A stretch of 64,000 nt of DNA, from NCBI RefSeq assembly GCF_036226465.1, contig NZ_CP108476.1:1612001-1676000 (forward strand), written 5' to 3'. Under the pieces are notes generated by a model. That model ran no database searches. It was not told the DNA's origin and was given only the letters and a program-made list of their open reading frames with translations. This stretch comes from Kitasatospora sp. NBC_01250. GTDB taxonomy: Bacteria; Actinomycetota; Actinomycetes; Streptomycetales; Streptomycetaceae. The position numbers were made by a program, and so were the translations under genes. Shown piece by piece: positions 1-64,000 of the stretch. Each line of letters opens with the position of its first letter. The first letter of the stretch is position 1.

Positions 1-139
1 ACACGGATCCAACGGGAGCACAGGCGTCGCAACGCCGGAGACGCCACCCCTGAACGGGAGTGGACGCACCGCGCCACCGCCTGAAGAACGCGGCCACCCC
101 GGGAAGGGGACCACGGCACCGCTCGATCCGTCGCGCACG

Positions 140-255
140 CCTCCCATCCGGACTTTAACCGTCGGTCCAGGAGTTTCACCTGGTCAACCGGCCGCTGGCT
201 GCGGACGGGTCGCGGACTGTAACCGCCGGTTCGGATTTTCACCGACCCCGGAGTG
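140..255 (-). ncRNA. FMN riboswitch (RFN element)
   Basis: Read on the minus strand, the stretch starts with a CTCCGGGGTCGGTG segment, carries the conserved AACCGGCGGTTACAGTCC and CAGGTGAAACTCCTG blocks and ends in the hallmark GGTTAAAGTCCGGATGGGAG. These are the conserved arms of the FMN aptamer, which senses flavin mononucleotide and controls riboflavin synthesis or uptake. The controlled gene must lie beyond the left edge. The 139 bases between the aptamer and the edge hold no ATG on the minus strand, but do hold a GGCGTC/GACGCC inverted repeat that could belong to an expression platform. Confidence 0.93.
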
Positions 256-511
256 CGCTGAACGTCACTGATTGCACTGCTCTGTACTGCTGCTTGGTTC
301 TGCCGTCATTGTGCCATGATCCGCAAGCGCTCCGGGAGAGGCCTGCACTGTGCTCTCTTTCACTCGATGGGCGGGAATGTGCGCGCGGGGCACTCGATCA
401 TCAGCCATCACCTCAAGTGATACTCTCGTCACAGAGAGCACGCGAGTTCATCCGTGCCCCATCAGGCTCACCCGCACCTTCCGCCGCCCGCTGTCACCCC
501 CATGAGGACCG

Positions 512-2299
512 ATGCCACGGAGCAGCGCGAACTGGCCCGCCGTGGCCGACGGTTCGCTCCTTCGCCGATCCGGCAGCACGCCTTCCCCGACCGCCCCGCT
601 CACCGGCGTACCGCTGGCAACGGCCGGTACCGGCACGGCGGTTCGGCTGGCCACCCGTCACCTGCTGGCGCTGGGCTGCACGGCGGCGCCGCCTCGGGCC
701 GCGGAGCGCAGCTGCGGGAGCGCGGCCGGGTGGCTGGGGCTCGGCGGCTCCGGAGCACCGGGCGTCGACTGCGTGATCGACTGGGCCGGGCCGGTGCGGC
801 TCCCGCTCGCCGACGAGGCCGGGGTCCAGGCGGCCTGCGGGATCAGCGCGGTGCACGGGCGGCGCTACGGCCGGCCGACACCGCTCGGCATCGACTACGC
901 GAGCGCGGCGGCCGGGGTGCTGGCGGTGCAGGGCCTGCTCGCCGCGAGGTACGCGGGGCTCCACGGGCACCCGGTCCGTGAGGTGCGCACCTCCGTCGCG
1001 GGAGCGGCGCTGGTGACGGTCGGCCAGTACATCGCGGCGGCCACCGCCGACGAAGCGGCGGAGTTCGAGGAGCGGGCGGAACCGGCGCGGGCACCGGGAG
1101 CCGTGGACGGGCCTGGTGTGGACGGGTCGGCCGTGGACGGGCCTGGTGTGGACGGGCCGCCGTTCAGCAGTGTCGACGGCGTGCGGTTCGAGATCGAGGC
1201 GCTGGAGCCGGGCCAGTGGCTGGCGTTCTGGTCGCGGCTCGGCGTCGACCGCCGGGTGATCGGGCGCGGCTGGCCGCCCTTCCAGTTGCGGTACGCCACC
1301 GCTCGCTGTTCGCTGCCCACCGAACTCTGCGCGGCCACCGCCGCTTTGCCCTACCACGAGCTCGCCGCGGCGGCGACCGCCGCGGGTGTCGGGATCCTCC
1401 CGGTCCGCACGGGCGGCCCCGCCGGCCACCCGGGGCCGCCGTGGCGGATCGCCCCGGCGCCCGGTGCGGTCGGCCCGCCGGGCCCCCGGGGCGAGCAGCG
1501 CGCAGCGGGACCACCGGGACCACCGGGGCGACCGCTGGACGGAGTGGTCGTGGTGGAGCTGACCCGGCGCCTGCAGGGGCCGCTGGCCAGCCGGTTGCTC
1601 GCCCTGCTCGGCGCCCGGGTGGTGCGGGTGGAGCCGCTCGGCGGCGACCCGCTGCGCGGGGTGCCGCCGATGACGGGCGAGGTCTCGGCCCGGTTCCACG
1701 CGCTCAACCACGGCAAGCAGGTGGTCGAGGCGGATCCGCGCTCGCCCGGCGGGCAGCGCACGATCCGCGAACTGGTCGACACGGCCGACGTCTTCCTGCA
1801 CAACCTCGCCCCCGGCAAGGCCGAGGCCTTCGGGCTGGGCGCGGAGCGGCTGCTCGCCGAGCGGCCGGGGCTGGTGCACGCCTGGGCCTCCGGCTGGGGC
1901 GAGGTGTTCGGGGCGAAGGCACCGTTCGGCACCGACTACCCGGTGCAGGCGCACAGCGGGCTGGCGGCCCTGGTCACCCCGCCCGGACGGCCGGCCGCGC
2001 CCTCGCTGATGACCATCACCGACGTCTTCGGCGGCCTGATCAGCGCCGAGGCGGTGCTCGCCGCACTGCTGGCGCGCACCGTCACGGGCCGCGGCCAGCG
2101 GGTGGAGACCTCGCTCTGGTCGGCCGCCGTCACCCTGCTCGACACGGTCTCCCCGGCCGGCGCGTCCGCCGCGCCCGCGCCCAGCCCCGCTGCCCGCCCG
2201 GCGACACCCGCCGAGCTGGCCGCCGACCCCCGCTTCGCCGACGCCCTCCACCGCGACGGCTGCCTGCTGCCCCGCGCCCCCTGGGAGTTCCACCGATGA
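512..2299 (+). CDS. CaiB/BaiF-family (class III) CoA-transferase, two-lobed
   Basis: Predicted to move CoA between a carboxylic acid and an acyl-CoA donor in the cytosol. The C-terminal half, from about residue 345, is a clear class III domain: LDGVVVVELTRRLQGPLASR at its start, then FHALNHGKQ, LHNLAPGKAEAFGL and a GTDYPVQAHSG segment whose Asp fits the catalytic aspartate of the family. Residues 25-190 look like a diverged first lobe (PLGIDYASAAAGVLA). A repetitive VDGPGVDG linker and a Gly/Pro-rich stretch join the lobes. An in-frame stop at 503-505 makes ATG 512 the first possible start, with GAGGA at 504-508. The stop overlaps the ligase start (ATGA). The substrate is unknown. Confidence 0.8.
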   Translation: MPRSSANWPAVADGSLLRRSGSTPSPTAPLTGVPLATAGTGTAVRLATRHLLALGCTAAPPRAAERSCGSAAGWLGLGGSGAPGVDCVIDWAGPVRLPLADEAGVQAACGISAVHGRRYGRPTPLGIDYASAAAGVLAVQGLLAARYAGLHGHPVREVRTSVAGAALVTVGQYIAAATADEAAEFEERAEPARAPGAVDGPGVDGSAVDGPGVDGPPFSSVDGVRFEIEALEPGQWLAFWSRLGVDRRVIGRGWPPFQLRYATARCSLPTELCAATAALPYHELAAAATAAGVGILPVRTGGPAGHPGPPWRIAPAPGAVGPPGPRGEQRAAGPPGPPGRPLDGVVVVELTRRLQGPLASRLLALLGARVVRVEPLGGDPLRGVPPMTGEVSARFHALNHGKQVVEADPRSPGGQRTIRELVDTADVFLHNLAPGKAEAFGLGAERLLAERPGLVHAWASGWGEVFGAKAPFGTDYPVQAHSGLAALVTPPGRPAAPSLMTITDVFGGLISAEAVLAALLARTVTGRGQRVETSLWSAAVTLLDTVSPAGASAAPAPSPAARPATPAELAADPRFADALHRDGCLLPRAPWEFHR

Positions 2300-4023
2300 C
2301 CGCACCGACCCGGCGCCGTGCGCCCGGCCACCGCACGGCCGACGAGCGCGGGCCCTGGCTCTCCCGGCGGGGCGTCGAACTGCCCGATCTGGTGCCCCAG
2401 GAGCTGCGGCGCACCTGGTCGGCGCAGGGCCACTACCCGGACCAGGACCTCTACCGGCTGTTCCGGCAGCGGGTGCACAGCCACCCCGACCGGCCTGCGG
2501 TGATCGACCCGGGCGGGAGCCTGGACTACGCCGAGCTCGACCGCCGGGTGTGCGCGGTCGCCGGGCGGTTGCGCCGGGCCGGGGTCGCGGAACGGGAGAT
2601 CGTGGCGATCCGGCTGCCGAACGGCTGGCCGGCCGTGGTGGCCGAGCTGGCGGTGGCGGCGCTCGGCGCGGTCGCCCTGACCTTCCCGGACGGCCGGGGC
2701 AGCGGCGAGGCGCTCTCGCTGCTGGCCCGCTCCCGGGCCGGCACGCTGATCGCCACCGCGGCGACGGTCCGCGAGATCGCACCGCTGCTCGGTCGGCTCC
2801 CGGTCGAGCCGCTGCTGTTCAGCTTCGACCGGGCTGCGCCGTCCGGCACCCCGCTGCTGCATCCTCAGCGGCCGGGCACCGACCCGGCCGCCCTTGATCC
2901 GGGTGCCCTCGATGGGGGCGCTTTCGACCCGGCCGCCTTTGATCCGGTCGGCGCCGACCCGCAGGCGCCGGCCCGGATCCTGGTCTCCTCCGGCTCCGAG
3001 TCCGCGCCCAAGATGATCGCCTACTCGCACAATGCGATGGCGGGCGGCCGCGGCAACTACCTGCGCGCGGTGTACGCGGGCGTCCCGCGGCCACGCCCGC
3101 TGGTGCTGGTGCCGCTGGCCTCCTCGTACGGCTCGCTGGGCGTCGTCTCGCTCTACCGGCACGGCGCCACCCTCGTCCTGCTGGACGGCTTCGACGCCCG
3201 CACCGCGCTGCGGGCCGTCACCCGCCACCGCCCCACCCACCTGTTCGGGGTGGCCACCATGCTCCGCCGGATGACCCTGCTGCCCCCCGAGCCGGACGAG
3301 GACCTCGGCTCGCTGCGCGCGGTGATCGCCAGCTGTGACGGGCTGCCCGCCCCGCTGCTCGCCGCCTGCCTGGAGCGCTTCGGCTGCCCGGTGAGCAACC
3401 TCTACGGCTCCTCGGACGGCGTCAACTGCCGTATCGAGCACCACGCCTGGACCGAGGACACGACGCTGCTCGGCCACCCCGACCCGGCCGTCTGCGCGTT
3501 CACGGTCCGGGACGAGCACGGCCGGGAACTGCCGCCGGACACTGCGGGCGAACTGTGGACGCGCGGCCCGATGACCCCGCTCTGCTACCTCGGCGCACCC
3601 GAGCTGGACGCGCGGCGCCGGGCGCCGGGCGGCTGGGTCCGCAGCGGCGACCACGGCCTGCTGACCACCGACGGGCGGCTGCGGCTGCTGCGCCGCAGCA
3701 GCCAACTGGTCAAGCGCGGCGGCTACTCGATCAGTCCGGCCGAGGTGGAGCGGCACGTGGGCGCCCACCCGGCGCTGGCCGAGGCCGTCTGCGTGGGCGT
3801 CCCGGACCCGGACCTCGGCGAGCGGCTCTGTGCCTGCGTGGTACCGCGCCAGGGCCTGCCCACCCCCACCCTGGCCGAGTTGAACCGGTTCCTGGAGTCC
3901 GAGCGCGGACTCGAACGCCGCAAGCTCCCGGAGCAGTTGCTGGCCCTGGCGGCGCTGCCGATCAGCGCGGCCGGCAAGCTCTCCCGCACCGAGCTGACCG
4001 CCCTGGCCTGCGCTGAGCGCTGA
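2296..4023 (+). CDS. AMP-dependent acyl-CoA synthetase/ligase (ANL superfamily)
   Basis: Activates a carboxylic acid as the acyl-adenylate and passes it to CoA or a carrier. Core motifs are in order: the P-loop-like ILVSSGSESAPKMIAYSHN (near residue 230), the A5-type NLYGSSDGVN, the hinge region GWVRSGDHGLL and LKRGGYSISPAEVE-type segment, and the C-terminal PISAAGKLSRTEL with its catalytic Lys. The P-loop is atypical: SSGSES instead of the usual TSGTTG. An Asp/Pro/Gly repeat (LDPGALDGGAFDP) sits just before it. ATG 2296 overlaps the upstream stop as ATGA, so the two genes are translationally coupled and probably act on the same acid. Confidence 0.85.
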   Translation: MTAPTRRRAPGHRTADERGPWLSRRGVELPDLVPQELRRTWSAQGHYPDQDLYRLFRQRVHSHPDRPAVIDPGGSLDYAELDRRVCAVAGRLRRAGVAEREIVAIRLPNGWPAVVAELAVAALGAVALTFPDGRGSGEALSLLARSRAGTLIATAATVREIAPLLGRLPVEPLLFSFDRAAPSGTPLLHPQRPGTDPAALDPGALDGGAFDPAAFDPVGADPQAPARILVSSGSESAPKMIAYSHNAMAGGRGNYLRAVYAGVPRPRPLVLVPLASSYGSLGVVSLYRHGATLVLLDGFDARTALRAVTRHRPTHLFGVATMLRRMTLLPPEPDEDLGSLRAVIASCDGLPAPLLAACLERFGCPVSNLYGSSDGVNCRIEHHAWTEDTTLLGHPDPAVCAFTVRDEHGRELPPDTAGELWTRGPMTPLCYLGAPELDARRRAPGGWVRSGDHGLLTTDGRLRLLRRSSQLVKRGGYSISPAEVERHVGAHPALAEAVCVGVPDPDLGERLCACVVPRQGLPTPTLAELNRFLESERGLERRKLPEQLLALAALPISAAGKLSRTELTALACAER

Positions 4024-4086
4024 CCGGCAAGCAGTTCTGACGGCTGGCCGGCCGCACTGGTCGGCCATGCCGGTCAGCCAGGGCAG

Positions 4087-4938
4087 TCAGCCGCGCTGCC
4101 CGGCCAGCTGCTGCTGGCCGACCACCCGCAGCAGCTCCAACCGCCCGGCCGTGTCGCTGCCGGGGTCGGCCGTGTAGACCACCAGCAACTGCCCCTCGCC
4201 CGCCCCCGCCAGCACCTCGCAGTCCAGTTCGAGCGGCCCGACCACCGGGTGCAGGAAGGTCTTGCGCCCGCTGCGCCGGACCGCGACGTCGTGCCGCTCC
4301 CACAGCTCGCGGAACTCGGCACTCCTGGCCAGCAGTTCCGCCACCAGTGCGGCCGCCTCGGGATCGGTGGGCCGGGCCGCGTGGACGGCCCGCAGACTGG
4401 CCACGTGGGCCCGGCCGAGCTGCTCGTGATCGGCTGCCGGGAACAGGCCCCTGGCCCCGGGCACGGTGAACCAGCGCCGCACGATATTCCGCTCCCCCGG
4501 CGGGAGTTGGCCCAGCGGCCCGCTCATCGCGGCGGCCATCGCGTTCTGCGCCAGCACGTCGCCGAGGTCGGAGATCACCTGGGCGGGCGTGTCGTGCAGA
4601 CGGTCCAGGATCAGCAGCAGCCCGGGCCGCACATGCGTCAGCGTCCGCTGCCCGCGCGGCGGTTCGTGGCCGGCGAGGTGGAAGAGGTGGTCCCGCTCGT
4701 CGTCGCTCAGCCGCAGCGCCCGGGCCAGCGCGGCGAGCAGCGGCGGTGACGGCTGCGGGCCGCGGGCCTGCTCCAGGCGCGCGTAGTAGTCGACCGAGAG
4801 CCCGGCCAGCCCGGCGACCTCCTCCCGGCGCAGCCCGGGGGTGCGGCGGCGGGCGCCGGGCGGCAGCCCGACGGCCGCGGGCGTGAGGCGGGCCCGGCGG
4901 CGGCTGAGGAAGTCGGCGAGTTCCCGGCGATCGGTCAT
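4087..4938 (-). CDS. MmyB-like helix-turn-helix transcriptional regulator
   Basis: A 283-residue regulator. Residues 1-80 form an XRE-type HTH with the family signature RRRTPGLRREEVAGLAGLS followed by DYYARLEQ. Residues about 100-275 match the MmyB-like ligand-binding domain (RNIVRRWFTVPGAR, FLHPVVGPLELDCEVL). Members of this family often sit divergently beside, and control, a short-chain dehydrogenase, as here with the gene at 5097. The ligand is unknown. The intergenic palindrome at 4971-4991 is a likely binding site for this protein. Confidence 0.88.
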   Translation of the reverse strand: MTDRRELADFLSRRRARLTPAAVGLPPGARRRTPGLRREEVAGLAGLSVDYYARLEQARGPQPSPPLLAALARALRLSDDERDHLFHLAGHEPPRGQRTLTHVRPGLLLILDRLHDTPAQVISDLGDVLAQNAMAAAMSGPLGQLPPGERNIVRRWFTVPGARGLFPAADHEQLGRAHVASLRAVHAARPTDPEAAALVAELLARSAEFRELWERHDVAVRRSGRKTFLHPVVGPLELDCEVLAGAGEGQLLVVYTADPGSDTAGRLELLRVVGQQQLAGQRG

Positions 4939-4970
4939 GCCTCTAGCATCGGACCTTCCGGCCGCCGGAT

Positions 4971-4991
4971 CCAGGGACCGCCGGTCCCTGG
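4971..4991. promoter_or_regulatory. 21-bp palindromic operator candidate between divergent genes
   Basis: CCAGGGACC and GGTCCCTGG form a perfect 9-bp inverted repeat around a GCC centre. It lies 33 bp upstream of the MmyB-like regulator start and 105 bp upstream of the SDR start. Position and symmetry suit a dimeric HTH repressor; assigning it to the 4938 regulator is inference. Confidence 0.55.
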
Positions 4992-5096
4992 CTGGCGCAT
5001 CCGCTGCTCAGGAGGTCTCTGCCGCCCGGCGCCCGGGCGCTGCACTGTGGTGCCGAGCCCGGCACACCCGTCCGGGCAGAGCATGAGGAGCGCACG

Positions 5097-5951
5097 ATGA
5101 CGAAGATCCTGCTGACCGGAGCGACCGGCCAGGTGGGGCGGCGGTTCCTGCCGCGGCTCGTCCAGTGGGCGGGGGCCGACGCGGTGCGGGTCCTGGTCCG
5201 CGATGCCGCGCGGGTCGAGGCGGCGGCCCGGGCCGGGGTCGAGGTGGTGACCGGCGACCTGCGCGACGCCGGGGACCGGGCGAAGGCGCTGGCGGGCGCC
5301 ACGGCGGTGGTGAACGTGGCGGCGGCCTTCCGCGGGGTGCCCGACGAGGAGGCCCTCGCGGTGAACCGGGACGCGGCCGTCGCGCTGGGCGAGCAGGCGG
5401 CTCGGGCTGGGGTGACCAGGTTCGTCCAGGCCAGCACCAACCTGGTCCACCCCGGCGGCCTCGGGCGCCCGGCCGTGGAGAGCGACCCGGCCGAGCCCGG
5501 GGCGGGGGCGACCGCCTACCCCGTCTCGAAGGCGCAGGCGGAGGCCGGGCTGCGGGCCCTGGGCGGAGCGCTGGAGCTGACCGTGCTGCGACTGGCCTTC
5601 GTGTACGGGGAGGGCGACAGCCACCTGCGCGACGCACTGCGCTTCACCGGCCGGTGGCCCGCGCACAAGCGGCTGACGGTGGTGCACCACGCCGACGTCG
5701 CGCAGGCGCTCCGGCGGGCGCTGAGCTCACCGCAGGCGGCCGGGCGGACCTACAACGTGGCGGACGACGCCCCGGTCAGCAGCCTCGACCTGCACCAGTT
5801 GCACGGGCAGACGCTGCCGGCCGGGGCGGCGGCGCTGGTGGACGGGGACCCGTGGGAGATGACGGCGAGCAACGCGGCGCTCCGCGCGGAGCTGGGCTGG
5901 CGACCGCTCTACCCGTCGGTGTGGACGGCCCGCGACGCCGGGGCGCTGTGA
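5097..5951 (+). CDS. NAD(P)-dependent epimerase/dehydratase-like (atypical SDR)
   Basis: A 284-residue Rossmann-fold protein. The N-terminus has the nucleotide-binding motif LLTGATGQVGRRF. ASTNLVHPGG is followed by the YPVSKAQAE segment, which supplies the SDR Tyr-x-x-x-Lys pair. Later segments (LRLAFVYGEGD, VVHHADVAQAL, YNVADDAP) are typical of NAD-dependent epimerases and NmrA-like proteins. The start has GAGGAG at 5084-5089. It is divergent from the MmyB-like regulator and likely its target. The substrate cannot be deduced. Confidence 0.85.
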   Translation: MTKILLTGATGQVGRRFLPRLVQWAGADAVRVLVRDAARVEAAARAGVEVVTGDLRDAGDRAKALAGATAVVNVAAAFRGVPDEEALAVNRDAAVALGEQAARAGVTRFVQASTNLVHPGGLGRPAVESDPAEPGAGATAYPVSKAQAEAGLRALGGALELTVLRLAFVYGEGDSHLRDALRFTGRWPAHKRLTVVHHADVAQALRRALSSPQAAGRTYNVADDAPVSSLDLHQLHGQTLPAGAAALVDGDPWEMTASNAALRAELGWRPLYPSVWTARDAGAL

Positions 5952-6066
5952 GGCCCTGCCCCCAGCCGCGAAGCGTCCGAACACCAGGATCACCCGTCCG
6001 GTCGATCCCGCACAGCCGCTCGATTTGACAGGCTGGACTCCCCACCCGGAGGCCGGAGGTGACGCC

Positions 6067-6756
6067 ATGACAGAGCTGCTCCAGGAGCCGATCCTGACGG
6101 TCGATCAGGTCATTGCCCGGATGCGCGGGCTCGCGCCCGGGTTCCCGCCGGGCGACGGGGTCGGCGTCTTCCACCGGATGTACCTGACCGTCACCGAGTT
6201 GGTCGACGCCAGACTGGGTGACGGATACTTCGCCGACCCCGCTGCGCTGGCGACGCTGGACGTGCTCTTCGCCGGGCGGTACCTGGCCGCCGTCGACGCG
6301 GATGCGGCCGGGCGGCGCCCGCCGGCCTGCTGGCGCCCGCTCTTCGAGCTGCGCCGGCGGCCCGGGGTGCACCCGCTCCAGGCCGCGCTGTCCGGGATGA
6401 ACACCCACATCGAGCACGACCTGCCGCTCGCCGTGATGGACACCGCCGCGCGGCTCGGCCGCGATCCGCTCTCCTTCGAGGCGGACTACCACCGGATCAA
6501 CGATCTGCTGGCCCAGGTGGAGGCGCAGGTCCGGGCGGAGCTGCTGCCGGAGTCCGACCCGCTCAGGCTCACCGAGCCGCTGCTGCACGTGCTCGGGGCC
6601 TGGAGCATCGACCGTGCCCGGGCGGCGGCCTGGGCCACCGTGCTGGCGCTGCGCGAGCTGCGCCACGCACCGCTCGCCTACCGGGCCGTGGTCGCCGCCC
6701 TGGACGACTCGGTGGGCATGGTCAGCCGCGCTCTGCTCACCCCGGTGGAAGGCTGA
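6067..6756 (+). CDS. DUF5995 family protein
   Basis: A 229-residue soluble protein of unknown function. It has the DUF5995 pattern: TVDQVIARMRGLAPGFPPGDGVGVF at the N-terminus (broken here after the pattern core), then FHRMYLTVTELV, FAGRYLAAVDAD, PACWRPLFELR and MNTHIEHDLPLAV. The conserved His and Asp residues in the last segment suggest a helical metal-binding bundle, but no activity is known to me. ATG 6067 is chosen over 6025 because GGAGGT at 6055-6060 lies six bases upstream. It stands alone between the SDR and the chitinase. Confidence 0.8.
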   Translation: MTELLQEPILTVDQVIARMRGLAPGFPPGDGVGVFHRMYLTVTELVDARLGDGYFADPAALATLDVLFAGRYLAAVDADAAGRRPPACWRPLFELRRRPGVHPLQAALSGMNTHIEHDLPLAVMDTAARLGRDPLSFEADYHRINDLLAQVEAQVRAELLPESDPLRLTEPLLHVLGAWSIDRARAAAWATVLALRELRHAPLAYRAVVAALDDSVGMVSRALLTPVEG

Positions 6757-6909
6757 CCAGGGGCGGCAAGGGTGTTCCGCCGAGCCGGCAAGGGTCCGGC
6801 CGCCCGTCCTCCAGGGCCTGGTCAGGGGCCGGACAGGGGGCTGCCGGGGCCGAACCAGAAGCTGACCTTAAATCACGAGCGGTTCGCCCCACCCCTATTG
6901 ACGTGCTGC

Positions 6910-6925
6910 ATTGGTCTCTACCAAT
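6910..6925. promoter_or_regulatory. DasR-responsive element (dre)-like operator
   Basis: ATTGGTCTCTACCAAT is a perfect 6-bp inverted repeat around CTCT. It matches 14 of 16 positions of a dre-type site (ATTGGTCTAGACCAAT). In streptomycetes such sites bind DasR, the GntR-family N-acetylglucosamine-sensing repressor of chitinase genes. A TTGACG -35 lies at 6898-6903, so the site would cover the -10 region of the chitinase promoter. It ends 78 bp before the chitinase ATG. Confidence 0.75.
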
Positions 6926-7003
6926 GTGGGGGTGCCGCGGCACTCCCCCACTGTCCTGGCGGCGTGCTCCGTGCTGCCGCCCCACGTCAAGGAGGACCCG
7001 CCC

Positions 7004-8641
7004 ATGAGGCGCGTCACCCTGCCCACCCTCGTAGCCACCACGCTACTGACCGGCGTCGTTCTGCCGCTCTCGCTCCCCACGGGTGCGCAGGCCGCCAGCG
7101 GGATCACCGGGCTGGTCGCCACCCTGACCCAGCCGCAGACCTGGCAGAGCGGCTTCGAGGCCGACTACACGATCACCAATGACACGAAGGCGACCGTCAA
7201 CTCCTGGTCCCTCGCCTTCGACCTGCCCACCGGCGAGAGTGTCAGCAGCACCTGGAACGGCACCCTGACCAGCACGGCGACCAGTACCGGCACCCACTAC
7301 ACGGTCACCTCGCCGAGCTGGGCCGCGCCGCTGGCCCCCGGGGCGAGCGCCCCGGCGGTCGGGATGGACATCGCCACCACCGGCACCCAGGTGCCGCCGG
7401 CCAACTGCCTGATCAACAACCAGCCGTGTGCCGGTGTGCCGGTCAGCAACACCCCGCCCACCGTCCCCGCCGGACTGGCGGTCTCCGGCACCGGCCCGGA
7501 CGCGGTCTCGCTCTCCTGGAACGCCTCCACCGACCCCTCGGGGGTGGCCGGCTACAACGTCTACGAGGGCTCCTCGGTGGTCGCCTCCACCACCACCGCG
7601 ACCAAGGTCACGGTCAACGGCCTGCTGGCGGGCAGCAGTCACACCTTCACCGTCACCGCCTTCGACGCGCTCGGCAACGAATCCGCGCAGTCCGCCCCGG
7701 TGACCGGCGTCGCGGGCAGCGGCACCTCCCCCGGCGTGGCCGCCCCCTTCGTCGACCTGGGCGCCTACCCCACCCCCAACCTGGCGCAGATCGCCCAGAC
7801 CACCGGCCTCAAGCAGTTCTCGCTGGGCTTCATCGTGAACGGCACCACGCCCTGCACGGCCAGCTGGTTCAACGCCTACGACCCCGGCACCGGCTGGGAC
7901 AAGGCGGACTTCGACGCCGTCCGGGCCGCGGGCGGCGACGTGCGCCCGTCCTTCGGCGGCGCCAACGGCACCGAGCTGGCCCAGTCCTGCACCGACGTGC
8001 CGACCCTGACCGCCCAGTACCAGAAGGTGGTCGACGCCTACGGGCTGGACCGGATCGACTTCGACATCGAGGGCTCCGCGGTCTCCGACCACGCCTCGGT
8101 GGACCGGCGCTCGGCCGCGATCGCCGCCGTGCAGGCCGCCCAGCGGGCCAAGGGCCGTGACCTCAAGGTCACCCTGACCCTGCCGGTGCTGCCCAGCGGG
8201 CTGACCACCGACGGCGTCTACATCCTGCAGTCCGCCAAGGCCGCGGGCGTCACCGTGGACGCGGTCAACGTGATGGCGATGGACTTCGGCGACACCGAGG
8301 CGCCCAACCCGTCCGGCCAGATGGGCGCCTACGCGATCAAGGCGGCGCAGTCCACCCAGGCCCAGATCGCCCAGGTCTGGCCGAACCTGACCACCGCGCA
8401 GACCTGGGCCATGGTCGGGGTCACCCCGATGCTGGGCCAGAACGACAACGCGGACGAGGTGTTCGGTCTGAACGACGCCCAGCAGCTGCTCACCTTCGCG
8501 CAGCAGAACCACCTGGGCGAGCTGTCGTTCTGGGAGGTCACCCGGGACGGCAACGCCTGCACGGGCAGCCTGTTCAAGTGCACCAACATCCAGCAGACGC
8601 CGTACCAGTTCTCCAAGCTCTGGGCCACCTACCAGGGCTGA
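7004..8641 (+). CDS. secreted GH18 chitinase with CBM2 and fibronectin III domains
   Basis: Hydrolyses chitin outside the cell. The 545-residue product has a signal peptide (MRRVTLP, hydrophobic core, cut near AQA-AS), a CBM2-type carbohydrate-binding domain (about 33-130, GFEADYTITNDTKATVNSW), a fibronectin type III domain (about 150-235, PTVPAGLAVSGTGPDAVSLSW) and a GH18 barrel from about 245. The catalytic signature is present as DRIDFDIEG, the DxxDxDxE motif. ATG 7004 is chosen because AAGGAGG precedes it; an upstream TTG in the same frame has no such site. Control is probably by DasR through the element at 6910. Confidence 0.95.
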   Translation: MRRVTLPTLVATTLLTGVVLPLSLPTGAQAASGITGLVATLTQPQTWQSGFEADYTITNDTKATVNSWSLAFDLPTGESVSSTWNGTLTSTATSTGTHYTVTSPSWAAPLAPGASAPAVGMDIATTGTQVPPANCLINNQPCAGVPVSNTPPTVPAGLAVSGTGPDAVSLSWNASTDPSGVAGYNVYEGSSVVASTTTATKVTVNGLLAGSSHTFTVTAFDALGNESAQSAPVTGVAGSGTSPGVAAPFVDLGAYPTPNLAQIAQTTGLKQFSLGFIVNGTTPCTASWFNAYDPGTGWDKADFDAVRAAGGDVRPSFGGANGTELAQSCTDVPTLTAQYQKVVDAYGLDRIDFDIEGSAVSDHASVDRRSAAIAAVQAAQRAKGRDLKVTLTLPVLPSGLTTDGVYILQSAKAAGVTVDAVNVMAMDFGDTEAPNPSGQMGAYAIKAAQSTQAQIAQVWPNLTTAQTWAMVGVTPMLGQNDNADEVFGLNDAQQLLTFAQQNHLGELSFWEVTRDGNACTGSLFKCTNIQQTPYQFSKLWATYQG

Positions 8642-8666
8642 GCGCTCCCGGCGTCCGTCCACACGG

Positions 8667-8705
8667 CCGAGCCCCCCGACCCGGCGAACGGGTCGGGGGG
8701 CTCGG
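8667..8705. terminator. bidirectional intrinsic terminator
   Basis: A perfect 17-bp stem (8667-8683 with 8689-8705) around the loop GCGAA sits between the convergent chitinase and guaB1 genes, 26 bp after the chitinase stop. It can serve both strands. As usual in this group there is no clear U-tract. Confidence 0.85.
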
Positions 8706-8722
8706 TCACCCGCGCGGGGCGA

Positions 8723-10402
<1,680 letters not shown>

Positions 10403-10440
10403 CCGAAGCCGGCTGACGGGATTCCGTCAGCCGGCTTCGG
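10403..10440. terminator. intrinsic terminator after the permease gene
   Basis: A perfect 17-bp stem (10403-10419 with 10424-10440) with a four-base GATT loop lies 33 bp beyond the permease stop. It terminates minus-strand transcription before guaB1. Confidence 0.85.
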
Positions 10441-10473
10441 GTGTCTCGGTCGGTCAGGCTCGCGCCGGCGGCG

Positions 10474-12120
10474 TCAGGCTCGCGCGGACGCGGGCTCCTC
10501 GGCCACCTCGCGCTCGGCCTCGGCCTCCGCGAGCTCCTGGCGGATCTGCGCCAGCGACGGGTTCGCCCAGGCGCTGCGCACGCCGAAGGCGTAGAAGGCC
10601 AGGCCGATCAGGGCGACCACCAGCAGGTCCCAGCCCTCGGGCAGGTAGCCGTGGCCGCCGTAGTCCTTGGACCCGGCCCACGAGGTGCCGGCCATCACCA
10701 GCAGGTAGCCGATCACCCAGACACCGGCCTTCAGGTGCGGCTTGATCTCGGCCCACGGCTTGCGCAGCTCGTACCAGGCCCAGATCGGCAGGCCGGCGGC
10801 CATCAGGAAGATCACCTTGCCGGTCAGCGGCCAGCGGGCCCAGTAGAGCACCAGCGAGCCGAAGATCATGGCGATCGGGGCGATCACCGGCATCGCCCGC
10901 AGCTTGACCGGGCGGTGCAGGTCCGGGGCCAGGCGGCGCAGCGCCATCACGGCAACCGGGCCGGTGATGTAGGAGATCACCGTGGCGACCGAGACGATCT
11001 CGGCCAGCGAGCCCCAGCCGCGGAAGACCGCGAGGAAGAGGAAGGCGATGAAGAGGTTGAGCAGCAGCGCCGGGCGCGGGATGCCGGTCTTGGGGTCGAC
11101 CCGGCCGAAGATCGAGGGCAGCTGCCCGTTCTCCTGCACGCCCTGGATCATCCGCGAGGTGGTGGCGGCGTAGATCATGCCGGTCCCGGTGGGCGAGATG
11201 AAGGCGTCCGCGTAGAGCAGCATGGCCAGCCAGTTCAGGCCCCAGGCCATCGACAGGTTGGCGAGCGGCGAGTCGTAGTTCAGACCGCCCCAGCCGTTGG
11301 CCAGGTCGTGGGAGGGCACCGCGAGCAGGAAGGCGCACTGCAGCGCGATGTAGATCACCAGCGCGATCAGGATCGAGCTGATCACCGCCTTGGGCAGCGA
11401 CTTGCCCGGGTTGCGGGCCTCGCCCGCCAGGTTCAGCGGGGACTGGAAGCCGTTGTAGGCCCAGACGATGCCGGAGAGCGCGACGGCGGTGAACACCGAG
11501 CTCCAGCCGTTGGGGGTGAAGCCCCCGTGGTCCTGGAGGTTGTGGGTGTCGAAGTGCGCCAGCAGCAGGCTGCCCGCGGTCAGCGTCGGCACGACCACCT
11601 TGAAGACGGTGATCGCGGTGTTGGTCTTGGCGAAGAGCGTGATCGCGAACCAGTTGAGCAGGAAGTACCCGATCAACAACACGCTCGCCAGGGCCACGCC
11701 GGTGCCGGTCAGCTCCTTGCCGTTGTACAGGTGGTGCGCCCAGCCGAAGTGCCAGGAGCTCATGTACTGCACGGAGGCGGTGGCCTCGCCCGGGATCACC
11801 GAGACGATGGCGATCCAGTTGGCCCAGGCTGCGAGGTAACCCGTCAGCGAGCCGTGCGAGTACTGGCCGTACCGCACCATGCCGCCGGCCTTGGGGAACA
11901 TCGAGCCCAGCTCGGTGTAGGTCAGGGCGATGGTGAGGGCCACCGCGGCGCCGATCACCCAGGCGATGATCGCGGCCGGCCCGGCCAGGCGGGCCGCGCG
12001 CTCGGCGCCGAACAGCCAGCCGGAGCCGATGATCGAGCCCAGGCCCACGGCCGTGAGGCTGATCGTGCCGAGCGTGCGGCGGTAATTCTGGGACGCAGTC
12101 CCCGACTCGGGCGCGCTCAA
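10474..12120 (-). CDS. APC-family amino acid permease
   Basis: A 548-residue inner-membrane transporter with about 12-14 hydrophobic segments. The N-terminal signature is TISLTAVGLGSIIGSGWLFG, the unwound first helix of the APC fold (GSG motif), and PAAIIAWVIGAAVALTIALT follows. The cytosolic C-terminal tail is Glu/Ala-rich. No normally placed ATG fits. The TTG at 12120 has GGAGGA at 12128-12133, seven bases away, so TTG is taken as the start; longer versions add a non-homologous leader. The amino-acid substrate cannot be told from sequence. Confidence 0.88.
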   Translation of the reverse strand: MSAPESGTASQNYRRTLGTISLTAVGLGSIIGSGWLFGAERAARLAGPAAIIAWVIGAAVALTIALTYTELGSMFPKAGGMVRYGQYSHGSLTGYLAAWANWIAIVSVIPGEATASVQYMSSWHFGWAHHLYNGKELTGTGVALASVLLIGYFLLNWFAITLFAKTNTAITVFKVVVPTLTAGSLLLAHFDTHNLQDHGGFTPNGWSSVFTAVALSGIVWAYNGFQSPLNLAGEARNPGKSLPKAVISSILIALVIYIALQCAFLLAVPSHDLANGWGGLNYDSPLANLSMAWGLNWLAMLLYADAFISPTGTGMIYAATTSRMIQGVQENGQLPSIFGRVDPKTGIPRPALLLNLFIAFLFLAVFRGWGSLAEIVSVATVISYITGPVAVMALRRLAPDLHRPVKLRAMPVIAPIAMIFGSLVLYWARWPLTGKVIFLMAAGLPIWAWYELRKPWAEIKPHLKAGVWVIGYLLVMAGTSWAGSKDYGGHGYLPEGWDLLVVALIGLAFYAFGVRSAWANPSLAQIRQELAEAEAEREVAEEPASARA

Positions 12121-12463
12121 CGTATCGTCCTCCGTCTTGTCCCCAGGCGCCCCGGGTTGGGCCCTGTGCTTGGTGGCCCAGGGTCCGCGGGGCGCGACGG
12201 CCTGCCGGATGCAGGGGCCGCCGGCGGCGGGGTCCGCGGCTCGCAGCTGCTGCAGGTTGCAGGGTCGGCGAACGGCGCGGCCTGGGCCGGGCAATCTGGC
12301 CCAAGTTAGGCGACGAAAGCGGACGTAAGCCTCAGATCAAGCTCAAATCGTCCGATCGTTGTCATCTCGTGTCCGTTTTTCGTTCACTCGGACGAACAGC
12401 GTACAGGGGTCCCCACCTGGGCGTATGCCGATCACCGGGCCGCGCCGCGCCGCGATCCCCAAG
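12121..12463. other. divergent intergenic region, permease side
   Basis: About 340 bases without a gene between the permease and the urease operon. It holds the permease leader and its ribosome binding site. A comparatively AT-richer stretch at about 12330-12390 is the likely permease promoter zone, but no clear hexamer pair was found. Confidence 0.45.
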
Positions 12464-12503
12464 AGATGGCCAAACCTCTCAAAAGATGGCCAAGCCTTTC
12501 AAC
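12464..12503. repeat. tandem 20-bp direct repeat upstream of ureA
   Basis: Two head-to-tail 20-bp units (12464-12483, 12484-12503) share 17 of 20 positions and begin AGATGGCCAA. They end six bases before the -35 box of the predicted ureA promoter, the usual place for a transcription activator or a nitrogen or nickel regulator. The sequence does not resemble the GlnR box I know. Confidence 0.6.
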
Positions 12504-12509
12504 AGGATG

Positions 12510-12538
12510 TTGACGGCACTGGGTGGCCGATCTACGTT
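12510..12538 (+). promoter_or_regulatory. predicted housekeeping-type promoter of the urease operon
   Basis: TTGACG at 12510-12515 and TACGTT at 12533-12538 are separated by 17 bases. Transcription would start near 12545 and leave a leader of about 100 nt before ureA. The tandem repeat lies directly upstream. Confidence 0.6.
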
Positions 12539-12647
12539 TCTCCCATCCGGAACTTTTCTTCCACCATGTGGAATCGATCGGCATCGACCGTGCAGCGGCC
12601 ACGCCGCCTTCCGGCCCACCACCCCCGCATCCGAAAGGAGTGCCCCG

Positions 12648-12953
12648 ATGAATCTCGCACCGCGGGAGATCGACAAGCTCTACGTCTACGTGGTGGCCGA
12701 GCTGGCGCGGCGGCGCCGTGACCGCGGCGTCAAGCTGAACTACAGCGAGGCCGTGGCCCTGATCAGCGAGGCGATCCTGGAGTCGGCCCGGGACGGCCAC
12801 ACGGTGGCCGAGTGCATGGAGATCGGCAAGAAGGTCGTCACCACCGACGAGGTGATGCCCGGGGTGCGGGAGATGCTGCCGCTGCTGCAGATCGAGGCGG
12901 CCTTCGTGGACGGCACCAAGCTCGTCTCCTGCCACGACCCGGTCGGGGTCTGA
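12648..12953 (+). CDS. ureA: urease subunit gamma
   Basis: The smallest structural subunit of the nickel enzyme urease (urea to ammonia and carbamate). The 101-residue length is normal. It starts MNLAPREIDKLYVYVVAELA and contains the family segments KLNYSEAVALIS, EIGKKVVTTDEVMPGV and the C-terminal PLLQIEAAFVDGTKLV. AAAGGAG at 12634-12640 sets the start. It is the first gene of the urease operon; the next gene starts three bases after its stop. Confidence 0.97.
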   Translation: MNLAPREIDKLYVYVVAELARRRRDRGVKLNYSEAVALISEAILESARDGHTVAECMEIGKKVVTTDEVMPGVREMLPLLQIEAAFVDGTKLVSCHDPVGV

Positions 12954-12956
12954 GCC

Positions 12957-13850
12957 GTGCCGACGGCTGGAGACACGGCACTGGACCCGGCGGCGGCACG
13001 GGCGACCGCGACCGGGGCCGCGACCGGCAGCGCGGGCGAGGCCGCGCTGGTGCTGGTCGGCGGGCACGAGAGCGGCGGCGGCGAGCGGTTGCGGGCGCTG
13101 GCCGGGGGCCGGTCCGAGTGGCGCGCGGTCGGGCCCGGCCGCGCGCTGGCGGGCGCGGTCGCCGCGCTGCTGGCGCAGTCCGACCGCCCGGTCTGCGTGG
13201 TCCCGATGAGCCTGGGCCGCGATCCGCGACTGATCGCCGACACCGCGCGGACGCTGCGCTGGCTCTCCGGCCCGGCGAACAGCGGGCGGCTCGCGCTCGC
13301 CGAGCCGTTCGGCGGCACCGAGCACCTGATCGGCTGGCTGCGCGGCGGCACCGGCCGCGCCCTGGCGCCGCCGGAGGGAGCCCCGGCGGGAGGCACCGGG
13401 ACGGCGGGCGACGGGGCCGCGGGCGAGCAGGCGGCGGGCGAGCCGACCGCGATCCTGCTGACGGCGCCGGCCGCCGGGCCCTTCGAGGACGCGGAGCTGT
13501 TCCGGATCGCCCGCCTGGTGCGCCAGTACCGCACGCACCGCTGGGTCGAGGTCGCCTTCGAGAACGGCGACCCGAGCCCGGCCGAGGGCGTCGAGCGCTG
13601 CCGGCTGCTCGGCGCGCGGCGGGTCGTCCTGCTGCCGGCCGCCTTCGGAGCCGCGCCCGTGGTCCCCGGCGCCGAGGACGGCGGGCCGCTGCTCAGCTCC
13701 CGCGCCGTCGCGGGCGTGCTGCGGGCCCGGGCCGCCGGCGCGGTGGGCCGGCTGCTCCAGGGCGTCGACGGCATCGCCGCCGGGCTCGACGCCGAGCACG
13801 GACACGGGTTCCCGCACTCGCACAACTCCCTGGCGCCCCACCGCCATTGA
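12957..13850 (+). CDS. CbiX/SirB-like chelatase inside the urease operon
   Basis: A 297-residue protein of the class II chelatase type (sirohydrochlorin cobalto-, ferro- or nickel-chelatase fold). The first lobe has [20 protein letters not shown] and [12 protein letters not shown]; the second has [34 protein letters not shown] (motif range about 180-215), where [12 protein letters not shown] matches the CbiX signature. A Gly/Ala-rich spacer separates the lobes. The C-terminus is His-rich ([15 protein letters not shown]). GTG 12957 lies three bases after ureA. Its place between ureA and ureB suggests a role in nickel delivery; a corrin or sirohaem role cannot be excluded. Confidence 0.75.
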
Positions 13851-13935
13851 ACGGCGTCGCGGCGCCCCAGCAGCAGCACTCCCCTCCCTTCCCCCGCTCA
13901 CGTACCCACCCCCCACGTCCGAAGAGAGATGCCCG

Positions 13936-14364
13936 ATGTCAGGCAGTGCCCGGTACCTGTACGGAGACGATCCGGTCGAGCTGAACGCCGGCCGGCCGAA
14001 GGCCAGGCTGACGGTGAGCAACACCGGCGACCGAGCGGTGCAGGTCGGCTCGCACTACCACTTCTACGAGGTGAACCGGGCGCTGGACTTCGACCGCAAC
14101 CGGGCCTACGGCATGCACCTGGACCTGCCGGCCGGCACCGCCGTGCGGTTCGAGCCCGGTGACACCCGCGAGGTGGAGCTGACCACCTACGCCGGCCACC
14201 GGCGCCTGGTGGGCTTCAGTGGGCTGGTCGACGGCGGCCTCGGCTCGGCCGACACCCGGGTCAGGGCGCTGGAGCGCGCCGTGGCACGCGGCTTCCTGGG
14301 GGCGCGGCGCGAGCCCGTCCCGGGCGTCCGGGGCACGGGCGAGCACGGCGGGGGCGAGTCCTGA
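13936..14364 (+). CDS. ureB: urease subunit beta
   Basis: A structural subunit of urease. It shows the typical [20 protein letters not shown] core, [31 protein letters not shown] and [14 protein letters not shown]. The 142-residue length includes about 35 extra residues after the conserved domain, which are Arg/Gly-rich. The stop overlaps ureC as TGATG, so the subunits are made in step. Confidence 0.95.
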
Positions 14365-16088
14365 TGGCGCTGATCCCCCGCAAGCAGTACACCGACCTGT
14401 TCGGTCCCACCGTCGGCGACCGCTTCCACCTGGCGGACACCAACCTGGTGGTCGAGGTCGAGCAGGACTTCAACCAGGGCCACTACGGCGACGAGGCGGT
14501 CTACGGCGGCGGCAAGGGCATCCGGGACGGCATGGCGCAGGACCCGGCCGCCACCAACCTGCAGGGCGCCCTCGACCTGGTGATCACCAACGTGGTGGTG
14601 CTGGACCCGGTGCTCGGCGTCGTCAAGGGCGACCTCGGGGTCAAGGACGGCTTCATCGCCGCCGTCGGCAAGGCGGGCAACCCCCGGCTGCAGAGCGGCG
14701 TGCACCCCAAGCTGGTGATCGGCCCGGGCACCGAGGTGATCTCGGGCGAGCACCTGATCGCCACCGCGGGCGGGATCGACACCCACATCCACTTCATCGC
14801 CCCGCAGCAGGCGCAGGAGGCGCTGAGCAACGGCATCACCACCCTGATCGGCGGCGGCACCGGCCCCTCGGACGGCACCAACGGGACCACCTGCACCCCG
14901 GGGCCGTGGAACATCGGGCGGATGTACCAGGCGGTGGAGGACCTGCCGGTCAACGTCGGCCTGCTGGGCAAGGGCAACGCCGCGCTGCCCCAGGCGCTGC
15001 GCGAGCAGGTCGAGGCGGGCGTCTGCGGGCTGAAGGTGCACGAGGACTGGGGCACCACGCCCGCCGCGATCGACACCGCGCTGTCGGTGGCCGACGAGTA
15101 CGACGTGCAGGTGGCGATCCACACCGACACCCTCAACGAGTCCGGCTTCTTCGAGGACACCCTGTCCGCGATCGACGGCCGCACCATCCACACCTTCCAC
15201 ACCGAGGGCGCCGGCGGCGGCCACGCACCGGACATCATGCGGATCGCCGGCGAGCCCAATGTGCTGCCCTCCTCGACCAACCCGACGCTGCCCTACACGG
15301 TCAACTCGATCGACGAGCTGCTCGACATGGTGATGGTCTGCCACCACCTGAGCCACGACATCCCCGAGGACGTCTCGTTCGCCGACTCGCGGGTGCGCAG
15401 CGAGACGGTGGCCGCCGAGACGGTGCTGCACGACGAGGGGGTGATCTCGATCTTCTCCTCGGACTCGCAGGCGATGGGCCGGGTCGGCGAGTCCTTCGCC
15501 CGGGCGTTCCAGACCGCGCACCACTGCAAGGACCAGCGCGGCAAGCTGGCCGAGGACAGTGAACGCCACGACAACGCCCGGGTGCTGCGCTACCTGGCCA
15601 AGCTGACCATCAACCCGGCCATCGCCGCGGGCACCGCCGAGCACATCGGCTCGCTGGAGCCCGGCAAGCTGGCCGACATCGTGCTGTGGCCGATCAACTC
15701 CTTCGCCGCCAAGCCGAAGCTGGTGATCAAGGGCGGCCTGATCAACTGGGCGCTGATGGGCGATCCGAACGCCTCGCTGCCCACCACCCAGCCGATCTAC
15801 TACCGGCCGATGTACGGGGCGTACGGGCGCGCCCGGCAGGCGACCCGGGTCTCCTTCATGTCGCAGGCGGCCCTCGACCTCGGCGTGCCGGGCGGACTCG
15901 GCCTGGAGAGCCGGGTGCTGGCGGTGCGGCACTGCCGGACCGTGGGCAAGCAGCACATGGTGCGCAACAGCGCCACCCCGCGGATCGTGGTGGACCCGGA
16001 CACCTACCAGGTCACCCTGGACGGGGTGCCGGCCACCATCGCGCCCGCCGAGACGCTGCCGCTCAACCAGCTCTTCTACCTCGCGTGA
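14364..16088 (+). CDS. ureC: urease subunit alpha (catalytic)
   Basis: The 574-residue catalytic subunit, with the dinuclear nickel site in an amidohydrolase barrel. Ligands and catalytic residues are in place: DTHIHF (His141, His143), the carbamylated lysine in GLKVHEDWG (Lys224), the [11 protein letters not shown] His, GGGHAPD, the active-site flap MVCHHLS and [12 protein letters not shown] with its Asp. The N-terminus [17 protein letters not shown] is canonical. It overlaps ureB by one base, and its stop overlaps ureF (GTGA). Confidence 0.98.
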
Positions 16089-16798
16089 GCGCCGCGCCCA
16101 CGCCCGCGCCGAGCCCGCTGTCGGCCCTGCTGGCCGGCCTGCAGCTGACCGACTCGGCGTTCCCCAGCGGCCGTTACACCCTCTCGCACGGCCTGGAGGG
16201 CTATCTGCAGGCCAAGCAGGTGGACCAGCAGAGCATGCCGGAGCTGCTGGCCGACCTGCTGCGCCACTCGGTCGGCCCGGCCGACGCCACCGCGCTGGCG
16301 CTGGCCCACCGGGCCGCCGAGGCCGGTGACTTCGCGGCGGTGGCCGAGGTCGACCAGCGGCTGCTCGCGAGCAAGCTCAACCGCGAGCTGCGCCAGGCCT
16401 GCGTGCGCACCGGGCGGCAGTTGCTGGACACCGCCCAACTCGCCCTTCAGAGCCCGCTGCTGGACCGGTACGCCGAGCTGGTGGCGGCCAAGGTGGCACC
16501 CGGCTGCCAGCCGGTGGCCGCCGGCGTCGCCTATGCGGCCGGTGGTGTGTCGGCCGAACAGGCGGTGGCCAGCGACCTGTTCGCCTTCGCCGTCAGCTTC
16601 ACCGGAGCGGCGCTGCGCCTGCGGCTGACCGACCACCGCCGCGCCCAGTCGACGCTGCGGGCCACGGCGCCGGTGATCACCGAGGTCACCGCGGCGGCCC
16701 TGGGACGGGAGCTGGCCGACCTCGGCGGCTTCGCGCCGATCGCCGATGCCATGTCCGCACGCCACGAGCGGGCCGAGGCACGGCTGTTCGCCACATGA
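16085..16798 (+). CDS. ureF: urease accessory protein UreF
   Basis: An accessory protein that links UreD and UreG during nickel insertion and acts on UreG GTPase. The 237-residue product shows [21 protein letters not shown], the UreF N-terminal signature, then an all-helical body. GTG 16085 overlaps the ureC stop as GTGA. The C-terminal region ends [17 protein letters not shown], as expected. Confidence 0.94.
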
Positions 16799-16839
16799 CA
16801 CCCCCTCAGGGGTCGGATCGAGCAGGAAGAGGACAGGAC

Positions 16840-17460
16840 ATGGCGGACGAGGTGCTGCGGGTGGGTGTCGCCGGGCCGGTCGGCTCCGGGAAGACGGCGC
16901 TGATCGAGGCGCTGGTCCCGGTGCTGATCGCCCGGGGCCGGCGGCCCGCGGTGGTCACCAACGACATCTACACCCAGGAGGACGCCCAGCACGTGCGCCG
17001 CAGCCTGGCCGGGGTGCTCGAGCCGGGGCGGGTGGTGGGCGTGGAGACCGGCGCCTGCCCGCACACCGCCGTCCGGGACGACCCGACGATGAACCTGGCG
17101 GCCGGGGCCGAACTCCTGGAGCGGTACCCGGACATCGACACCCTGCTCTACGAGTCGGGCGGCGACAACCTGACGCTCACCTTCAGCCCGGCACTGGTCG
17201 ACATGTTCTTCTTCGTGCTCGACACGGCGGAGGGCGACAAGATGCCCCGCAAGCGCGGCCCCGGCATCACCGACTCGGACGTGCTGGTGATCAACAAGGT
17301 CGACATCGCCCCCTACGTCCGCTGCGACCTGGCGACGATGACCGCCGACGCGCATCGGGTCCGCGAGGGGCGCCCCGTGGTGCTCACCAACAGCCTGACC
17401 GGCGACGGTCTCGACCGCGTGGCGGAGCTGCTGGAGTCCTTCCGGCCGGTGCCCGCGTGA
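16840..17460 (+). CDS. ureG: urease accessory GTPase UreG
   Basis: A SIMIBI-class GTPase that delivers nickel to apo-urease. The P-loop is [10 protein letters not shown] near the N-terminus. The metal-binding motif [16 protein letters not shown] carries the CPH Cys and His. [24 protein letters not shown] and VINKVDIAP (the NKxD guanine motif) follow. ATG 16840 has AGGAAGAGGA upstream and starts at conserved sequence. ATG 16795, which overlaps the ureF stop as ATGA, would add 15 residues and is the alternative. Confidence 0.95.
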
Positions 17461-18392
17461 GCAGCCGGCTGGCGCCCGCGCACTACGAGCCGGCCCGGGT
17501 GCCCGCCGAGGTGCGCCGGCACGCGGGCCGGCCGGCCACCCTCGGCGTCGGCGCGCCCGGCAAGGTCGGACTGCTGGAGCTCGACTTCGAACAGGCGGGC
17601 GGGCGCACCGAGTTGGTCGGTCACTACCAGAAGTCGCCACTGCAGATCATGCGGCCGCTCTACTTCGACCCGGCCCGCCCGGACCTCGCGATCACCTATC
17701 TGATGTCCACCGGCGGCGGCATCGTGCAGGCCGACCGGCTGCGCCTGGACCTGCGGTGCGGCGCCGGCACCGCCGTCCACCTCAGCACCCAGGCGGCCAC
17801 CCGGATCCACTCGATGACCACCGACTACGCCACCCAGCAGGTCCACCTGAGCGCGGGCGAGGGGGCCTACGTCGAGTACCTGCCCGAGCCGGTGATCCCG
17901 TTCCGGGAATCGCGGTTCTACCAGCGCACCGTGATCAGCGCCGACCCCTCGGCCACGGTGCTGGCCTGGGAGACCGTCCTGGCGGGCCGGCTGGCGCACG
18001 GCGAGCGCAACGCCTACCGGGTGTTCGCCGCCGACCTGGAGTGGCGCCGGCCCGACGGGCGCCTCCTCGCACTGGACACCGTGCGCCTGACACCCGCCGC
18101 CGGTCCCGACGGGGTCGAGGGCCCCGCGGTGCTGGGCGGGCACGACCTGGTCGCCACCCTCTACGCCGTCACCCCGTTGGCACCGGCGGCCGAGGTCGCC
18201 GAGGTGCTGCACCGGGCCCTGGCCGGCAGCGGCCTGCTGTACGGGGTCAGCGTGCTGCCCGAGGAGGCCGGGGCCTGGGTCCGGCTGCTGGGCGGCGACT
18301 CCCCCACCGTCGGCGCGGCCCTGCACCACGCCTGGGACGCCGTGCGCCGGCTGCTGATCGGCGTGCCGGCGCCCGCCGTGCGCAAGTCCTGA
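17457..18392 (+). CDS. ureD: urease accessory protein UreD
   Basis: A scaffold protein of the nickel-insertion complex that binds apo-urease with UreF and UreG. In 311 residues it contains [35 protein letters not shown] (a family hallmark), [11 protein letters not shown] and [20 protein letters not shown] 17457 overlaps the ureG stop as GTGA. It is the last urease gene; ureE is absent, as is common in actinomycete clusters. Confidence 0.94.
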
Positions 18393-18436
18393 CGAACCGT
18401 CACCTCCTCACCCCGACGAACTGACGAACCGTCACC
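18390..18436. repeat. repeated 13-bp palindrome at the ureD-amt junction
   Basis: TGACGAACCGTCACC occurs at 18390-18404 and again at 18422-18436. Each copy contains the palindrome TGACG-AAC-CGTCA. The spacing is 32 bases, about three helical turns, so dimers would bind the same face. The first copy includes the ureD stop codon. It may be a control site for the ammonium transporter genes. Confidence 0.5.
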
Positions 18437-18477
18437 GCGAAGGACAGGCGCGGCGACCCGAACCGGAGAATCCTCGG

Positions 18478-19848
18478 ATGCCAACCACGCTCGACACGGG
18501 CAACACCGCCTGGCTGATGGCCAGCACCGCGATGGTGCTGCTGATGACCCCCGGCCTGGCCTTCTTCTACGGCGGCATGGTCAAGACCAAACACGTGCTG
18601 GTGATGCTCAAGATGAGCTTCGTCTGCCTGGCCCTGGTCACCCTGCTCTGGCTGGCGATCGGCTACAGCCTGGCCTTCGGCAAGGACGTCGGGGGCCTTG
18701 GCCTGATCGGCTCCCCGGCCCACTGGATGATGCACGACGTCGGCCTGGACAGCCGCACCGGCTCCATCCCGACCGTGATCTTCTCCTGCTTCCAGATGGC
18801 CTTCGCCATCATCACCGTGGCGCTGATCAGCGGCTCGATCGCCGGCCGCGCCACCATGCGCGGCTGGCTCTGGTTCGTCGTCGCCTGGACGCTCTTCGTC
18901 TACGTGCCCATGGCGCACTGGGTGTTCGCGCCCGACGGCTGGATCACCCGGCACCTGGGGGCGCTCGACTTCGCCGGGGGCCTGCCGGTGGAGATCAACT
19001 CCGGTGCGGCCGGGCTTGCGGTGGCAATCGTGGTCCGCAAGCGCAGGGACTTCGAGCGCGAGCCGATCCGCCCGCACAACCTGCCGCTGGTGGTGGTCGG
19101 CCTCGCGCTGCTCTGGTTCGGCTGGTTCGGCTTCAACGCCGGTTCCGCGCTGCAGGACGTGCACAACGCGCCGATGGCCTTCCTCAACACCCAACTGGCC
19201 GCCTGCGGCGCGATGGTGGGCTGGCCGCTGATCGAGAAGTGGCGGCTGGGGCACGTCGAGATGCTGGGGGTCGCCTCGGCGGCGGTGGCCGGCATGGTCG
19301 CCATCACCCCGGCCTGCGGCGAGGTCTCGCCGGTGGGCGCGCTGGTGATCGGCTTCGTCGCCGGTGTGGTCTGCGCCTTCGCGATCAACCTCAAGTACAA
19401 GATGCGCTACGACGACACGCTCGACGTGGTGGGCGTGCACGGCTGGGGCGGCATCGTGGGCACCCTGGCCATCGGCCTGTTCGCCACCGCCCGGATGAGC
19501 GGCCGCGAGGGCCTGTTCTACGGCGGCGGCCTCGACCTGCTGTGGCGCCAGGCGGTCGCCGTGCTGGCCTGCGCGGCCTTCTCCTTCGGGGTGACCTGGC
19601 TGATCGCCCAGGCCGTGGAGAAGACGGTCGGCTTCCGGGCCGCCGAGGAGTACGAGCACGTGCCCGGCGCGGAGGAGGAGCAGGCCTACGACGACGAGAC
19701 GATCGCCGAGATCCGCCGGCGCCTGGTCGCCGCCCGGGTGCCCGTCCCGGTCGGCGCCGAGGAGACCGGGGACCGGAGCCCGGCGGCGGACGCCGCGCTG
19801 CTGGCCGAGCTGCGCGCGGTGCTGACCCGACGGGAGCAGGAGAAGTGA
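18478..19848 (+). CDS. amt: ammonium transporter (Amt family), first of a tandem pair
   Basis: A 456-residue inner-membrane channel for ammonium/ammonia with 11 predicted helices. Signatures are TPGLAFFYGGMVKTKHVL, the MAHWVFAPDGW segment and DTLDVVGVHGWGGIVGTL with the second pore histidine. The usual first pore His (GGTVVHINAG type) is replaced by Glu in GGLPVEINSGAAGL. After the last helix comes an acidic cytosolic tail of about 70 residues (EEEQAYDDETIAEIRRRL). It follows the urease operon by 85 bp, so urea-derived ammonium handling is likely. Confidence 0.95.
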   Translation: MPTTLDTGNTAWLMASTAMVLLMTPGLAFFYGGMVKTKHVLVMLKMSFVCLALVTLLWLAIGYSLAFGKDVGGLGLIGSPAHWMMHDVGLDSRTGSIPTVIFSCFQMAFAIITVALISGSIAGRATMRGWLWFVVAWTLFVYVPMAHWVFAPDGWITRHLGALDFAGGLPVEINSGAAGLAVAIVVRKRRDFEREPIRPHNLPLVVVGLALLWFGWFGFNAGSALQDVHNAPMAFLNTQLAACGAMVGWPLIEKWRLGHVEMLGVASAAVAGMVAITPACGEVSPVGALVIGFVAGVVCAFAINLKYKMRYDDTLDVVGVHGWGGIVGTLAIGLFATARMSGREGLFYGGGLDLLWRQAVAVLACAAFSFGVTWLIAQAVEKTVGFRAAEEYEHVPGAEEEQAYDDETIAEIRRRLVAARVPVPVGAEETGDRSPAADAALLAELRAVLTRREQEK

Positions 19849-21194
19849 CGAACAGCGGGGACAGCGCCTGGCTGATGATGGCCGCCGCCATGGTGCTGCT
19901 GATGGCGCCGGGCCTGGCCTTCTTCTACGGCGGCATGGTGCGCACCGGCCAGGTCATCGCGATGCTCAAGATGTGCTTCGGCTGCGTGGTGCTGGTGAGC
20001 GTCATCTGGTTCACCGTCGGCTACTCGCTCGCGTTCGGCACCGACGTCGGCGGGCACGGGCTGATCGGCGGGCTCGACCACGTCTTCATGACCGGTGTCG
20101 GGCTCGACTCGCGCACCGGCGACACCCCCACCGTGACCTTCTCGGTGTTCCACATGTCCTTCGCCATCGTGACCGTGGCCCTGATCAGCGGCTCGGTGGC
20201 CGGGCGCGCCACCATGCGCGGCTGGCTGGTCTTCGTCTGCGCCTGGACCCTGCTGGTCTACGTCCCGATGGCGCACTGGGTCTTCGCGCCGGAGGGCTGG
20301 GTGGCCCGGCAGGTCGGCGCGGTCGACTTCTCCGGCGGCACGGTGGTCGAACTGAGCTCCGGCGCGGCCGGGCTGGCACTGGCGGTGGTCGCCGGGCGGC
20401 GCGCGGACTTCGAGCGCCAGCCGATCCGGCCGCACAACCTGCCGCTGGTGGTGATCGGCCTGGCGCTGCTCTGGTTCGGCTGGTTCGGCTTCAACACCGG
20501 CTCGTCGCTGGGTGTGCCGGGCGCGGCGGCGATGGGCTTCGTCAACACCCAGCTGGCCGCGGGGGCCGCGATGGCGGGCTGGGCGGTGACCGGCTACTGG
20601 CGCACCCGGCAGGTCGGCCTGCTCGACATGTGCATGGGCGCGGTCACCGGCATGGTCGCGATGACGCCGGCGGCCGGCGACGTGACGCCCGCCTGGGCCG
20701 CCGCGATCGGCTTCCTGGCCGGACTGACCTGCGCCTTCGCGATCAGCTGGAAGTACCGGTTCGGGGTGGACGACACACTGGACGTGGTCGGCATCCACGG
20801 CTGGGGCGGGCTGTTCGGCATGGTGATGGTGGGGCTGGCGGCCACCGGCGTGATGACCGCGAAGAAGGGCGTCTTCTACGGCGGCGGCTGGGACCTGCTG
20901 GGCAAACAGCTGGTGGCGGTGCTGGTGCTCGGGCTCTTCTCGTTCGGGATGACCGCGCTGATCGGCAAGCTGGTGGACCTGACGGTGGGGCTGCGCCAGT
21001 CCAGCGCGGCCGAGGAGCACGAGCAGGTCTACCAGAACGACTGGGACGCGCAGTTCAAGGAGATCGCGGACGCACTGCGGGGCGACTCCGAGGGCTCGAG
21101 CGGCGGCCCGGGCGGCGAGGGGGTGGACGCGAGCGCGCTGCTCGACCAGGTGCGCCGGATGCTGGCGGCCGACCCGCAGCGGCTGGGCGAGTAG
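19845..21194 (+). CDS. amt: ammonium transporter (Amt family), second of a tandem pair
   Basis: A 449-residue paralogue of the upstream gene, coupled through a GTGA overlap (GTG 19845). It keeps APGLAFFYGGMVRTGQVI, MAHWVFAPEGW and DTLDVVGIHGWGGLFGM. The first pore His is again Glu (GGTVVELSSGAAGLAL). Its C-terminal tail (EEHEQVYQNDWDAQFKEIADALRG) differs in sequence from the first copy. No glnK or glnD follows, unlike the classical amtB-glnK-glnD arrangement. Confidence 0.95.
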   Translation: MTNSGDSAWLMMAAAMVLLMAPGLAFFYGGMVRTGQVIAMLKMCFGCVVLVSVIWFTVGYSLAFGTDVGGHGLIGGLDHVFMTGVGLDSRTGDTPTVTFSVFHMSFAIVTVALISGSVAGRATMRGWLVFVCAWTLLVYVPMAHWVFAPEGWVARQVGAVDFSGGTVVELSSGAAGLALAVVAGRRADFERQPIRPHNLPLVVIGLALLWFGWFGFNTGSSLGVPGAAAMGFVNTQLAAGAAMAGWAVTGYWRTRQVGLLDMCMGAVTGMVAMTPAAGDVTPAWAAAIGFLAGLTCAFAISWKYRFGVDDTLDVVGIHGWGGLFGMVMVGLAATGVMTAKKGVFYGGGWDLLGKQLVAVLVLGLFSFGMTALIGKLVDLTVGLRQSSAAEEHEQVYQNDWDAQFKEIADALRGDSEGSSGGPGGEGVDASALLDQVRRMLAADPQRLGE

Positions 21195-21202
21195 GGCCTG
21201 CG

Positions 21203-21251
21203 GGAACGCCGTCGCCCCGGGCCCGCGCCGGGTCCGGGGCGACGGCGTTCC
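21203..21251. terminator. intrinsic terminator after the amt pair
   Basis: An 18-bp perfect stem (21203-21220 with 21234-21251) with a 13-base loop starts eight bases after the second amt stop. It also lies downstream of the convergent thioesterase gene and can serve both. Confidence 0.85.
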
Positions 21252-21264
21252 GGTCGGCCAGGTC

Positions 21265-22041
21265 CTAGGTGTTCTGACCCGCGAGGTCGGCGGTCACGGC
21301 GTCGAACACCGCCTGGGTGGACTCCCCGGTGAGGAAGAAGTGACCGCCCGGGAAGAGCCGCACCGAGCTGTCGGCGGTGGTGGTGCCCGCCCAGCGCTCC
21401 AGCTCCTCGACCGTCACGGAGTCGTCCTGCCCGCCGAGGACGGAGACCGGGCAGGCCAGCTGCGGGCCGGCCGGGGGCCGGAAGGACTCGTAGACGGCGT
21501 AGTCGGCCCGCAGCGTCGGCAGGATCAGCTCCAGCAGGCCCGCGTTCTCCAGCACCTCCTCCGGGGTGCCGCCCATCTCGCGCAGGTCCTGGACCAGCTG
21601 CGCGTCCGACCAGCGCGCCCGGCCCGGCTTGCGCGGGGCCGAGCCCGGACCCGGGCAGCCGCTGAGCGTCAGCCGGGTGGGCGCCTGCGGGCCGGTCCGC
21701 GGGGCGGCCATGGCGATGCCGTAGGCGATCAGTGCGCCCATGCTGTGCCCGAAGAGCGCGTAGGGACGGTCCAGCAGCGGCCGTATCGCCGCGAAGAGCT
21801 GCTCGACGACCTGCCCGTAGTCCGTCAGGTGCGGCTCGGCCAGCCGCGCCTCACGGCCCGGCAGCTGGACGGCGAGCACCTCGACATCGGCGGGCATGGC
21901 GGCCGGCCAGTCGCGGTAGAGCAGGGCGCCGGCACCGGCGGGGTGGAAGCAGAAGAGCCGACGGCGGGCCTGCGGTCGGGCGACCACCGGGCGGACCCAG
22001 GCGCCGGTGGAGTTGGTGGGGTTCATGGGCAGCAGAGACAT
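21265..22041 (-). CDS. type II thioesterase (alpha/beta hydrolase)
   Basis: An external editing thioesterase of the kind that clears misprimed acyl groups from PKS or NRPS carriers. In 258 residues: FCFHPAGAGALLYRDW (oxyanion region), nucleophile elbow GHSMGALIAY, the Asp in GGQDDSVT and the catalytic His in FPGGHFFLTGE. The start has AAAGG upstream. No PKS or NRPS gene is adjacent, so its partner lies elsewhere or is lost. Confidence 0.9.
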   Translation of the reverse strand: MSLLPMNPTNSTGAWVRPVVARPQARRRLFCFHPAGAGALLYRDWPAAMPADVEVLAVQLPGREARLAEPHLTDYGQVVEQLFAAIRPLLDRPYALFGHSMGALIAYGIAMAAPRTGPQAPTRLTLSGCPGPGSAPRKPGRARWSDAQLVQDLREMGGTPEEVLENAGLLELILPTLRADYAVYESFRPPAGPQLACPVSVLGGQDDSVTVEELERWAGTTTADSSVRLFPGGHFFLTGESTQAVFDAVTADLAGQNT

Positions 22042-22125
22042 GAGGGGAGCCTTTCAGGTATCGCGGACGCAGGCAAAGGTCCGGCCTGCCGCCCCGGTCA
22101 CACCTGGTCGGCCGGTGGAACGCGC

Positions 22126-22159
22126 CCGGGCCGCGATGGTCCCCGCCATCGCGGCCCGG
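22126..22159 (-). terminator. hairpin terminator after the sedolisin gene
   Basis: A perfect 14-bp stem (22126-22139 with 22146-22159) with a six-base loop lies 60 bp beyond the stop of the protease gene and upstream of the thioesterase. Confidence 0.7.
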
Positions 22160-22218
22160 CCCTGCGGTGGGCCACCGCTCTCCCCTACGATCGCCCACCG
22201 GGTCCGCTGCTGATCAGG

Positions 22219-23907
22219 TCAGCACGTGCCCTGGTCCGTCCACACGGCCCAGGAGCCCGGCGCGCCCGGGGCGGCCCCGGTCGAGTACCAGGTCGAGAGC
22301 CACTTGTGGCCGTTGTAGGAGACCTGGTCGCCCGGTGCGTACGAGCTGCTCGCGCTCCACGCCGTCAGCCCGGTGCAGCCACCGCCGCCGCCGGTGGCGA
22401 CGGTCCAGCTGAAGCTGGTGCTGCCCGAGGCGCTGCCCGAGCTCGCCGTCACCGTCACGTTCGAGGTACCGGCCGTGGTCGGCGTCCCCGAGACCACACC
22501 GGCGGAGCTGATCGACAGACCCGCCGGCAGCCCGGTCGCACTGTAGGTCAATGCCTTGCCCGCCGAGTCGGAACCGGAGACCGCCAGCGACACCGCGGTG
22601 CCCACCGTGCTGCTCTGACTGCCCGGGTTGGTCACCGTGACGGTCTCGGTGGTCGTGGTCCCCGCGGTGAAGCCGCTCACGCCGTTCGGGGTGCCGAGGC
22701 CGGTCGGGCCGTCGTAGCCCGGGCCCGCGGTGCAGAAGTAGGACGGCGAGCAGCTGCCGTTGTTGCCGGTGGTGACGTCGTTGAAGCTGCTCGTGTGGTT
22801 GTAGGGGTACTGGTTGGCGCGGTCGCCCGGGTTCGGGGCGCCGGCCAGCGCCCAGGCCGAGGCGATGATCGGGGAGGCCGCGCTGGTACCGCCGTAGACG
22901 GCCCAGCCGCTGCCGCCGTAGGTCTGGTAGACCGCGACGCCGGTGGCCGGGTCGGCGACCGCGGAGACGTCGGTCTCCATCCGGTTCGCGCAGCCCGTGT
23001 CGTGCTGCCAGGACGGCTTGGGGTCGTAGGCCGAGCAGCCGGAGCCGGTGCCCTCGGAGGCACTGGTGTTCCAGACGCTCTCGCTCCAGCCGCGGGCGTT
23101 GGACGCCTTGGTCAGCGCGGTGCCGCCGACCGCGGTCACGTACTGCGAGGTCGCGGGGTACTCGGCACCGTAGTTGGAGTCACCGGCGCTGGCGGTGATC
23201 GCCACCCCGGGGTGGTTGAAGTACTGGCTGTCCGCGCTGAGGTCGGAGGAGTCCTCGGAGCCGCCGTAGCTGTTGGAGACGAACTTGGCGCCCTGCGCGA
23301 CGGCCTGGTTGACCGCGGTGCCCAGGTCGCTCATGTTCGCCGAGGTGGCCTCGACCAGCACGATGTGGCAGTTCGGGCAGACCGCGCTGACCATGTCGAG
23401 GTCGAGCGAGATCTCACCGGCCCAACCGGTGTCGCCGGTCGGGTAGCTGGTCCCGCCGTTCTCGTCGACCTTCTTGAAGCAGCCGTTCGCCGTGGTGCAG
23501 GCCGGCAGCCCGTAGGTGGAGCGGTAGGTGGCCAGGTCCGACTCGGCGTTCGGGTCGTCCTGGGCGTCCACGATGCCGACCGTCTGGCCGGAGCCGCCCG
23601 TGGTGGGCAGGTTGTAGGCGCTGGCCAGGTCGGTCGGGCCGTAGCCGGAGTGGGCCGCGTCGGGCGAGAGCGCGAGCTGGTGGAGGTCGGTGCGCTTGAG
23701 CGCCAGGCAGGCCAGCTCACCCGGGTGGGTGGGCGCGGCGCACGAGCGGGTCACGGAGACCCCGGCGGAGCCGTCGGCCCCGGCGGACGGGACGGCGCTC
23801 GCGCTGCCGGCGAAGGCCGTGGACAGCGAGACGACCAGCAGGCCGAGGACGGAGAGCGGTGCCAGTCGTGCGGATCGAGATCGGCGTTCCGTTGGGTGCT
23901 TGTCCAT
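22219..23907 (-). CDS. secreted sedolisin-type (S53) serine-carboxyl peptidase with chitin-binding tail
   Basis: An extracellular protease of 562 residues. The signal peptide (MDKHPTERRSRSARL, hydrophobic core, cut near ASA-VP) leads into an S53 catalytic domain. GEISLDLDM gives the Glu-x-x-x-Asp pair, ASAGDSNYG the oxyanion Asp, GGTSAASPI the nucleophile Ser and GLGTPNG the calcium site. The long pro-kumamolisin propeptide of many S53 enzymes is missing. A putative Ig domain (about 435-515) and a C-terminal CBM5/12 module (WSASSSYAPGDQVSYNG) follow. AAGGAG precedes ATG 23907. Confidence 0.88.
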   Translation of the reverse strand: MDKHPTERRSRSARLAPLSVLGLLVVSLSTAFAGSASAVPSAGADGSAGVSVTRSCAAPTHPGELACLALKRTDLHQLALSPDAAHSGYGPTDLASAYNLPTTGGSGQTVGIVDAQDDPNAESDLATYRSTYGLPACTTANGCFKKVDENGGTSYPTGDTGWAGEISLDLDMVSAVCPNCHIVLVEATSANMSDLGTAVNQAVAQGAKFVSNSYGGSEDSSDLSADSQYFNHPGVAITASAGDSNYGAEYPATSQYVTAVGGTALTKASNARGWSESVWNTSASEGTGSGCSAYDPKPSWQHDTGCANRMETDVSAVADPATGVAVYQTYGGSGWAVYGGTSAASPIIASAWALAGAPNPGDRANQYPYNHTSSFNDVTTGNNGSCSPSYFCTAGPGYDGPTGLGTPNGVSGFTAGTTTTETVTVTNPGSQSSTVGTAVSLAVSGSDSAGKALTYSATGLPAGLSISSAGVVSGTPTTAGTSNVTVTASSGSASGSTSFSWTVATGGGGGCTGLTAWSASSSYAPGDQVSYNGHKWLSTWYSTGAAPGAPGSWAVWTDQGTC

Positions 23908-24250
23908 ACGGACTCCTTGGCGGACATCGCCCTTGGTGTGGGGGCGGACGAGTGCTCGGCGGGCGGGGTCGCCCGCGAGCGCATCCCGCGCCGTCGGCAC
24001 GGCACCCGGGCACGGCGAACCGGGACCGGGGCGACGGCCGGGGCGGCAGAGGATGGCGGGCACGACGCGGTGTGAGAAGGGTGGGGGTCTGCGCATGCCG
24101 CGTCGAGCGCAAAACGTAGCCCGCGACCCCGGCCCGGTCAATGAATCGAAGTCAAAGTGCCACCCTTGCCCATGACTTGCGATTCCGAGGGGAGACCCTT
24201 GACGGGCCGCCGTCATGGCTGTCCGTCGCCACCGGCCGCGCCGGGCGCGT
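23908..24250 (-). other. leader region of the sedolisin gene
   Basis: About 340 bases without a gene. They hold the sedolisin promoter (24113-24141), a 5' leader of about 200 nt and the ribosome binding site. No riboswitch or small ORF could be supported. Confidence 0.5.
24113..24141 (-). promoter_or_regulatory. predicted promoter of the sedolisin gene
   Basis: On the minus strand TTGACC (24141-24136), a 17-base spacer and TACGTT (24118-24113) form a good housekeeping-type promoter. The -10 hexamer is the same as in the predicted ureA promoter. Confidence 0.6.
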
Positions 24251-27136
24251 TCAGCCCACCAGTCGACGGGCCGTCAGTTCGGTGCGGTCGCGCACGCCGA
24301 ATCTTCGGTAGAGCCGGGTCAGGCTGCCCTCCACCGACTTGACCGAGACGTGCAGGGTGGTGGCGATCTGCCGGTTGGTCGCGCCGCCGCGCACCAGCTC
24401 GACGATCCGGCCCTCCAGGTCGCTGAGCGCGGGCGCGGGACCGTCGACCCCGTCCAGCCGGGCCAGCCGCTCCTGGGTGTGGGCCAGCCAGGGCAGGCAG
24501 CGCGCGGCGGCGAAGACCTCGGCCGCCGCTCGCAGGTCCGCCCGGGCGGCGGCCCGGCGCCTGGCCCGCCGCTCCAGGTCACCGAGGGTGAGCAGCGCGC
24601 GGGCGCGCTCCAGCGGGTAGGGGTGCGCACGCGGCAGCCGGGCGCGCAGTTCGTCGGCGGCGCCGCGCGGATCGCCGTCCCGCGCCGTCAGCAGCGCGCG
24701 GGCCCGGGCCAGTCCGAGCCGCAGCACCTGCCGGTCCAGCCGGGCGACCTCCGAGGTGGCCTCCTCCAGCGCCCGCCAGGCCCGTTCCGGCGCGCCCGAG
24801 GCGCACAGCGCCTCCACCAGGTCGGCGTCCACCAGGAAGAGTGCCGGATCGGTGTAGCCGAGCCCGCGCAGCAGCGAGCGGCAGCGGCCCAGGTGCTCGG
24901 CGGCCTGCGGGAAGCGTCCGCCGAGCAGGTCGGCGCGGCCCAGCAGGCCCACCGCGTAGGCGGCCCACTCGATGTCACCGGCCGCCTCGGCGGCGCGGAC
25001 GGCGGCCGTGGCCAGCTCGGTGGCACGCTCGACGGTGCCGCCGTTGAGCTCGGCCGCCGCGCTGAGCACCAGTCCGGGCGCGGGGGTCGGCCCCAGCTCC
25101 CGGCGCAGCCGGCCCCCGTAGCGGCCGGCCTGGTAGGCCTGGGCGCAGCGCCCGGCCCGCTCGTTCGCCGAGGCGACCAGGTGCAGCACGTCGGCCAGGT
25201 CCTTGAGCCGCCCGGCGCCCTCCACCTCCCGGCGCAGCTCGTCGACCTCCGCCAGTGCCTCGGTGACCGACCCGGCGCGCAGCAGCCACACCACCCGGCA
25301 GCAGCGGACCTGGATCGAGGCGGCGGTCAGCGCGGCGGCCGGACGCCCGGCGGCGAGCGCGGCGGCCTGCCGCAGCGAGGGCAGCACCCGGTCGGGGCGC
25401 AGCTGCATCTCGATCGGGGTGCGCAGCGCGATCACCTCGATCTGCTGCTCGGGGTCGCCACTGTGCTGCGCGTGGCGCTCGGCCTCGGCGAGTTCGGCCA
25501 GGCCCAGGTCACAGCGCCCGGTGCTGAGCGCGTGCTCCGCGCGGTGCAGCTGGACGGCGGCACGCAGCCGCGGGTCCTCGCCGGCGTCCGCCTGCGCCGC
25601 GTCGAGCAGCGCGGGCACCGACGACCGGTCGCCGCCGGCCAGTTGCACCAGGAGCAGCCGCGCGCCCACCCGGGCTGCCCGGTTGGCGGTGCGCAGGACG
25701 GCCGCGCAGGCCTGCTCGGCGGCCTCGCCCTGGCCCGCGTCGTGCGCGTGGCGGGCCGCGTCGAGCAGTCGGTCGGCGGCCAACTCCGGTTCGTCGGCCG
25801 TGCGTTCGGCGGCGAGGCGGGCCAGCTCGGCGGCCAGTGCGGGCGCCCCGCGATCGACCGCGATGCGGGCGGCGGCGGCCAGCTCGGCCGCCAGGCCCGG
25901 GTCCGGTTCGGGGCAGGCCAGCGCGCGGTGGCGGGCCCGCTCCAGCGGGTCCTCCAGCTCTGCCGCGAGGCGGGCGTGGCACTGCCGGCGCTCCTCCGGG
26001 GTGGCGTCGGCGTAGACCAGCTCACGCAGCAGCGGGTGGGCGAAGTGCGGCTCGCCGCCCGGCCCGTGGACCAGCAGGCCGGCGGCGAGCGCCGGGGCGA
26101 GCGCCTGCCGGTCGGCACCGGGGCGGGCTGCCTGTGCCGCATGATCTCCGTGAGCCCGATGATCTGCGTGAACGCCATGACCTGCGTGCGCCGCCTGATC
26201 TACGTGCGCCGCAGACAACCGGCTGACTGCGCCCAGCTGCAGCAACGCGTCGAGGGTCGCGCGCGGCAGCGTCGCCAGCCGGTCCGCGTGCGGGACGTGC
26301 AGTCTGCGCGGCACCGGCAGCGGGTCGTCGGCGCGGATCGCGGTCGGCAAGCGGCTTGCCGCCTGAGCGAGTTCGAGGGCGTAGCCGGGATTGCCGCCGC
26401 TGGCCAGCCTGATCCGCCCGGTGACCGGATCGCTCGGCGTCAGCCGGCCTCGGGTGCGGAGCAGTTCATCGATGACGGCGGGCGGCAGCGGGTTCAGCCC
26501 GAGTTCGGTCACGGGCTCCGGCAGCAGGTCGAGACAGCTGGGCTCGGCTCCCTCGGTGAGCCGCTCGGTGGCCAGCACCTGGACCCGGTGCCCGCCGATC
26601 CGGCGAGCGGCGAAGGCGAGCACCCGGGCGCTCTCCTGATCCAGGCAGTGCGCGTCGTCCAGGACCAGCAGCACCGGACGGCGCGCGGCCAGCGCCCGCA
26701 GCAGCTCCAGCACGGCGACCCGAAGGGCGAGTTGGTCCACCGCCCGGTCGGTGCGGGGATCCGGGCGGGGACCGGCGGGCCGGCCGGGCGAGCCCTCACC
26801 GGCCGGGGCGCGCAGCAGCGCGACGTCCAGCGCGGCACGCAGGTGCGGGGCTATCAGCCCGTCGCCCGGCCCCCCGACCCGCGCGTCCGGCTCCGCGAGC
26901 GGGCCCGCGAACAGGTCGTAGAGCGCGAGATGCGGCAACCCGGCCTCCAGCGCCGAGGAACCGCTGCGCAGCACCAGCGTTCCGCTCGCGGACGCCTCGG
27001 CGGCCATGGCGTCCAGCACCGCGGACTTCCCGATCCCGCCCGGCCCGGTCAGCAGCACCGCGCCACCACCCGCGAGACCGGCCCGGCAACGCAGCAGGGT
27101 CGTCTCGCGACCCAGGAGAGCCGTCACGTCGTTCAT
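24251..27136 (-). CDS. large ATP-binding LuxR-family (LAL) transcriptional regulator
   Basis: A 961-residue regulator of the LAL type often tied to secondary metabolism. Walker A is GPGGIGKSAVL (residues 31-41) and Walker B is PVLLVLDDAHCLD (about 160). A long helical TPR-like middle follows, then a C-terminal LuxR HTH (GGATNRQIATTLHVSVKSVE). ATG 27136 is chosen because homology begins at MNDVTALLGRE. Around residues 330-360 lies a His/Ala-rich insertion (AAHVDQAAHAGHGVHADH) encoded by imperfect tandem repeats. The target is unknown; neighbours are a protease and a thioesterase. Confidence 0.9.
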   Translation of the reverse strand: MNDVTALLGRETTLLRCRAGLAGGGAVLLTGPGGIGKSAVLDAMAAEASASGTLVLRSGSSALEAGLPHLALYDLFAGPLAEPDARVGGPGDGLIAPHLRAALDVALLRAPAGEGSPGRPAGPRPDPRTDRAVDQLALRVAVLELLRALAARRPVLLVLDDAHCLDQESARVLAFAARRIGGHRVQVLATERLTEGAEPSCLDLLPEPVTELGLNPLPPAVIDELLRTRGRLTPSDPVTGRIRLASGGNPGYALELAQAASRLPTAIRADDPLPVPRRLHVPHADRLATLPRATLDALLQLGAVSRLSAAHVDQAAHAGHGVHADHRAHGDHAAQAARPGADRQALAPALAAGLLVHGPGGEPHFAHPLLRELVYADATPEERRQCHARLAAELEDPLERARHRALACPEPDPGLAAELAAAARIAVDRGAPALAAELARLAAERTADEPELAADRLLDAARHAHDAGQGEAAEQACAAVLRTANRAARVGARLLLVQLAGGDRSSVPALLDAAQADAGEDPRLRAAVQLHRAEHALSTGRCDLGLAELAEAERHAQHSGDPEQQIEVIALRTPIEMQLRPDRVLPSLRQAAALAAGRPAAALTAASIQVRCCRVVWLLRAGSVTEALAEVDELRREVEGAGRLKDLADVLHLVASANERAGRCAQAYQAGRYGGRLRRELGPTPAPGLVLSAAAELNGGTVERATELATAAVRAAEAAGDIEWAAYAVGLLGRADLLGGRFPQAAEHLGRCRSLLRGLGYTDPALFLVDADLVEALCASGAPERAWRALEEATSEVARLDRQVLRLGLARARALLTARDGDPRGAADELRARLPRAHPYPLERARALLTLGDLERRARRRAAARADLRAAAEVFAAARCLPWLAHTQERLARLDGVDGPAPALSDLEGRIVELVRGGATNRQIATTLHVSVKSVEGSLTRLYRRFGVRDRTELTARRLVG
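26135..26215 (-). repeat. imperfect tandem repeat encoding a His-rich insertion
   Basis: Units of about 15-18 bp built on CATGATCTNCGTG recur at least four times inside the LAL gene. They encode the His/Ala/Asp/Gly-rich stretch. Such repeats change length easily by slippage. Confidence 0.55.
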
Positions 27137-27288
27137 GACGAAGAGTGTGGCGCCGAGGCGCTGCAATGGTCTAGTCCTTAAGCAATGTCCAGTTTATGAC
27201 GGCTCGTCACCCATGGGTGTCTTCGCGGCCGGCTGAAGGAGCACCGCCGCTCTGCGGCTGAGCGCACCTCCCGAGTATCCAGGGACCA

Positions 27289-28479
27289 TCACGCCACCGA
27301 CTCCCCGAAGCGCGGCAGCACAGTGCCCGGGGCGTCCAGCCAGAGGCGCTGAGCGTTGCCGGTCAGGGTGAGGCCGAACCTGCCGGGCCCGGGGCGGTCG
27401 TTGTCGAGCCACCAGCGGTAGCCGGCTTCGGTCTCGTCCCAGAGCCGGCGGGGCCCGTGCTGCCACACCGCGAACCGCGTTGCTTCCGGGTCCCCGTCCC
27501 AGTCGACCGCCGCCCATGAGGAGGCGTCGGTGGTGGCCAGCCACAGCCGCACCGCGACACCGTCCACGTCCGGATCGTGCTGCCGGGCGTGCCACACATC
27601 GCCGAGCCGGGAGCCCATGGCGAACTGGACATCGGCGTCCGATCCGGACACGACCCAGGGGTCCAGGTCGGTCGTCGACTCGTCCGGCAGGTGGTCGTCA
27701 CGCACCACGTCGCGGAAGATCCGCAGATCCGTGCGGTGCGAGCGCATCAGCATGAACGACCCGTAGGGCATGAAACGGCCCTCGGCGCGGCCGTCGCCGA
27801 CCACCAGGCGCAGCGTGCCCCAGCCGATCCACGGGTTCTCCCACGGCGTGAGGATGACCGCGCCGGGGCGCGCCTGAGCGAGCCAGGCCGTCGGTACCCG
27901 GTTGACCGCGCACGTGCTGATGATCCGATCGAAGGGCTGACGAGGAGGCCACCCTCCACCGCCGTCGGCGCAGACCACCTCGGGACGCAGGCCGGCGGCA
28001 CCGAGCGCGGTACGGGCGGTGGCAGCCACCTGGGCATCCACCTCGACCGAGGTCACGTTGGCATCGCCGAGACGGTACGCGAGAAGACCGGCGTTCCACC
28101 CCGTTCCCGTTCCGATCTCCAGCACCCGCATGCCCTCGCGGACATCGAGGTCTTCGAGCATCCGCACCACCACCGACGGCATGGACGCGGACGAGGACGG
28201 CCACACCGCACCCTCCCCCGGGGCCGCCCCGTCGTTCACCTGGGTGACCACAGGAGCGTTCGCACAGGAGGCCCGGAGCCAGCCGGCCGGGTCGTCCGCG
28301 CGGATGAGCGGCTCGTTGTCGTCGCCGACCCAGATCCGATCGGGGATGAAGAGGTGACGGGGGACCGCGGTGAGCGCCTTGGCCCACTCGTCCGGGATCT
28401 CGTGCCCGAGGTCGGCCGTCACCGAGCGGAGCAGGCCGCGCGAGGCGGCCTGCTCGTCAAGCTGGGGATCGTGCGTCAC
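27289..28479 (-). CDS. protein-L-isoaspartate O-methyltransferase-like enzyme, candidate RiPP (imiditide-type) modifier
   Basis: A 396-residue class I SAM-dependent methyltransferase. The N-terminal PIMT signature is ALTAVPRHLFIPDRIW. The substrate-loop-like segment is VNDGAAPGEGAVWPSSSASMPSVV in part (GAVWPSSSASMPSVV). Motif I is VLEIGTGTGWNAGLLA, and DRIISTCAVNRVP follows. It is about 180 residues longer than the housekeeping repair enzyme, with an extra Trp-rich C-terminal domain, as in RiPP-associated PIMTs. GTG 28479 overlaps the stop of the 46-residue peptide gene (GTGA). The inferred job is to methylate Asp in that peptide and promote aspartimide formation; a general repair role is the alternative. 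Confidence 0.75.
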   Translation of the reverse strand: MTHDPQLDEQAASRGLLRSVTADLGHEIPDEWAKALTAVPRHLFIPDRIWVGDDNEPLIRADDPAGWLRASCANAPVVTQVNDGAAPGEGAVWPSSSASMPSVVVRMLEDLDVREGMRVLEIGTGTGWNAGLLAYRLGDANVTSVEVDAQVAATARTALGAAGLRPEVVCADGGGGWPPRQPFDRIISTCAVNRVPTAWLAQARPGAVILTPWENPWIGWGTLRLVVGDGRAEGRFMPYGSFMLMRSHRTDLRIFRDVVRDDHLPDESTTDLDPWVVSGSDADVQFAMGSRLGDVWHARQHDPDVDGVAVRLWLATTDASSWAAVDWDGDPEATRFAVWQHGPRRLWDETEAGYRWWLDNDRPGPGRFGLTLTGNAQRLWLDAPGTVLPRFGESVA

Positions 28480-28616
28480 TTCTCCGCGCCGCCCTTGTGC
28501 TTCGGGTCCGGCGTCGGCCGCTGCCCGTCCTTGGACGGCTTGTCCTTGCTGAAGTCCTTGTCTCCGCCGTGCTTGCCGCCGCCGGAGCTTCCACCCTTAC
28601 CGGTTCCCCATCCCAT
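28476..28616 (-). CDS. 46-residue Lys/Gly/Asp-rich peptide, candidate RiPP precursor
   Basis: A small gene missing from most automatic calls. The product starts MGWGTGKGGSSGGGKHGG and ends in PDPKHKGGAEK. It has nine Lys, one Arg, two His, five Asp and one Glu, so it is basic overall, and has no Cys and no hydrophobic core. The single Asp-Gly pair (Asp30-Gly31) is the residue context most prone to aspartimide formation. ATG 28616 is preceded by a GAGAGAG-type site, and its TGA overlaps the methyltransferase GTG. The tight coupling to a PIMT-like enzyme fits an imiditide-type precursor; it could instead be an unrelated conserved small protein. Confidence 0.6.
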   Translation of the reverse strand: MGWGTGKGGSSGGGKHGGDKDFSKDKPSKDGQRPTPDPKHKGGAEK

Positions 28617-28728
28617 ATCTGCTCTCTCCTTGACTCGCTGGTCGATGCACTCGGTCAGGCCGCCGTGCGATTGCCGTCCGGCGGCATCGGACCGGGTATC
28701 GGCGGGCGGTGCGGCGGGGGAGGTGTAC

Positions 28729-29223
28729 TCACGCGTGAGCTCCCTTCGAGGTGAATGGTGTTCTGGCTTGCGCGGCGTCCACCAGGACGGCAATGCGCTG
28801 GTCGCCGGTCACCGGCTGGTCGGCGGCGCACTCGAACCACACGACCTTGCCTGCACCCGCCGGGGCCCAGCCCCACGAGTGCGCCAGACCGGCGACCAGC
28901 AGCAGCCCCCGACCACCGGTGACCATGTCCTGTGTGGCCGACGGATCGGGCAGGTGCAGGCTGCTGTCCGCCACCTCGACCCGCAGCCGCAGGCCCGTCC
29001 AGCGGACGGTCACCAGGCACCGGGCCTTGGTGTGCTCCACCGCGTTCGCCAGCAACTCGCCCGCGCACAGCTCCACATCCCGCAACGCGTCCTCCGACAG
29101 CGGGACCTTCCAGAAGCGCGCGATGTCGACGATCAACCGCCGGGCCGCCGGAACAGCCGCCGCGTCGGGCTCGACACCCCACTCGTACGGCACCGGGAAC
29201 GCCGCCGTGTCCAACGGACTCAT
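28729..29223 (-). CDS. RsbW/anti-sigma-type ATP-binding protein (GHKL fold)
   Basis: A 164-residue HATPase domain protein of the serine-kinase-like family abundant in streptomycetes. It has the N-box ELLANAVEHTKARC and the G-box-like segment GGRGLLLVAGLAHSWGW; the middle part RLRVEVADSSLHLP fits the Bergerat fold. Its ATG overlaps the stop of the preceding small gene (TGATG). Proteins like this often work with an adjacent XRE regulator and a small partner in WhiJ-like loci, which fits here. Kinase activity is not shown. Confidence 0.85.
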   Translation of the reverse strand: MSPLDTAAFPVPYEWGVEPDAAAVPAARRLIVDIARFWKVPLSEDALRDVELCAGELLANAVEHTKARCLVTVRWTGLRLRVEVADSSLHLPDPSATQDMVTGGRGLLLVAGLAHSWGWAPAGAGKVVWFECAADQPVTGDQRIAVLVDAAQARTPFTSKGAHA

Positions 29224-29573
29224 CAGCGCGCCCCCGTCTCGGGTTGCGGGCCGGCTTCAAGGGCGGTCGCGGCGGGTGGGTCTTCCCCACCGGAGGAGAT
29301 GTTGAGCAACTCACTCCGGCAGCACTTCTGACTCGATGTACGCCGTGGCCCCTGCCCCTCGGCCGGCTGGAGGGTGGAACCGTCGCGCCGGGCCGTCCAC
29401 TCCTCTCCACCGCCCGGGGGGCGAAGGTGGTAGGAGTAGACGCCCTCGCCGGGCACGTCGACCACAACGCCTGTGCGCTCGGTGGCCGAGTCCCTTGCCA
29501 GATCTCCCAACCGGGGCGTCCAGGTCGATGCGGGACCGTTCGCGCCTGCGGGGTTGATGCGTCGTCCGCTCAT
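29223..29573 (-). CDS. hypothetical 116-residue protein of the XRE-ATPase locus
   Basis: Starts MSGRRINPAGANGP and contains a short beta-rich core (RTGVVVDVPGEGVYSYHLRPPGG, then GEEWTARRDGSTL). I recognise this pattern from small hypothetical proteins encoded next to XRE and ATP-binding genes in streptomycetes, but know no function. The C-terminal 35 residues look unstructured. No ribosome binding site precedes the ATG. A TACTGT hexamer ends seven bases upstream, so the mRNA may be leaderless. Its stop overlaps the ATPase start. Confidence 0.6.
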   Translation of the reverse strand: MSGRRINPAGANGPASTWTPRLGDLARDSATERTGVVVDVPGEGVYSYHLRPPGGGEEWTARRDGSTLQPAEGQGPRRTSSQKCCRSELLNISSGGEDPPAATALEAGPQPETGAR

Positions 29574-29626
29574 GCAACAGACAGTAGGCGGCCGATTACA
29601 GCTGAATATGAATCCGAGGAATACCG

Positions 29627-30856
29627 CTATCCGTCCAGGTGGAAGCGGTCCGACATACGGCGCAGCTTCTCCCGGGTACTGCTTCGCTCGGCGTACACGA
29701 TCTTGCGCAGGGTGGCCCGTGCTATCGGGTGGTTCCGAACGAGCTGGGGGGCGATGCGCTCGGCTTCTTCTAGCTCGACAAGTGCTCTCTCCCGGTTGCC
29801 GTCCCACAGCCACGCGCGGGCGAGATCCATCCGATAGTGACCACGCCGGGAGTTGGGGAGCGTGGCGACCTGCGCGGGGTCTGCACGCTCGTGCAGAATC
29901 AGAGCCTTGGCGTGGTCCCCCATCTCCAACTGGACGGAGATGGCGTGGATTTGAACATTCCCGGGGGAGAAGGTCAGCGAGTGCCGATCGAACACGGAAG
30001 CATCCGTGGTCTCCAGCCTGGCTGCCGCTGACCGCGCGCGGGAGATCCGGTCTTCTGTCTCCTCGGGGTTGCCGGCGCGAGCGGCCGACACCGCCGCACG
30101 GAGTTGCAGAGTGCCCCAGGCCCGGACCGCGAGGGGTTTACCAGCCTCATACTCGGAGTCAATCGACCTGAGCGCTTTGTCCGAGAGTGCCAGCGCGTCC
30201 TCCCAGTCCGCGGTGGCCCACATGTCCCAGACCCGCATCCAGTCGGCCACGGCCGGCAGCACCGCGTCCCCGGACCGGCCGGCCGCCCAGGCCGCGCGTT
30301 CGCAAGCCATGGCGATCAACTCGGGGTGGCCGAGGGTATGCGCTGCCGTGTGGGCGAACTTGCAGCACACCGCGTAGATCCCGAATGCCTCTTCCCGTTC
30401 GTGGCCCGTTGCGGCCTCAGCCAGGGCACGGGCCTCGCGCAGGAGATCAGGCAAGACACGCAGAATCGCGACGTTCGCCGCCGAATCGCGGAGTCGGTGA
30501 AGTCGAGCCGTCTCCTGCCACAGACTCGCCGAAGAGCGTGGTGTTCCGTCGAAAACCGGCACCAAGTCGTAGCGGCGCAGTTCCCGAAGAATCGATGCCG
30601 CAGCCACCTGCCACTGATTCTCGGACGCCTTCCCCGCGACAAAGGGCCGTTCGATCAGGTCGTTCGGGTGGCAGTGCAGAGCCGCCGCAACCTCGTTGAT
30701 GACGGCGGCGCGATCAAGCTCGATCAACCCTCGCTCGACCTTCGAAACCCACCCCTGCGTCCTACCCACAGCAGCCGCGAAGTCAGCTTGCGGCATGCCC
30801 AGCCGGAGTCGTTGACGGCGGATGCGCTTCCCGATCGATTCGCGCTCTTCAAGCAC
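29627..30856 (-). CDS. XRE-family regulator with TPR-like domain
   Basis: A 409-residue regulator. Residues about 8-62 are an XRE helix-turn-helix (RLRLGMPQADFAAAVGRTQGWVSKVE, motif core WVSKVERG). The remainder is helical and repeat-like, as in streptomycete XRE-TPR regulators that sense peptides or protein partners. GTG 30856 is preceded by GGGAGGG. It is the first gene of the five-gene minus-strand locus and is 53 bp from the next start, so it probably controls this locus. Confidence 0.87.
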   Translation of the reverse strand: MLEERESIGKRIRRQRLRLGMPQADFAAAVGRTQGWVSKVERGLIELDRAAVINEVAAALHCHPNDLIERPFVAGKASENQWQVAAASILRELRRYDLVPVFDGTPRSSASLWQETARLHRLRDSAANVAILRVLPDLLREARALAEAATGHEREEAFGIYAVCCKFAHTAAHTLGHPELIAMACERAAWAAGRSGDAVLPAVADWMRVWDMWATADWEDALALSDKALRSIDSEYEAGKPLAVRAWGTLQLRAAVSAARAGNPEETEDRISRARSAAARLETTDASVFDRHSLTFSPGNVQIHAISVQLEMGDHAKALILHERADPAQVATLPNSRRGHYRMDLARAWLWDGNRERALVELEEAERIAPQLVRNHPIARATLRKIVYAERSSTREKLRRMSDRFHLDG

Positions 30857-30951
30857 TGTGGCCCTCCCTGCTGGTCCGCAATGATGCCGCCTGCGCCTGA
30901 CGACTCAGCCTCTTGAGAGACAGTACCCGGAACATGTGCCACCGGACTGAT

Positions 30952-31485
30952 TCAGATGCCCGCCTCATCGAGCAACAGGTAAAGCACGCCGACCAGCGAC
31001 CCGCTGCTGACGATCTCGCGGCGGTCGATCATGCCGCGCAGGTCGGACAGGGGAATCCACTCGATCCTGTCCGACTCGTTGCGCTCGGTCGGTGGCCCCA
31101 CGTACTCGACGGCCTCGGCCCGGAAGACGAAGTGCTCAGAGTCGATGATCCCGTTCGCCGGCTGAGCGTAGATGAGCGGCTTGACCTCTCCGGTCCGCCA
31201 GCCCGTCTCCTCCAGCGCCTCACGAGCCGCAGCCTCAGCCGGAGTCTCGTCCTCCTCGATCAGGCCCATGGGCAGTTCCCACGCCCACGAGTCGGTGATG
31301 AAGCGGTGCCGCCACATCATGAGAACCTGCTTCTCGCTGTTGACCACAGCGGTCACAGCCAAGTGCCGCAGCTTCAGCACGTGATGTTCCCAACGGCGCC
31401 CGTCAGGCTGCTCGACATCAACCAGCCAAACGTTCACCCAGGGGTTCTCATAGATCGGACGTTCCCCGTGGATCTTCCACTGCAT
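30952..31485 (-). CDS. Nudix hydrolase
   Basis: A 177-residue pyrophosphohydrolase. The Nudix box is complete: GLIEEDETPAEAAAREALEE followed by TGW, matching Gx5Ex7REUxEExGU. The ADP-ribose-pyrophosphatase-like layout (VTAVVNSEKQVLMMWRHRF before the box) suggests a nucleoside diphosphate-X substrate. GAGAGG precedes ATG 31485. It is 95 bp upstream of the XRE gene on the same strand and may be transcribed with it. Confidence 0.88.
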   Translation of the reverse strand: MQWKIHGERPIYENPWVNVWLVDVEQPDGRRWEHHVLKLRHLAVTAVVNSEKQVLMMWRHRFITDSWAWELPMGLIEEDETPAEAAAREALEETGWRTGEVKPLIYAQPANGIIDSEHFVFRAEAVEYVGPPTERNESDRIEWIPLSDLRGMIDRREIVSSGSLVGVLYLLLDEAGI

Positions 31486-31715
31486 CGCTGCGGCCTCTCT
31501 CTATGGACCTTCAGCATGTCAGACCGTCAGGGTTCACTGGACTGTTCCAGCGAATTTGCGTCACGTTGACGAATAGCGGGTCCCGACAGCCTGGCGCCTG
31601 CCGCTGGACTTGGATCCGGGAAATCTCGGAGAACGTGGGTTTCGAGCCAACGGGCAGAGGTCGCCGTACGCCGCTCTCGACGCCGCCGCTTCACCCATGT
31701 CGATCTACGCGCCCC

Positions 31716-33401
31716 TCACGCCGACCGCAGCACCCCCGCTGCCCGCACCCGGCGGCGCTCGTGCTCGGCATCCGGATCGAGCAGCGGCACCGCGGCCAGC
31801 AGGGAGCGGGTGTACGGGTGCCGTGGCTGCTCATAGACCGTGTCCGCGGGGCCGAGTTCGACCACCTTGCCTGCGCGCATCACCGCGATCCGGTCGCTGA
31901 CCTGGCGGACCACCGCGAGGTCGTGGGCGATGAAGACCAGCGTCAGCCCAAGTTCCGCGCGCAGCTCGGCCAGCAGCCGGACTATCTGCGCCTGGGTGGA
32001 GACGTCCAGCGAGGAGACCGGCTCGTCGCACACCAGCAGCCGCGGCGCTGGCGCCAATGCCCGTGCTATGCCTACGCGTTGGCGCTGGCCACCGGAGAGC
32101 TCGTGCGGGTAGCGCACTGACCACTGTGGGTCCAGGCCGACCCGTTCCAGCAACTGTCCGACCTCGTCACGGATTTCGGCGCGGCTGCTCGCGGGACGGC
32201 GCAGCAGCAGCGGGTCGGCGATCGCGTCGCCGATCGTGCGCCGCGCGTTGAGCGAGGAGAGCGGATCCTGGAAGACCATCTGCAGGTCACGGCGGATCGG
32301 CCGCAACGCGCGCTCGGAGGCGTGGCCGATCTCGCGACCGGTCCACTCGATCCGTCCGGCGGTGGGTTCCAGCAGCCTGACCAGCAGCCGCCCGAGGGTG
32401 GTCTTGCCGCTGCCGCTCTCCCCCACCACGCCCAGCGCCTCGCCCTGGTGCAGGTCGAGGTCGACGCCGTCCAGCGCCGCCAGGCGGCTGCGCCGCCCGA
32501 GCGTTCCGCGCGCCGTTCCCGGGTACTCCTTTCGCAACTCCCGGACGCTCATCAGCACGTCACCACGGGAGTCGAGCAGGGCCGGCGCCTCCGGGCGCCG
32601 CTGGTCCAGGCGCGGCACGGCGGCGAGCAGCTCGCGGGTGTACGGCTCCCGCGGTTCGCCCAGCACCTGGGCCACCGGCCCCTGCTCCACCGCCCGCCCG
32701 TCGCGCAGCACCAGCACCCGTTCGGTGGTACCGGCCACCACCGCGAGGTCGTGGGTGACCAGCAGCAGCGCCATCGCGTGCTCGACCCGCAGTTCGTGCA
32801 GCAGGTCGAGGATCTGGGCCTGGACGGTGACGTCCAATGCGGTGGTCGGCTCGTCGGCGATCAGCAGCTTGGGTGAGCAGGAGAGCGCCATGGCGATCAG
32901 CGCCCGCTGGCGCATGCCGCCGGAGAACTCGTGCGGATGGGCGCGGGAGCGGCGGGCGGCGTCCGCGATGCCGACCCGGTCGAGCACCTCGACCGCGCGC
33001 CGCTCCGCCGCCGCCCGGCTCGCCCCGGTGTGCACCCGGTACACCTCGGCGATCTGGGCGCCGATCGGCCAGTACGGGTCGAGTGCGGAGAGCGGGTCCT
33101 GGAAGACCATCGCGGCCACGGCGCCGCGCAGTCGGCGCAGTTGAGGCTCGGTGGCACCCAGCACCTGCACCCCGTCCAGCCGCACGCTGCCGGCCACCGT
33201 GGCGGCGGTGCCGGAGTGCAGACCGAGCAGCGCCGCGGCCACCGTGCTCTTGCCCGACCCCGACTCGCCGACCAGCCCGAGCGACTCGCCCGCGCCCAGC
33301 GTGAAGGAGAGGCCATCGACGGCGGTCACCGGGCCGCCGAAGGCGACCGTCAAGTCGTCTACCGCCAGCAGGGGTTGGAGATTCTCGGCGACCTGGTTCA
33401 C
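31716..33401 (-). CDS. ABC transporter ATP-binding protein, two fused nucleotide-binding domains (Dpp/Opp type)
   Basis: 561 residues with two complete ATPase domains in one chain. First domain: Walker A GESGSGKSTVAA, signature FSGGMRQRALIA, Walker B LLIADEPTTALD, His-loop VTHDLAVV. Second domain: GESGSGKTTLG, LSGGQRQRVGIA, LLVCDEPVSSLD, IAHDLAVV. Both end in the oligopeptide-permease C-terminal segment (EPYTRELLAAVP, HPYTRSLLAAVP). GTG 33401 overlaps the permease stop (GTGA). It powers the importer formed with the three upstream genes. Confidence 0.95.
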   Translation of the reverse strand: MNQVAENLQPLLAVDDLTVAFGGPVTAVDGLSFTLGAGESLGLVGESGSGKSTVAAALLGLHSGTAATVAGSVRLDGVQVLGATEPQLRRLRGAVAAMVFQDPLSALDPYWPIGAQIAEVYRVHTGASRAAAERRAVEVLDRVGIADAARRSRAHPHEFSGGMRQRALIAMALSCSPKLLIADEPTTALDVTVQAQILDLLHELRVEHAMALLLVTHDLAVVAGTTERVLVLRDGRAVEQGPVAQVLGEPREPYTRELLAAVPRLDQRRPEAPALLDSRGDVLMSVRELRKEYPGTARGTLGRRSRLAALDGVDLDLHQGEALGVVGESGSGKTTLGRLLVRLLEPTAGRIEWTGREIGHASERALRPIRRDLQMVFQDPLSSLNARRTIGDAIADPLLLRRPASSRAEIRDEVGQLLERVGLDPQWSVRYPHELSGGQRQRVGIARALAPAPRLLVCDEPVSSLDVSTQAQIVRLLAELRAELGLTLVFIAHDLAVVRQVSDRIAVMRAGKVVELGPADTVYEQPRHPYTRSLLAAVPLLDPDAEHERRRVRAAGVLRSA

Positions 33402-34387
33402 TGCAACCGTACCCTGGGGTCGGCCACCGCGTAGAGGACGTCGGCGGCGGCGTTGGCGAGGATGATGAAGAAGCCGGCCACCAGCGTGACGCCGACCACC
33501 ACCGGCAGGTCGACCTGGTTGACGGCGTCCACCAGGAGGCGCGAGACACCGTCGAACCCGAAGACGGACTCGGTGAGCTGGGCGCCGCCGATCAGCCCGC
33601 CCAGGTCCATGGCGAGCATGGTGATCACCGGGGTGAGCGCGCCGCGCAGCGCGTGGCCGATCACGATCCGGCGCTCGGTGAGGCCGTAGGCGCGGGCGGT
33701 GCGGATGTGGTCCTCGGCGAGCGTCTCCAGCAGCAGCCCGCGGCTCATCCGGGCGTAGGCGGCGGCCATGGTCAGGGCCAGCGCGAACCAGGGCAGCACC
33801 AGGTTGCCCGCCCACGCCAACGGGTCCTGGGTGATCGGCACATAGGCCGGAAAGGGCAGCCATTGCAGCTCGGCGCAGAAGAGCAGCATCAGCAGCAGGC
33901 CGACCAGGAAGACCGGCATCGACACGCCCGCCAGCGTCACCCCGGTCAGCACCCGTTCGCTGAGCCGGCCGCGTCGCAGCGCGGCCAGCAGACCGGTGCC
34001 GATGCCGAGCAGCAGCCAGATGACCGATGCCCCGGCGGCCAGCGAGACGTCCACCGGCAGCCGCTGGGTGATCAGGGTGAACACCGGCTGGTCGCTCTGG
34101 AAGGACCAGCCGAAGCACGGCGCGGCGCAGGTGGTGGTGTCGGCACCGGCGTCGAACCGCCGTCCCGCCACCAGGCCGTGCAGGAACTGCCAGTACTGCT
34201 GCCAGAGCGGCAGGTCGGTGCCGAGCTTGTGCCGCACCGCCGCCAGCCGGGCCCCGTCGCAGCCCTTGCCGCAGACCAGCCGGGCCGGATCGTGCGGGGC
34301 CGCGTAGAAGACCAGGTAGACGACGAGGGACAGGATCAGCATCAGGACCAGGGAACTGACGATCCGTCGGATCAGGAAGCGGATCAC
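33398..34387 (-). CDS. ABC transporter permease (DppB/OppB type)
   Basis: A 329-residue membrane subunit with six predicted helices. It starts with the typical MIRFLIRRIVSSLVLMLILS (GTG start). The EAA-like loop is TARAYGLTERRIVIGHALRGAL before PVITMLAMDLGGLIGGA. Between helices 1 and 2 there is a periplasmic loop of about 75 residues with four Cys. GTG 34387 overlaps the stop of the DppC-type gene. Confidence 0.93.
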   Translation of the reverse strand: MIRFLIRRIVSSLVLMLILSLVVYLVFYAAPHDPARLVCGKGCDGARLAAVRHKLGTDLPLWQQYWQFLHGLVAGRRFDAGADTTTCAAPCFGWSFQSDQPVFTLITQRLPVDVSLAAGASVIWLLLGIGTGLLAALRRGRLSERVLTGVTLAGVSMPVFLVGLLLMLLFCAELQWLPFPAYVPITQDPLAWAGNLVLPWFALALTMAAAYARMSRGLLLETLAEDHIRTARAYGLTERRIVIGHALRGALTPVITMLAMDLGGLIGGAQLTESVFGFDGVSRLLVDAVNQVDLPVVVGVTLVAGFFIILANAAADVLYAVADPRVRLQ

Positions 34388-35334
34388 GGGTTCGTCCTCT
34401 CCGGGACGGCGCGCGGGCGGTGTCCCGGGCGCCGCACCCGGGACACCGCCCGCGGGTCGAGCGCGACCCGCACGCCCTCGCCGAGCAGCGTGAAGCCGAG
34501 CACGGTGGCGAAGAGCAGCAGCGAGGGCAGCAGCACGAAGGTCGGATCGGCCTGGAACCAGGTGCTGGCACTGGCGAGCATCTGGCCCCAGGAGGCGGTG
34601 GGCGGTCGCACCCCCACCCCGAGGAAGGAGAGCCCGGCCTCGGCGGTGACGTTGGCCGGCAGCAGCAGCGCCGCGTAGGTGATCACCGGGGCGCCGAGCG
34701 CGGGCAGGATCTCGCGGCGCGCGATCCGCCAGGGCCGGGCGCCGCCGAGCCTGGCCGCCGCCACGTGGTCGAGCCCGCGCAGGGTGAGCACCTGACCGCG
34801 CACCAGGCGGGCGGTACCGCCCCAGCCCAGCACCCCGAGCACCAGCATCAGCAGCACCGGACGGGGGAAGCCGCCGGGCACCACGGCCATCAGCGAGATC
34901 GCGAAGACCAGGCCGGGGAAGGCGATGACCAGGTCCATCGCGCGGCTCAGCACGGTGTCGGCCAGCCGGTTGCCGAGCCCGGCCGCCAGGCCCAGCAGCA
35001 GCCCCAGCAGGCTCTGCACCAGGGTGGCGCCGAGCGCCACCGCGAGCGAGATCTGGGCGCCGTAGACCAGCCGGGAGAGCAGGTCGCGCCCGGTGCCCGG
35101 CTCCACGCCCAGCCAGTGCCGGGCGCTGGCGCCGCCGAACGGGCCGATCGGGACCCCGCCGGTGGCGGAGTCGATCAGCTCGTTGTGGAAGGTCGTCGGG
35201 TTCTGCCCCTCCAGGGCGCTGATCAGCGGGGCGGCCACCGCGATCAGCACCAGCAGGGCGGCCACCGCCAGGCCGGCCAGCGCCGTCCGGTCGGCGCGCA
35301 GCCGGCGCCAGAGCGTGCCGGTGGTCGTCGCCAC
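34384..35334 (-). CDS. ABC transporter permease (DppC/OppC type)
   Basis: A 316-residue membrane subunit. It carries HWLGVEPGTGRDLLSRLVYGAQISL, the DppC-type motif, in split form: HWLGVEPGTGRDLLSRL followed by VYGAQISLAV. The EAA loop is AAARLGGARPWRIARREILPAL, and the segment TAEAGLSFLGVGVRPPTASWG closes the family pattern. The GTG start directly follows the TAG of the binding-protein gene. The C-terminus is Arg/Pro-rich. Confidence 0.93.
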   Translation of the reverse strand: MATTTGTLWRRLRADRTALAGLAVAALLVLIAVAAPLISALEGQNPTTFHNELIDSATGGVPIGPFGGASARHWLGVEPGTGRDLLSRLVYGAQISLAVALGATLVQSLLGLLLGLAAGLGNRLADTVLSRAMDLVIAFPGLVFAISLMAVVPGGFPRPVLLMLVLGVLGWGGTARLVRGQVLTLRGLDHVAAARLGGARPWRIARREILPALGAPVITYAALLLPANVTAEAGLSFLGVGVRPPTASWGQMLASASTWFQADPTFVLLPSLLLFATVLGFTLLGEGVRVALDPRAVSRVRRPGHRPRAVPERTNP

Positions 35335-37080
35335 CTACTTCACCGAGATCCGGGACAGGTCGTAGACGCCGTTCCACTGGCTGACGTAGGCGTTCTTCAC
35401 CGCCGTGCCGAACAGGCGCTGGTAGACCGGGTGGAAGAGCGGCACCAGCCAGGCCTGCTTGCCCAGTTCGGCGTCCAGCTGCCCCCAGGCCTTGGCGGAC
35501 TGCGCCGGGTCGGTGAGCCGGTTGGCGGCGTCGATCTGGGCGTTCACCTGCGGGTCGTCGAGCTGGGCGGTGTTGAAGTTGCCGCCCTCGGAGAGGATCT
35601 GGCGCCCGTCGAAGATCGGTGCCAGGAACGGGCCGCCGGAGGGCCAGTCGGCGCCCCAGCCGGAGAGGAAGAAGCCGGGTTCCTGGGCGGGCGTCTGGAT
35701 CTTGGTGTCGTAGTCGTCGTCCGCGGACGGATCGAGGCCCACCGTGATCCCCGCCTTGGCCAGCGCCTGCTGGACCGCGGTGGCAACACTCGGGCCGGTC
35801 TCCGGAGTTCCGGTGTCGTGGCTCAGCGTGATGCTCAGGCCGTTCGGGTAACCCGCCTGCGCCAGCACCTGCTTGGCCTTGGCCGGGTCGCCGTCGGCAC
35901 CGGCCGGGAAGTAGTCGTAGGGCGTGTAACCGAAGGCGGGCTGGTCGGGCAGGAAGGTGGTGGCGGGCTTGGCCACCGCGGTGCCGCCGACCGCGTTGAT
36001 CACCGCCTGCCGGTCGACGGCATACGAAATCGCCTGCCGCACCAGGGGGTTGTCGAAGGGCTTCACCTTCGGGTTGAAGGCCAGGTAGTAGGTCTCACCG
36101 AAGGTGCCGACCGCCACCCGCTTGCGCAGCGCCGAGTCGCTGTTCAGCCGGGCCAGCACGCCGGCGTCGATGTCGGTGTCGCCGCTGACCGCGCGGGCGT
36201 CGTCACCGCTGCTGGCCATCAGCCGCTGGTTGATCACCGACTGGTCCAGCCCCGAGGTGTAGACGATCTTGTCGGGGCAGGCGAGCCGCTGGTCGTCGAT
36301 GCCGCGCGACCAGTACGGATTGCGGGCCAGCACCATCTGCTTGCCGTTGTCGTTGCTGACCACCTCGTAGGGCCCCGAGGAGATCGGGTGCTTCTGGTAG
36401 TCGGTGCCGGTGTCCTTGTCCTTGGGCACCGGCGCGAACTGGGTGGCGGTGGCCAGGTAGGGGAAGTCGCCCTCGGGCTTGGTGAGTTTGAAGATGATGG
36501 TGGAGTCGTCCGGGGTCTCGATCGAGGCGAGGTCGCCGCCGCCCTTGTACGGGCCCTGGTACTGCTCGCCGCCGATCAGCCAGTCCCGCAGGTAGGGCGG
36601 GCCGCCGGGCAGCTCGGGGGCGAAGGAACGCTCGATGCCGTACTTGATGTCCGCCGAGCGGATCGGCGTGCCGTCCTCGAACTTCAGCCCCGGCTTGAGG
36701 TGGTAGGTCCACACCGTGGCGTCCTGGCTGGGCTCGCCGGTGTCGGTGGCCAGGTCCGGGACGACCTTGGCGCCGTTCGGGCCGTCGGTGGTGTGGTCGC
36801 GGGTGGTGAGGGTGCGGAACACCAGGGTCGGCACCTTGCCGCCGCCCGAGGTGTAGAGCTCCGCCGGGTCGAACTTGCCCTGCCCGACGTGGGCCAGGAC
36901 GGTCAGCGTGCCGCCCTGGCAGGTGGCGGGATCGAAGGCGGCGCTCGCCTTGCCCCCGGCCGCACCACCGCAGGAGGTGGTCAGGCCGGCGAGCAGGACG
37001 AGTCCGGCCGCCGCTGGAAGGAGACTGCGCTTGCCGGAGAAAGCGCTTCGGGGTCGATCCGCGGTACTGGGCAGGGACAT
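35335..37080 (-). CDS. extracellular solute-binding lipoprotein (SBP_bac_5 family)
   Basis: The 581-residue ligand-binding subunit of the importer. The signal peptide ends in a lipobox (LTTSC), so it is lipid-anchored outside the membrane. Family 5 features include RTLTTRDHTTDGPNGAKVVP, VWTYHLKPGLKFEDGTPIRSADIKYGIERSF in shorter parts (LKPGLKFEDGTPI; VKYGIERSF-like) and RQAISYAVDRQAVIN. Ligands of this family include oligopeptides and metal complexes; none can be chosen here. The ATG lies at the predicted transcription start of its promoter, so the mRNA is probably leaderless. Confidence 0.93.
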   Translation of the reverse strand: MSLPSTADRPRSAFSGKRSLLPAAAGLVLLAGLTTSCGGAAGGKASAAFDPATCQGGTLTVLAHVGQGKFDPAELYTSGGGKVPTLVFRTLTTRDHTTDGPNGAKVVPDLATDTGEPSQDATVWTYHLKPGLKFEDGTPIRSADIKYGIERSFAPELPGGPPYLRDWLIGGEQYQGPYKGGGDLASIETPDDSTIIFKLTKPEGDFPYLATATQFAPVPKDKDTGTDYQKHPISSGPYEVVSNDNGKQMVLARNPYWSRGIDDQRLACPDKIVYTSGLDQSVINQRLMASSGDDARAVSGDTDIDAGVLARLNSDSALRKRVAVGTFGETYYLAFNPKVKPFDNPLVRQAISYAVDRQAVINAVGGTAVAKPATTFLPDQPAFGYTPYDYFPAGADGDPAKAKQVLAQAGYPNGLSITLSHDTGTPETGPSVATAVQQALAKAGITVGLDPSADDDYDTKIQTPAQEPGFFLSGWGADWPSGGPFLAPIFDGRQILSEGGNFNTAQLDDPQVNAQIDAANRLTDPAQSAKAWGQLDAELGKQAWLVPLFHPVYQRLFGTAVKNAYVSQWNGVYDLSRISVK

Positions 37081-37087
37081 GCCCGAA

Positions 37088-37117
37088 ACTATGCGGGGGC
37101 GGCATTCGGACGGTCAA
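37088..37117 (-). promoter_or_regulatory. predicted leaderless promoter of the ABC importer operon
   Basis: On the minus strand TTGACC (37117-37112), an 18-base spacer and CATAGT (37093-37088) are followed seven bases later by the ATG. No ribosome binding site lies between. Transcription would start at or just before the start codon. Confidence 0.6.
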
Positions 37118-37158
37118 GGATCAGCAGGGAACTGCCATACGCCCGTTACGGGACGACA

Positions 37159-37190
37159 CAGTTGGTGCCAGTGAGGGCAGTTGATGCCAG
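37159..37190. repeat. 13-bp direct repeat upstream of the importer operon
   Basis: CAGTTGGTGCCAG (37159-37171) and CAGTTGATGCCAG (37178-37190) differ at one base and lie 19 bases apart, upstream of the -35 box. They may bind a regulator of the importer. Confidence 0.4.
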
Positions 37191-37195
37191 GTCAA

Positions 37196-37234
37196 GCCGC
37201 GGGGAAGACCGGTGTCAGGCCGCGGGGAAGACCG
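37196..37234. repeat. short tandem duplication at the end of the metallophosphoesterase fragment
   Basis: GCCGCGGGGAAGACCG occurs at 37196-37211 and 37219-37234 (23-bp period). The second copy codes the last residues of the fragment, and the stop lies between the copies. It looks like replication slippage. Confidence 0.6.
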
Positions 37235-37630
37235 CTCGCGGCCGGGCCGGACCGCCGCGCGGGCGCCACTCGCGCGGGTAGCCGACCGAGACCTCCTCGA
37301 AGCGCACGCCGTCGATCAGCAGGGTGCGCGGAATGTGCAGATGGCCGTAGACGCAGGCGGCGGCCCGGTACCGCCGGTGCCAGTCGGCGGTCCGCTCGGT
37401 GCCGCACCACTGCGCGAACTCCGGGTGGCGCAGCACCCGGGTCGGCTCCCGGTGCAGCGGGAAGTGGCTGACCAGCACCGTGGGCAGCGCCGGGTCGCAC
37501 TGCGCCAGCCGGGCCTCGGTCAGCTCGACCCGGGCCGCGCACCAGGCCTCCCGGCTCGGGTACGGGTCGTGGTGCAGCAGCGCCTCGTCGGTGGCGACGA
37601 TGCCGGCCGCCCACAGGGTGCCGGTCAAGC
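37215..37630 (-). pseudogene. metallophosphoesterase, C-terminal fragment only
   Basis: The reading frame shows the C-terminal half of a calcineurin-like metallophosphoesterase: VATDEALLHHDPYPSREAWC, TVLVSHFPLHREPTRVLRHP, WCGTERTADWHRR, the metal-binding VYGHLHIPRT and DGVRFEEVSVGYPREW. The N-terminal metal-binding part that should carry the DLH, GD and GNH motifs is absent. Upstream of about 37630 the frame runs into unrelated low-complexity sequence and then the hydroxyacid dehydrogenase. It has lost roughly half of its length and is probably non-functional. Confidence 0.75.
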
Positions 37631-37741
37631 CGTTGCCTCCTCGGCGGGGCCGCCCGTAGGGTGCCGGCGTCGCGGCGGCCGGGCCGGGAACCGCTCTCGA
37701 CGCTGCGCCCATTCTCCCCCACGCGCCGGTCGGCGCCAGGG

Positions 37742-37783
37742 GGCTCAGCCCGGAGGGATCACGGCTCAGCCCAGCGGGATCAC
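37742..37783. repeat. 21-bp tandem duplication at the dehydrogenase stop codon
   Basis: GGCTCAGCCCGGAGGGATCAC (units 37742-37762 and 37763-37783, written here in parts as GGCTCAGCCC plus a GGGATCAC end) repeats with 19 of 21 identical positions. The second unit spans the last codons and the stop of the dehydrogenase gene. Confidence 0.55.
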
Positions 37784-38734
37784 GTTCGCCAGCGGCTCGC
37801 CCTTGGCGAAGCGGGCCAGCTGGGCGCCGATCAGCCGGCGCGCGCGGGGCAGGAAGGCCGAGGAGCTGCCGCCCACGTGCGGGGTGATCAGCACGCCCGG
37901 CGCGTGCCAGAGCGGGTGGCCCGCCGGCAGCGGCTCGGGGTCGGTGACGTCTAGCGCCGCCCGCAGCCGCCCCGCCGTCAGCTCGGCCAGCAGCGCCTCG
38001 GTGACCACCACCGGCCCGCGCGCCACGTTGACCAGCAGCGCGCCGTCCGCCATGGCCGCGAGGAAGGCGCCGTCCACCAGGCCCTTCGTCTCGGCCGAGA
38101 GCGGCACGGCGAGCACCACCACGTCCGCCCGCGGCAGCAGGGCGGGCAGTTCGGCCAGGGCGTGCACCGGTCCCGCCGGTCCGGTCCGCGCGGTGCGGGC
38201 CACCCGGAGCACCTCGCACTCGAAGGGCCGCAGCCGCTCCTCGATCGCCGCGCCGACCGCGCCGTAGCCGACGATCAGCACCGTGCGGTCGGCGAGCGCC
38301 GGGTAGAAGCCGGCCCGCCACTGCTCGGCGTCCTGGCCGCGGACGAAGCCCGGGATGTCGCGCAGCGCGGCCAGCGTGAGCGCCACCGCGAGCTCGGCGG
38401 TGCTGGCGTCGTGCACGCCGCGGGCGTTGCACAGCAGGGCGCCGGACGGCACGTGCGGCAGGATGTCGTCCACGCCCGCGGTCTGGGTCTGCACCACCCG
38501 CAGCCGTTCCATCGCCGGCAGCAGCGGCAGCACCGTTCCGGTCCGCAGGTAGGGGGTCACCAACAGCTCGACGCGCGCGAGCAGTTCGGCCGGCGGCGGC
38601 CCCGGCCGGCCGTCGCAGGCGTCGCCGTCGAAGACGTGCGCCTCCAGGCCGTCCGGCAGCCCGGGGATCTCCTCGGGCGGGTACGGCAGCAGGACGACGG
38701 GTTCGGACGGCGGGGCGGTCGGCTCAGTGGTCAT
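37766..38734 (-). CDS. D-isomer-specific 2-hydroxyacid dehydrogenase
   Basis: A 322-residue NAD(P)-dependent dehydrogenase for a D-2-hydroxy acid. The dinucleotide motif is VLIVGYGAVGAAIEERL. The catalytic Arg is in LVNVARGPVV, the Glu in DVTDPEPLP and the His in ITPHVGGSS. LVVTPYLRTGT-like and VVQTQTAGVDD segments form the substrate domain. The real substrate is unknown (glyoxylate/hydroxypyruvate reductase-like members share this pattern). Downstream lies the phosphoesterase fragment. Confidence 0.9.
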   Translation of the reverse strand: MTTEPTAPPSEPVVLLPYPPEEIPGLPDGLEAHVFDGDACDGRPGPPPAELLARVELLVTPYLRTGTVLPLLPAMERLRVVQTQTAGVDDILPHVPSGALLCNARGVHDASTAELAVALTLAALRDIPGFVRGQDAEQWRAGFYPALADRTVLIVGYGAVGAAIEERLRPFECEVLRVARTARTGPAGPVHALAELPALLPRADVVVLAVPLSAETKGLVDGAFLAAMADGALLVNVARGPVVVTEALLAELTAGRLRAALDVTDPEPLPAGHPLWHAPGVLITPHVGGSSSAFLPRARRLIGAQLARFAKGEPLANVIPLG

Positions 38735-38956
38735 GGCCCGAATCTACCGAGCGCCCACCGACCGGTGCCGCTGGCCTGCTCGACCACGACCCGCCCCCGG
38801 CGTGACGCGGCAGTAGCACGCCTGCCCGACCTCGGCAACCGGGCGGCGGGCCGGGCGGGGCCCGCGACCGGCACCCCGTTTGGCCCTCCCCCGGCCACTC
38901 CGTAAAGTTCACTGGTACATCCAGCACGATCGAGCGATCAAGGAAGCGGCAGAGGC

Positions 38957-40525
38957 ATGACGACGGCAGAGGAGCAGCGGCACGACCGGCGGGGGCCGAT
39001 CGACGACCCGATGCCGACCGGCACGACCACGCAGGTCGCGGAGAGCACGGACGGCACCGCCTCGGACGAGGCGGTCGAGTTCGGCCCGGGCATCGACCCC
39101 GAGCGGCTGAGCTTCTGCCTGGAGGTGCTGGCCGAGCTGGACGAGCTCCCGGTCGACCACCCGGACGCGATCGCCGTCCGGCGGGCCGTGGCCGGCATCT
39201 TCCGCACCGTGAAGCAGCGCCGCCGCCAGGCCACCCGCGCCGCCAAGACCGCGAACGACAAGGCCGTGACCTCGCTCACCGCCACCGGCGCGCCGGGGCG
39301 GATCGACGACGAGACCGCCGGTGTCTTCGGCCTCTCCACCCCGACCACCACCGAGATCGCCGGGATCCTGCAGCGCCCGCGCTCCTGCTACATCTGCAAG
39401 CAGCGCTACGTCGAGGTGGACGCCTTCTACCACCAGCTCTGCCCGGACTGCGCCCGCTCCAGCCGCGCCAAGCGCGACGACACGACGGACCTGACGGGCC
39501 GGCGCGCGCTGCTCACCGGCGGCCGGGCCAAGATCGGCATGTACATCGCGCTGCGCCTGCTGCGTGACGGTGCCCACACCACGATCACCACCCGGTTCCC
39601 CAAGGACGCGATCCGCCGCTTCAAGGAGATGCCGGACAGCGCGGACTGGCTGCACCGGCTGAAGATCGTCGGCATCGACCTGCGCGACCCCGCCCAGGTG
39701 GTCGCGCTGGCCGACGCGGTGGCCGCCGAGGGGCCGCTCGACATCCTGATCAACAACGCGGCGCAGACCGTGCGCCGCTCCCCCGCCGCCTACGCGGAGC
39801 TGGTGGCCGCCGAGTCCGCGCCGCTGCCCGCCGGCCAGCTGCCGGCCAGCGAGGTGATCGGCACCTTCGGCAGCGGCAGCGTCGACCGGCCCGCCCTGCC
39901 GGGGCAGGCCACCGGGGCGCGCGAGGCGCTCAGCGCCGAGCAGGTCACCTCGCTGGCGCTGGTCAGCGGGTCGGCCTCGCCGGCCCGGATCGAGGCGGGC
40001 ACCGCGATCGACGCCGGCGGCCTGGTCCCGGACCTGGCCGACTCCAACAGCTGGGTGCAGACCGTCAGCGAGGTCGACCCGATCGAGCTGCTCGAAGTCC
40101 AGCTGTGCAACTCCACGGCGCCGTTCATCCTGGTCAGCCGCCTGCGCAAGGCGATGGCGGCCTCCCCGGCGCGGCGCAAGTACGTGGTGAACGTCTCCGC
40201 GATGGAGGGCCAGTTCAGCCGCGGCTACAAGGGCGCCGGCCACCCGCACACCAACATGGCCAAGGCCGCGCTGAACATGCTGACCCGCACCAGCGCCAAG
40301 GAGATGCTGGAGAGCGACGGCATCCTGATGACCGCCGTGGACACCGGCTGGATCACCGACGAGCGGCCGCACCCCGACAAGATGCGGCTGGCCGACGAGG
40401 GCTTCCACGCGCCGCTGGACCTGGTGGACGGCGCCGCCCGGGTCTACGACCCGATCGTGCGCGGCGAGCGCGGCGAGGACCTGTACGGATGCTTCCTCAA
40501 GGACTTCGAGCCCTCGGCCTGGTGA
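38957..40525 (+). CDS. SDR-fold protein with N-terminal zinc-ribbon-like motif
   Basis: 522 residues. Residues 1-145 are helical and charged. A CYICKQRYVEVDAFYHQLCP segment with a further DC gives two CxxC pairs, a likely zinc ribbon (about 140-162). The rest is an SDR Rossmann domain: LLTGGRAKIGMYIALRLLRDG, ILINNAAQTV and VVNVSAMEGQF. The usual catalytic Tyr-x-x-x-Lys is changed: the motif is TNMAK, with Thr where Tyr is expected. About 75 extra residues interrupt the fold near 285-360. The role is unknown. Confidence 0.8.
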   Translation: MTTAEEQRHDRRGPIDDPMPTGTTTQVAESTDGTASDEAVEFGPGIDPERLSFCLEVLAELDELPVDHPDAIAVRRAVAGIFRTVKQRRRQATRAAKTANDKAVTSLTATGAPGRIDDETAGVFGLSTPTTTEIAGILQRPRSCYICKQRYVEVDAFYHQLCPDCARSSRAKRDDTTDLTGRRALLTGGRAKIGMYIALRLLRDGAHTTITTRFPKDAIRRFKEMPDSADWLHRLKIVGIDLRDPAQVVALADAVAAEGPLDILINNAAQTVRRSPAAYAELVAAESAPLPAGQLPASEVIGTFGSGSVDRPALPGQATGAREALSAEQVTSLALVSGSASPARIEAGTAIDAGGLVPDLADSNSWVQTVSEVDPIELLEVQLCNSTAPFILVSRLRKAMAASPARRKYVVNVSAMEGQFSRGYKGAGHPHTNMAKAALNMLTRTSAKEMLESDGILMTAVDTGWITDERPHPDKMRLADEGFHAPLDLVDGAARVYDPIVRGERGEDLYGCFLKDFEPSAW

Positions 40526-40546
40526 GTCCGGCGCAGGGGGCGTGTC

Positions 40547-41059
40547 GTGAACGGTGAGGGTGGTGACGTGGTGAGTACGGAGCCGGGCGGACCCCGGGCG
40601 GCGCGCGGTCCGCTGATCGGCGCGGGCGTGATCGTGCCGACGCCGGACGGGCGCAGCGTCCTGGTCGGGCGCCGGACGGTGGCCGGCGAGCCGCCGACCT
40701 GGAGCCTGCCCGGCGGCAAGGTCGACCACCCCGGGGAGTCGTTCGAGCAGGCGGCGGCCCGCGAGCTGGCCGAGGAGACCGGGATCCGGCTGCCCACCGA
40801 GCGGATGCGGGTGCTCGGGGTGGTCCTCGACCACCTGGAGGGGCGCCCGCGGCTGACCGCCGCGGTGCTCGCGCCGCCGAGCGACGCGGTGGCCGAGGTC
40901 ACCGAGCCGCACGCGTGCGGCGGTTGGGAGCGGGTCGCCCTGACGGCACTGCCCGAGCCGATGTTCGGGCCCTCCGCCTGGGTGCTGGCACGCTGGCTGG
41001 CGGACCCGGCACCGCTGCCACCGGGCGTCTTCACCTACCCTACCGCGCAAGGTAGTTGA
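40547..41059 (+). CDS. Nudix hydrolase (MutT-like)
   Basis: 170 residues with the box GGKVDHPGESFEQAAARELA followed by EETGI. GAGVIVPTPDGRSVLVGRR before the box and PPTWSLPGGKV fit MutT/NUDT15-like enzymes that act on (oxidised) nucleotides. GTG 40547 has AGGGGG upstream; GTG 40571 is an alternative. It starts 21 bp after the SDR-like gene and is probably cotranscribed with it. Confidence 0.85.
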   Translation: MNGEGGDVVSTEPGGPRAARGPLIGAGVIVPTPDGRSVLVGRRTVAGEPPTWSLPGGKVDHPGESFEQAAARELAEETGIRLPTERMRVLGVVLDHLEGRPRLTAAVLAPPSDAVAEVTEPHACGGWERVALTALPEPMFGPSAWVLARWLADPAPLPPGVFTYPTAQGS

Positions 41060-41066
41060 CGAGCCG

Positions 41067-43064
41067 TCAGATTGCTTGCTGGCCGCACCGGTAGAGCACC
41101 TGGGCGGTGGCGGTGGGCTGTCCGTAGTCGCCGGGCGGCACCTGGGTGCAGTGCGCGCGCACCCAGTCCGTGGTGCCCCGCATCACCCCGCCGCTCGGCT
41201 CCCGGCCGATCAGCACGTGGCGCAGCCGGCCGTCGGCGACCAGCTCGCGCAGCTGCTCGGCCGTCGGCGACGGCACCTGGCCGGTGAAACCACCCATCGG
41301 CAGCACCCTGGCGGCGGTGGCCAGGATGTACGGCGAGGAGGCCTGCCAGGGGTAGGCGGCGAGCAGGTACCGGGCGCCGCCGTTGTGCGCCTGGACATAG
41401 GCGAACAGCTCCTGCTCCTGCGGCGTCAGCCGGGTGCTGACGGGCTGCGCGGCGGCGCGGTGCGCCGCCATCGGCCCCACCGCACCGCGCAGGTCGCTGC
41501 CGTACTTCGGGTCCAGCACCGAGGCGGCCCAGGCGGTGGGTGCCAGCAGCGCGGCCACCAGGCCCGCGACGATGCCCGCCGTGGCGATCCTGGCCCTGCC
41601 GGCGCCGAGCCCGGCGAACCAGCGGCTCTTCGCGGTGCCGAGCAGGGCCAGCGCGAGGGCCGCCGTGGTGACGGCGGTCGGCGCCAGCCAGGGCAGGAAG
41701 GTGGGCAGCCGCCAGCTCAGCCAGCCGCTCCACAGCACGCTCGCGGCCACCGCGGCCGGCAGCGCCAGCGCCCGCGGGCCGCCCTCGCCGAAGTCCCGCC
41801 AGAGCAGCACCGTCCCGGCGCCGCCGAGCGCGGCAAGGGCGACCGCGAGCGAGCCGAGGTAGTAGGTGTGCATGCCGATGCTGCCCGCGCTGAGCGACAG
41901 GAAGAAGACCGTCGCCCAGCCGCCCCACAGCAGGTACCCGGCGCGCAGCGGGTCGGTGCGCGGTGCGCGGCGCCGCCGGAGCAGGGCGTGCAGCAGCGAG
42001 ATCGCGGCCAGCGGGTAGAGCCAGCCGACCTGGGAGGCGAACCGGGAGCGCAGCAGCTTCGCCCAGCCGCCGTCGCCCTGGTCGCCGGGCGGGGGCCCCG
42101 CCGTGCCGGTGCGGCCGTCCGTCGGATTCAGCTGCGGGCCGCCGTCCTGCGCGGGCATGGCCGTGGTGCGGCTGCGGTCGACGGTCACGCTGCCGGTGCG
42201 TTCGGCCGTCAGCCCCACGGCGGAGAACCGGTTCAGGAAGTTGTAGCCCACCACCATGCTGTAGGCGGAGTTGTCCGTGGTCCCGTCCACGTAGGGCCGG
42301 TCCGCGACCGGCGTCAGCGTCACCAGCGCCATCCAGGCGGCCGAGACGGCCACCGTCACCAGGCCGGCCAGCGCCAGCTGGGCCAGCCGGCGGCGCAGCC
42401 GGGTCGGCGCCGCGAGCAGGTAGACGCCCGCGAAGACCGGCAGCACCGCCCACGCCTCCAGCATCTTGGCCTGGAACGCCAGCCCGACCCAGACCCCCGC
42501 GAGCAGCAGCGCCCGCAGCCCGGCGGTGCGCACCGCGCGCTGCGCCGACTCGGCCGCGAGCAGCAGCAGGAGGGTGAACACCGGCTCCTCCACCGGCGTG
42601 CGGAACAGCCCGACCAGCTCCGGGGTCAGCGTGAACAGGGCGGCGGCCAGCAGCGCCGCACCGGCCCCCGCCCAGAGCCGGACGGTCCGGAACAGCACCA
42701 GCACCGAGAGCACGCCCTCCACCGCCTGCGGCAGCGCCAGCGCCCAGCCGTGGAAGCCCAGCAGCCGGGCCAGCAGCGCCTGCGGCCACAGGAAGCCCGG
42801 CAGTTTGTCGAGCGTGATCGTGTTGGCGGGGTCGTAGGAGCCGAAGAGGAACGCCTTCCAGCTCACGGTCATGCTGCGCACGGCGTTGGCGTAGAAGGAG
42901 TGGTAGCCGTCCTGGTCGGCGCCCCACAGGTAGAGCAGTCCGGCGAGCGCCGCGATGGCGAGCAACGCGGGCCTGGCCCAGGCGGGTTGCCCCACGGGCG
43001 ACTGCCACACCCGCCGCCGGACCGGCACCGGTTCGCGGAGTTCGGGAAGTGTACTGGTAGCCAT
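41067..43064 (-). CDS. GT39-type membrane glycosyltransferase (ArnT/PMT-like)
   Basis: A 665-residue integral membrane protein with 11-13 helices. The N-terminal loop WGADQDGYHSFYANAVRSMT is the large first periplasmic region, and DKLPGFLWPQALLARLLGFH holds the DKLP motif of dolichyl/polyprenyl-phosphate-sugar transferases. FRTPVEEPVFTLLLL follows. The C-terminal part (after about 520) is extracytoplasmic. It likely moves a lipid-linked sugar to a cell-envelope acceptor. The start is MATSTLPELRE (ATG 43064). It is convergent with the Nudix gene. Confidence 0.85.
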   Translation of the reverse strand: MATSTLPELREPVPVRRRVWQSPVGQPAWARPALLAIAALAGLLYLWGADQDGYHSFYANAVRSMTVSWKAFLFGSYDPANTITLDKLPGFLWPQALLARLLGFHGWALALPQAVEGVLSVLVLFRTVRLWAGAGAALLAAALFTLTPELVGLFRTPVEEPVFTLLLLLAAESAQRAVRTAGLRALLLAGVWVGLAFQAKMLEAWAVLPVFAGVYLLAAPTRLRRRLAQLALAGLVTVAVSAAWMALVTLTPVADRPYVDGTTDNSAYSMVVGYNFLNRFSAVGLTAERTGSVTVDRSRTTAMPAQDGGPQLNPTDGRTGTAGPPPGDQGDGGWAKLLRSRFASQVGWLYPLAAISLLHALLRRRRAPRTDPLRAGYLLWGGWATVFFLSLSAGSIGMHTYYLGSLAVALAALGGAGTVLLWRDFGEGGPRALALPAAVAASVLWSGWLSWRLPTFLPWLAPTAVTTAALALALLGTAKSRWFAGLGAGRARIATAGIVAGLVAALLAPTAWAASVLDPKYGSDLRGAVGPMAAHRAAAQPVSTRLTPQEQELFAYVQAHNGGARYLLAAYPWQASSPYILATAARVLPMGGFTGQVPSPTAEQLRELVADGRLRHVLIGREPSGGVMRGTTDWVRAHCTQVPPGDYGQPTATAQVLYRCGQQAI

Positions 43065-43233
43065 GTCGACCAGCGTTCGCCCCGGCACCGGGCCGAACCG
43101 TCAGGGACACGGTGCACCCTCGAAGGTCATACCGGCGCAGACGAAGATTTTGCGGACGGCGGACGCGGACGTCGGAGTACGGTATGGACCCACCCGGGTG
43201 AGGCCGACGCCCCTACGGTTCGGAGGGCCGACG

Positions 43234-43270
43234 ATGAGGCTGGAGCGGCTGCGCGCCGACCATGGCGCCC
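43234..43270 (+). pseudogene. possible start fragment of a GNAT acetyltransferase
   Basis: ATG 43234 has GGAGGG six bases upstream and codes MRLERLRADH, the usual opening of a small GNAT family (often followed by APALLAFE). Homology stops after about ten codons and runs into the end of the neighbouring membrane protein gene. It may be the stub of a deleted gene. The evidence is a short stretch only. Confidence 0.3.
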
Positions 43271-43294
43271 GCTCACGACCGACGAGCCGAGGCC

Positions 43295-43720
43295 CTAGGC
43301 TGCGGCCGGGCGGCGGGCCCGGCGCAGCTGACGGGCCGTCAGGAAGCCGGCGAGCGCGGTGACGGCCGCGATCGCCTCGGCGACGGCGGAGACGGTCTTC
43401 TCGGTGAACCAGATCGGCTCGTACATGTTCGGGAACGGTCCGAAGGCCCCCAGGTCGACATAGCGATAGACCAGCACCGCAGCGATACCGGCGAGGGCGA
43501 CCAGGAAGGCGAACGCCCAGACCAGCAGGCGGCGGCCGGCCACGATCAGCAGCAGGGCGGCGAGTGCGGCGGCAGCCGCCTCGATCCGGAACAGGGTGCC
43601 CTGGCTGATGCTCGCCGTCACCGAGTCGTAGGTGGCGGCGAGGTCGGCGTGGACGTAGGCGTCCACGGCGAGCGCCGCGGCGGTCACCAACCGCAGCGCC
43701 CAGAGCGCCGGTTCCGCCAC
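43295..43720 (-). CDS. small integral membrane protein (four helices)
   Basis: 141 residues, GTG start four bases after the cupredoxin stop, so the two genes are an operon. Four hydrophobic segments are visible (LWALRLVTAAALAVDAYVHA, AAAAALAALLLIVAG, LLVWAFAFLVALAGIAAVL and AVAEAIAAVTALAGFLTA). Extracytoplasmic loops carry DAYVHADLAATYD and a Pro-rich segment. The pairing with a copper-binding lipoprotein suggests an envelope metal or redox role, but nothing specific is shown. Confidence 0.75.
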   Translation of the reverse strand: MAEPALWALRLVTAAALAVDAYVHADLAATYDSVTASISQGTLFRIEAAAAALAALLLIVAGRRLLVWAFAFLVALAGIAAVLVYRYVDLGAFGPFPNMYEPIWFTEKTVSAVAEAIAAVTALAGFLTARQLRRARRPAAA

Positions 43721-43724
43721 GGAC

Positions 43725-44342
43725 CTAGTAGCCGCCACCGCTGGTCGCCGTGCTGGTGGAGCTCGCGGAGGCACTGGTGGTGCCGGTGGCACTCGCACTG
43801 CTGCTCGCCGAGCCGCTGCTGCTGGGCGAGGCCGTGCTGCCGGTGGCGCCGCCGCCGGCGGAGCCGACCTGGATGTGGGTGTCCATCCCGAGCGACTTGT
43901 GCGCGTCGATCGGGCACCACAGCTCGTAGCTGCCGCCCTGCAGGGTGACGGTCAGCTGCGCGGAGCTGCCCGGCGACAGGGTCGGGGTCTGCACCTGGGT
44001 CAGGCCCGGCCCCGAGATGGCCAGCGCGTGCTCCACCGTGCCGTTGTTCTGCGCCGTGAAGGTGTACGTCCCCGGCGCGAACTGGGTCTGCGAAAGGGTC
44101 AGTGAATACTCCTTCTCGCCGACGGTGACGCTCGTCCCCACCGGGGACGTGCTGGCGCTGGCGCTTGCGCTGCCGCTCGCGCTCGGGCTGGGGCTCGCGG
44201 TTACGCTCGTACTCGCGCTGCTGCCGGCGGAGCTGCTCGCCTTGCTGCTCTTGCTGCTCGAACACGCGGTCGCGGCGAGCAGCACCCCGAGGGTGAGCAC
44301 GGCTGCGCGGACTGCCACGGATCCGACTGTGCGGTGATGCAT
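43725..44342 (-). CDS. cupredoxin-like copper-binding lipoprotein
   Basis: 205 residues. The signal peptide ends in a lipobox (LAATAC). Ser/Ala/Thr-rich linkers flank a blue-copper-type domain (about 75-160). Copper ligands fit: His in VEHALAISG, then Cys, His and Met in YELWCPIDAHKSLGM. The C-terminal low-complexity tail ends TATSGGGY. GGAAGGGAG precedes ATG 44342. Probably an extracellular electron carrier or copper chaperone on the cell surface. Confidence 0.85.
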   Translation of the reverse strand: MHHRTVGSVAVRAAVLTLGVLLAATACSSSKSSKASSSAGSSASTSVTASPSPSASGSASASASTSPVGTSVTVGEKEYSLTLSQTQFAPGTYTFTAQNNGTVEHALAISGPGLTQVQTPTLSPGSSAQLTVTLQGGSYELWCPIDAHKSLGMDTHIQVGSAGGGATGSTASPSSSGSASSSASATGTTSASASSTSTATSGGGY

Positions 44343-44550
44343 GAGTCTGATCTCCCTTCCAGGGGGCAGCCTGACGTACCGGCGGCGCGAGGGCGGGGAG
44401 CGACGGAGAGGGCCCTGCGGGATCCACCCGTTCGGCCCCGGCGGACGCGGACCGCAGCCGAAACCGGCGCTCGACCCGGACGCCGGGGCCGTACTACTCT
44501 TCCGTCCAGGTTCTTCGGGCAAGGGGCCCGATGGTGTCTGGGGGTTCGTC

Positions 44551-45006
44551 GTGGTTGCTGGTCGTGTGGTGCGTTTCGACAGTGCGCGGGGCTATGGATT
44601 CATCGCTCCGGAAGGTGGCGGGGAGGATGTCTTCCTGCACGTGAACGACATGCTGATTCCCGAGTCCTATGTGCGCTCGGGCCTGGCGGTGGAGTTCGAG
44701 ATCGAGGACGGCGACCGCGGCCTGAAGGCCTCCGGGGTCCGCCTTCCGCTCGGCCCCGACGGGAATCCGGTGGCGCCTCCCGCGCCCCTGCCGGGCACCC
44801 GCTCGCACGCCCTCGCCCCGAACTCCCTCGCCCCGAAGCCGGACGGCGACGACTCCCTGTGCGACGTGCTCAGCACGGAGGAATTCCTGCACGAGGTGAC
44901 CGAGGCCCTGCTGACCGCGGCGCCCTCGCTGACCGGGGAGCAGATCCTGCAGATCCGCCGCGGGCTGCTGCAGTTCGGCAAGAACCACGGCTGGGCCGAG
45001 GGCTGA
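44551..45006 (+). CDS. cold-shock-domain protein with C-terminal extension
   Basis: 151 residues. Residues 1-65 form a CSD fold (GRVVRFDSARGYGFIAPEGG, then EDVFLHVNDML) with the RNP1-like GYGFI and RNP2-like VFLHV motifs that bind single-stranded nucleic acid. A Pro-rich linker and a helical tail (LSTEEFLHEVTEALL, GEQILQIRRGLLQF) follow. GTG 44551 is chosen because homology starts at MVAGRVVRF; the long upstream extension in the same frame is not CSD-like. It may act in transcription or RNA binding. Confidence 0.85.
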   Translation: MVAGRVVRFDSARGYGFIAPEGGGEDVFLHVNDMLIPESYVRSGLAVEFEIEDGDRGLKASGVRLPLGPDGNPVAPPAPLPGTRSHALAPNSLAPKPDGDDSLCDVLSTEEFLHEVTEALLTAAPSLTGEQILQIRRGLLQFGKNHGWAEG

Positions 45007-45132
45007 CCCACGGCCGAAGGCCGCAGGGCCAATCGGATGATTCTGCACCGATGGGAAATTGACGCTCGCTCAAGTACCGCAATCCTGCTGGCATCTTGAG
45101 GGAATCGGCGTCCGTTCCCGGAAGGTGTAGTC

Positions 45133-46614
45133 ATGCAGGCAGCCCGCACCGACAGCGCCATTCACCCGCCACGATCGGCGAGTCCCGGAAAGCGGGTGGG
45201 CGCGGAATCCGTCGGTGCCGGGCGCCTGCGGACCAGCGGGTGGATGTGGGCCCTGGCGGGGGCGCTCTTCGTCGTCTACGCGGCCCTCTCGCTACGGATC
45301 CACCAGCGGATCCTCTCCAACAGTTACGACCTGGGCATCTTCGAACAGGTCGTCCGTTCCTACGCGCACGGGCAGCTGCCGGTCTCCGAACTGAAGGCAC
45401 CGGACTTCCCCGTGCTGGGGGACCACTTCTCCCCCGTGCTCGCGCTGCTGGCGCCGTGCTACCGGCTGTGGCCGACGGCGCGGACGCTGCTGGTGGCGCA
45501 GGCGGCACTGATCGCCGTCAGCGTGCTGCCGCTGACCGCCTGGGCCCGGCGGGCGCTGGGGAGCCAGGCGGCGGTGGCCGTCGGACTCTGTTACGGCCTG
45601 TCCTGGGGCATCGCGAGCGCGGTCGGCTTCGACTTCCACGAAGTGGCCTTCGCCGTCCCGCTGCTGGCCTGCTCGCTCGCCGCCCTCGGCGAGGGGCGGG
45701 CGCGGGCCGCGGCCGGCTGGGCGCTGCCGCTGCTGGTGGTGAAGGAGGACCTGGGGCTGACCGTGCTCGCGATCGGCCTGGTCATCGCCGGGCGCGGCGA
45801 GCGCAGGCTCGGGCTCGCCACCGCCGCGGCCGGGCTGGCCGGGTCGCTGCTGGCGATCCTGGTGGCGCTGCCGGCCTTCAACCCGGGCGGCTCCTTCGCC
45901 TACTGGTCCTTCCTGGAGACGCCGGGCGGTGGTGGCGGCGGAGCGGCCCAGCTGCTCTACCGGAGCACGATCGGCCTGGTCACCCCCGAGGCGAAGGCAA
46001 CGACCCTGCTGCTCGTGCTGGCCCCGACGCTCTTCCTGGCCCTGCGCTCCCCCCTGCTGTGGATCGCGCTGCCGACGCTGCTGTGGCGCTTCGCCTCCAA
46101 CGACTCGGTGCACTGGGGCACCGGCTACCACTACTCGCTGGTGCTGATGCCGATCGTCTTCGCCGCCTTCGTCGACGCGCTGGCCACCCGCGAACCGACC
46201 GCGCGCAGCCTGCGCCGCCACCTCCTGGGCAGCGCCGCCGTCACCCTGCTGCTCCTGCCGCAGTACCCGCTGTGGCAGCTGGTCCAGTCGGCCACCTGGC
46301 GGACGGATCCGCGGGTCGCCGAGGCGCACCGGCTGATGGACCGGATCCCCGACAACGCCACCGTGCAGGCCTCCACCCTGCTGGTCCCCCAGCTCACCAA
46401 CCGCACCAGCGTCAGCCTCTACGGCTGGGCGCAGAGCCGCCCCGATCCGGCCTGGATCATGGTGGACACCTGGACGCCGTACTACAAGCGCTGGCCGCTG
46501 ACGGTCGACCAGGAGCGGGCGGCGCTGGCCTGGAACGTCGAGCACGGCTATCGCGCCGTCGCCACCCAGGACGGCTTCGTCCTGCTCAACAGGACGGCGA
46601 AGAGCGGCACATGA
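45133..46614 (+). CDS. DUF2079 family membrane protein
   Basis: 493 residues with about 10-12 helices. The early periplasmic loop carries the family pattern SNSYDLGIFEQVVRSYAHGQ, then LGDHFSPVLALLAPCYRLWP. FDFHEVAFAVPLLA and VHWGTGYHYSLVLMPIVFAA are also typical. The layout resembles lipid-linked-sugar glycosyltransferases (GT-C fold), but no function is established. It is convergent with the downstream glycosyltransferase. Confidence 0.82.
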   Translation: MQAARTDSAIHPPRSASPGKRVGAESVGAGRLRTSGWMWALAGALFVVYAALSLRIHQRILSNSYDLGIFEQVVRSYAHGQLPVSELKAPDFPVLGDHFSPVLALLAPCYRLWPTARTLLVAQAALIAVSVLPLTAWARRALGSQAAVAVGLCYGLSWGIASAVGFDFHEVAFAVPLLACSLAALGEGRARAAAGWALPLLVVKEDLGLTVLAIGLVIAGRGERRLGLATAAAGLAGSLLAILVALPAFNPGGSFAYWSFLETPGGGGGGAAQLLYRSTIGLVTPEAKATTLLLVLAPTLFLALRSPLLWIALPTLLWRFASNDSVHWGTGYHYSLVLMPIVFAAFVDALATREPTARSLRRHLLGSAAVTLLLLPQYPLWQLVQSATWRTDPRVAEAHRLMDRIPDNATVQASTLLVPQLTNRTSVSLYGWAQSRPDPAWIMVDTWTPYYKRWPLTVDQERAALAWNVEHGYRAVATQDGFVLLNRTAKSGT

Positions 46615-46635
46615 CGGCCGGCTGCCCGACCGGCC

Positions 46636-47859
46636 TCAGCTCGCCGAGGCCAGTCGGGCGGCGAACTCGCGGTTGGCCAGCGTCTGTTCACGGTAGACGG
46701 GGGGCAGGTCGGTGAGGGCGAGCAGGCGGTCGCAGGCCGCCAGCGAGCCCTGCGGGTCGCCGACCCAGTAGCTGGTGATGGAGTACTCGAAGAGCAGCCC
46801 CCAGCGGTACACCCAGGGCTGGGTGAACAGCCAGTCGCGCGGCATGCGTTCGCCGAGGCCGGCCCCGGCGAACGCATGCGCGGCCCGATAGCGGCCCAAC
46901 TTCCGTAGCCGGGAGGAGAGTTCGTAGCAGGCTTCGAGCCGCTGCGGTCGGCTCTCCCAGGCCTGGAGCAGCGCGTCCATCGCGGTCGGCCAGTCGCCGA
47001 GTTCGGCGGTCAGCACGCCGACCTGGAGCAGCGCGTAGTAGACCTCCTCCGCCCAGCCCCCCATCTGCGCCCGGCGCCGGTAGAGCTCGACGGCCTCCTC
47101 GGTGCTGCCGAGGTCACGCATGGTCTGCGCCAGGTAGAAGACGGCTCGCGCATTGCCAGGATCGCGTTCGAGATCGGCCCGCAGCAGCCGGGCGTCCCGC
47201 TCGAACTTGTCGGACCGCGAGCCGCCGTCGGCGAAGTGCTCGATGACCAGCGCGTCGAGGTCGGCCGCGCGCTCCGGCTGATCGGTCGTCAGATACTCGT
47301 GCGTGGCGCCCTCGTAGCGCCAGTCCACGGTTCCCCTGACCAGCCGCTTGATCCGGTACTCCAGGTCGGCGGCGTGCCGCAGCAGGTAGGAGTCGGCGGT
47401 CAGGGGCGGCAGCGCGCCCTCCTGCCGCACCACCATGTCGGCGTCGATGAGCAGCAGGTAGTCGGCCCTGCCGCGGGCCCGCCGGATGTTGCGGGTGCGG
47501 TTGTGCCCGAAGTCCACCCAGGGATCCTGATGCAGCTCGCCGGGCACACCGGCGAGCGCTCGACGGATCAACTCCTGTGTGCCGTCGGTCGATCCGGTGT
47601 CTGAAATGACCCAGGTGTCCACCAGGCCACGGACCGAGGCCAGGCAGCGCTCGATGACCTTCGCCTCGTCCTTGACGATCATGCAGAGGCAGATGGTGGG
47701 CGCCGGACCGGTGCCGGCTCCGTCGGAACGGGAATCCTCGCGTTGCGCCACACCTGCAGATGGTAGGTCGGGGGCGCCGCCGATGCCGGTTGCCACACAG
47801 CGGGCCGAACGTGTGGCTCTTGTGGGCCGCCCCGGTGACTTTGCGGAGCCGTCGCACAT
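46636..47859 (-). CDS. family 2 glycosyltransferase with TPR-like C-terminus
   Basis: Up to 407 residues. The GT2 domain (about 53-270) starts [20 protein letters not shown], with [14 protein letters not shown] and the DxD motif [11 protein letters not shown] helical repeat region follows ([25 protein letters not shown] in parts). Such GT2-TPR proteins glycosylate proteins or surface polymers. The start is uncertain: ATG 47859 or GTG 47751, neither with a strong ribosome site. It is divergent from the collagen-like gene 84 bp away, whose repeats are Thr-rich and could be an acceptor. Confidence 0.85.
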
Positions 47860-47943
47860 GGATTCGAACCTCTGTGTCGATCATCCGACAGTACGCGCGG
47901 GCCGCTCCGGTCCGCGCGATCTGACGAGACCAGGAGGTCAGGC

Positions 47944-49410
<1,467 letters not shown>

Positions 49411-49434
49411 GCCGCGCATCCCGATCCGATCCAG

Positions 49435-49480
49435 CCCGGTGAACCGCCCGCTCCCGACCGGGGGCGGCCGGTTCACCGGG
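49435..49480. terminator. bidirectional terminator between collagen-like and PaaX-type genes
   Basis: CCCGGTGAACCG (49435-49446) and CGGTTCACCGGG (49469-49480) form a perfect 12-bp outer stem; the inner part is GC-rich with mismatches. The stop of the PaaX-type gene (49473-49475) lies inside the right arm. Confidence 0.7.
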
Positions 49481-50309
49481 CCGGATGCTGCTCCAGGCCG
49501 GTCACCTTGACGACGTGACGCAGGCTCGGCTCCGCGAGCAGGCCGTGGAGTTCCACGAAGACGCGCCGGGCCTGCACCGCGTTCCAGTCGGCGGGCAGCA
49601 GTTCGGTCGGCAGGCCGGGGTCCAGGTAGGGCAGGCGCCGCCACTCCGTGAGCATGGGGACGTACGCGCGGAAGGCCGCGACCTCGTCGGGCTGCGGCCC
49701 GCGGGCCAGCTCCTCCTGCAGCGGCCGGTAGGTGTCGGTGAACGCCGCGTACTGGGACTCGATGGCCGGGAGGTCCCACCAGGAGCCGACCGCGTCGCGC
49801 AGCTCGGCGAAGCCGGCGTAGTCGGAGGTGAACAGGTGGACGTAGGCGCTCAGTTCCAGCCGTTCCAGCAGTCGTCGGGCGTCCGGCAGCAGCCGGGCCG
49901 GGGCCAGCCAGACGCCCGGGGCGGCGTTGCCGAAGCCGAGCCAGGTGAGCCGCGAGCGGAGCTGGTGGCGGTGGGCGCGCTCGGACTCGGGGACGGAGAA
50001 GACCGCGACCACCCAGCCGTCCTGGAGGGCGGCGGGTTCGAGGCTGTGGAAGATCCGGCGGTCGCCCTCGTCGAAGACCGGGCCCATCTGCGGGCCGAGG
50101 CGGTAACCGGTGCTCTCGCGCCGCTCCTGGCGGAGCGTCTCGGCCTTCTTCAGGCGGGAGATCGCCGAACGGACGGCCGGGCCGTCCACCTCCAGCTCGG
50201 CCATCAGCGCGATCAGGTCGGCGATGGAGATCCAGCCGCCGAGCCGGCGGACGAACTCGCCGTAGATCGTGTGGATCAGGGCGCTGGGCCGGGTCGCGGT
50301 CTCCGACAT
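49473..50309 (-). CDS. PaaX-family transcriptional regulator
   Basis: 278 residues. An N-terminal winged helix (LIHTIYGEFVRRLGGWISIA, then SAISRLKKAETL) is followed by the PaaX central domain (GWVVAVFSVPESERAHRHQL, LTWLGFGNAAPGVWLAP) and a C-terminal domain. PaaX sensors usually bind an aryl-CoA such as phenylacetyl-CoA and repress aromatic catabolic genes. As last gene of the aromatic operon it likely senses salicylyl-CoA or gentisyl-CoA (inference). ATG 50309 with AGGAAGG is preferred over ATG 50345. Confidence 0.9.
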   Translation of the reverse strand: MSETATRPSALIHTIYGEFVRRLGGWISIADLIALMAELEVDGPAVRSAISRLKKAETLRQERRESTGYRLGPQMGPVFDEGDRRIFHSLEPAALQDGWVVAVFSVPESERAHRHQLRSRLTWLGFGNAAPGVWLAPARLLPDARRLLERLELSAYVHLFTSDYAGFAELRDAVGSWWDLPAIESQYAAFTDTYRPLQEELARGPQPDEVAAFRAYVPMLTEWRRLPYLDPGLPTELLPADWNAVQARRVFVELHGLLAEPSLRHVVKVTGLEQHPAR

Positions 50310-50341
50310 GGTCGCCTTCCTCACGGGGATACCCGCGATGA

Positions 50342-51214
50342 TCATACCGATGCGGCTCCCCCCTGGGCCGGGCTCCCGTCCACCGGACTGCCGTCCGCTC
50401 GGCTCCCGTCCAGCGGGCTGTGGGCGTAGGCGCCGGAGAGCAGGTGTCCGGCGCCGGGCGCCACGGCCGGCAGGCCGAGGGAGCGCAGCAGCTGGTGGAC
50501 GGTGCAGATGGACGCGGAGACCACGGGCTTGCCCAGTCGCTGCTCGGCCTCCTCGACGGCGGCCAGGGACGGCATCTGCACGCAGGCGGAGAGCACCACG
50601 GCATCGGCGTCCGCGTGGTCGAGTCCGCGCGCGATGACCGGCAGCTTGGCCGGGTCGTGGGCGGCCACGTCCAGGTTGTTCGGGATCTCCAGTGCCTCGT
50701 AGTCCAGCACCTCGATGCCCTCGTGGGTGAGGTAGTCGACCACCGTCCGGGTGAGCGGGCGCAGGTACGGGGCGACCAGGGCGATCTTCCGGGCGCCCAT
50801 CGTGTGCAGCCCGTTGACCAGGGCGCCGGCGCTGGTGACGACCGGGGCGGGCGCGCCGTTCTCGACCGTGCGGGCGTGCAGCCGGTCCTGCGAGACGCGG
50901 TGGTAGCCGGTGCCCATGCTCATGATGGCGACCAGGCAGGCGTAGCCGATGACGTCGACGGCCGCGTCGGAGAGTTCGAGGGCGCAGCGGTCGGAGTCGG
51001 CGTCCATCGCCTTGAGCTGCTCGGGGGTGACGTGGGTCATCCGCATCCGGCTGGAGTGGAAGGTGAAGCGTTCCGGCGCAATGGTCTCGCGGGCCCGCAG
51101 GATCGCGGGGACCTCGGTCTCCATGGTGACGTTCGAGCTCGGCACGATCTGGCCGATCCGGAAGGTGCGCGGGGTCACGGGCGGAGCCGTGGGCTGGGTC
51201 ACGGGCTGGGTCAC
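50342..51214 (-). CDS. maleate cis-trans isomerase (Asp/Glu racemase superfamily)
   Basis: Converts maleate to fumarate. 290 residues with both catalytic cysteines in context: GYACLVAIMSMG and LSACVQMPSL. QIVPSSNVTMETEVP at the N-terminus is a maleate-isomerase hallmark, as is SRMRMTHVTPEQL. The C-terminal tail (DGSRADGSPVDGSPAQGG) is a short repeat-like addition. The gene follows the FAH-family hydrolase by 28 bp. Arylmalonate decarboxylase-like activity is the alternative, but the two-Cys pattern and pathway favour maleate isomerase. Confidence 0.88.
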   Translation of the reverse strand: MTQPVTQPTAPPVTPRTFRIGQIVPSSNVTMETEVPAILRARETIAPERFTFHSSRMRMTHVTPEQLKAMDADSDRCALELSDAAVDVIGYACLVAIMSMGTGYHRVSQDRLHARTVENGAPAPVVTSAGALVNGLHTMGARKIALVAPYLRPLTRTVVDYLTHEGIEVLDYEALEIPNNLDVAAHDPAKLPVIARGLDHADADAVVLSACVQMPSLAAVEEAEQRLGKPVVSASICTVHQLLRSLGLPAVAPGAGHLLSGAYAHSPLDGSRADGSPVDGSPAQGGAASV

Positions 51215-51242
51215 GGGCGGGGCTCCTTGTCGGGGGGCGGCG

Positions 51243-52196
51243 TCAGCGGGCGTCCAGGACCGGGTTGGCGAGGGTGCCGATGTGCTGGATGGTGGCCTCC
51301 ACCAGGTCGCCCGGCTGGAGGAACTGCGGCGGGACCAGTCCGGCGCCGACCCCGGAGGGCGAGCCGGTGGCGATGACGTCGCCGGGTTCGAGGGTCATGC
51401 CGGAGGAGATGTCGGCGATCAGCCGCGGGATCCGGAAGAGCATGTGGCGGGTGTTGGAGTGCTGCTTGGTCTCGCCGTTGACGGTGAGGCCGAGTTCGAG
51501 GTCGTGCGGGTCGGCGATCTCGTCGGCGGTCAGCACGGCGGGGCCGAACGGGGCGTAGGAGTCCTGGCCCTTGGAGAAGAACCACTGGCCGGAGCGGCGC
51601 TGGTCGCGGGCGCTGATGTCGTTGATGATGCTGTAGCCGAACACGTGCTGCCAGGCGTCCTGTTCGGCCACCCGGAACGCCTTGCGGCCGATGACGACGG
51701 CGAGTTCGCACTCCCAGTCGAGCTGTTCGGTCAGGTCGGCGTTGTGCAGGATCGGCTGCCCCGGACCGGTGATCGCGGTGGCGGGCTTGGAGAACAGCAC
51801 CGGGCGGTCGGGCAGTTCGCGGTCGGTGTCCAGGGTGCGGCTGGACTCGGCGACGTGCTCGACGTAGTTGAGTCCGACGCCGACGACCTTGCCGGGGCGC
51901 AGCGGGGCCCAGAGCCGGACCTCGTCGAGCGCGTGCACGGCGGCGGGCGGCCAGCCGGCGGCCTCGCCGGCGGTGAGCAGGGCCCGCGCCGCGTCCAGGG
52001 CCGGCTGCCCGGCCCGGACGAGCGCGAGCAGGTCGCCGGGCAGCTCGGTGCCGGCCGCGCCGGCCAGCGTGGCGAGGTCGACCACGCGGTCGCCGAGCTG
52101 GGCGCCCAGGTACCGGACGGGCTCGCCCGCGCCGATCGGGTCGCGGGCGTCGCGGGCGTCGCGGGCGTCGTTCGGTGAGTAGCTGACCAGGCGCAT
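51243..52196 (-). CDS. fumarylacetoacetate hydrolase-family enzyme, likely maleylpyruvate hydrolase
   Basis: 317 residues. The catalytic domain (from about 95) contains VVGVGLNYVEHVAE, PVLFSKPATAITGPGQPI, the metal-binding LDWECELAVVIG (two Glu), GYSIINDISARDQR and DVIATGSPSGVGAGL. In this gene order, after gentisate dioxygenase and before maleate isomerase, it should split maleylpyruvate directly to maleate and pyruvate. Fumarylpyruvate hydrolase is the other option, but no maleylpyruvate isomerase gene is present. ATG 52196 has AAGGAG. Three RDA(R)-type codon repeats follow the start. Confidence 0.85.
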   Translation of the reverse strand: MRLVSYSPNDARDARDARDPIGAGEPVRYLGAQLGDRVVDLATLAGAAGTELPGDLLALVRAGQPALDAARALLTAGEAAGWPPAAVHALDEVRLWAPLRPGKVVGVGLNYVEHVAESSRTLDTDRELPDRPVLFSKPATAITGPGQPILHNADLTEQLDWECELAVVIGRKAFRVAEQDAWQHVFGYSIINDISARDQRRSGQWFFSKGQDSYAPFGPAVLTADEIADPHDLELGLTVNGETKQHSNTRHMLFRIPRLIADISSGMTLEPGDVIATGSPSGVGAGLVPPQFLQPGDLVEATIQHIGTLANPVLDAR

Positions 52197-52228
52197 CGTT
52201 GGCTCCTTGCAGAGGGGCGGCGGGGCGG

Positions 52229-53362
52229 TTACTTGTCGCTGTCCTGGACGATCGGCTGGTGGCCGCCGTGCTCGAAGTAGGCCTCCTCCCGGGTGAAGGT
52301 CAGCGAGTCCATGACCGGGAAGTCGTTGAAGGAGAACAGGCAGGCGTCCTCGCCCTGGTCGAGGTTCACGTGCTCGTGCCAGGCCCAGGAGGGCACGCAG
52401 AAGATGTCGCCCTGCTGCCAGTCGAAGCGGCGCCCGGCGATCACCGAGTACCCCCGCCCCTTGGCGGCCGTGTAGACCACCGAGCCGGTGTGGCGGTGCG
52501 CGGTGGTGGCCTGGCCCGGCCGGAGCAGCTGGAGGTGGGCGCCCATGGTGGGCATCACCGGGCCGCCGGTGAGCGGGTTGGCGTACTGCATGATGACGCC
52601 GTCGTACGGGGAGCCCGCACTGGCCTTGGCGAGGTCCAGCAGGGCCTGGTAGCTCGGCTCCCAGGGGTAGCCGAAGACCGGGGAGTACGGGCGGGTCCAC
52701 TTCTCCATGCCGTACGGCAGCAGGTTGCCGCTGTAGCTGAGCAGGGAGGAGTTGACGACCTTTCCGGGCCGCTGGTACAGCTCCGGGTGGACCTCGTAGA
52801 AGCCCGCGTCCAGGGCGTTGACCAGGGGGATGTCCAGGCCGTCCTGCCAGACGACGGGCGCCTCCTCGGACTCGTTGCCGTGCTCGTGCCAGCTGCCGTT
52901 CGGGGTGATGGCGAAGTCGCGGGGGCCGACCCGCAGCTTCTGGCCGTCCACGATGGTCCACGCACCGGTGCCCTCGTGGACGAAGCGCAGCGCGGCGGCC
53001 TGGTGACGGTGGGCGGTCATCGCCTCACCGGGGCCCATGATCTGCAGGCCGGTGTAGAGCAGGCCGACGGCGGCGCTGATGTCCCGGCGGCCGGGGTTGA
53101 CCAGCATGACCACGCGCCGCCCGGCGTCGTCGGCCTTGACCAGCGGCAGGGCGCGGTGCACCAGCGGGCGCAGGTCGGCGTAGCGCCAGAGCACCGGCAC
53201 GGACTTGGGCTGCGGGTACCAGGGCTCGATCTCGTTGGCGACCGTCCACAGGGCACCGGCCTCCAGCTTGGCCAACTCGTCGTAGTAGGCCAGCAGTTCT
53301 TGGCTGTCGGAGACCCTGGCCCGACCGATCCTGCGGTCGTCGTAGCTGTCGTTGCCGGTCAT
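52229..53362 (-). CDS. gentisate 1,2-dioxygenase (bicupin)
   Basis: Opens the ring of gentisate to maleylpyruvate using Fe(II) and oxygen. In 377 residues there are two cupin domains. The first holds the metal ligands in AMTAHRHQAAALRFVHEG and NGSWHEHGNES. The second has TTAHRHTGSVVYTA and SWAWHEHVNL. VLWRYADLRPLV and WYPQPKSVPVLW fit the family N-terminus. ATG 53362 overlaps the nitrilase stop as ATGA. It is the pathway-defining gene, equivalent in role to sdgD of the known Streptomyces salicylate route. Confidence 0.93.
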   Translation of the reverse strand: MTGNDSYDDRRIGRARVSDSQELLAYYDELAKLEAGALWTVANEIEPWYPQPKSVPVLWRYADLRPLVHRALPLVKADDAGRRVVMLVNPGRRDISAAVGLLYTGLQIMGPGEAMTAHRHQAAALRFVHEGTGAWTIVDGQKLRVGPRDFAITPNGSWHEHGNESEEAPVVWQDGLDIPLVNALDAGFYEVHPELYQRPGKVVNSSLLSYSGNLLPYGMEKWTRPYSPVFGYPWEPSYQALLDLAKASAGSPYDGVIMQYANPLTGGPVMPTMGAHLQLLRPGQATTAHRHTGSVVYTAAKGRGYSVIAGRRFDWQQGDIFCVPSWAWHEHVNLDQGEDACLFSFNDFPVMDSLTFTREEAYFEHGGHQPIVQDSDK

Positions 53363-54381
53363 GCTTCCTCCCGATCGACAAGGGGTGCGGTGGGGTCGGG
53401 GGCGGGCTGGTCCGCGGCGGGGGCGGTGAAGGCCAGCGGGCCGCGCGGGCGGTTGTCGAACTGGAGCTGAAAGACGTCGAAGCGGTTGTAGTGCCCGATG
53501 ATGTCGTGCATCTGCTTGGGCTGGATGCACCGGCCGAGGTCGATCTCGGCGTACACGATGCCCTCCTCGTCGACCAGCGGCTCGCCGACCGGGCGGCCGT
53601 CGGGGCCGAAGATCCCGGACAACGCGCTGCGCTTGCGCGCCAGTTGCTTGCGCACGCTCTCGTCCTCGCCGGCGATCAGGTCCACCATCTCGGGCGAGAT
53701 GGTGGAGCAGGAGACCACCGAGAAGACCTTGCCCTCGAAGCTGTGGGCAGCGGTGCGCAGCGCGATGGCGTCCGCCATGTCGTAGTCCTCGGGGGCCACC
53801 GGGAGCGCGATGTAGCTTGCGGCGTGCACGAGTTCGCCCTGGGCCAGCAGGGCGAAGCGGGCCAGGGTGTTGGTGTTCTCACCGCAGGCCAGGGCGCCGA
53901 GCGGGCCGACGGCGGTGCGGTGCACCCGCAGCGAGCTGCCGTCGCCGCCGGTCCAGGTCAGCTTCTCGGCCCAGGTCGGCACCAGCTTGCGGTGCACACC
54001 CAGCAGTTCGCCGTCCGCGCCGATGGTCAGCAGGGTGTTGTAGAGCACCCCGAGGCTGTGCGCGCCGCGCTCGTTGACGCCGACCACGAGCACCACACCG
54101 GCCCGGCGAGCGGCGTCGCGCAGGGTCTCCACCTCAGGGCCGGGGATGTCGATCGAGGCGCGGTAGAGGCGTTCGTACCAGGGCGAGCCCTGGACGGGGT
54201 TCATGGTCCAGTTCCAGTAGGGGTAGCCGGGGACGAACACCTCGGGCAGCACGACCAGTTCGGCGCCGTTGCCGGCCGCCTCCCGGATCAGGGCGACGGC
54301 CTTGTCGACGGTGGCGGCGGCGTCCAGGTAGACCGGGGCGGCCTGGACGGCGGCGGCGGTGAAGCGGGGCAGCTGGAGCAT
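53359..54381 (-). CDS. nitrilase-type carbon-nitrogen hydrolase
   Basis: 340 residues with the full Glu-Lys-Cys set: VVLPEVFVPGYPYW (Glu near 47), GVHRKLVPTWAEKL (Lys) and GALACGENTNTLARFA (Cys). ACGENTN is the pattern of true nitrilases (nitrile to acid and ammonia) rather than amidases. It is in the middle of the salicylate-type operon and coupled by ATGA to the dioxygenase gene, so it should form the aromatic acid that enters the route, for example from a hydroxybenzonitrile. TAGGAGGAG precedes the ATG. The exact nitrile is not determinable. Confidence 0.88.
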   Translation of the reverse strand: MLQLPRFTAAAVQAAPVYLDAAATVDKAVALIREAAGNGAELVVLPEVFVPGYPYWNWTMNPVQGSPWYERLYRASIDIPGPEVETLRDAARRAGVVLVVGVNERGAHSLGVLYNTLLTIGADGELLGVHRKLVPTWAEKLTWTGGDGSSLRVHRTAVGPLGALACGENTNTLARFALLAQGELVHAASYIALPVAPEDYDMADAIALRTAAHSFEGKVFSVVSCSTISPEMVDLIAGEDESVRKQLARKRSALSGIFGPDGRPVGEPLVDEEGIVYAEIDLGRCIQPKQMHDIIGHYNRFDVFQLQFDNRPRGPLAFTAPAADQPAPDPTAPLVDREEA

Positions 54382-54396
54382 CGGTTCTCTCTCCTC

Positions 54397-56748
54397 CTAG
54401 GCCGGGAGCCAGCGCCGGTGGACGGGCGCCGCGGGCGCGCGCAGCAGTTCGAGGCGGGGCGGCACCCGGTCGGCGCGCGGGCCCGGGGGTTTGCGGCTGC
54501 CGGGCTGCCACGGGGCCGGCCAGCACACCCCGGGGCCGGTGTAGCCCTGTTCGGCGGCTGCGTGCAGGGTCCAGAGCGGGTCGTAGAGGTGGGCCCGGCC
54601 GACCGCGACCAGGTCGGCCCGCCCGGCCAGCAGGATCGAATTGACGTCGTCGTAGCTGGAGATGGCGCCGACCGCGATGGTCGGCACCCCGGTGGCGTTG
54701 CGGATCAGATCGGCGAACGGGGTCTGGTAGCTGCGGCCGTAGGGCGGCCGCTGGTCGGCCACGACCTCGCCGGTGGAGACGTCGACGGCGTCCGCACCGC
54801 CCGCGGCCAGCGCCCGGCAGATCGCGACCGCCTCGGCCTCGGTGGTGCCGCCCGGCGCCCAGTCGGCGGCCGAGATCCGCACCACCAGCGGCTTGCCGGC
54901 GGGCCAGGCGGCACGCACCGCGGCCAGCACCTCCAGCGGCAGGCGCAGCCGGTTGTCCAGCGGGCCGCCGTAGCGGTCGGTGCGCTGGTTGGTGAGCGGC
55001 GACAGGAAGCCGGAGAGCAGCTGGCCGTGGCCGAACTGCAGCTCCAGCGCGTCGAACCCGGCGCGCTCGGCGCGGGCCGCCGCCTGGGCGAAGTCCGCGG
55101 TGACGGCGGCGAGTTCCGCCCGGCTCGCCTCGTGCGGCACGGGGTGTCCCGGGCCCCAGGCGAGCGGGGAGGCCGCCAGGGTGGGCCAGCCGGACGCGCC
55201 CAGTGGCCGGCCGATCCCGTCCGGGCCGGGCGGCGCGGTGGCGCCGCGGCGCCCGGCGTGGGTGAGCTGGATGCCCAGCGGGGTGTCGCTGACCTCGCGG
55301 ACGGCCCGCACGACGGCGCGCCAGGCCGCCTCCTGCTCGTCCGTCCACAGCCCCGGGCAGCCGGGGGTGGTCCGGCCCTGCGGACTGACGGCGGTCATCC
55401 CCGCGAAGACCAGGCCGGCGCCGCCGAGGGCGTGCGCCGCGAGCTGGGCCTGTTCGAAGGCGCCCGGGCAGGCACCGGTGGCCGTGAAGGTGGCCAGCGG
55501 CGGCACCACCACCCGGTTGCACAGCACGAGTTGGCCCAGCTTCAGCGGCTGGAACATCGGCGGCAGCACGCCCTGCGCGCCGCTCTCGCCGTCCAGCCCC
55601 TGCGCCCGGCTGACGGCGGCCACGAAGCCGGCGTCCCGTTCGCGCAGGTTCTCATAGGTGACCCGGCGGCTGCGGGTGAGCAGGTTGAAGGCGAACTGGT
55701 CGATCGGCTGGTCGGCGTAGCGGCCTATGCCCTCGAACCACTCCAGGCTCGCCTGGGCGGCCCGCTGGGTCGACTCCACCACCGGGCGGCGCTCGGCCTC
55801 GTAGGCCGCCAACGCCTCGGTCACGGTGGCGTGTTCGTGCAGGCCGGCGGCGAGCGCGAGGGCGTCCTCCATGGCCAGTTTGGTGCCCGAGCCGATCGAG
55901 AAGTGGGCGCTGTGCGCGGCATCCCCCAGCAGCACCACGTTCTCGTGCCGCCAGCAGGCGTTGCGCACGGTCTCGAAGCGGATCCACCGCGAGGCGTTGG
56001 GGATCAGCCGGTGGCCGTCCAGGTGCTCGGCCAGGAGCTCCTCGCAGCGCCGCACGCTCGCCAGATCGCTCTCGCCGCGGGCCGGCTCCGATTCGGCCAG
56101 GGCCGCGAACCCGGCGCGCTGCCAGGCCTGTTCGGCGATCTCCACGATGAAGGTGGAGCGCTGCGCACTGTACGGGTAGGCGTGCACCTGCAGGACGCCG
56201 AAGTCGTGCTGCGCCACGATGAAGGTGAAGGCCTCGAAGACCTTGTCGGTGGCGAGCCACATGTAGCGGCTGTGCCGCTCGTCCAACTGCGGGCCGAAGC
56301 TCGCGGCGAAGGCCTCGCGGGTGGCCGAGCGGATGCCGTCGGCGGCGACCACCAGGTCGTAGCCGGCCCGCAGTTGCTCGACCGGCGGGGCCGGGGTGCC
56401 GTAGCGCACGTCCACGCCCAGCTCGGCGCAGCGCTGTTGCAGGATCTCGCGCAGCCGGTTGCGGTCCAGCGCGGCGAAGCCGTGGCCGCCGGAGGTGCGC
56501 AGCTGCCCCCGGTGCCGGACGTCGATGTCGCTCCAGCGGGCGAACTCGGCGGACATCGCGGCGAAGACGGCCGGGTCGGCCTGGGCGATGCCGTCCAGGG
56601 TCTCGTCGGAGAAGACGACGCCGAAGCCGAGGGCCGCCTCGCGGGCGTTGCGCTCCCAGACGGTGATCTCCCACTCGGCGGAGAGCTGCTTGGCCAGGGC
56701 CGCGAAGTAGAGCCCGCCCGGCCCGCCTCCGATGACTGCTACCCGCAC
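54397..56748 (-). CDS. bifunctional salicylyl-CoA 5-hydroxylase-like FAD monooxygenase fused to an OYE-type domain
   Basis: 783 residues. The N-terminal flavoprotein hydroxylase (1-385) has VIGGGPGGLYFAALAK, the DG motif VVAADGIRSATREAF and GDAAHSAHFSIGSGTKLAMED. The C-terminal half (about 405-760) is an old-yellow-enzyme domain (LPPMFQPLKLGQLVLCNRVV, LTHAGRRGA, ELQFGHGQLLSGFLSPLTNQ, DRYGG). This fusion is known from 2-aminobenzoyl-CoA monooxygenase/reductase and salicylyl-CoA 5-hydroxylases (SdgC type). With gentisate dioxygenase next door, salicylyl-CoA is the best substrate; anthraniloyl-CoA is the alternative. The GTG start has GGGAGG. Confidence 0.9.
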   Translation of the reverse strand: MRVAVIGGGPGGLYFAALAKQLSAEWEITVWERNAREAALGFGVVFSDETLDGIAQADPAVFAAMSAEFARWSDIDVRHRGQLRTSGGHGFAALDRNRLREILQQRCAELGVDVRYGTPAPPVEQLRAGYDLVVAADGIRSATREAFAASFGPQLDERHSRYMWLATDKVFEAFTFIVAQHDFGVLQVHAYPYSAQRSTFIVEIAEQAWQRAGFAALAESEPARGESDLASVRRCEELLAEHLDGHRLIPNASRWIRFETVRNACWRHENVVLLGDAAHSAHFSIGSGTKLAMEDALALAAGLHEHATVTEALAAYEAERRPVVESTQRAAQASLEWFEGIGRYADQPIDQFAFNLLTRSRRVTYENLRERDAGFVAAVSRAQGLDGESGAQGVLPPMFQPLKLGQLVLCNRVVVPPLATFTATGACPGAFEQAQLAAHALGGAGLVFAGMTAVSPQGRTTPGCPGLWTDEQEAAWRAVVRAVREVSDTPLGIQLTHAGRRGATAPPGPDGIGRPLGASGWPTLAASPLAWGPGHPVPHEASRAELAAVTADFAQAAARAERAGFDALELQFGHGQLLSGFLSPLTNQRTDRYGGPLDNRLRLPLEVLAAVRAAWPAGKPLVVRISAADWAPGGTTEAEAVAICRALAAGGADAVDVSTGEVVADQRPPYGRSYQTPFADLIRNATGVPTIAVGAISSYDDVNSILLAGRADLVAVGRAHLYDPLWTLHAAAEQGYTGPGVCWPAPWQPGSRKPPGPRADRVPPRLELLRAPAAPVHRRWLPA

Positions 56749-56775
56749 GACGACCTCCCGTGGTCCGGCGATTCC

Positions 56776-56805
56776 AAGGTATTGCGGTTATTCCACGACC
56801 GTCAA
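56776..56805 (-). promoter_or_regulatory. internal promoter before the hydroxylase gene
   Basis: TTGACG (56805-56800), an 18-base spacer and TACCTT (56781-56776) on the minus strand. The -35 lies in the 14-bp element CTCTTGACGGTCGT (56808-56795), which recurs before the ligase gene with one change. Confidence 0.6.
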
Positions 56806-56848
56806 GAGCACGCGATACGCGCACCCGTGCCCACCGGGCGCAGCGGGC

Positions 56849-58918
56849 TCACCGGTAGGTCTCCGGCTCCTGGGCACCGGCCCCCGACAGGGCCCGCCGG
56901 GCCTCCTCGGGCCACGGCACGCTGCCCTTGGCGTGGGCCGCCGAGTGCACCACCGCCATCCGCCCGCCGGCGGCCAGGCCCTGCGGCCCGTGCACCTCGA
57001 AGGCGTAGTGCAGCGAGGAGTTGCCCACCTTCGCCACCTTGAACTCGACCCGGACGGTGTCGCCGAACCAGAGCCGCTCCCGGTAGTCCGCCTCGAAGTG
57101 GACCCGCGGGATGCTGCCGAACAGCGCGGCCAGGCCGAGCCGGCGCAGCAGCACCGCCTCCGCGGCCTCCACCCAGCGCTGGACGGCGGAGAAGTGGTAG
57201 TGGCCCGCCGCGTCGGTGTCCGACCACTCCACCCGGCGCTCGACCACCACACTCGCCGGCGTCGGCTCCGCGACCCCCTCCCCCGCCCCCGGCTCGGGCA
57301 GGCCGGCCCGGGCCCAGCGCCGCAGTTCGGCCCGGTGCACCTTGCCGCTGGAGTTGCGGGGCAGCGCGGCGACGAACTCCACCGCGCGCGGGTACTTGTA
57401 GGGCGCGATACTGCGCTTGACGAAGTCCTGCAGCTCCCGGGCCGTCTCGGGCCCGGCCGGGACGCCCTCGCGCAGCACCACGAAGGCCTTGACGATCATG
57501 CCGCGCCGCTCGTCGGGCGCCCCGGCCACCGCGCAGTCCGCGACCTGCGGATGCTCGATCAGGGCCTGCTCGACCTCGGGGCCGGCGATGTTGTAGCCGG
57601 CCGAGACGATCATGTCGTCGCTGCGCGCCTGGTACCAGAAGTAGCCGTCCTGGTCCCGGACATAGGTGTCACCGGTGATGTTCCAGCCGTCGCGCACGTA
57701 GTCGGCCTGCCGCTCGTCGTCCAGGTAGCGGCAGCCGGTCGGGCCCTTCACCGCCAGCAGCCCGGGCTGCCCGTCGGGCACCGGTGCGCCCGCCCGGTCC
57801 AGCACGGCGGCCCGGAACCCCGGCACCGGCCGACCGGTGGCGCCCGGGCGGATCTCGCCGTCGGCGGCCGAGATGAACACGTGCAGCATCTCGGTGGCGC
57901 CGATGCCGTCGATCAGCTTGATCCCGGTGGCCCGGTGGAACGCCTCCCAGAGCGCGGCGGGCAGGAACTCGCCGGCCGAGACGCAGCGGCGCACGCCCGC
58001 CAGCCGGTCGGTGAGCCCGGCCGACATGATCGCCCGGTAGGCGGTGGGGGCGGTGAAGAGCACGGTGGCGCCGTGCCGTGCCACCTGCTCGGCCAGTTGC
58101 TCGGCGCCGGGCTGTTCCAGCAGCAGTGCCGCGGCACCGGCCCGCAGCGGGAAGACCACCAGGCCGCCGAGGCCGAAGGTGAAGGCCAGCGGCGGCGTGC
58201 CGGCGAACAGGTCGTCCGGCGCGGGCCGCAGCACGTGGCGGGAGAAGGTGTCGGCATTGGCCAGCACGTCCCGGTGGAAGTGCAGGGTAGCCTTCGGCCG
58301 CCCGGTGGTGCCCGAGGTGAAGGCGATCAGCGCCACGTCGTCGGCCGCGGTGGGCACGGCGGTGAAGACCCCCTCCTTGGCCGCGCAGCGCGCCGCCAGG
58401 TCCTCCGGTCCGGCGCCGCCGTAACCGAGCGTCACCAGCCCCGGGGTGCGCGCGGCGGCCAGCTCCGGCAGGAAGCGGTGGTCGCAGAGCGCGACCACCG
58501 GCGCGCTGATCTCGTGCAGGGCGGAGAGCTCGTGCGCGCGCAGCAGCGGCACGGTGCTGACGGCCACCGCGCCGGCCTTCAGCACGCCCAGCCAACAGGC
58601 CACCAGCCAGGGGTTGTTGGGTCCGCGCAGCAGCACCCGGTTGCCGGGCACCACGCCGAGGTCCTCGGTCAGCACCTGGGCGACCTGGTCGGCGCGGCGG
58701 CGCAGGTCCCGGTAGCTCCACTCCTCGGTCGGCGTGATCAGGCAGCGCCGGTCCGCGCCGAACGCCTCGATGGTGTCGTCGAGCAGCGCCGCGGCGCAGT
58801 TCAGCCGCTCGGGGTAGGCCAACTCCGGCAGTTCGAAGAGCAGTTCCGGCCACTGCTCGGCCGGTGGCAGCCGGTCACGGCAGAACGTGTCCACATGGGC
58901 AGAGGGGGAGAGCTCCAT
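56849..58918 (-). CDS. aryl-CoA ligase fused to a 4HBT-type hotdog thioesterase
   Basis: 689 residues in two enzymes. Residues 1-540 are a benzoate/2-aminobenzoate-CoA ligase-type ANL enzyme: LIAFTSGTTGRPKATLHFHRD P-loop (split: AFTSGTTGRPKATLH), IDGIGATEMLHVF, GWNITGDTYVRDQDGYFWYQ and NSSGKVHRAELR with its Lys. Residues about 558-689 are a hotdog thioesterase with VEWSDTDAAGHYHFSAVQRW, which includes the catalytic Asp. One chain could thus make salicylyl-CoA and later release gentisate from gentisyl-CoA. ATG 58918 with GAGGTG is chosen. It is the first gene of the operon. Confidence 0.9.
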   Translation of the reverse strand: MELSPSAHVDTFCRDRLPPAEQWPELLFELPELAYPERLNCAAALLDDTIEAFGADRRCLITPTEEWSYRDLRRRADQVAQVLTEDLGVVPGNRVLLRGPNNPWLVACWLGVLKAGAVAVSTVPLLRAHELSALHEISAPVVALCDHRFLPELAAARTPGLVTLGYGGAGPEDLAARCAAKEGVFTAVPTAADDVALIAFTSGTTGRPKATLHFHRDVLANADTFSRHVLRPAPDDLFAGTPPLAFTFGLGGLVVFPLRAGAAALLLEQPGAEQLAEQVARHGATVLFTAPTAYRAIMSAGLTDRLAGVRRCVSAGEFLPAALWEAFHRATGIKLIDGIGATEMLHVFISAADGEIRPGATGRPVPGFRAAVLDRAGAPVPDGQPGLLAVKGPTGCRYLDDERQADYVRDGWNITGDTYVRDQDGYFWYQARSDDMIVSAGYNIAGPEVEQALIEHPQVADCAVAGAPDERRGMIVKAFVVLREGVPAGPETARELQDFVKRSIAPYKYPRAVEFVAALPRNSSGKVHRAELRRWARAGLPEPGAGEGVAEPTPASVVVERRVEWSDTDAAGHYHFSAVQRWVEAAEAVLLRRLGLAALFGSIPRVHFEADYRERLWFGDTVRVEFKVAKVGNSSLHYAFEVHGPQGLAAGGRMAVVHSAAHAKGSVPWPEEARRALSGAGAQEPETYR

Positions 58919-58953
58919 CGGCGGCACCTCAATCGGCTCAGCGGGGAGTGAGG

Positions 58954-58983
58954 CCAGTATGCCGCGCCTGTGACGACAGTCAA
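58954..58983 (-). promoter_or_regulatory. main promoter of the aromatic-acid operon
   Basis: TTGACT (58983-58978), an 18-base spacer and TACTGG (58959-58954) on the minus strand, 36 bp before the ligase ATG. The -35 sits in CTCTTGACTGTCGT (58986-58973), the partner of the element at 56795-56808. Confidence 0.6.
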
Positions 58984-59046
58984 GAGATCGGTATATCCGG
59001 GCTGGTCAGCCGCCACCCGTCCCCGCCCGGACGCGCCCGGACGCGA

Positions 59047-59095
59047 AAAGGGCCGTGGCGGGCGATGCTTGTCGCATCGCCCGCCACGGCCCTTT
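59047..59095 (-). terminator. intrinsic terminator after the type II thioesterase gene
   Basis: A perfect 22-bp stem (59047-59068 with 59074-59095) with a five-base loop lies 11 bp beyond the thioesterase stop. It insulates the polyketide genes from the aromatic operon. Confidence 0.9.
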
Positions 59096-59105
59096 CGTCG
59101 ACTGG

Positions 59106-59873
59106 TCAGGCCTCGGCGGCCACCGCGTCGAGGTGCGCGGAGAGCACCTTCATGACCTCGCCCGGCCGGCCGCTCAGGTAGAAGTGCCCGCCCTGGAAGA
59201 CCTGGAGGTCGAACGCCGCCGAGGTGTGCTCCTGCCAGGCGCGCGCCTCGTCGATCGTGGTCTTGGGGTCGTTGTCACCGGTCAGGGCGGTGATCGGGCA
59301 GCGGAGCACCGAGCCGGGCTCGCTGCGGTAGGTCTCCACCGCCTTGTAGTCGCTGCGCAGCGCCGGCAGCACCATGCGCAGCAGCTCCTCGTCGGCGAAG
59401 ACCTGCGGGTCGGTCCCGCTCAGCGAGCGCACCTCGGCCACCACGCCCTCGTCGTCGCGCTTGTGCACGTCCTCGTCCTCCCGGTAGCGGGAGGGGGCCC
59501 GGCGGCCCGAGGCGAACAGGTGCACCGGGCCCTCGCCGTCGCGCTCCAGGCGCCGGGCGGCCTCGAAGGCGATCAGTGCCCCCATGCTGTGGCCGAAGAA
59601 GGTCAACGGCCGGTCGGTCAGCGGGCGCAGCACCGGGAGCAGCGCGTCGGCCAGCCGGTGGATGTCCTCGATGCACGGCTCCGCGCGCCGGTCCTGGCGG
59701 CCGGGGTACTGCAGGGCGATGACATCGGCGCCGGGGCTCAGCGCGGCCGACACCGGGAAGAAGAAGCTCGCCGAGCCGCCCGCGTGCGGAAAGCAGACCA
59801 GTCGGCTGGGGGCCAGCGGAGCCGGGTGGAAGCGCCGGGCCCACAGGCCGGCGTCCGCGTCAGGTGCGGTCAT
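59106..59873 (-). CDS. type II thioesterase of the polyketide cluster
   Basis: 255-residue editing hydrolase for carrier-bound acyl groups. LVCFPHAGGSASFFFPVS is the oxyanion region, FFGHSMGALIAFE the nucleophile elbow, TGDNDPKT the Asp loop and FQGGHFYLSGRPGEV the His. It is 158 bp from the methyltransferase gene and near the PKS gene, which fits a dedicated proofreading role. It is clearly different in sequence from the other type II thioesterase at 21265. Confidence 0.92.
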   Translation of the reverse strand: MTAPDADAGLWARRFHPAPLAPSRLVCFPHAGGSASFFFPVSAALSPGADVIALQYPGRQDRRAEPCIEDIHRLADALLPVLRPLTDRPLTFFGHSMGALIAFEAARRLERDGEGPVHLFASGRRAPSRYREDEDVHKRDDEGVVAEVRSLSGTDPQVFADEELLRMVLPALRSDYKAVETYRSEPGSVLRCPITALTGDNDPKTTIDEARAWQEHTSAAFDLQVFQGGHFYLSGRPGEVMKVLSAHLDAVAAEA

Positions 59874-59982
59874 GGTGAGTTCGTCCCCGTTCTCGAAAGC
59901 ACTGCTCGATCGTGTGGCACTGCGTGAAGATCACTCATGGATCCTGTCTCCCGGCCGCCGCGCCCAAACCCCGTCGGGGCGC

Positions 59983-60016
59983 GGTGGCGGCCCGCCCGGC
60001 CGGGCGGGCCGCCACC
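59983..60016 (-). terminator. palindromic terminator after the methyltransferase gene
   Basis: A perfect 34-base palindrome (arms 59983-59999 and 60000-60016) made almost only of G and C starts 16 bp beyond the methyltransferase stop. Confidence 0.65.
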
Positions 60017-60031
60017 GACCGGTCGGCGCCG

Positions 60032-61342
60032 TTACGCGGGCTTGCGCAGGGCGGCGAGCAGGTAGCCCATCTCGGGCAGCTGGGCGGCGGGCGAGCGGAT
60101 GAGGTCCATCAGCTCGATGGCCTCCTCGCCGAAGCGGGCGACCATCTCGTCGTAGCGCCGGTCGGTGGACTCCACCATGCGGGTGGCCATCTTGGCGGTG
60201 TGCCGGCTGACGTCGCGGAACTCCTCCAGCTCGAAGCCGGCCTCCGCGACGAGCGCGCGGTACTCGGCCTCGGTCAGCATCGGGCTGGCCGACATCCGCT
60301 GCAGGCCGTCGCGGACCAGCTCCTGGTCCGCCTCGTCGAGCGGGCCGGTCTGCAGCAGGTCCGCCACGACGAGCCGGGCGCCGGGCTTGAGCACCCGGCT
60401 GATCTCGCGCAGCGCGGCCAGGCGGTCCATGTGGATGAGCGACTCGAAGGCCCAGGCGGCATCGTAGGACGCATCGGCGTAGGGCAGCGCCAGCGCGTCG
60501 CCGTGGTCGAAGGAGACCCGGTCGGCCAGCCCGCGCTCGCCGGCCCGCCGGTTGGCCTCCACCACCTGCGCCTCGTTGATGGAGATCCCGCGCACCCGCG
60601 CCCGGGCGGCGCCGGCCAGCCGGAAGGCCGGGGTGCCGATGCCGCAGCCGACGTCCAGGATCTCGGCGCCGTCCACCGGCGCCAGCAGCCCGATCATCTC
60701 GTCCGTCATCCGGTCCGCGGCGACCTTGTTGGAGCTGTCGTCGGCCTCGGACTCCCAGTAGCCGGCGTGGAAGCTCTCGTCCCACAGCTCGCAGAGCACC
60801 TGGGAGGCGATGTCGTAGAAGGCGGAGATGGAGTCGGTGCTGGGCAGCGGCTCGGCGGTGGTCATGGTCGCTCCTGTGGTGGTGGGCCGGTCGGTGGCCG
60901 GGGTCGGGCCTGCGGTTGCGGTCAGGTCGAGTCCGGCGTCGGCGGCGCGGTACTCGGCGGTGCGGTTGAAGTCCTTGAAGACCGACCAGTCCATGTAGGT
61001 CCGGTCCTTGACGATCAGACCGTCCGCGAAGGTCAGCACGCTCATCCAGTGCACCCGCAGCGGCGTCCCGTTGACGGGGTTGGTGCCGGTCATGACGCCT
61101 TCGACGAAGACCCGGTCGCCGACGGCGGCGGTGCTCAACACCTCGGAGTGCCGGTCGGGCATCGCCTCGCGCCCGGCCTTCTCCATCGCGTGGAAGGTGG
61201 CCGAGTCGGTGATGCGCAGCTCCTCGGGAGCGACCACCTCGGGGTCGACGGCGTAGCACTCGTCGATCATCCGGTCCGGATCGGTGTTGTAGAGCGCCGC
61301 CCAGGTGGCGACGGCGGCCAGGTTCGTTTCCTCGACAGTCAT
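60032..61342 (-). CDS. SnoaL-like domain fused to a SAM-dependent methyltransferase
   Basis: 436 residues. Residues 1-128 are an NTF2/SnoaL-like fold (AVATWAALYNTDPDRMIDEC, HWMSVLTFADGLIVKDRTYM). After a Thr/Ala/Pro linker, residues 160-436 are a class I methyltransferase: ILDVGCGIGTPAFRLA (motif I), FDHGDALALPYADASYD and RVLKPGARLVVADLL. The methyltransferase resembles small-molecule O- or C-methyltransferases of polyketide pathways. ATG 60865 (residue 160) has its own AGGAG seven bases upstream, so a free methyltransferase may also be made. It is 73 bp downstream of the PKS gene. Confidence 0.85.
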   Translation of the reverse strand: MTVEETNLAAVATWAALYNTDPDRMIDECYAVDPEVVAPEELRITDSATFHAMEKAGREAMPDRHSEVLSTAAVGDRVFVEGVMTGTNPVNGTPLRVHWMSVLTFADGLIVKDRTYMDWSVFKDFNRTAEYRAADAGLDLTATAGPTPATDRPTTTGATMTTAEPLPSTDSISAFYDIASQVLCELWDESFHAGYWESEADDSSNKVAADRMTDEMIGLLAPVDGAEILDVGCGIGTPAFRLAGAARARVRGISINEAQVVEANRRAGERGLADRVSFDHGDALALPYADASYDAAWAFESLIHMDRLAALREISRVLKPGARLVVADLLQTGPLDEADQELVRDGLQRMSASPMLTEAEYRALVAEAGFELEEFRDVSRHTAKMATRMVESTDRRYDEMVARFGEEAIELMDLIRSPAAQLPEMGYLLAALRKPA

Positions 61343-61415
61343 CCTTGCCTCTTGCTCCGTTCTGGTCGTACTCGTCGAACGTGCCGGTCGGTACCGGCCG
61401 TTCAGTGGCAGGTGG

Positions 61416-64000
61416 TCAGCGCAGGTCGTGCAGCCAGTCGTGCACCGCGGTCGCGGTGGTACTGGCGTGCTCCTCCAGCAGGGAGGAGTGGTTTCCGGTC
61501 ACCTCCCGCACGCTGTGCGGCAGCGACCACGAGGGCCGCGCGCCGCCGCCGAGCAGGTCCGGCACGAACTCGGCCGCGCGGACGAAGAGCGTCGGGGTGC
61601 CGGCGGCCCGCGGCTGCCAGTCCTCGACGAGCTGCGCGTACCAGGCCATGGCGGTCAGCTGGTCGTCGTCGACGGGCAGTTCGGGGAACCGCTCCAGCAG
61701 CCGGTGGGTGGTGCCCGCCATCCGCAGGGCGAGGTCCTCGCCCGCGCCGGCCGGGGAGTCGAGCAGCACCAGCGCGCGCGGCGGTGTGCCCGTGGCCGCC
61801 AGCCGGACGGCCAGCTCATGGGCGAGCCAGCCGCCGGAGGAGTAGGCCACCAGGCTGACGGGCCGGTCGCCGAAGGCCCGGCGCACGGTGTCGGCGTGCT
61901 GGGCCGCGGCGGCCGACAGGTCGGCGGGCAGCGGCTCACCGGTACCGTACCCCGGGGTGGGCAGCACCCACACCTCCCGCTTGCCGCGCAGCGCCGCGGC
62001 GAGGCGGGCGAACTGCACGGGGCTCACCGGTGCCACCAACGACGGGACGCAGAGCAGCGGTTCGCCCTCGCCGCCGTCCGAGAGGCGCACCGGCAGCGCC
62101 TTGCCGGCGGCCTCGGCGGCCGCGAAGAGCGGGCGCAGCCCGGCGGCGATCCGCAGCAGGTCGCAGGCGCCGCGGTAGCCGCCCTGCGCGAACGCCCGAC
62201 GGAACAGAGCGGTGACCGGCCCCTCGGGCGCCGGGGCGGGCGCCGACCCGTGCGCCGGGCTCCCGCCGGGCGCGGTGGAGCGCTGGTCGGCGGACCGCTG
62301 CTCGGTGAGGTATCCGGTCAGCGCCTCGGGAGTCGGATGGTCGAAGAGCACGGTGGCCGGCAGGTCGACACCGGTGGACCGGCGCAGCCTGGCCCGCAGT
62401 CCGGCCAGCGAGAGCGAGTCGAAGCCCAGCTCCAGGAAGGCCCGGCCGGTCTCGACCTCGGCGGCGTCCGGGTAGCCCAGTTCGGCGGCCACCTCGGCGC
62501 GGACCAGGCGGGCCAGGTCGGGCCCGGCACCGATCGGGTCGTCCTGCTCGTCCGGCTTGTCCGGCTCGTCCTGCTGGGCTGCTCTCGGGGCGGCGGGAGC
62601 CGACTGCTCCACCGGGACGGGTTCCAGCCAGTAGCGGGTGCGCTGGAAGGCGTAGGTCGGCAACTCGACCGGGCGGGCCGGGCCGAGGAGCGCGGCGACG
62701 TCGACCGGGTGCCCCGCGACGTGCAGCGCGGCGGCAGCGGCGACGGGCCCGGCCGCCCCGGAGACGACGGTTGCGGCCGCGTCCAGAGCGTCGGCGGCGA
62801 GCGCCGCCAGCACGCCGCCCGGGCCGATCTCGACGAAGGCGGCCGCCCCCGCCGCTCGGGCCGCCTGCAGCGCGTCGCCGAAGAGCACGGCCTCCCGCGC
62901 GTGCCGCACCCAGTACTCCGGCGTGCACAGCAGCTCCGGATCGGCCACCTCACCCGTCAGCCCCGACACCACCGTGCGCTGCGGCTCGCGGAGTTCGAGC
63001 GAGCAGAGCAGCTCCCGCAGCGGCTGCAGAGCAGGCTCGACCAGCACCGAGTGGAAGGCCCGGTCGACCTCCAGACGCCGCGACCGGGGGAACTGCGCAG
63101 CCACCGCGAGAACATCCTCCTCGGTGCCCGAAACCACCACGGAGGCAGAGCCGTTGACCGCCGCCACATCGGCACGACGCCCCACCAGCAACGGACGGAC
63201 CTCCGCCACCGGCACCGGCAGCGCCACCATCACCCCCGACACCAACCCCTCCATCAACCGACCACGCTCCACCACCAACCGGCACGCATCCGCCAGCGAG
63301 AACACCCCCGCCACATAAGCCGCCACCACCTCACCCAGCGAATGCCCCAACACCACACCGGCCGACACACCCCAGGACTCCAGCAACCGGAACAACGCCA
63401 CCTCGAACGTGAAGAGCGCCGGCTGCGCCACCTCCGTCCGCTCCAGCCCCTCCCCCGAGAACACGACCTCGCGCAGCGACCACGCCACCAGGCCGTCCAC
63501 CACCGCGCACACCTCGTCGAACGCCGCCGCGAAGACCGGATACGCCGCGCACAGCTCCCGCGCCGCACCCACCCCCGACGACCCCTGCCCCGCGAACATC
63601 AGGGCCACCCCACCGCGACCGGCAGCCGTGCCGGTGACGACGGCCGGGTGGGGTTCGCCGGCGGCGACCGCCCGCAGCCCGGCGAGGGCGGTCGGCAGGT
63701 CGGCGGCCAGCACGGCCGCCCGGTGCTCGAAGGCGGACCGGCCGGTCGCCAGCGCGTGGGCGGTGTCGCCGAGCGGGGCGTCCACCGCTGCCAAGTGCTC
63801 GGCCAACCGGGCCGCCTGGGCCCGCAGCGCGGCCCGGCTGCGGCCCGAGACGACGAGCGGCACCGCGCGCTCCGGCGCCTGTGCCGAAGCCTCCGCCGTT
63901 GCCTGCTCCGGCAGTTGGGTGAGGATGACGTGCGCATTGGTGCCGCTCACGCCGAACGCGGAGACGCCGGCCCGGCGCGGACCGGTCCATACCTGACGCT
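61416..64000 (-). CDS. type I polyketide synthase, terminal module (partial, continues past the right edge)
   Basis: The visible 860 residues begin inside the end of a ketosynthase (RRAGVSAFGVSGTNAHVIL). Next is an acyltransferase (MFAGQGSSGVGAA, active site LGHSLGEVVAAYV) with a RAFHS motif at the specificity position, closer to the HAFH of malonyl-CoA ATs than to the YASH of methylmalonyl ATs. Then comes an ACP (LGFDSLSLAGLR with the phosphopantetheine Ser) and a thioesterase (VAYSSGGWLAHELAVRL, LLDSP, GNHSSLLEEH). There is no ketoreductase, dehydratase or enoylreductase in this module, so the last beta-keto group stays unreduced. The product is unknown. Confidence 0.93.
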   Translation of the reverse strand, partial: RQVWTGPRRAGVSAFGVSGTNAHVILTQLPEQATAEASAQAPERAVPLVVSGRSRAALRAQAARLAEHLAAVDAPLGDTAHALATGRSAFEHRAAVLAADLPTALAGLRAVAAGEPHPAVVTGTAAGRGGVALMFAGQGSSGVGAARELCAAYPVFAAAFDEVCAVVDGLVAWSLREVVFSGEGLERTEVAQPALFTFEVALFRLLESWGVSAGVVLGHSLGEVVAAYVAGVFSLADACRLVVERGRLMEGLVSGVMVALPVPVAEVRPLLVGRRADVAAVNGSASVVVSGTEEDVLAVAAQFPRSRRLEVDRAFHSVLVEPALQPLRELLCSLELREPQRTVVSGLTGEVADPELLCTPEYWVRHAREAVLFGDALQAARAAGAAAFVEIGPGGVLAALAADALDAAATVVSGAAGPVAAAAALHVAGHPVDVAALLGPARPVELPTYAFQRTRYWLEPVPVEQSAPAAPRAAQQDEPDKPDEQDDPIGAGPDLARLVRAEVAAELGYPDAAEVETGRAFLELGFDSLSLAGLRARLRRSTGVDLPATVLFDHPTPEALTGYLTEQRSADQRSTAPGGSPAHGSAPAPAPEGPVTALFRRAFAQGGYRGACDLLRIAAGLRPLFAAAEAAGKALPVRLSDGGEGEPLLCVPSLVAPVSPVQFARLAAALRGKREVWVLPTPGYGTGEPLPADLSAAAAQHADTVRRAFGDRPVSLVAYSSGGWLAHELAVRLAATGTPPRALVLLDSPAGAGEDLALRMAGTTHRLLERFPELPVDDDQLTAMAWYAQLVEDWQPRAAGTPTLFVRAAEFVPDLLGGGARPSWSLPHSVREVTGNHSSLLEEHASTTATAVHDWLHDLR

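What the first reader, a model, noticed from the sequence alone, without database searches (positions are those of the whole stretch)
27289..28616. Minimal imiditide-like RiPP locus: 46-residue basic peptide coupled to a PIMT-type methyltransferase
A 46-codon gene rich in Lys, Gly and Asp, with no Cys, overlaps (GTGA) a methyltransferase that has the protein-L-isoaspartate methyltransferase signature plus a long extra C-terminal domain. Imiditides are described as RiPPs made from a short basic precursor and a PIMT homologue that forms an aspartimide. The single Asp30-Gly31 pair is an obvious modification site. The peptide is too short for most gene callers.
Basis: partly seen in the sequence, partly recalled or inferred. 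Interest (0 to 1): 0.78.

Follow-up and report, generated by a model that had tools for sequence, protein, structure and literature searches.

The report
Imiditide-type peptide locus with proline-rich microgene
A Kitasatospora-type genome carries a small gene set that most likely makes a lysine- and glycine-rich peptide whose one key aspartate is turned into a ring (aspartimide) by a dedicated methyltransferase, a recently described kind of natural product, here preceded by an extra, unexplained proline-rich mini-gene.

Summary
A 46-aa basic, Cys-free peptide (28616-28476, minus strand) overlaps by GTGA a 396-aa methyltransferase (28479-27289): a PIMT fold plus a C-terminal domain as in Thermotoga PIMT 1DL5. 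The enzyme falls in a clade of imiditide-type (type I pamtide) enzymes, apart from graspetide, FxLD and general PIMT rows. In 46 distinct aligned precursors Asp30 is invariant and never followed by Pro; Asp21 precedes Pro in 37 of 46 and cannot cyclise there. Asp30-Gly31 is the best-supported site. This is a new member of a known family; the genome holds two more such pairs.

Such an ORF precedes 20 of 45 precursors of this type against 2 of 37 of other types; its codon changes look coding in 5 of 11 pairs, the window's own copy being uninformative. Relatives also precede a different cassette, a basic peptide plus a GNAT-like enzyme, one copy being in this genome. I found no description of it in texts I could read; its function is unknown.

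The parts
28476..28616 (-). imiditide-type precursor peptide, 46 aa
   Evidence: conserved family, strong ribosome-binding site, coding-type substitutions
28527..28529 (-). codon of Asp30, predicted site of methylation and aspartimide formation (followed by Gly31)
   Evidence: invariant in 46 of 46 distinct precursors; next residue T24, G15, H3, S3, R1, never P
27289..28479 (-). PIMT-type peptide L-aspartyl O-methyltransferase (PAMT), 396 aa, GTG start
28655..28732 (-). proline-rich microprotein gene, 25 codons, GTG start (VSTPPPPHRPPIPGPMPPDGNRTAA), GTGA overlap with the ATPase gene
28729..29223 (-). small HATPase_c_2 protein (weak RsbA-type match), 164 aa; probable first gene of the operon or its regulator
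29627..30856 (-). helix-turn-helix (HTH_31) regulator, 409 aa, upstream on the same strand; regulatory link inferred only

Best explanation
This is a type I pamtide (imiditide) locus. The 46-aa precursor and the PAMT are made from one transcript (inferred from the GTGA overlap). The PAMT binds the linear, basic peptide, probably through its acidic C-terminal domain, and methylates the side chain of Asp30 with SAM (+14 Da). The backbone amide of Gly31 then closes the aspartimide (-18 Da against the unmodified peptide), which opens in water to isoAsp/Asp. Shown here: the genes, their linkage across genomes, the enzyme's predicted fold and clade, the conservation of Asp30. Inferred from characterised relatives (NmaA/NmaM, SpaA/SpaM): methylation, cyclisation, charge-based recognition. 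The co-encoded proline-rich ORF is most likely a real gene of unknown role; I think an accessory microprotein of the operon somewhat more likely than a purely regulatory leader. The biological activity of the product is unknown.
For: Peptide/PAMT pair conserved: 46 distinct precursors of this type. Asp30 46/46 and never before Pro, while Asp21 (45/46) precedes Pro in 37 and Phe in 8. Three relatives have His after the Asp, as reported for NmaA (PMC13001092). PIMT domain plus C-terminal domain: AF2 mean pLDDT 93.1 on 34 sequences, the window's included; 1DL5 aligned over model residues 12-386, 309 residues, Z 27.4, rmsd 6.3. Clade separate from graspetide, FxLD and PIMT rows. Peptide basic (+4), enzyme acidic (-19; residues 215-396 -9, with DPDVDG at 302-307). 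Precursor length and composition broadly fit the published type I description. The four flanking genes scanned (LuxR/AAA, ATPase, HTH, NUDIX; within 24251-31485) are not ATP-grasp, lanthipeptide or lasso enzymes, and the genome's only TIGR04187 (graspetide ATP-grasp) match lies elsewhere.
Against: No experiment. The WXXXGXP motif is WLDNDRP here; the Gly position is Gly in 23 and Asp in 12 of 46 loci, the window included. The acidic DPDVDG loop is missing in L020, L022, L025 and L027, which have the same precursor type, so it cannot be the general contact. 14 of 118 loci gave no precursor by script (several are deletions or fusions), so loci decay. The peptide is less proline-rich (4 of 46) than the published type I mean of 16.8%.
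Confidence: 0.87

Rival explanations
1. The enzyme is an ordinary protein-repair PIMT and the small ORF is a chance or unrelated gene.
For: It matches PIMT families (TIGR00080 66.8 bits, PRK00312 90 bits) below their cut-offs and Pfam PCMT above its own.
Against: The long C-terminal domain, best subfamily match TIGR04188 (292 bits, cut-off 380), clade position and the conserved adjacent peptide.
Confidence: 0.03
2. The enzyme modifies Asp30, but the lasting product is isoaspartate (backbone isomerisation), the aspartimide being only a short-lived intermediate.
For: Gly follows Asp30. For S. sparsogenes SpaA hydrolysis was complete by 24 h, and in NmaA a change of the next residue to Gly lowered both methylated and aspartimidylated species (PMC13001092).
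Against: 24 of 46 relatives have Thr after the Asp, and no stability data exist for this peptide.
Confidence: 0.5
3. The proline-rich ORF is a regulatory leader: ribosomes pausing on its Pro runs set translation of the precursor, and the peptide itself does nothing.
For: It lies 9-64 nt before the precursor, is rich in Pro-Pro, and is absent from over half of the loci of this type (20 of 45 have it). Four of 11 compared pairs do not have the third codon position as the single largest class (among them the window against L010: 0 synonymous, 3 nonsynonymous; L011/L012: 2 and 10).
Against: Third codon positions hold over half of the changes in 5 of 11 pairs (3,1,11 for L125/L027; 4,2,14 for L040/L081). 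In L014 and L193 it runs in one frame into the precursor, and in L184/L195 the motif is the N-terminus of a longer protein.
Confidence: 0.35

Closest known systems
Imiditides / type I pamtides (NmaA-NmaM of Nonomuraea maritima, SpaA-SpaM of Streptomyces sparsogenes)
   Same: Short Cys-free precursor rich in Gly, Lys and Asp beside a PIMT homologue with a C-terminal extension; a conserved Asp followed by G/T/H/S; no other RiPP enzyme among the four flanking genes scanned; basic peptide and acidic enzyme
   Different: A proline-rich microgene precedes the precursor; WXXXGXP reads WLDNDRP; direct sequence comparison with NmaA/SpaA was not possible
Graspetide-associated PAMT (NCBIfam TIGR04188; own-genome example L004 beside the ATP-grasp gene L145)
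   Same: Same enzyme superfamily; TIGR04188 is the best NCBIfam match of the window enzyme (292 bits, residues 30-378)
   Different: Below the family cut-off of 380; no ATP-grasp gene among the flanking genes scanned; separate clade
FxLD lanthipeptide methyltransferase (TIGR04364)
   Same: PIMT core domain
   Different: 114 bits against a cut-off of 320, matching only residues 32-212; separate clade
Thermotoga maritima PIMT (PDB 1DL5)
   Same: PIMT core plus C-terminal domain; of the 50 rows shown the only one with more than 220 residues aligned (309)
   Different: 20% identity and rmsd 6.3; no precursor partner is mentioned in the passages read

Membership tests
imiditide / type I pamtide | Precursor gene directly beside a PAMT, with no primary modifying enzyme of another RiPP class | tested here: met
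   GTGA overlap; the four flanking genes scanned within 24251-31485 are LuxR/AAA, ATPase, HTH, NUDIX. Genes further out were not scanned. The proline-rich microgene is an addition to the published two-gene set.
imiditide / type I pamtide | Precursor of about 45 aa, rich in Gly/Pro/Asp/Lys, without the tetracysteine motif | tested here: met
   46 aa, G13 K9 D5 P4, no Cys (Pro 8.7%, below the published mean of 16.8%)
[quoted passage not shown]
   Asp30 in 46 of 46 distinct precursors
imiditide / type I pamtide | PIMT domain with a C-terminal extension of more than 100 aa, related to that of TmPIMT | tested here: met
imiditide / type I pamtide | WXXXGXP near the C-terminus | tested here: inconclusive
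   WLDNDRP; Gly position is G in 23, D in 12, N in 4, R and H in 1 each, no match of the search pattern in 5, of 46 loci with the window. W357 and P363 are invariant in 34 rows.
imiditide / type I pamtide | Enzyme clades with RiPP PAMTs, not with repair PIMTs | tested here: met
   (quick tree; only 5 rows stand for general PIMTs)
imiditide / type I pamtide | Methyl ester then aspartimide formed at the conserved Asp of the linear peptide | not testable with these tools
   needs co-expression and mass spectrometry
graspetide with auxiliary PAMT | ATP-grasp ligase beside the methyltransferase | tested here: not met
   not among the four flanking genes scanned; the genome's only TIGR04187 match is at G000:C1:1024632
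type II pamtide / cysimiditide | Two CXXCXGXG motifs in the precursor | tested here: not met
   no Cys

The most novel reading that the evidence does not exclude
The proline-rich microprotein (approximate consensus M[ST]TP..RPPGPGPMPP) is a shared component of several different peptide-modifying cassettes in Kitasatospora and relatives: imiditide loci of more than one precursor type, and a cassette of a basic peptide (about KHKGxxKxPPKH) with a 187-aa GNAT-like enzyme that would be an undescribed RiPP-like system. It would act in trans as a partner (presentation, stability, immunity or export) of chemically different modified peptides.
Probability: 0.3. Interest if true: 0.75.

Novelty: new variant of a known kind. 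Interest (0 to 1): 0.5.

Why it matters
Imiditides are numerous, but their biological role is unknown, and the published description I could read is a two-gene one. A third gene in part of these operons, whose relatives also precede a different enzyme cassette, gives a handle on function that can be tested by deletion or co-expression. The Asp30 conservation over 46 precursors with four recurring next residues (T, G, S, H) also gives a natural series for studying how the next residue sets aspartimide lifetime.

Tried and rejected
Considered and rejected: general repair PIMT; graspetide or lanthipeptide auxiliary enzyme; Asp21 as target (Pro follows in 37 of 46); Asp19, Asp25 and Asp37 (Asp in 5, 10 and 8 of 46); the proline-rich ORF as second aspartimide substrate (its Asp is not conserved: PPDG, PPRG, PPQR, MPPG).

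Led nowhere: sigma-70 promoter scan (none found; 2 terminator-like sites against 1.2 in shuffles, both on the plus strand); NCBIfam and Pfam on the precursor (0 families); Pfam on the GNAT-like enzyme (best E 0.016, 0.076 and 0.15 for three copies, all under the cut-off; none at 0.01) and the PDB by profile (nothing better than E 0.51), so 'GNAT-like' rests on the RGKGVG motif, recalled, and on these marginal scores. No gene family downstream of the methyltransferase is shared by more than 4 of 46 loci within the 1.5-3 kb held.

Limits: the 80 named loci are the best of 418 candidates by similarity, so counts lean to this precursor type; the loci counted were fetched by the enzyme, so the reverse test (peptide without enzyme) was not made. 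Precursor picking used composition (G,K,D,P,N,S,Q,H,T at 65% or more) and start-site scoring. The 46 aligned precursors are 45 WG-type plus L028 (MGDQ start, no Asp21); L042 (same as L014) was trimmed by hand to start at GTG, while by script it is one ORF running on from the proline-rich one. The strict count of proline-rich ORFs is 20 of 45 and 2 of 37; of the 2, L028 has the motif and L085 looks like a chance ORF. With L028 and the fused L042 it is 22 of 46. In one search two rows (L067, L119) were labelled 'otherpre' by default; read by eye both carry a WG-type precursor. The tree is a quick search; the tool warned of long branches. The 12 'pimt' rows came from TIGR00080, for which only 1 of 60 genomes passed the cut-off. 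The proline-rich profile is weak: at E 10 it matches in 40 of 41 genomes, and only 28 candidates per genome were scored. Of one search's 31 places, 6 were not examined (L197, L199, L200, L201, L203, L204) and 4 examined ones have no cassette (L178, L196, L198, L202).

Full report
Where it is. The window is bases 1612001-1676000 of a 9.0-Mb single-contig genome. It is of genus Kitasatospora by inference: the unnamed same-genus genome G023 has a contig C87 of 155,141 bases with the matching locus, and the named record of that length and position is Kitasatospora aureofaciens CPD02.

Observation. The minus-strand peptide (46 codons, 28616-28476) and the methyltransferase (396 aa, 28479-27289) are present with the GTGA overlap. 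The peptide has a good ribosome-binding site, no Cys, one Asp-Gly (residues 30-31), and +4 net charge.

The enzyme. Pfam PCMT covers residues 97-214. The best NCBIfam model is TIGR04188, 292 bits, below its cut-off of 380. An AlphaFold2 model on 34 sequences, the window's included, has mean pLDDT 93.1. Foldseek ranks 1DL5 first. VIA-align places 1DL5 third by Z (27.4; the top five are tied within 1), but aligned from residue 12 to 386 (309 residues, rmsd 6.3, 20% identity), while the other PIMTs shown align at most 216 residues. 1DL5 is the enzyme that the pamtide paper names as having the homologous C-terminal domain (PMC10787088, section 5 parts 1-2). The WXXXGXP motif of the review (PMC13001092, passages) is WLDNDRP here.

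Relatives. Of 100 related genomes 71 have a match at E 1e-10 or better (this includes other PAMT kinds), and of 70 genomes of the genus 21 have a close one at E 1e-110; both counts include the window's own genome. I read upstream of 118 loci: 30 genome loci, 80 named loci and 8 of 9 further genome loci (L119 was skipped by the script). A precursor-like ORF was found in 104. Of these 64 loci have the window's type (M[GA]WGTGKGG...KDP..SKPS.D....P.P.PKHK), 46 distinct sequences, L028 with a different start included. In their alignment the position of window Asp30 is Asp in 46/46, followed by T 24, G 15, H 3, S 3, R 1; Asp21 is Asp in 45/46 but followed by P 37 or F 8. Asp-Pro has no backbone NH and cannot form an aspartimide (general chemistry), which leaves Asp30 as the only conserved Asp able to cyclise across the family. 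The basic PKHK stretch near the C-terminus is also well kept, in line with the reported need for C-terminal residues of SpaA and NmaA.

Clade. In a tree of 143 rows the window enzyme pairs with L010 (98) and sits in a 102-row set (95) of enzymes with imiditide-type precursors (48 WG, 26 DDSN, 4 GDQ, 13 labelled other of which two by default, 11 without a scripted precursor), apart from 17 graspetide rows and 24 FxLD/PIMT rows. Precursor loss or fusion was seen on reading: L079 precursor run into a shortened enzyme, L052 reduced to MGWGTGKGGGKHK, L056 a mix of proline-rich start and precursor end, L067 frame run-on.

Same genome. Two further type I-like pairs lie outside the window: L002 (MGDQSKGGASDGKGGGHAKPGGPSIGPKPNPDGQGPTPDPKHK, enzyme at G000:C1:179246-180334) and L003 (MPEPEGGGHGGSPAPTPPMPWPPTPSPDSGPPPGNGGHRK, enzyme at 3113504-3114625); also a graspetide pair (1024632 and 1025867) and an FxLD enzyme (8386152).

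The third gene. Between the ATPase gene and the precursor lies a 25-codon ORF, VSTPPPPHRPPIPGPMPPDGNRTAA, 28732-28655, whose GTG overlaps the ATPase stop as GTGA. A comparable ORF (ribosome-binding site, 15-45 aa, at least 20% Pro, 0-70 nt before the precursor) occurs in 20 of 45 distinct WG-type loci and 2 of 37 of other types (Fisher p 5e-5, which ignores relatedness). Of 11 pairs compared, third codon positions hold the most changes in 7 and over half of them in 5 (for instance 3,1,11 for L125/L027 and 4,2,14 for L040/L081). The window's own copy gives no such signal (3,1,0 against L010, all three changed codons nonsynonymous), nor do L011/L012 (5,6,4), L021/L024 (2,1,1) and L050/L051 (6,4,6). 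So it is most likely a real but fast-varying small protein gene in part of the family.

Beyond this precursor type. A profile of 12 of these peptides (A3) found 31 places at E 0.01 in 23 of 297 family genomes. The best 19 (E 7.5e-4 or lower) are 13 imiditide-type loci, 5 copies of another cassette and 1 start of a longer protein; 11 of the 19 were in the profile, and of the 8 new ones 4 precede imiditide pairs (L189, L190, L193, L211), 3 the other cassette (L194, L207, and G003:C1:6182753 next to L229) and 1 begins a longer protein (L195). Of the 12 weaker places 2 precede the other cassette (L208, L209), 4 have no cassette and 6 were not examined.

The other cassette is: proline-rich peptide, then a basic peptide of 32-38 aa with about KHKGxxKxPPKH, then a 187-aa enzyme with RGKGVG. 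Searching with that enzyme gave 21 matches in 12 of 200 family genomes, all of this genus. Of the 21, 18 are full length or nearly so; 17 of these 18 have the basic peptide and 11 an RPPG[PA] proline-rich peptide before it. This genome has one copy (enzyme G000:C1:4847644-4848207). In L014 and L193 the proline-rich frame runs on into the imiditide precursor; in L184 and L195 the motif is the N-terminus of a longer protein.

In print. The two texts on imiditides/pamtides that I could read describe two-gene clusters and do not mention such a gene in what I saw (PMC10787088: abstract, section 5 parts 1-2, section 10, term search; PMC13001092: abstract, passages, section 10). Searches (20 of 198 papers listed) gave no other account in the titles and abstract starts shown. 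The founding imiditide paper (Cao et al. 2023) is not held, and figures and supplements were not seen, so an account there is not excluded.

Mechanism. By analogy with NmaM and SpaM (read): SAM-dependent methylation of Asp30, attack by the Gly31 amide, aspartimide, hydrolysis to isoAsp/Asp. Gly after the Asp favours a short-lived aspartimide, so isoAsp may be the end product. Every chemical step is inferred. Recognition by charge fits the totals (+4 peptide, -19 enzyme), but the acidic DPDVDG loop is absent in 4 relatives with the same precursor type.

Verdict. As a member of a known family it is ordinary; the proline-rich microgene, whose relatives also precede another peptide cassette, is the part worth following.

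Noticed in passing
L213 / L208 (G000:C1:4847367-4848207, outside the window): Cassette in the window's own genome: proline-rich peptide VTSPTERPPGPMPPDGDTTDPDRDE, basic peptide MSTATMKHKGDAKPPPKHAGKPAPENPNPPQK, and a 188-aa GNAT-like enzyme; the enzyme is found in 12 of 200 family genomes, all of this genus. Possible undescribed RiPP-like system.
   Followed up: partly
L002 and L003 (G000:C1:179246-180334 and 3113504-3114625): Two more imiditide-type precursor/PAMT pairs in the same genome, with different precursor types.
   Followed up: partly
L022, L027, L029, L015, L017, L086 upstream of the precursor or enzyme: A conserved small protein ending like VWAAYGVSAAAGLHVVVAALVLINRSR, membrane-spanning by its look, between the ATPase gene and the cassette in one subclade.
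   Followed up: no
L184:1450-2019 and L195:1501 onward: The proline-rich motif forms the N-terminus of a longer protein (189 aa in L184, with a Gly-rich tail); no Pfam family reaches its cut-off for L184.
   Followed up: no
L079, L052, L056, L067: Natural wrecks of the locus: precursor fused to a shortened enzyme, precursor reduced to its two ends, proline-rich and precursor ends fused, frame run-on.
   Followed up: partly
window 24251-27166 (-): Large AAA_16/LuxR-type regulator directly downstream on the same strand; no gene family downstream of the methyltransferase is shared by more than 4 of the 46 loci.
   Followed up: partly
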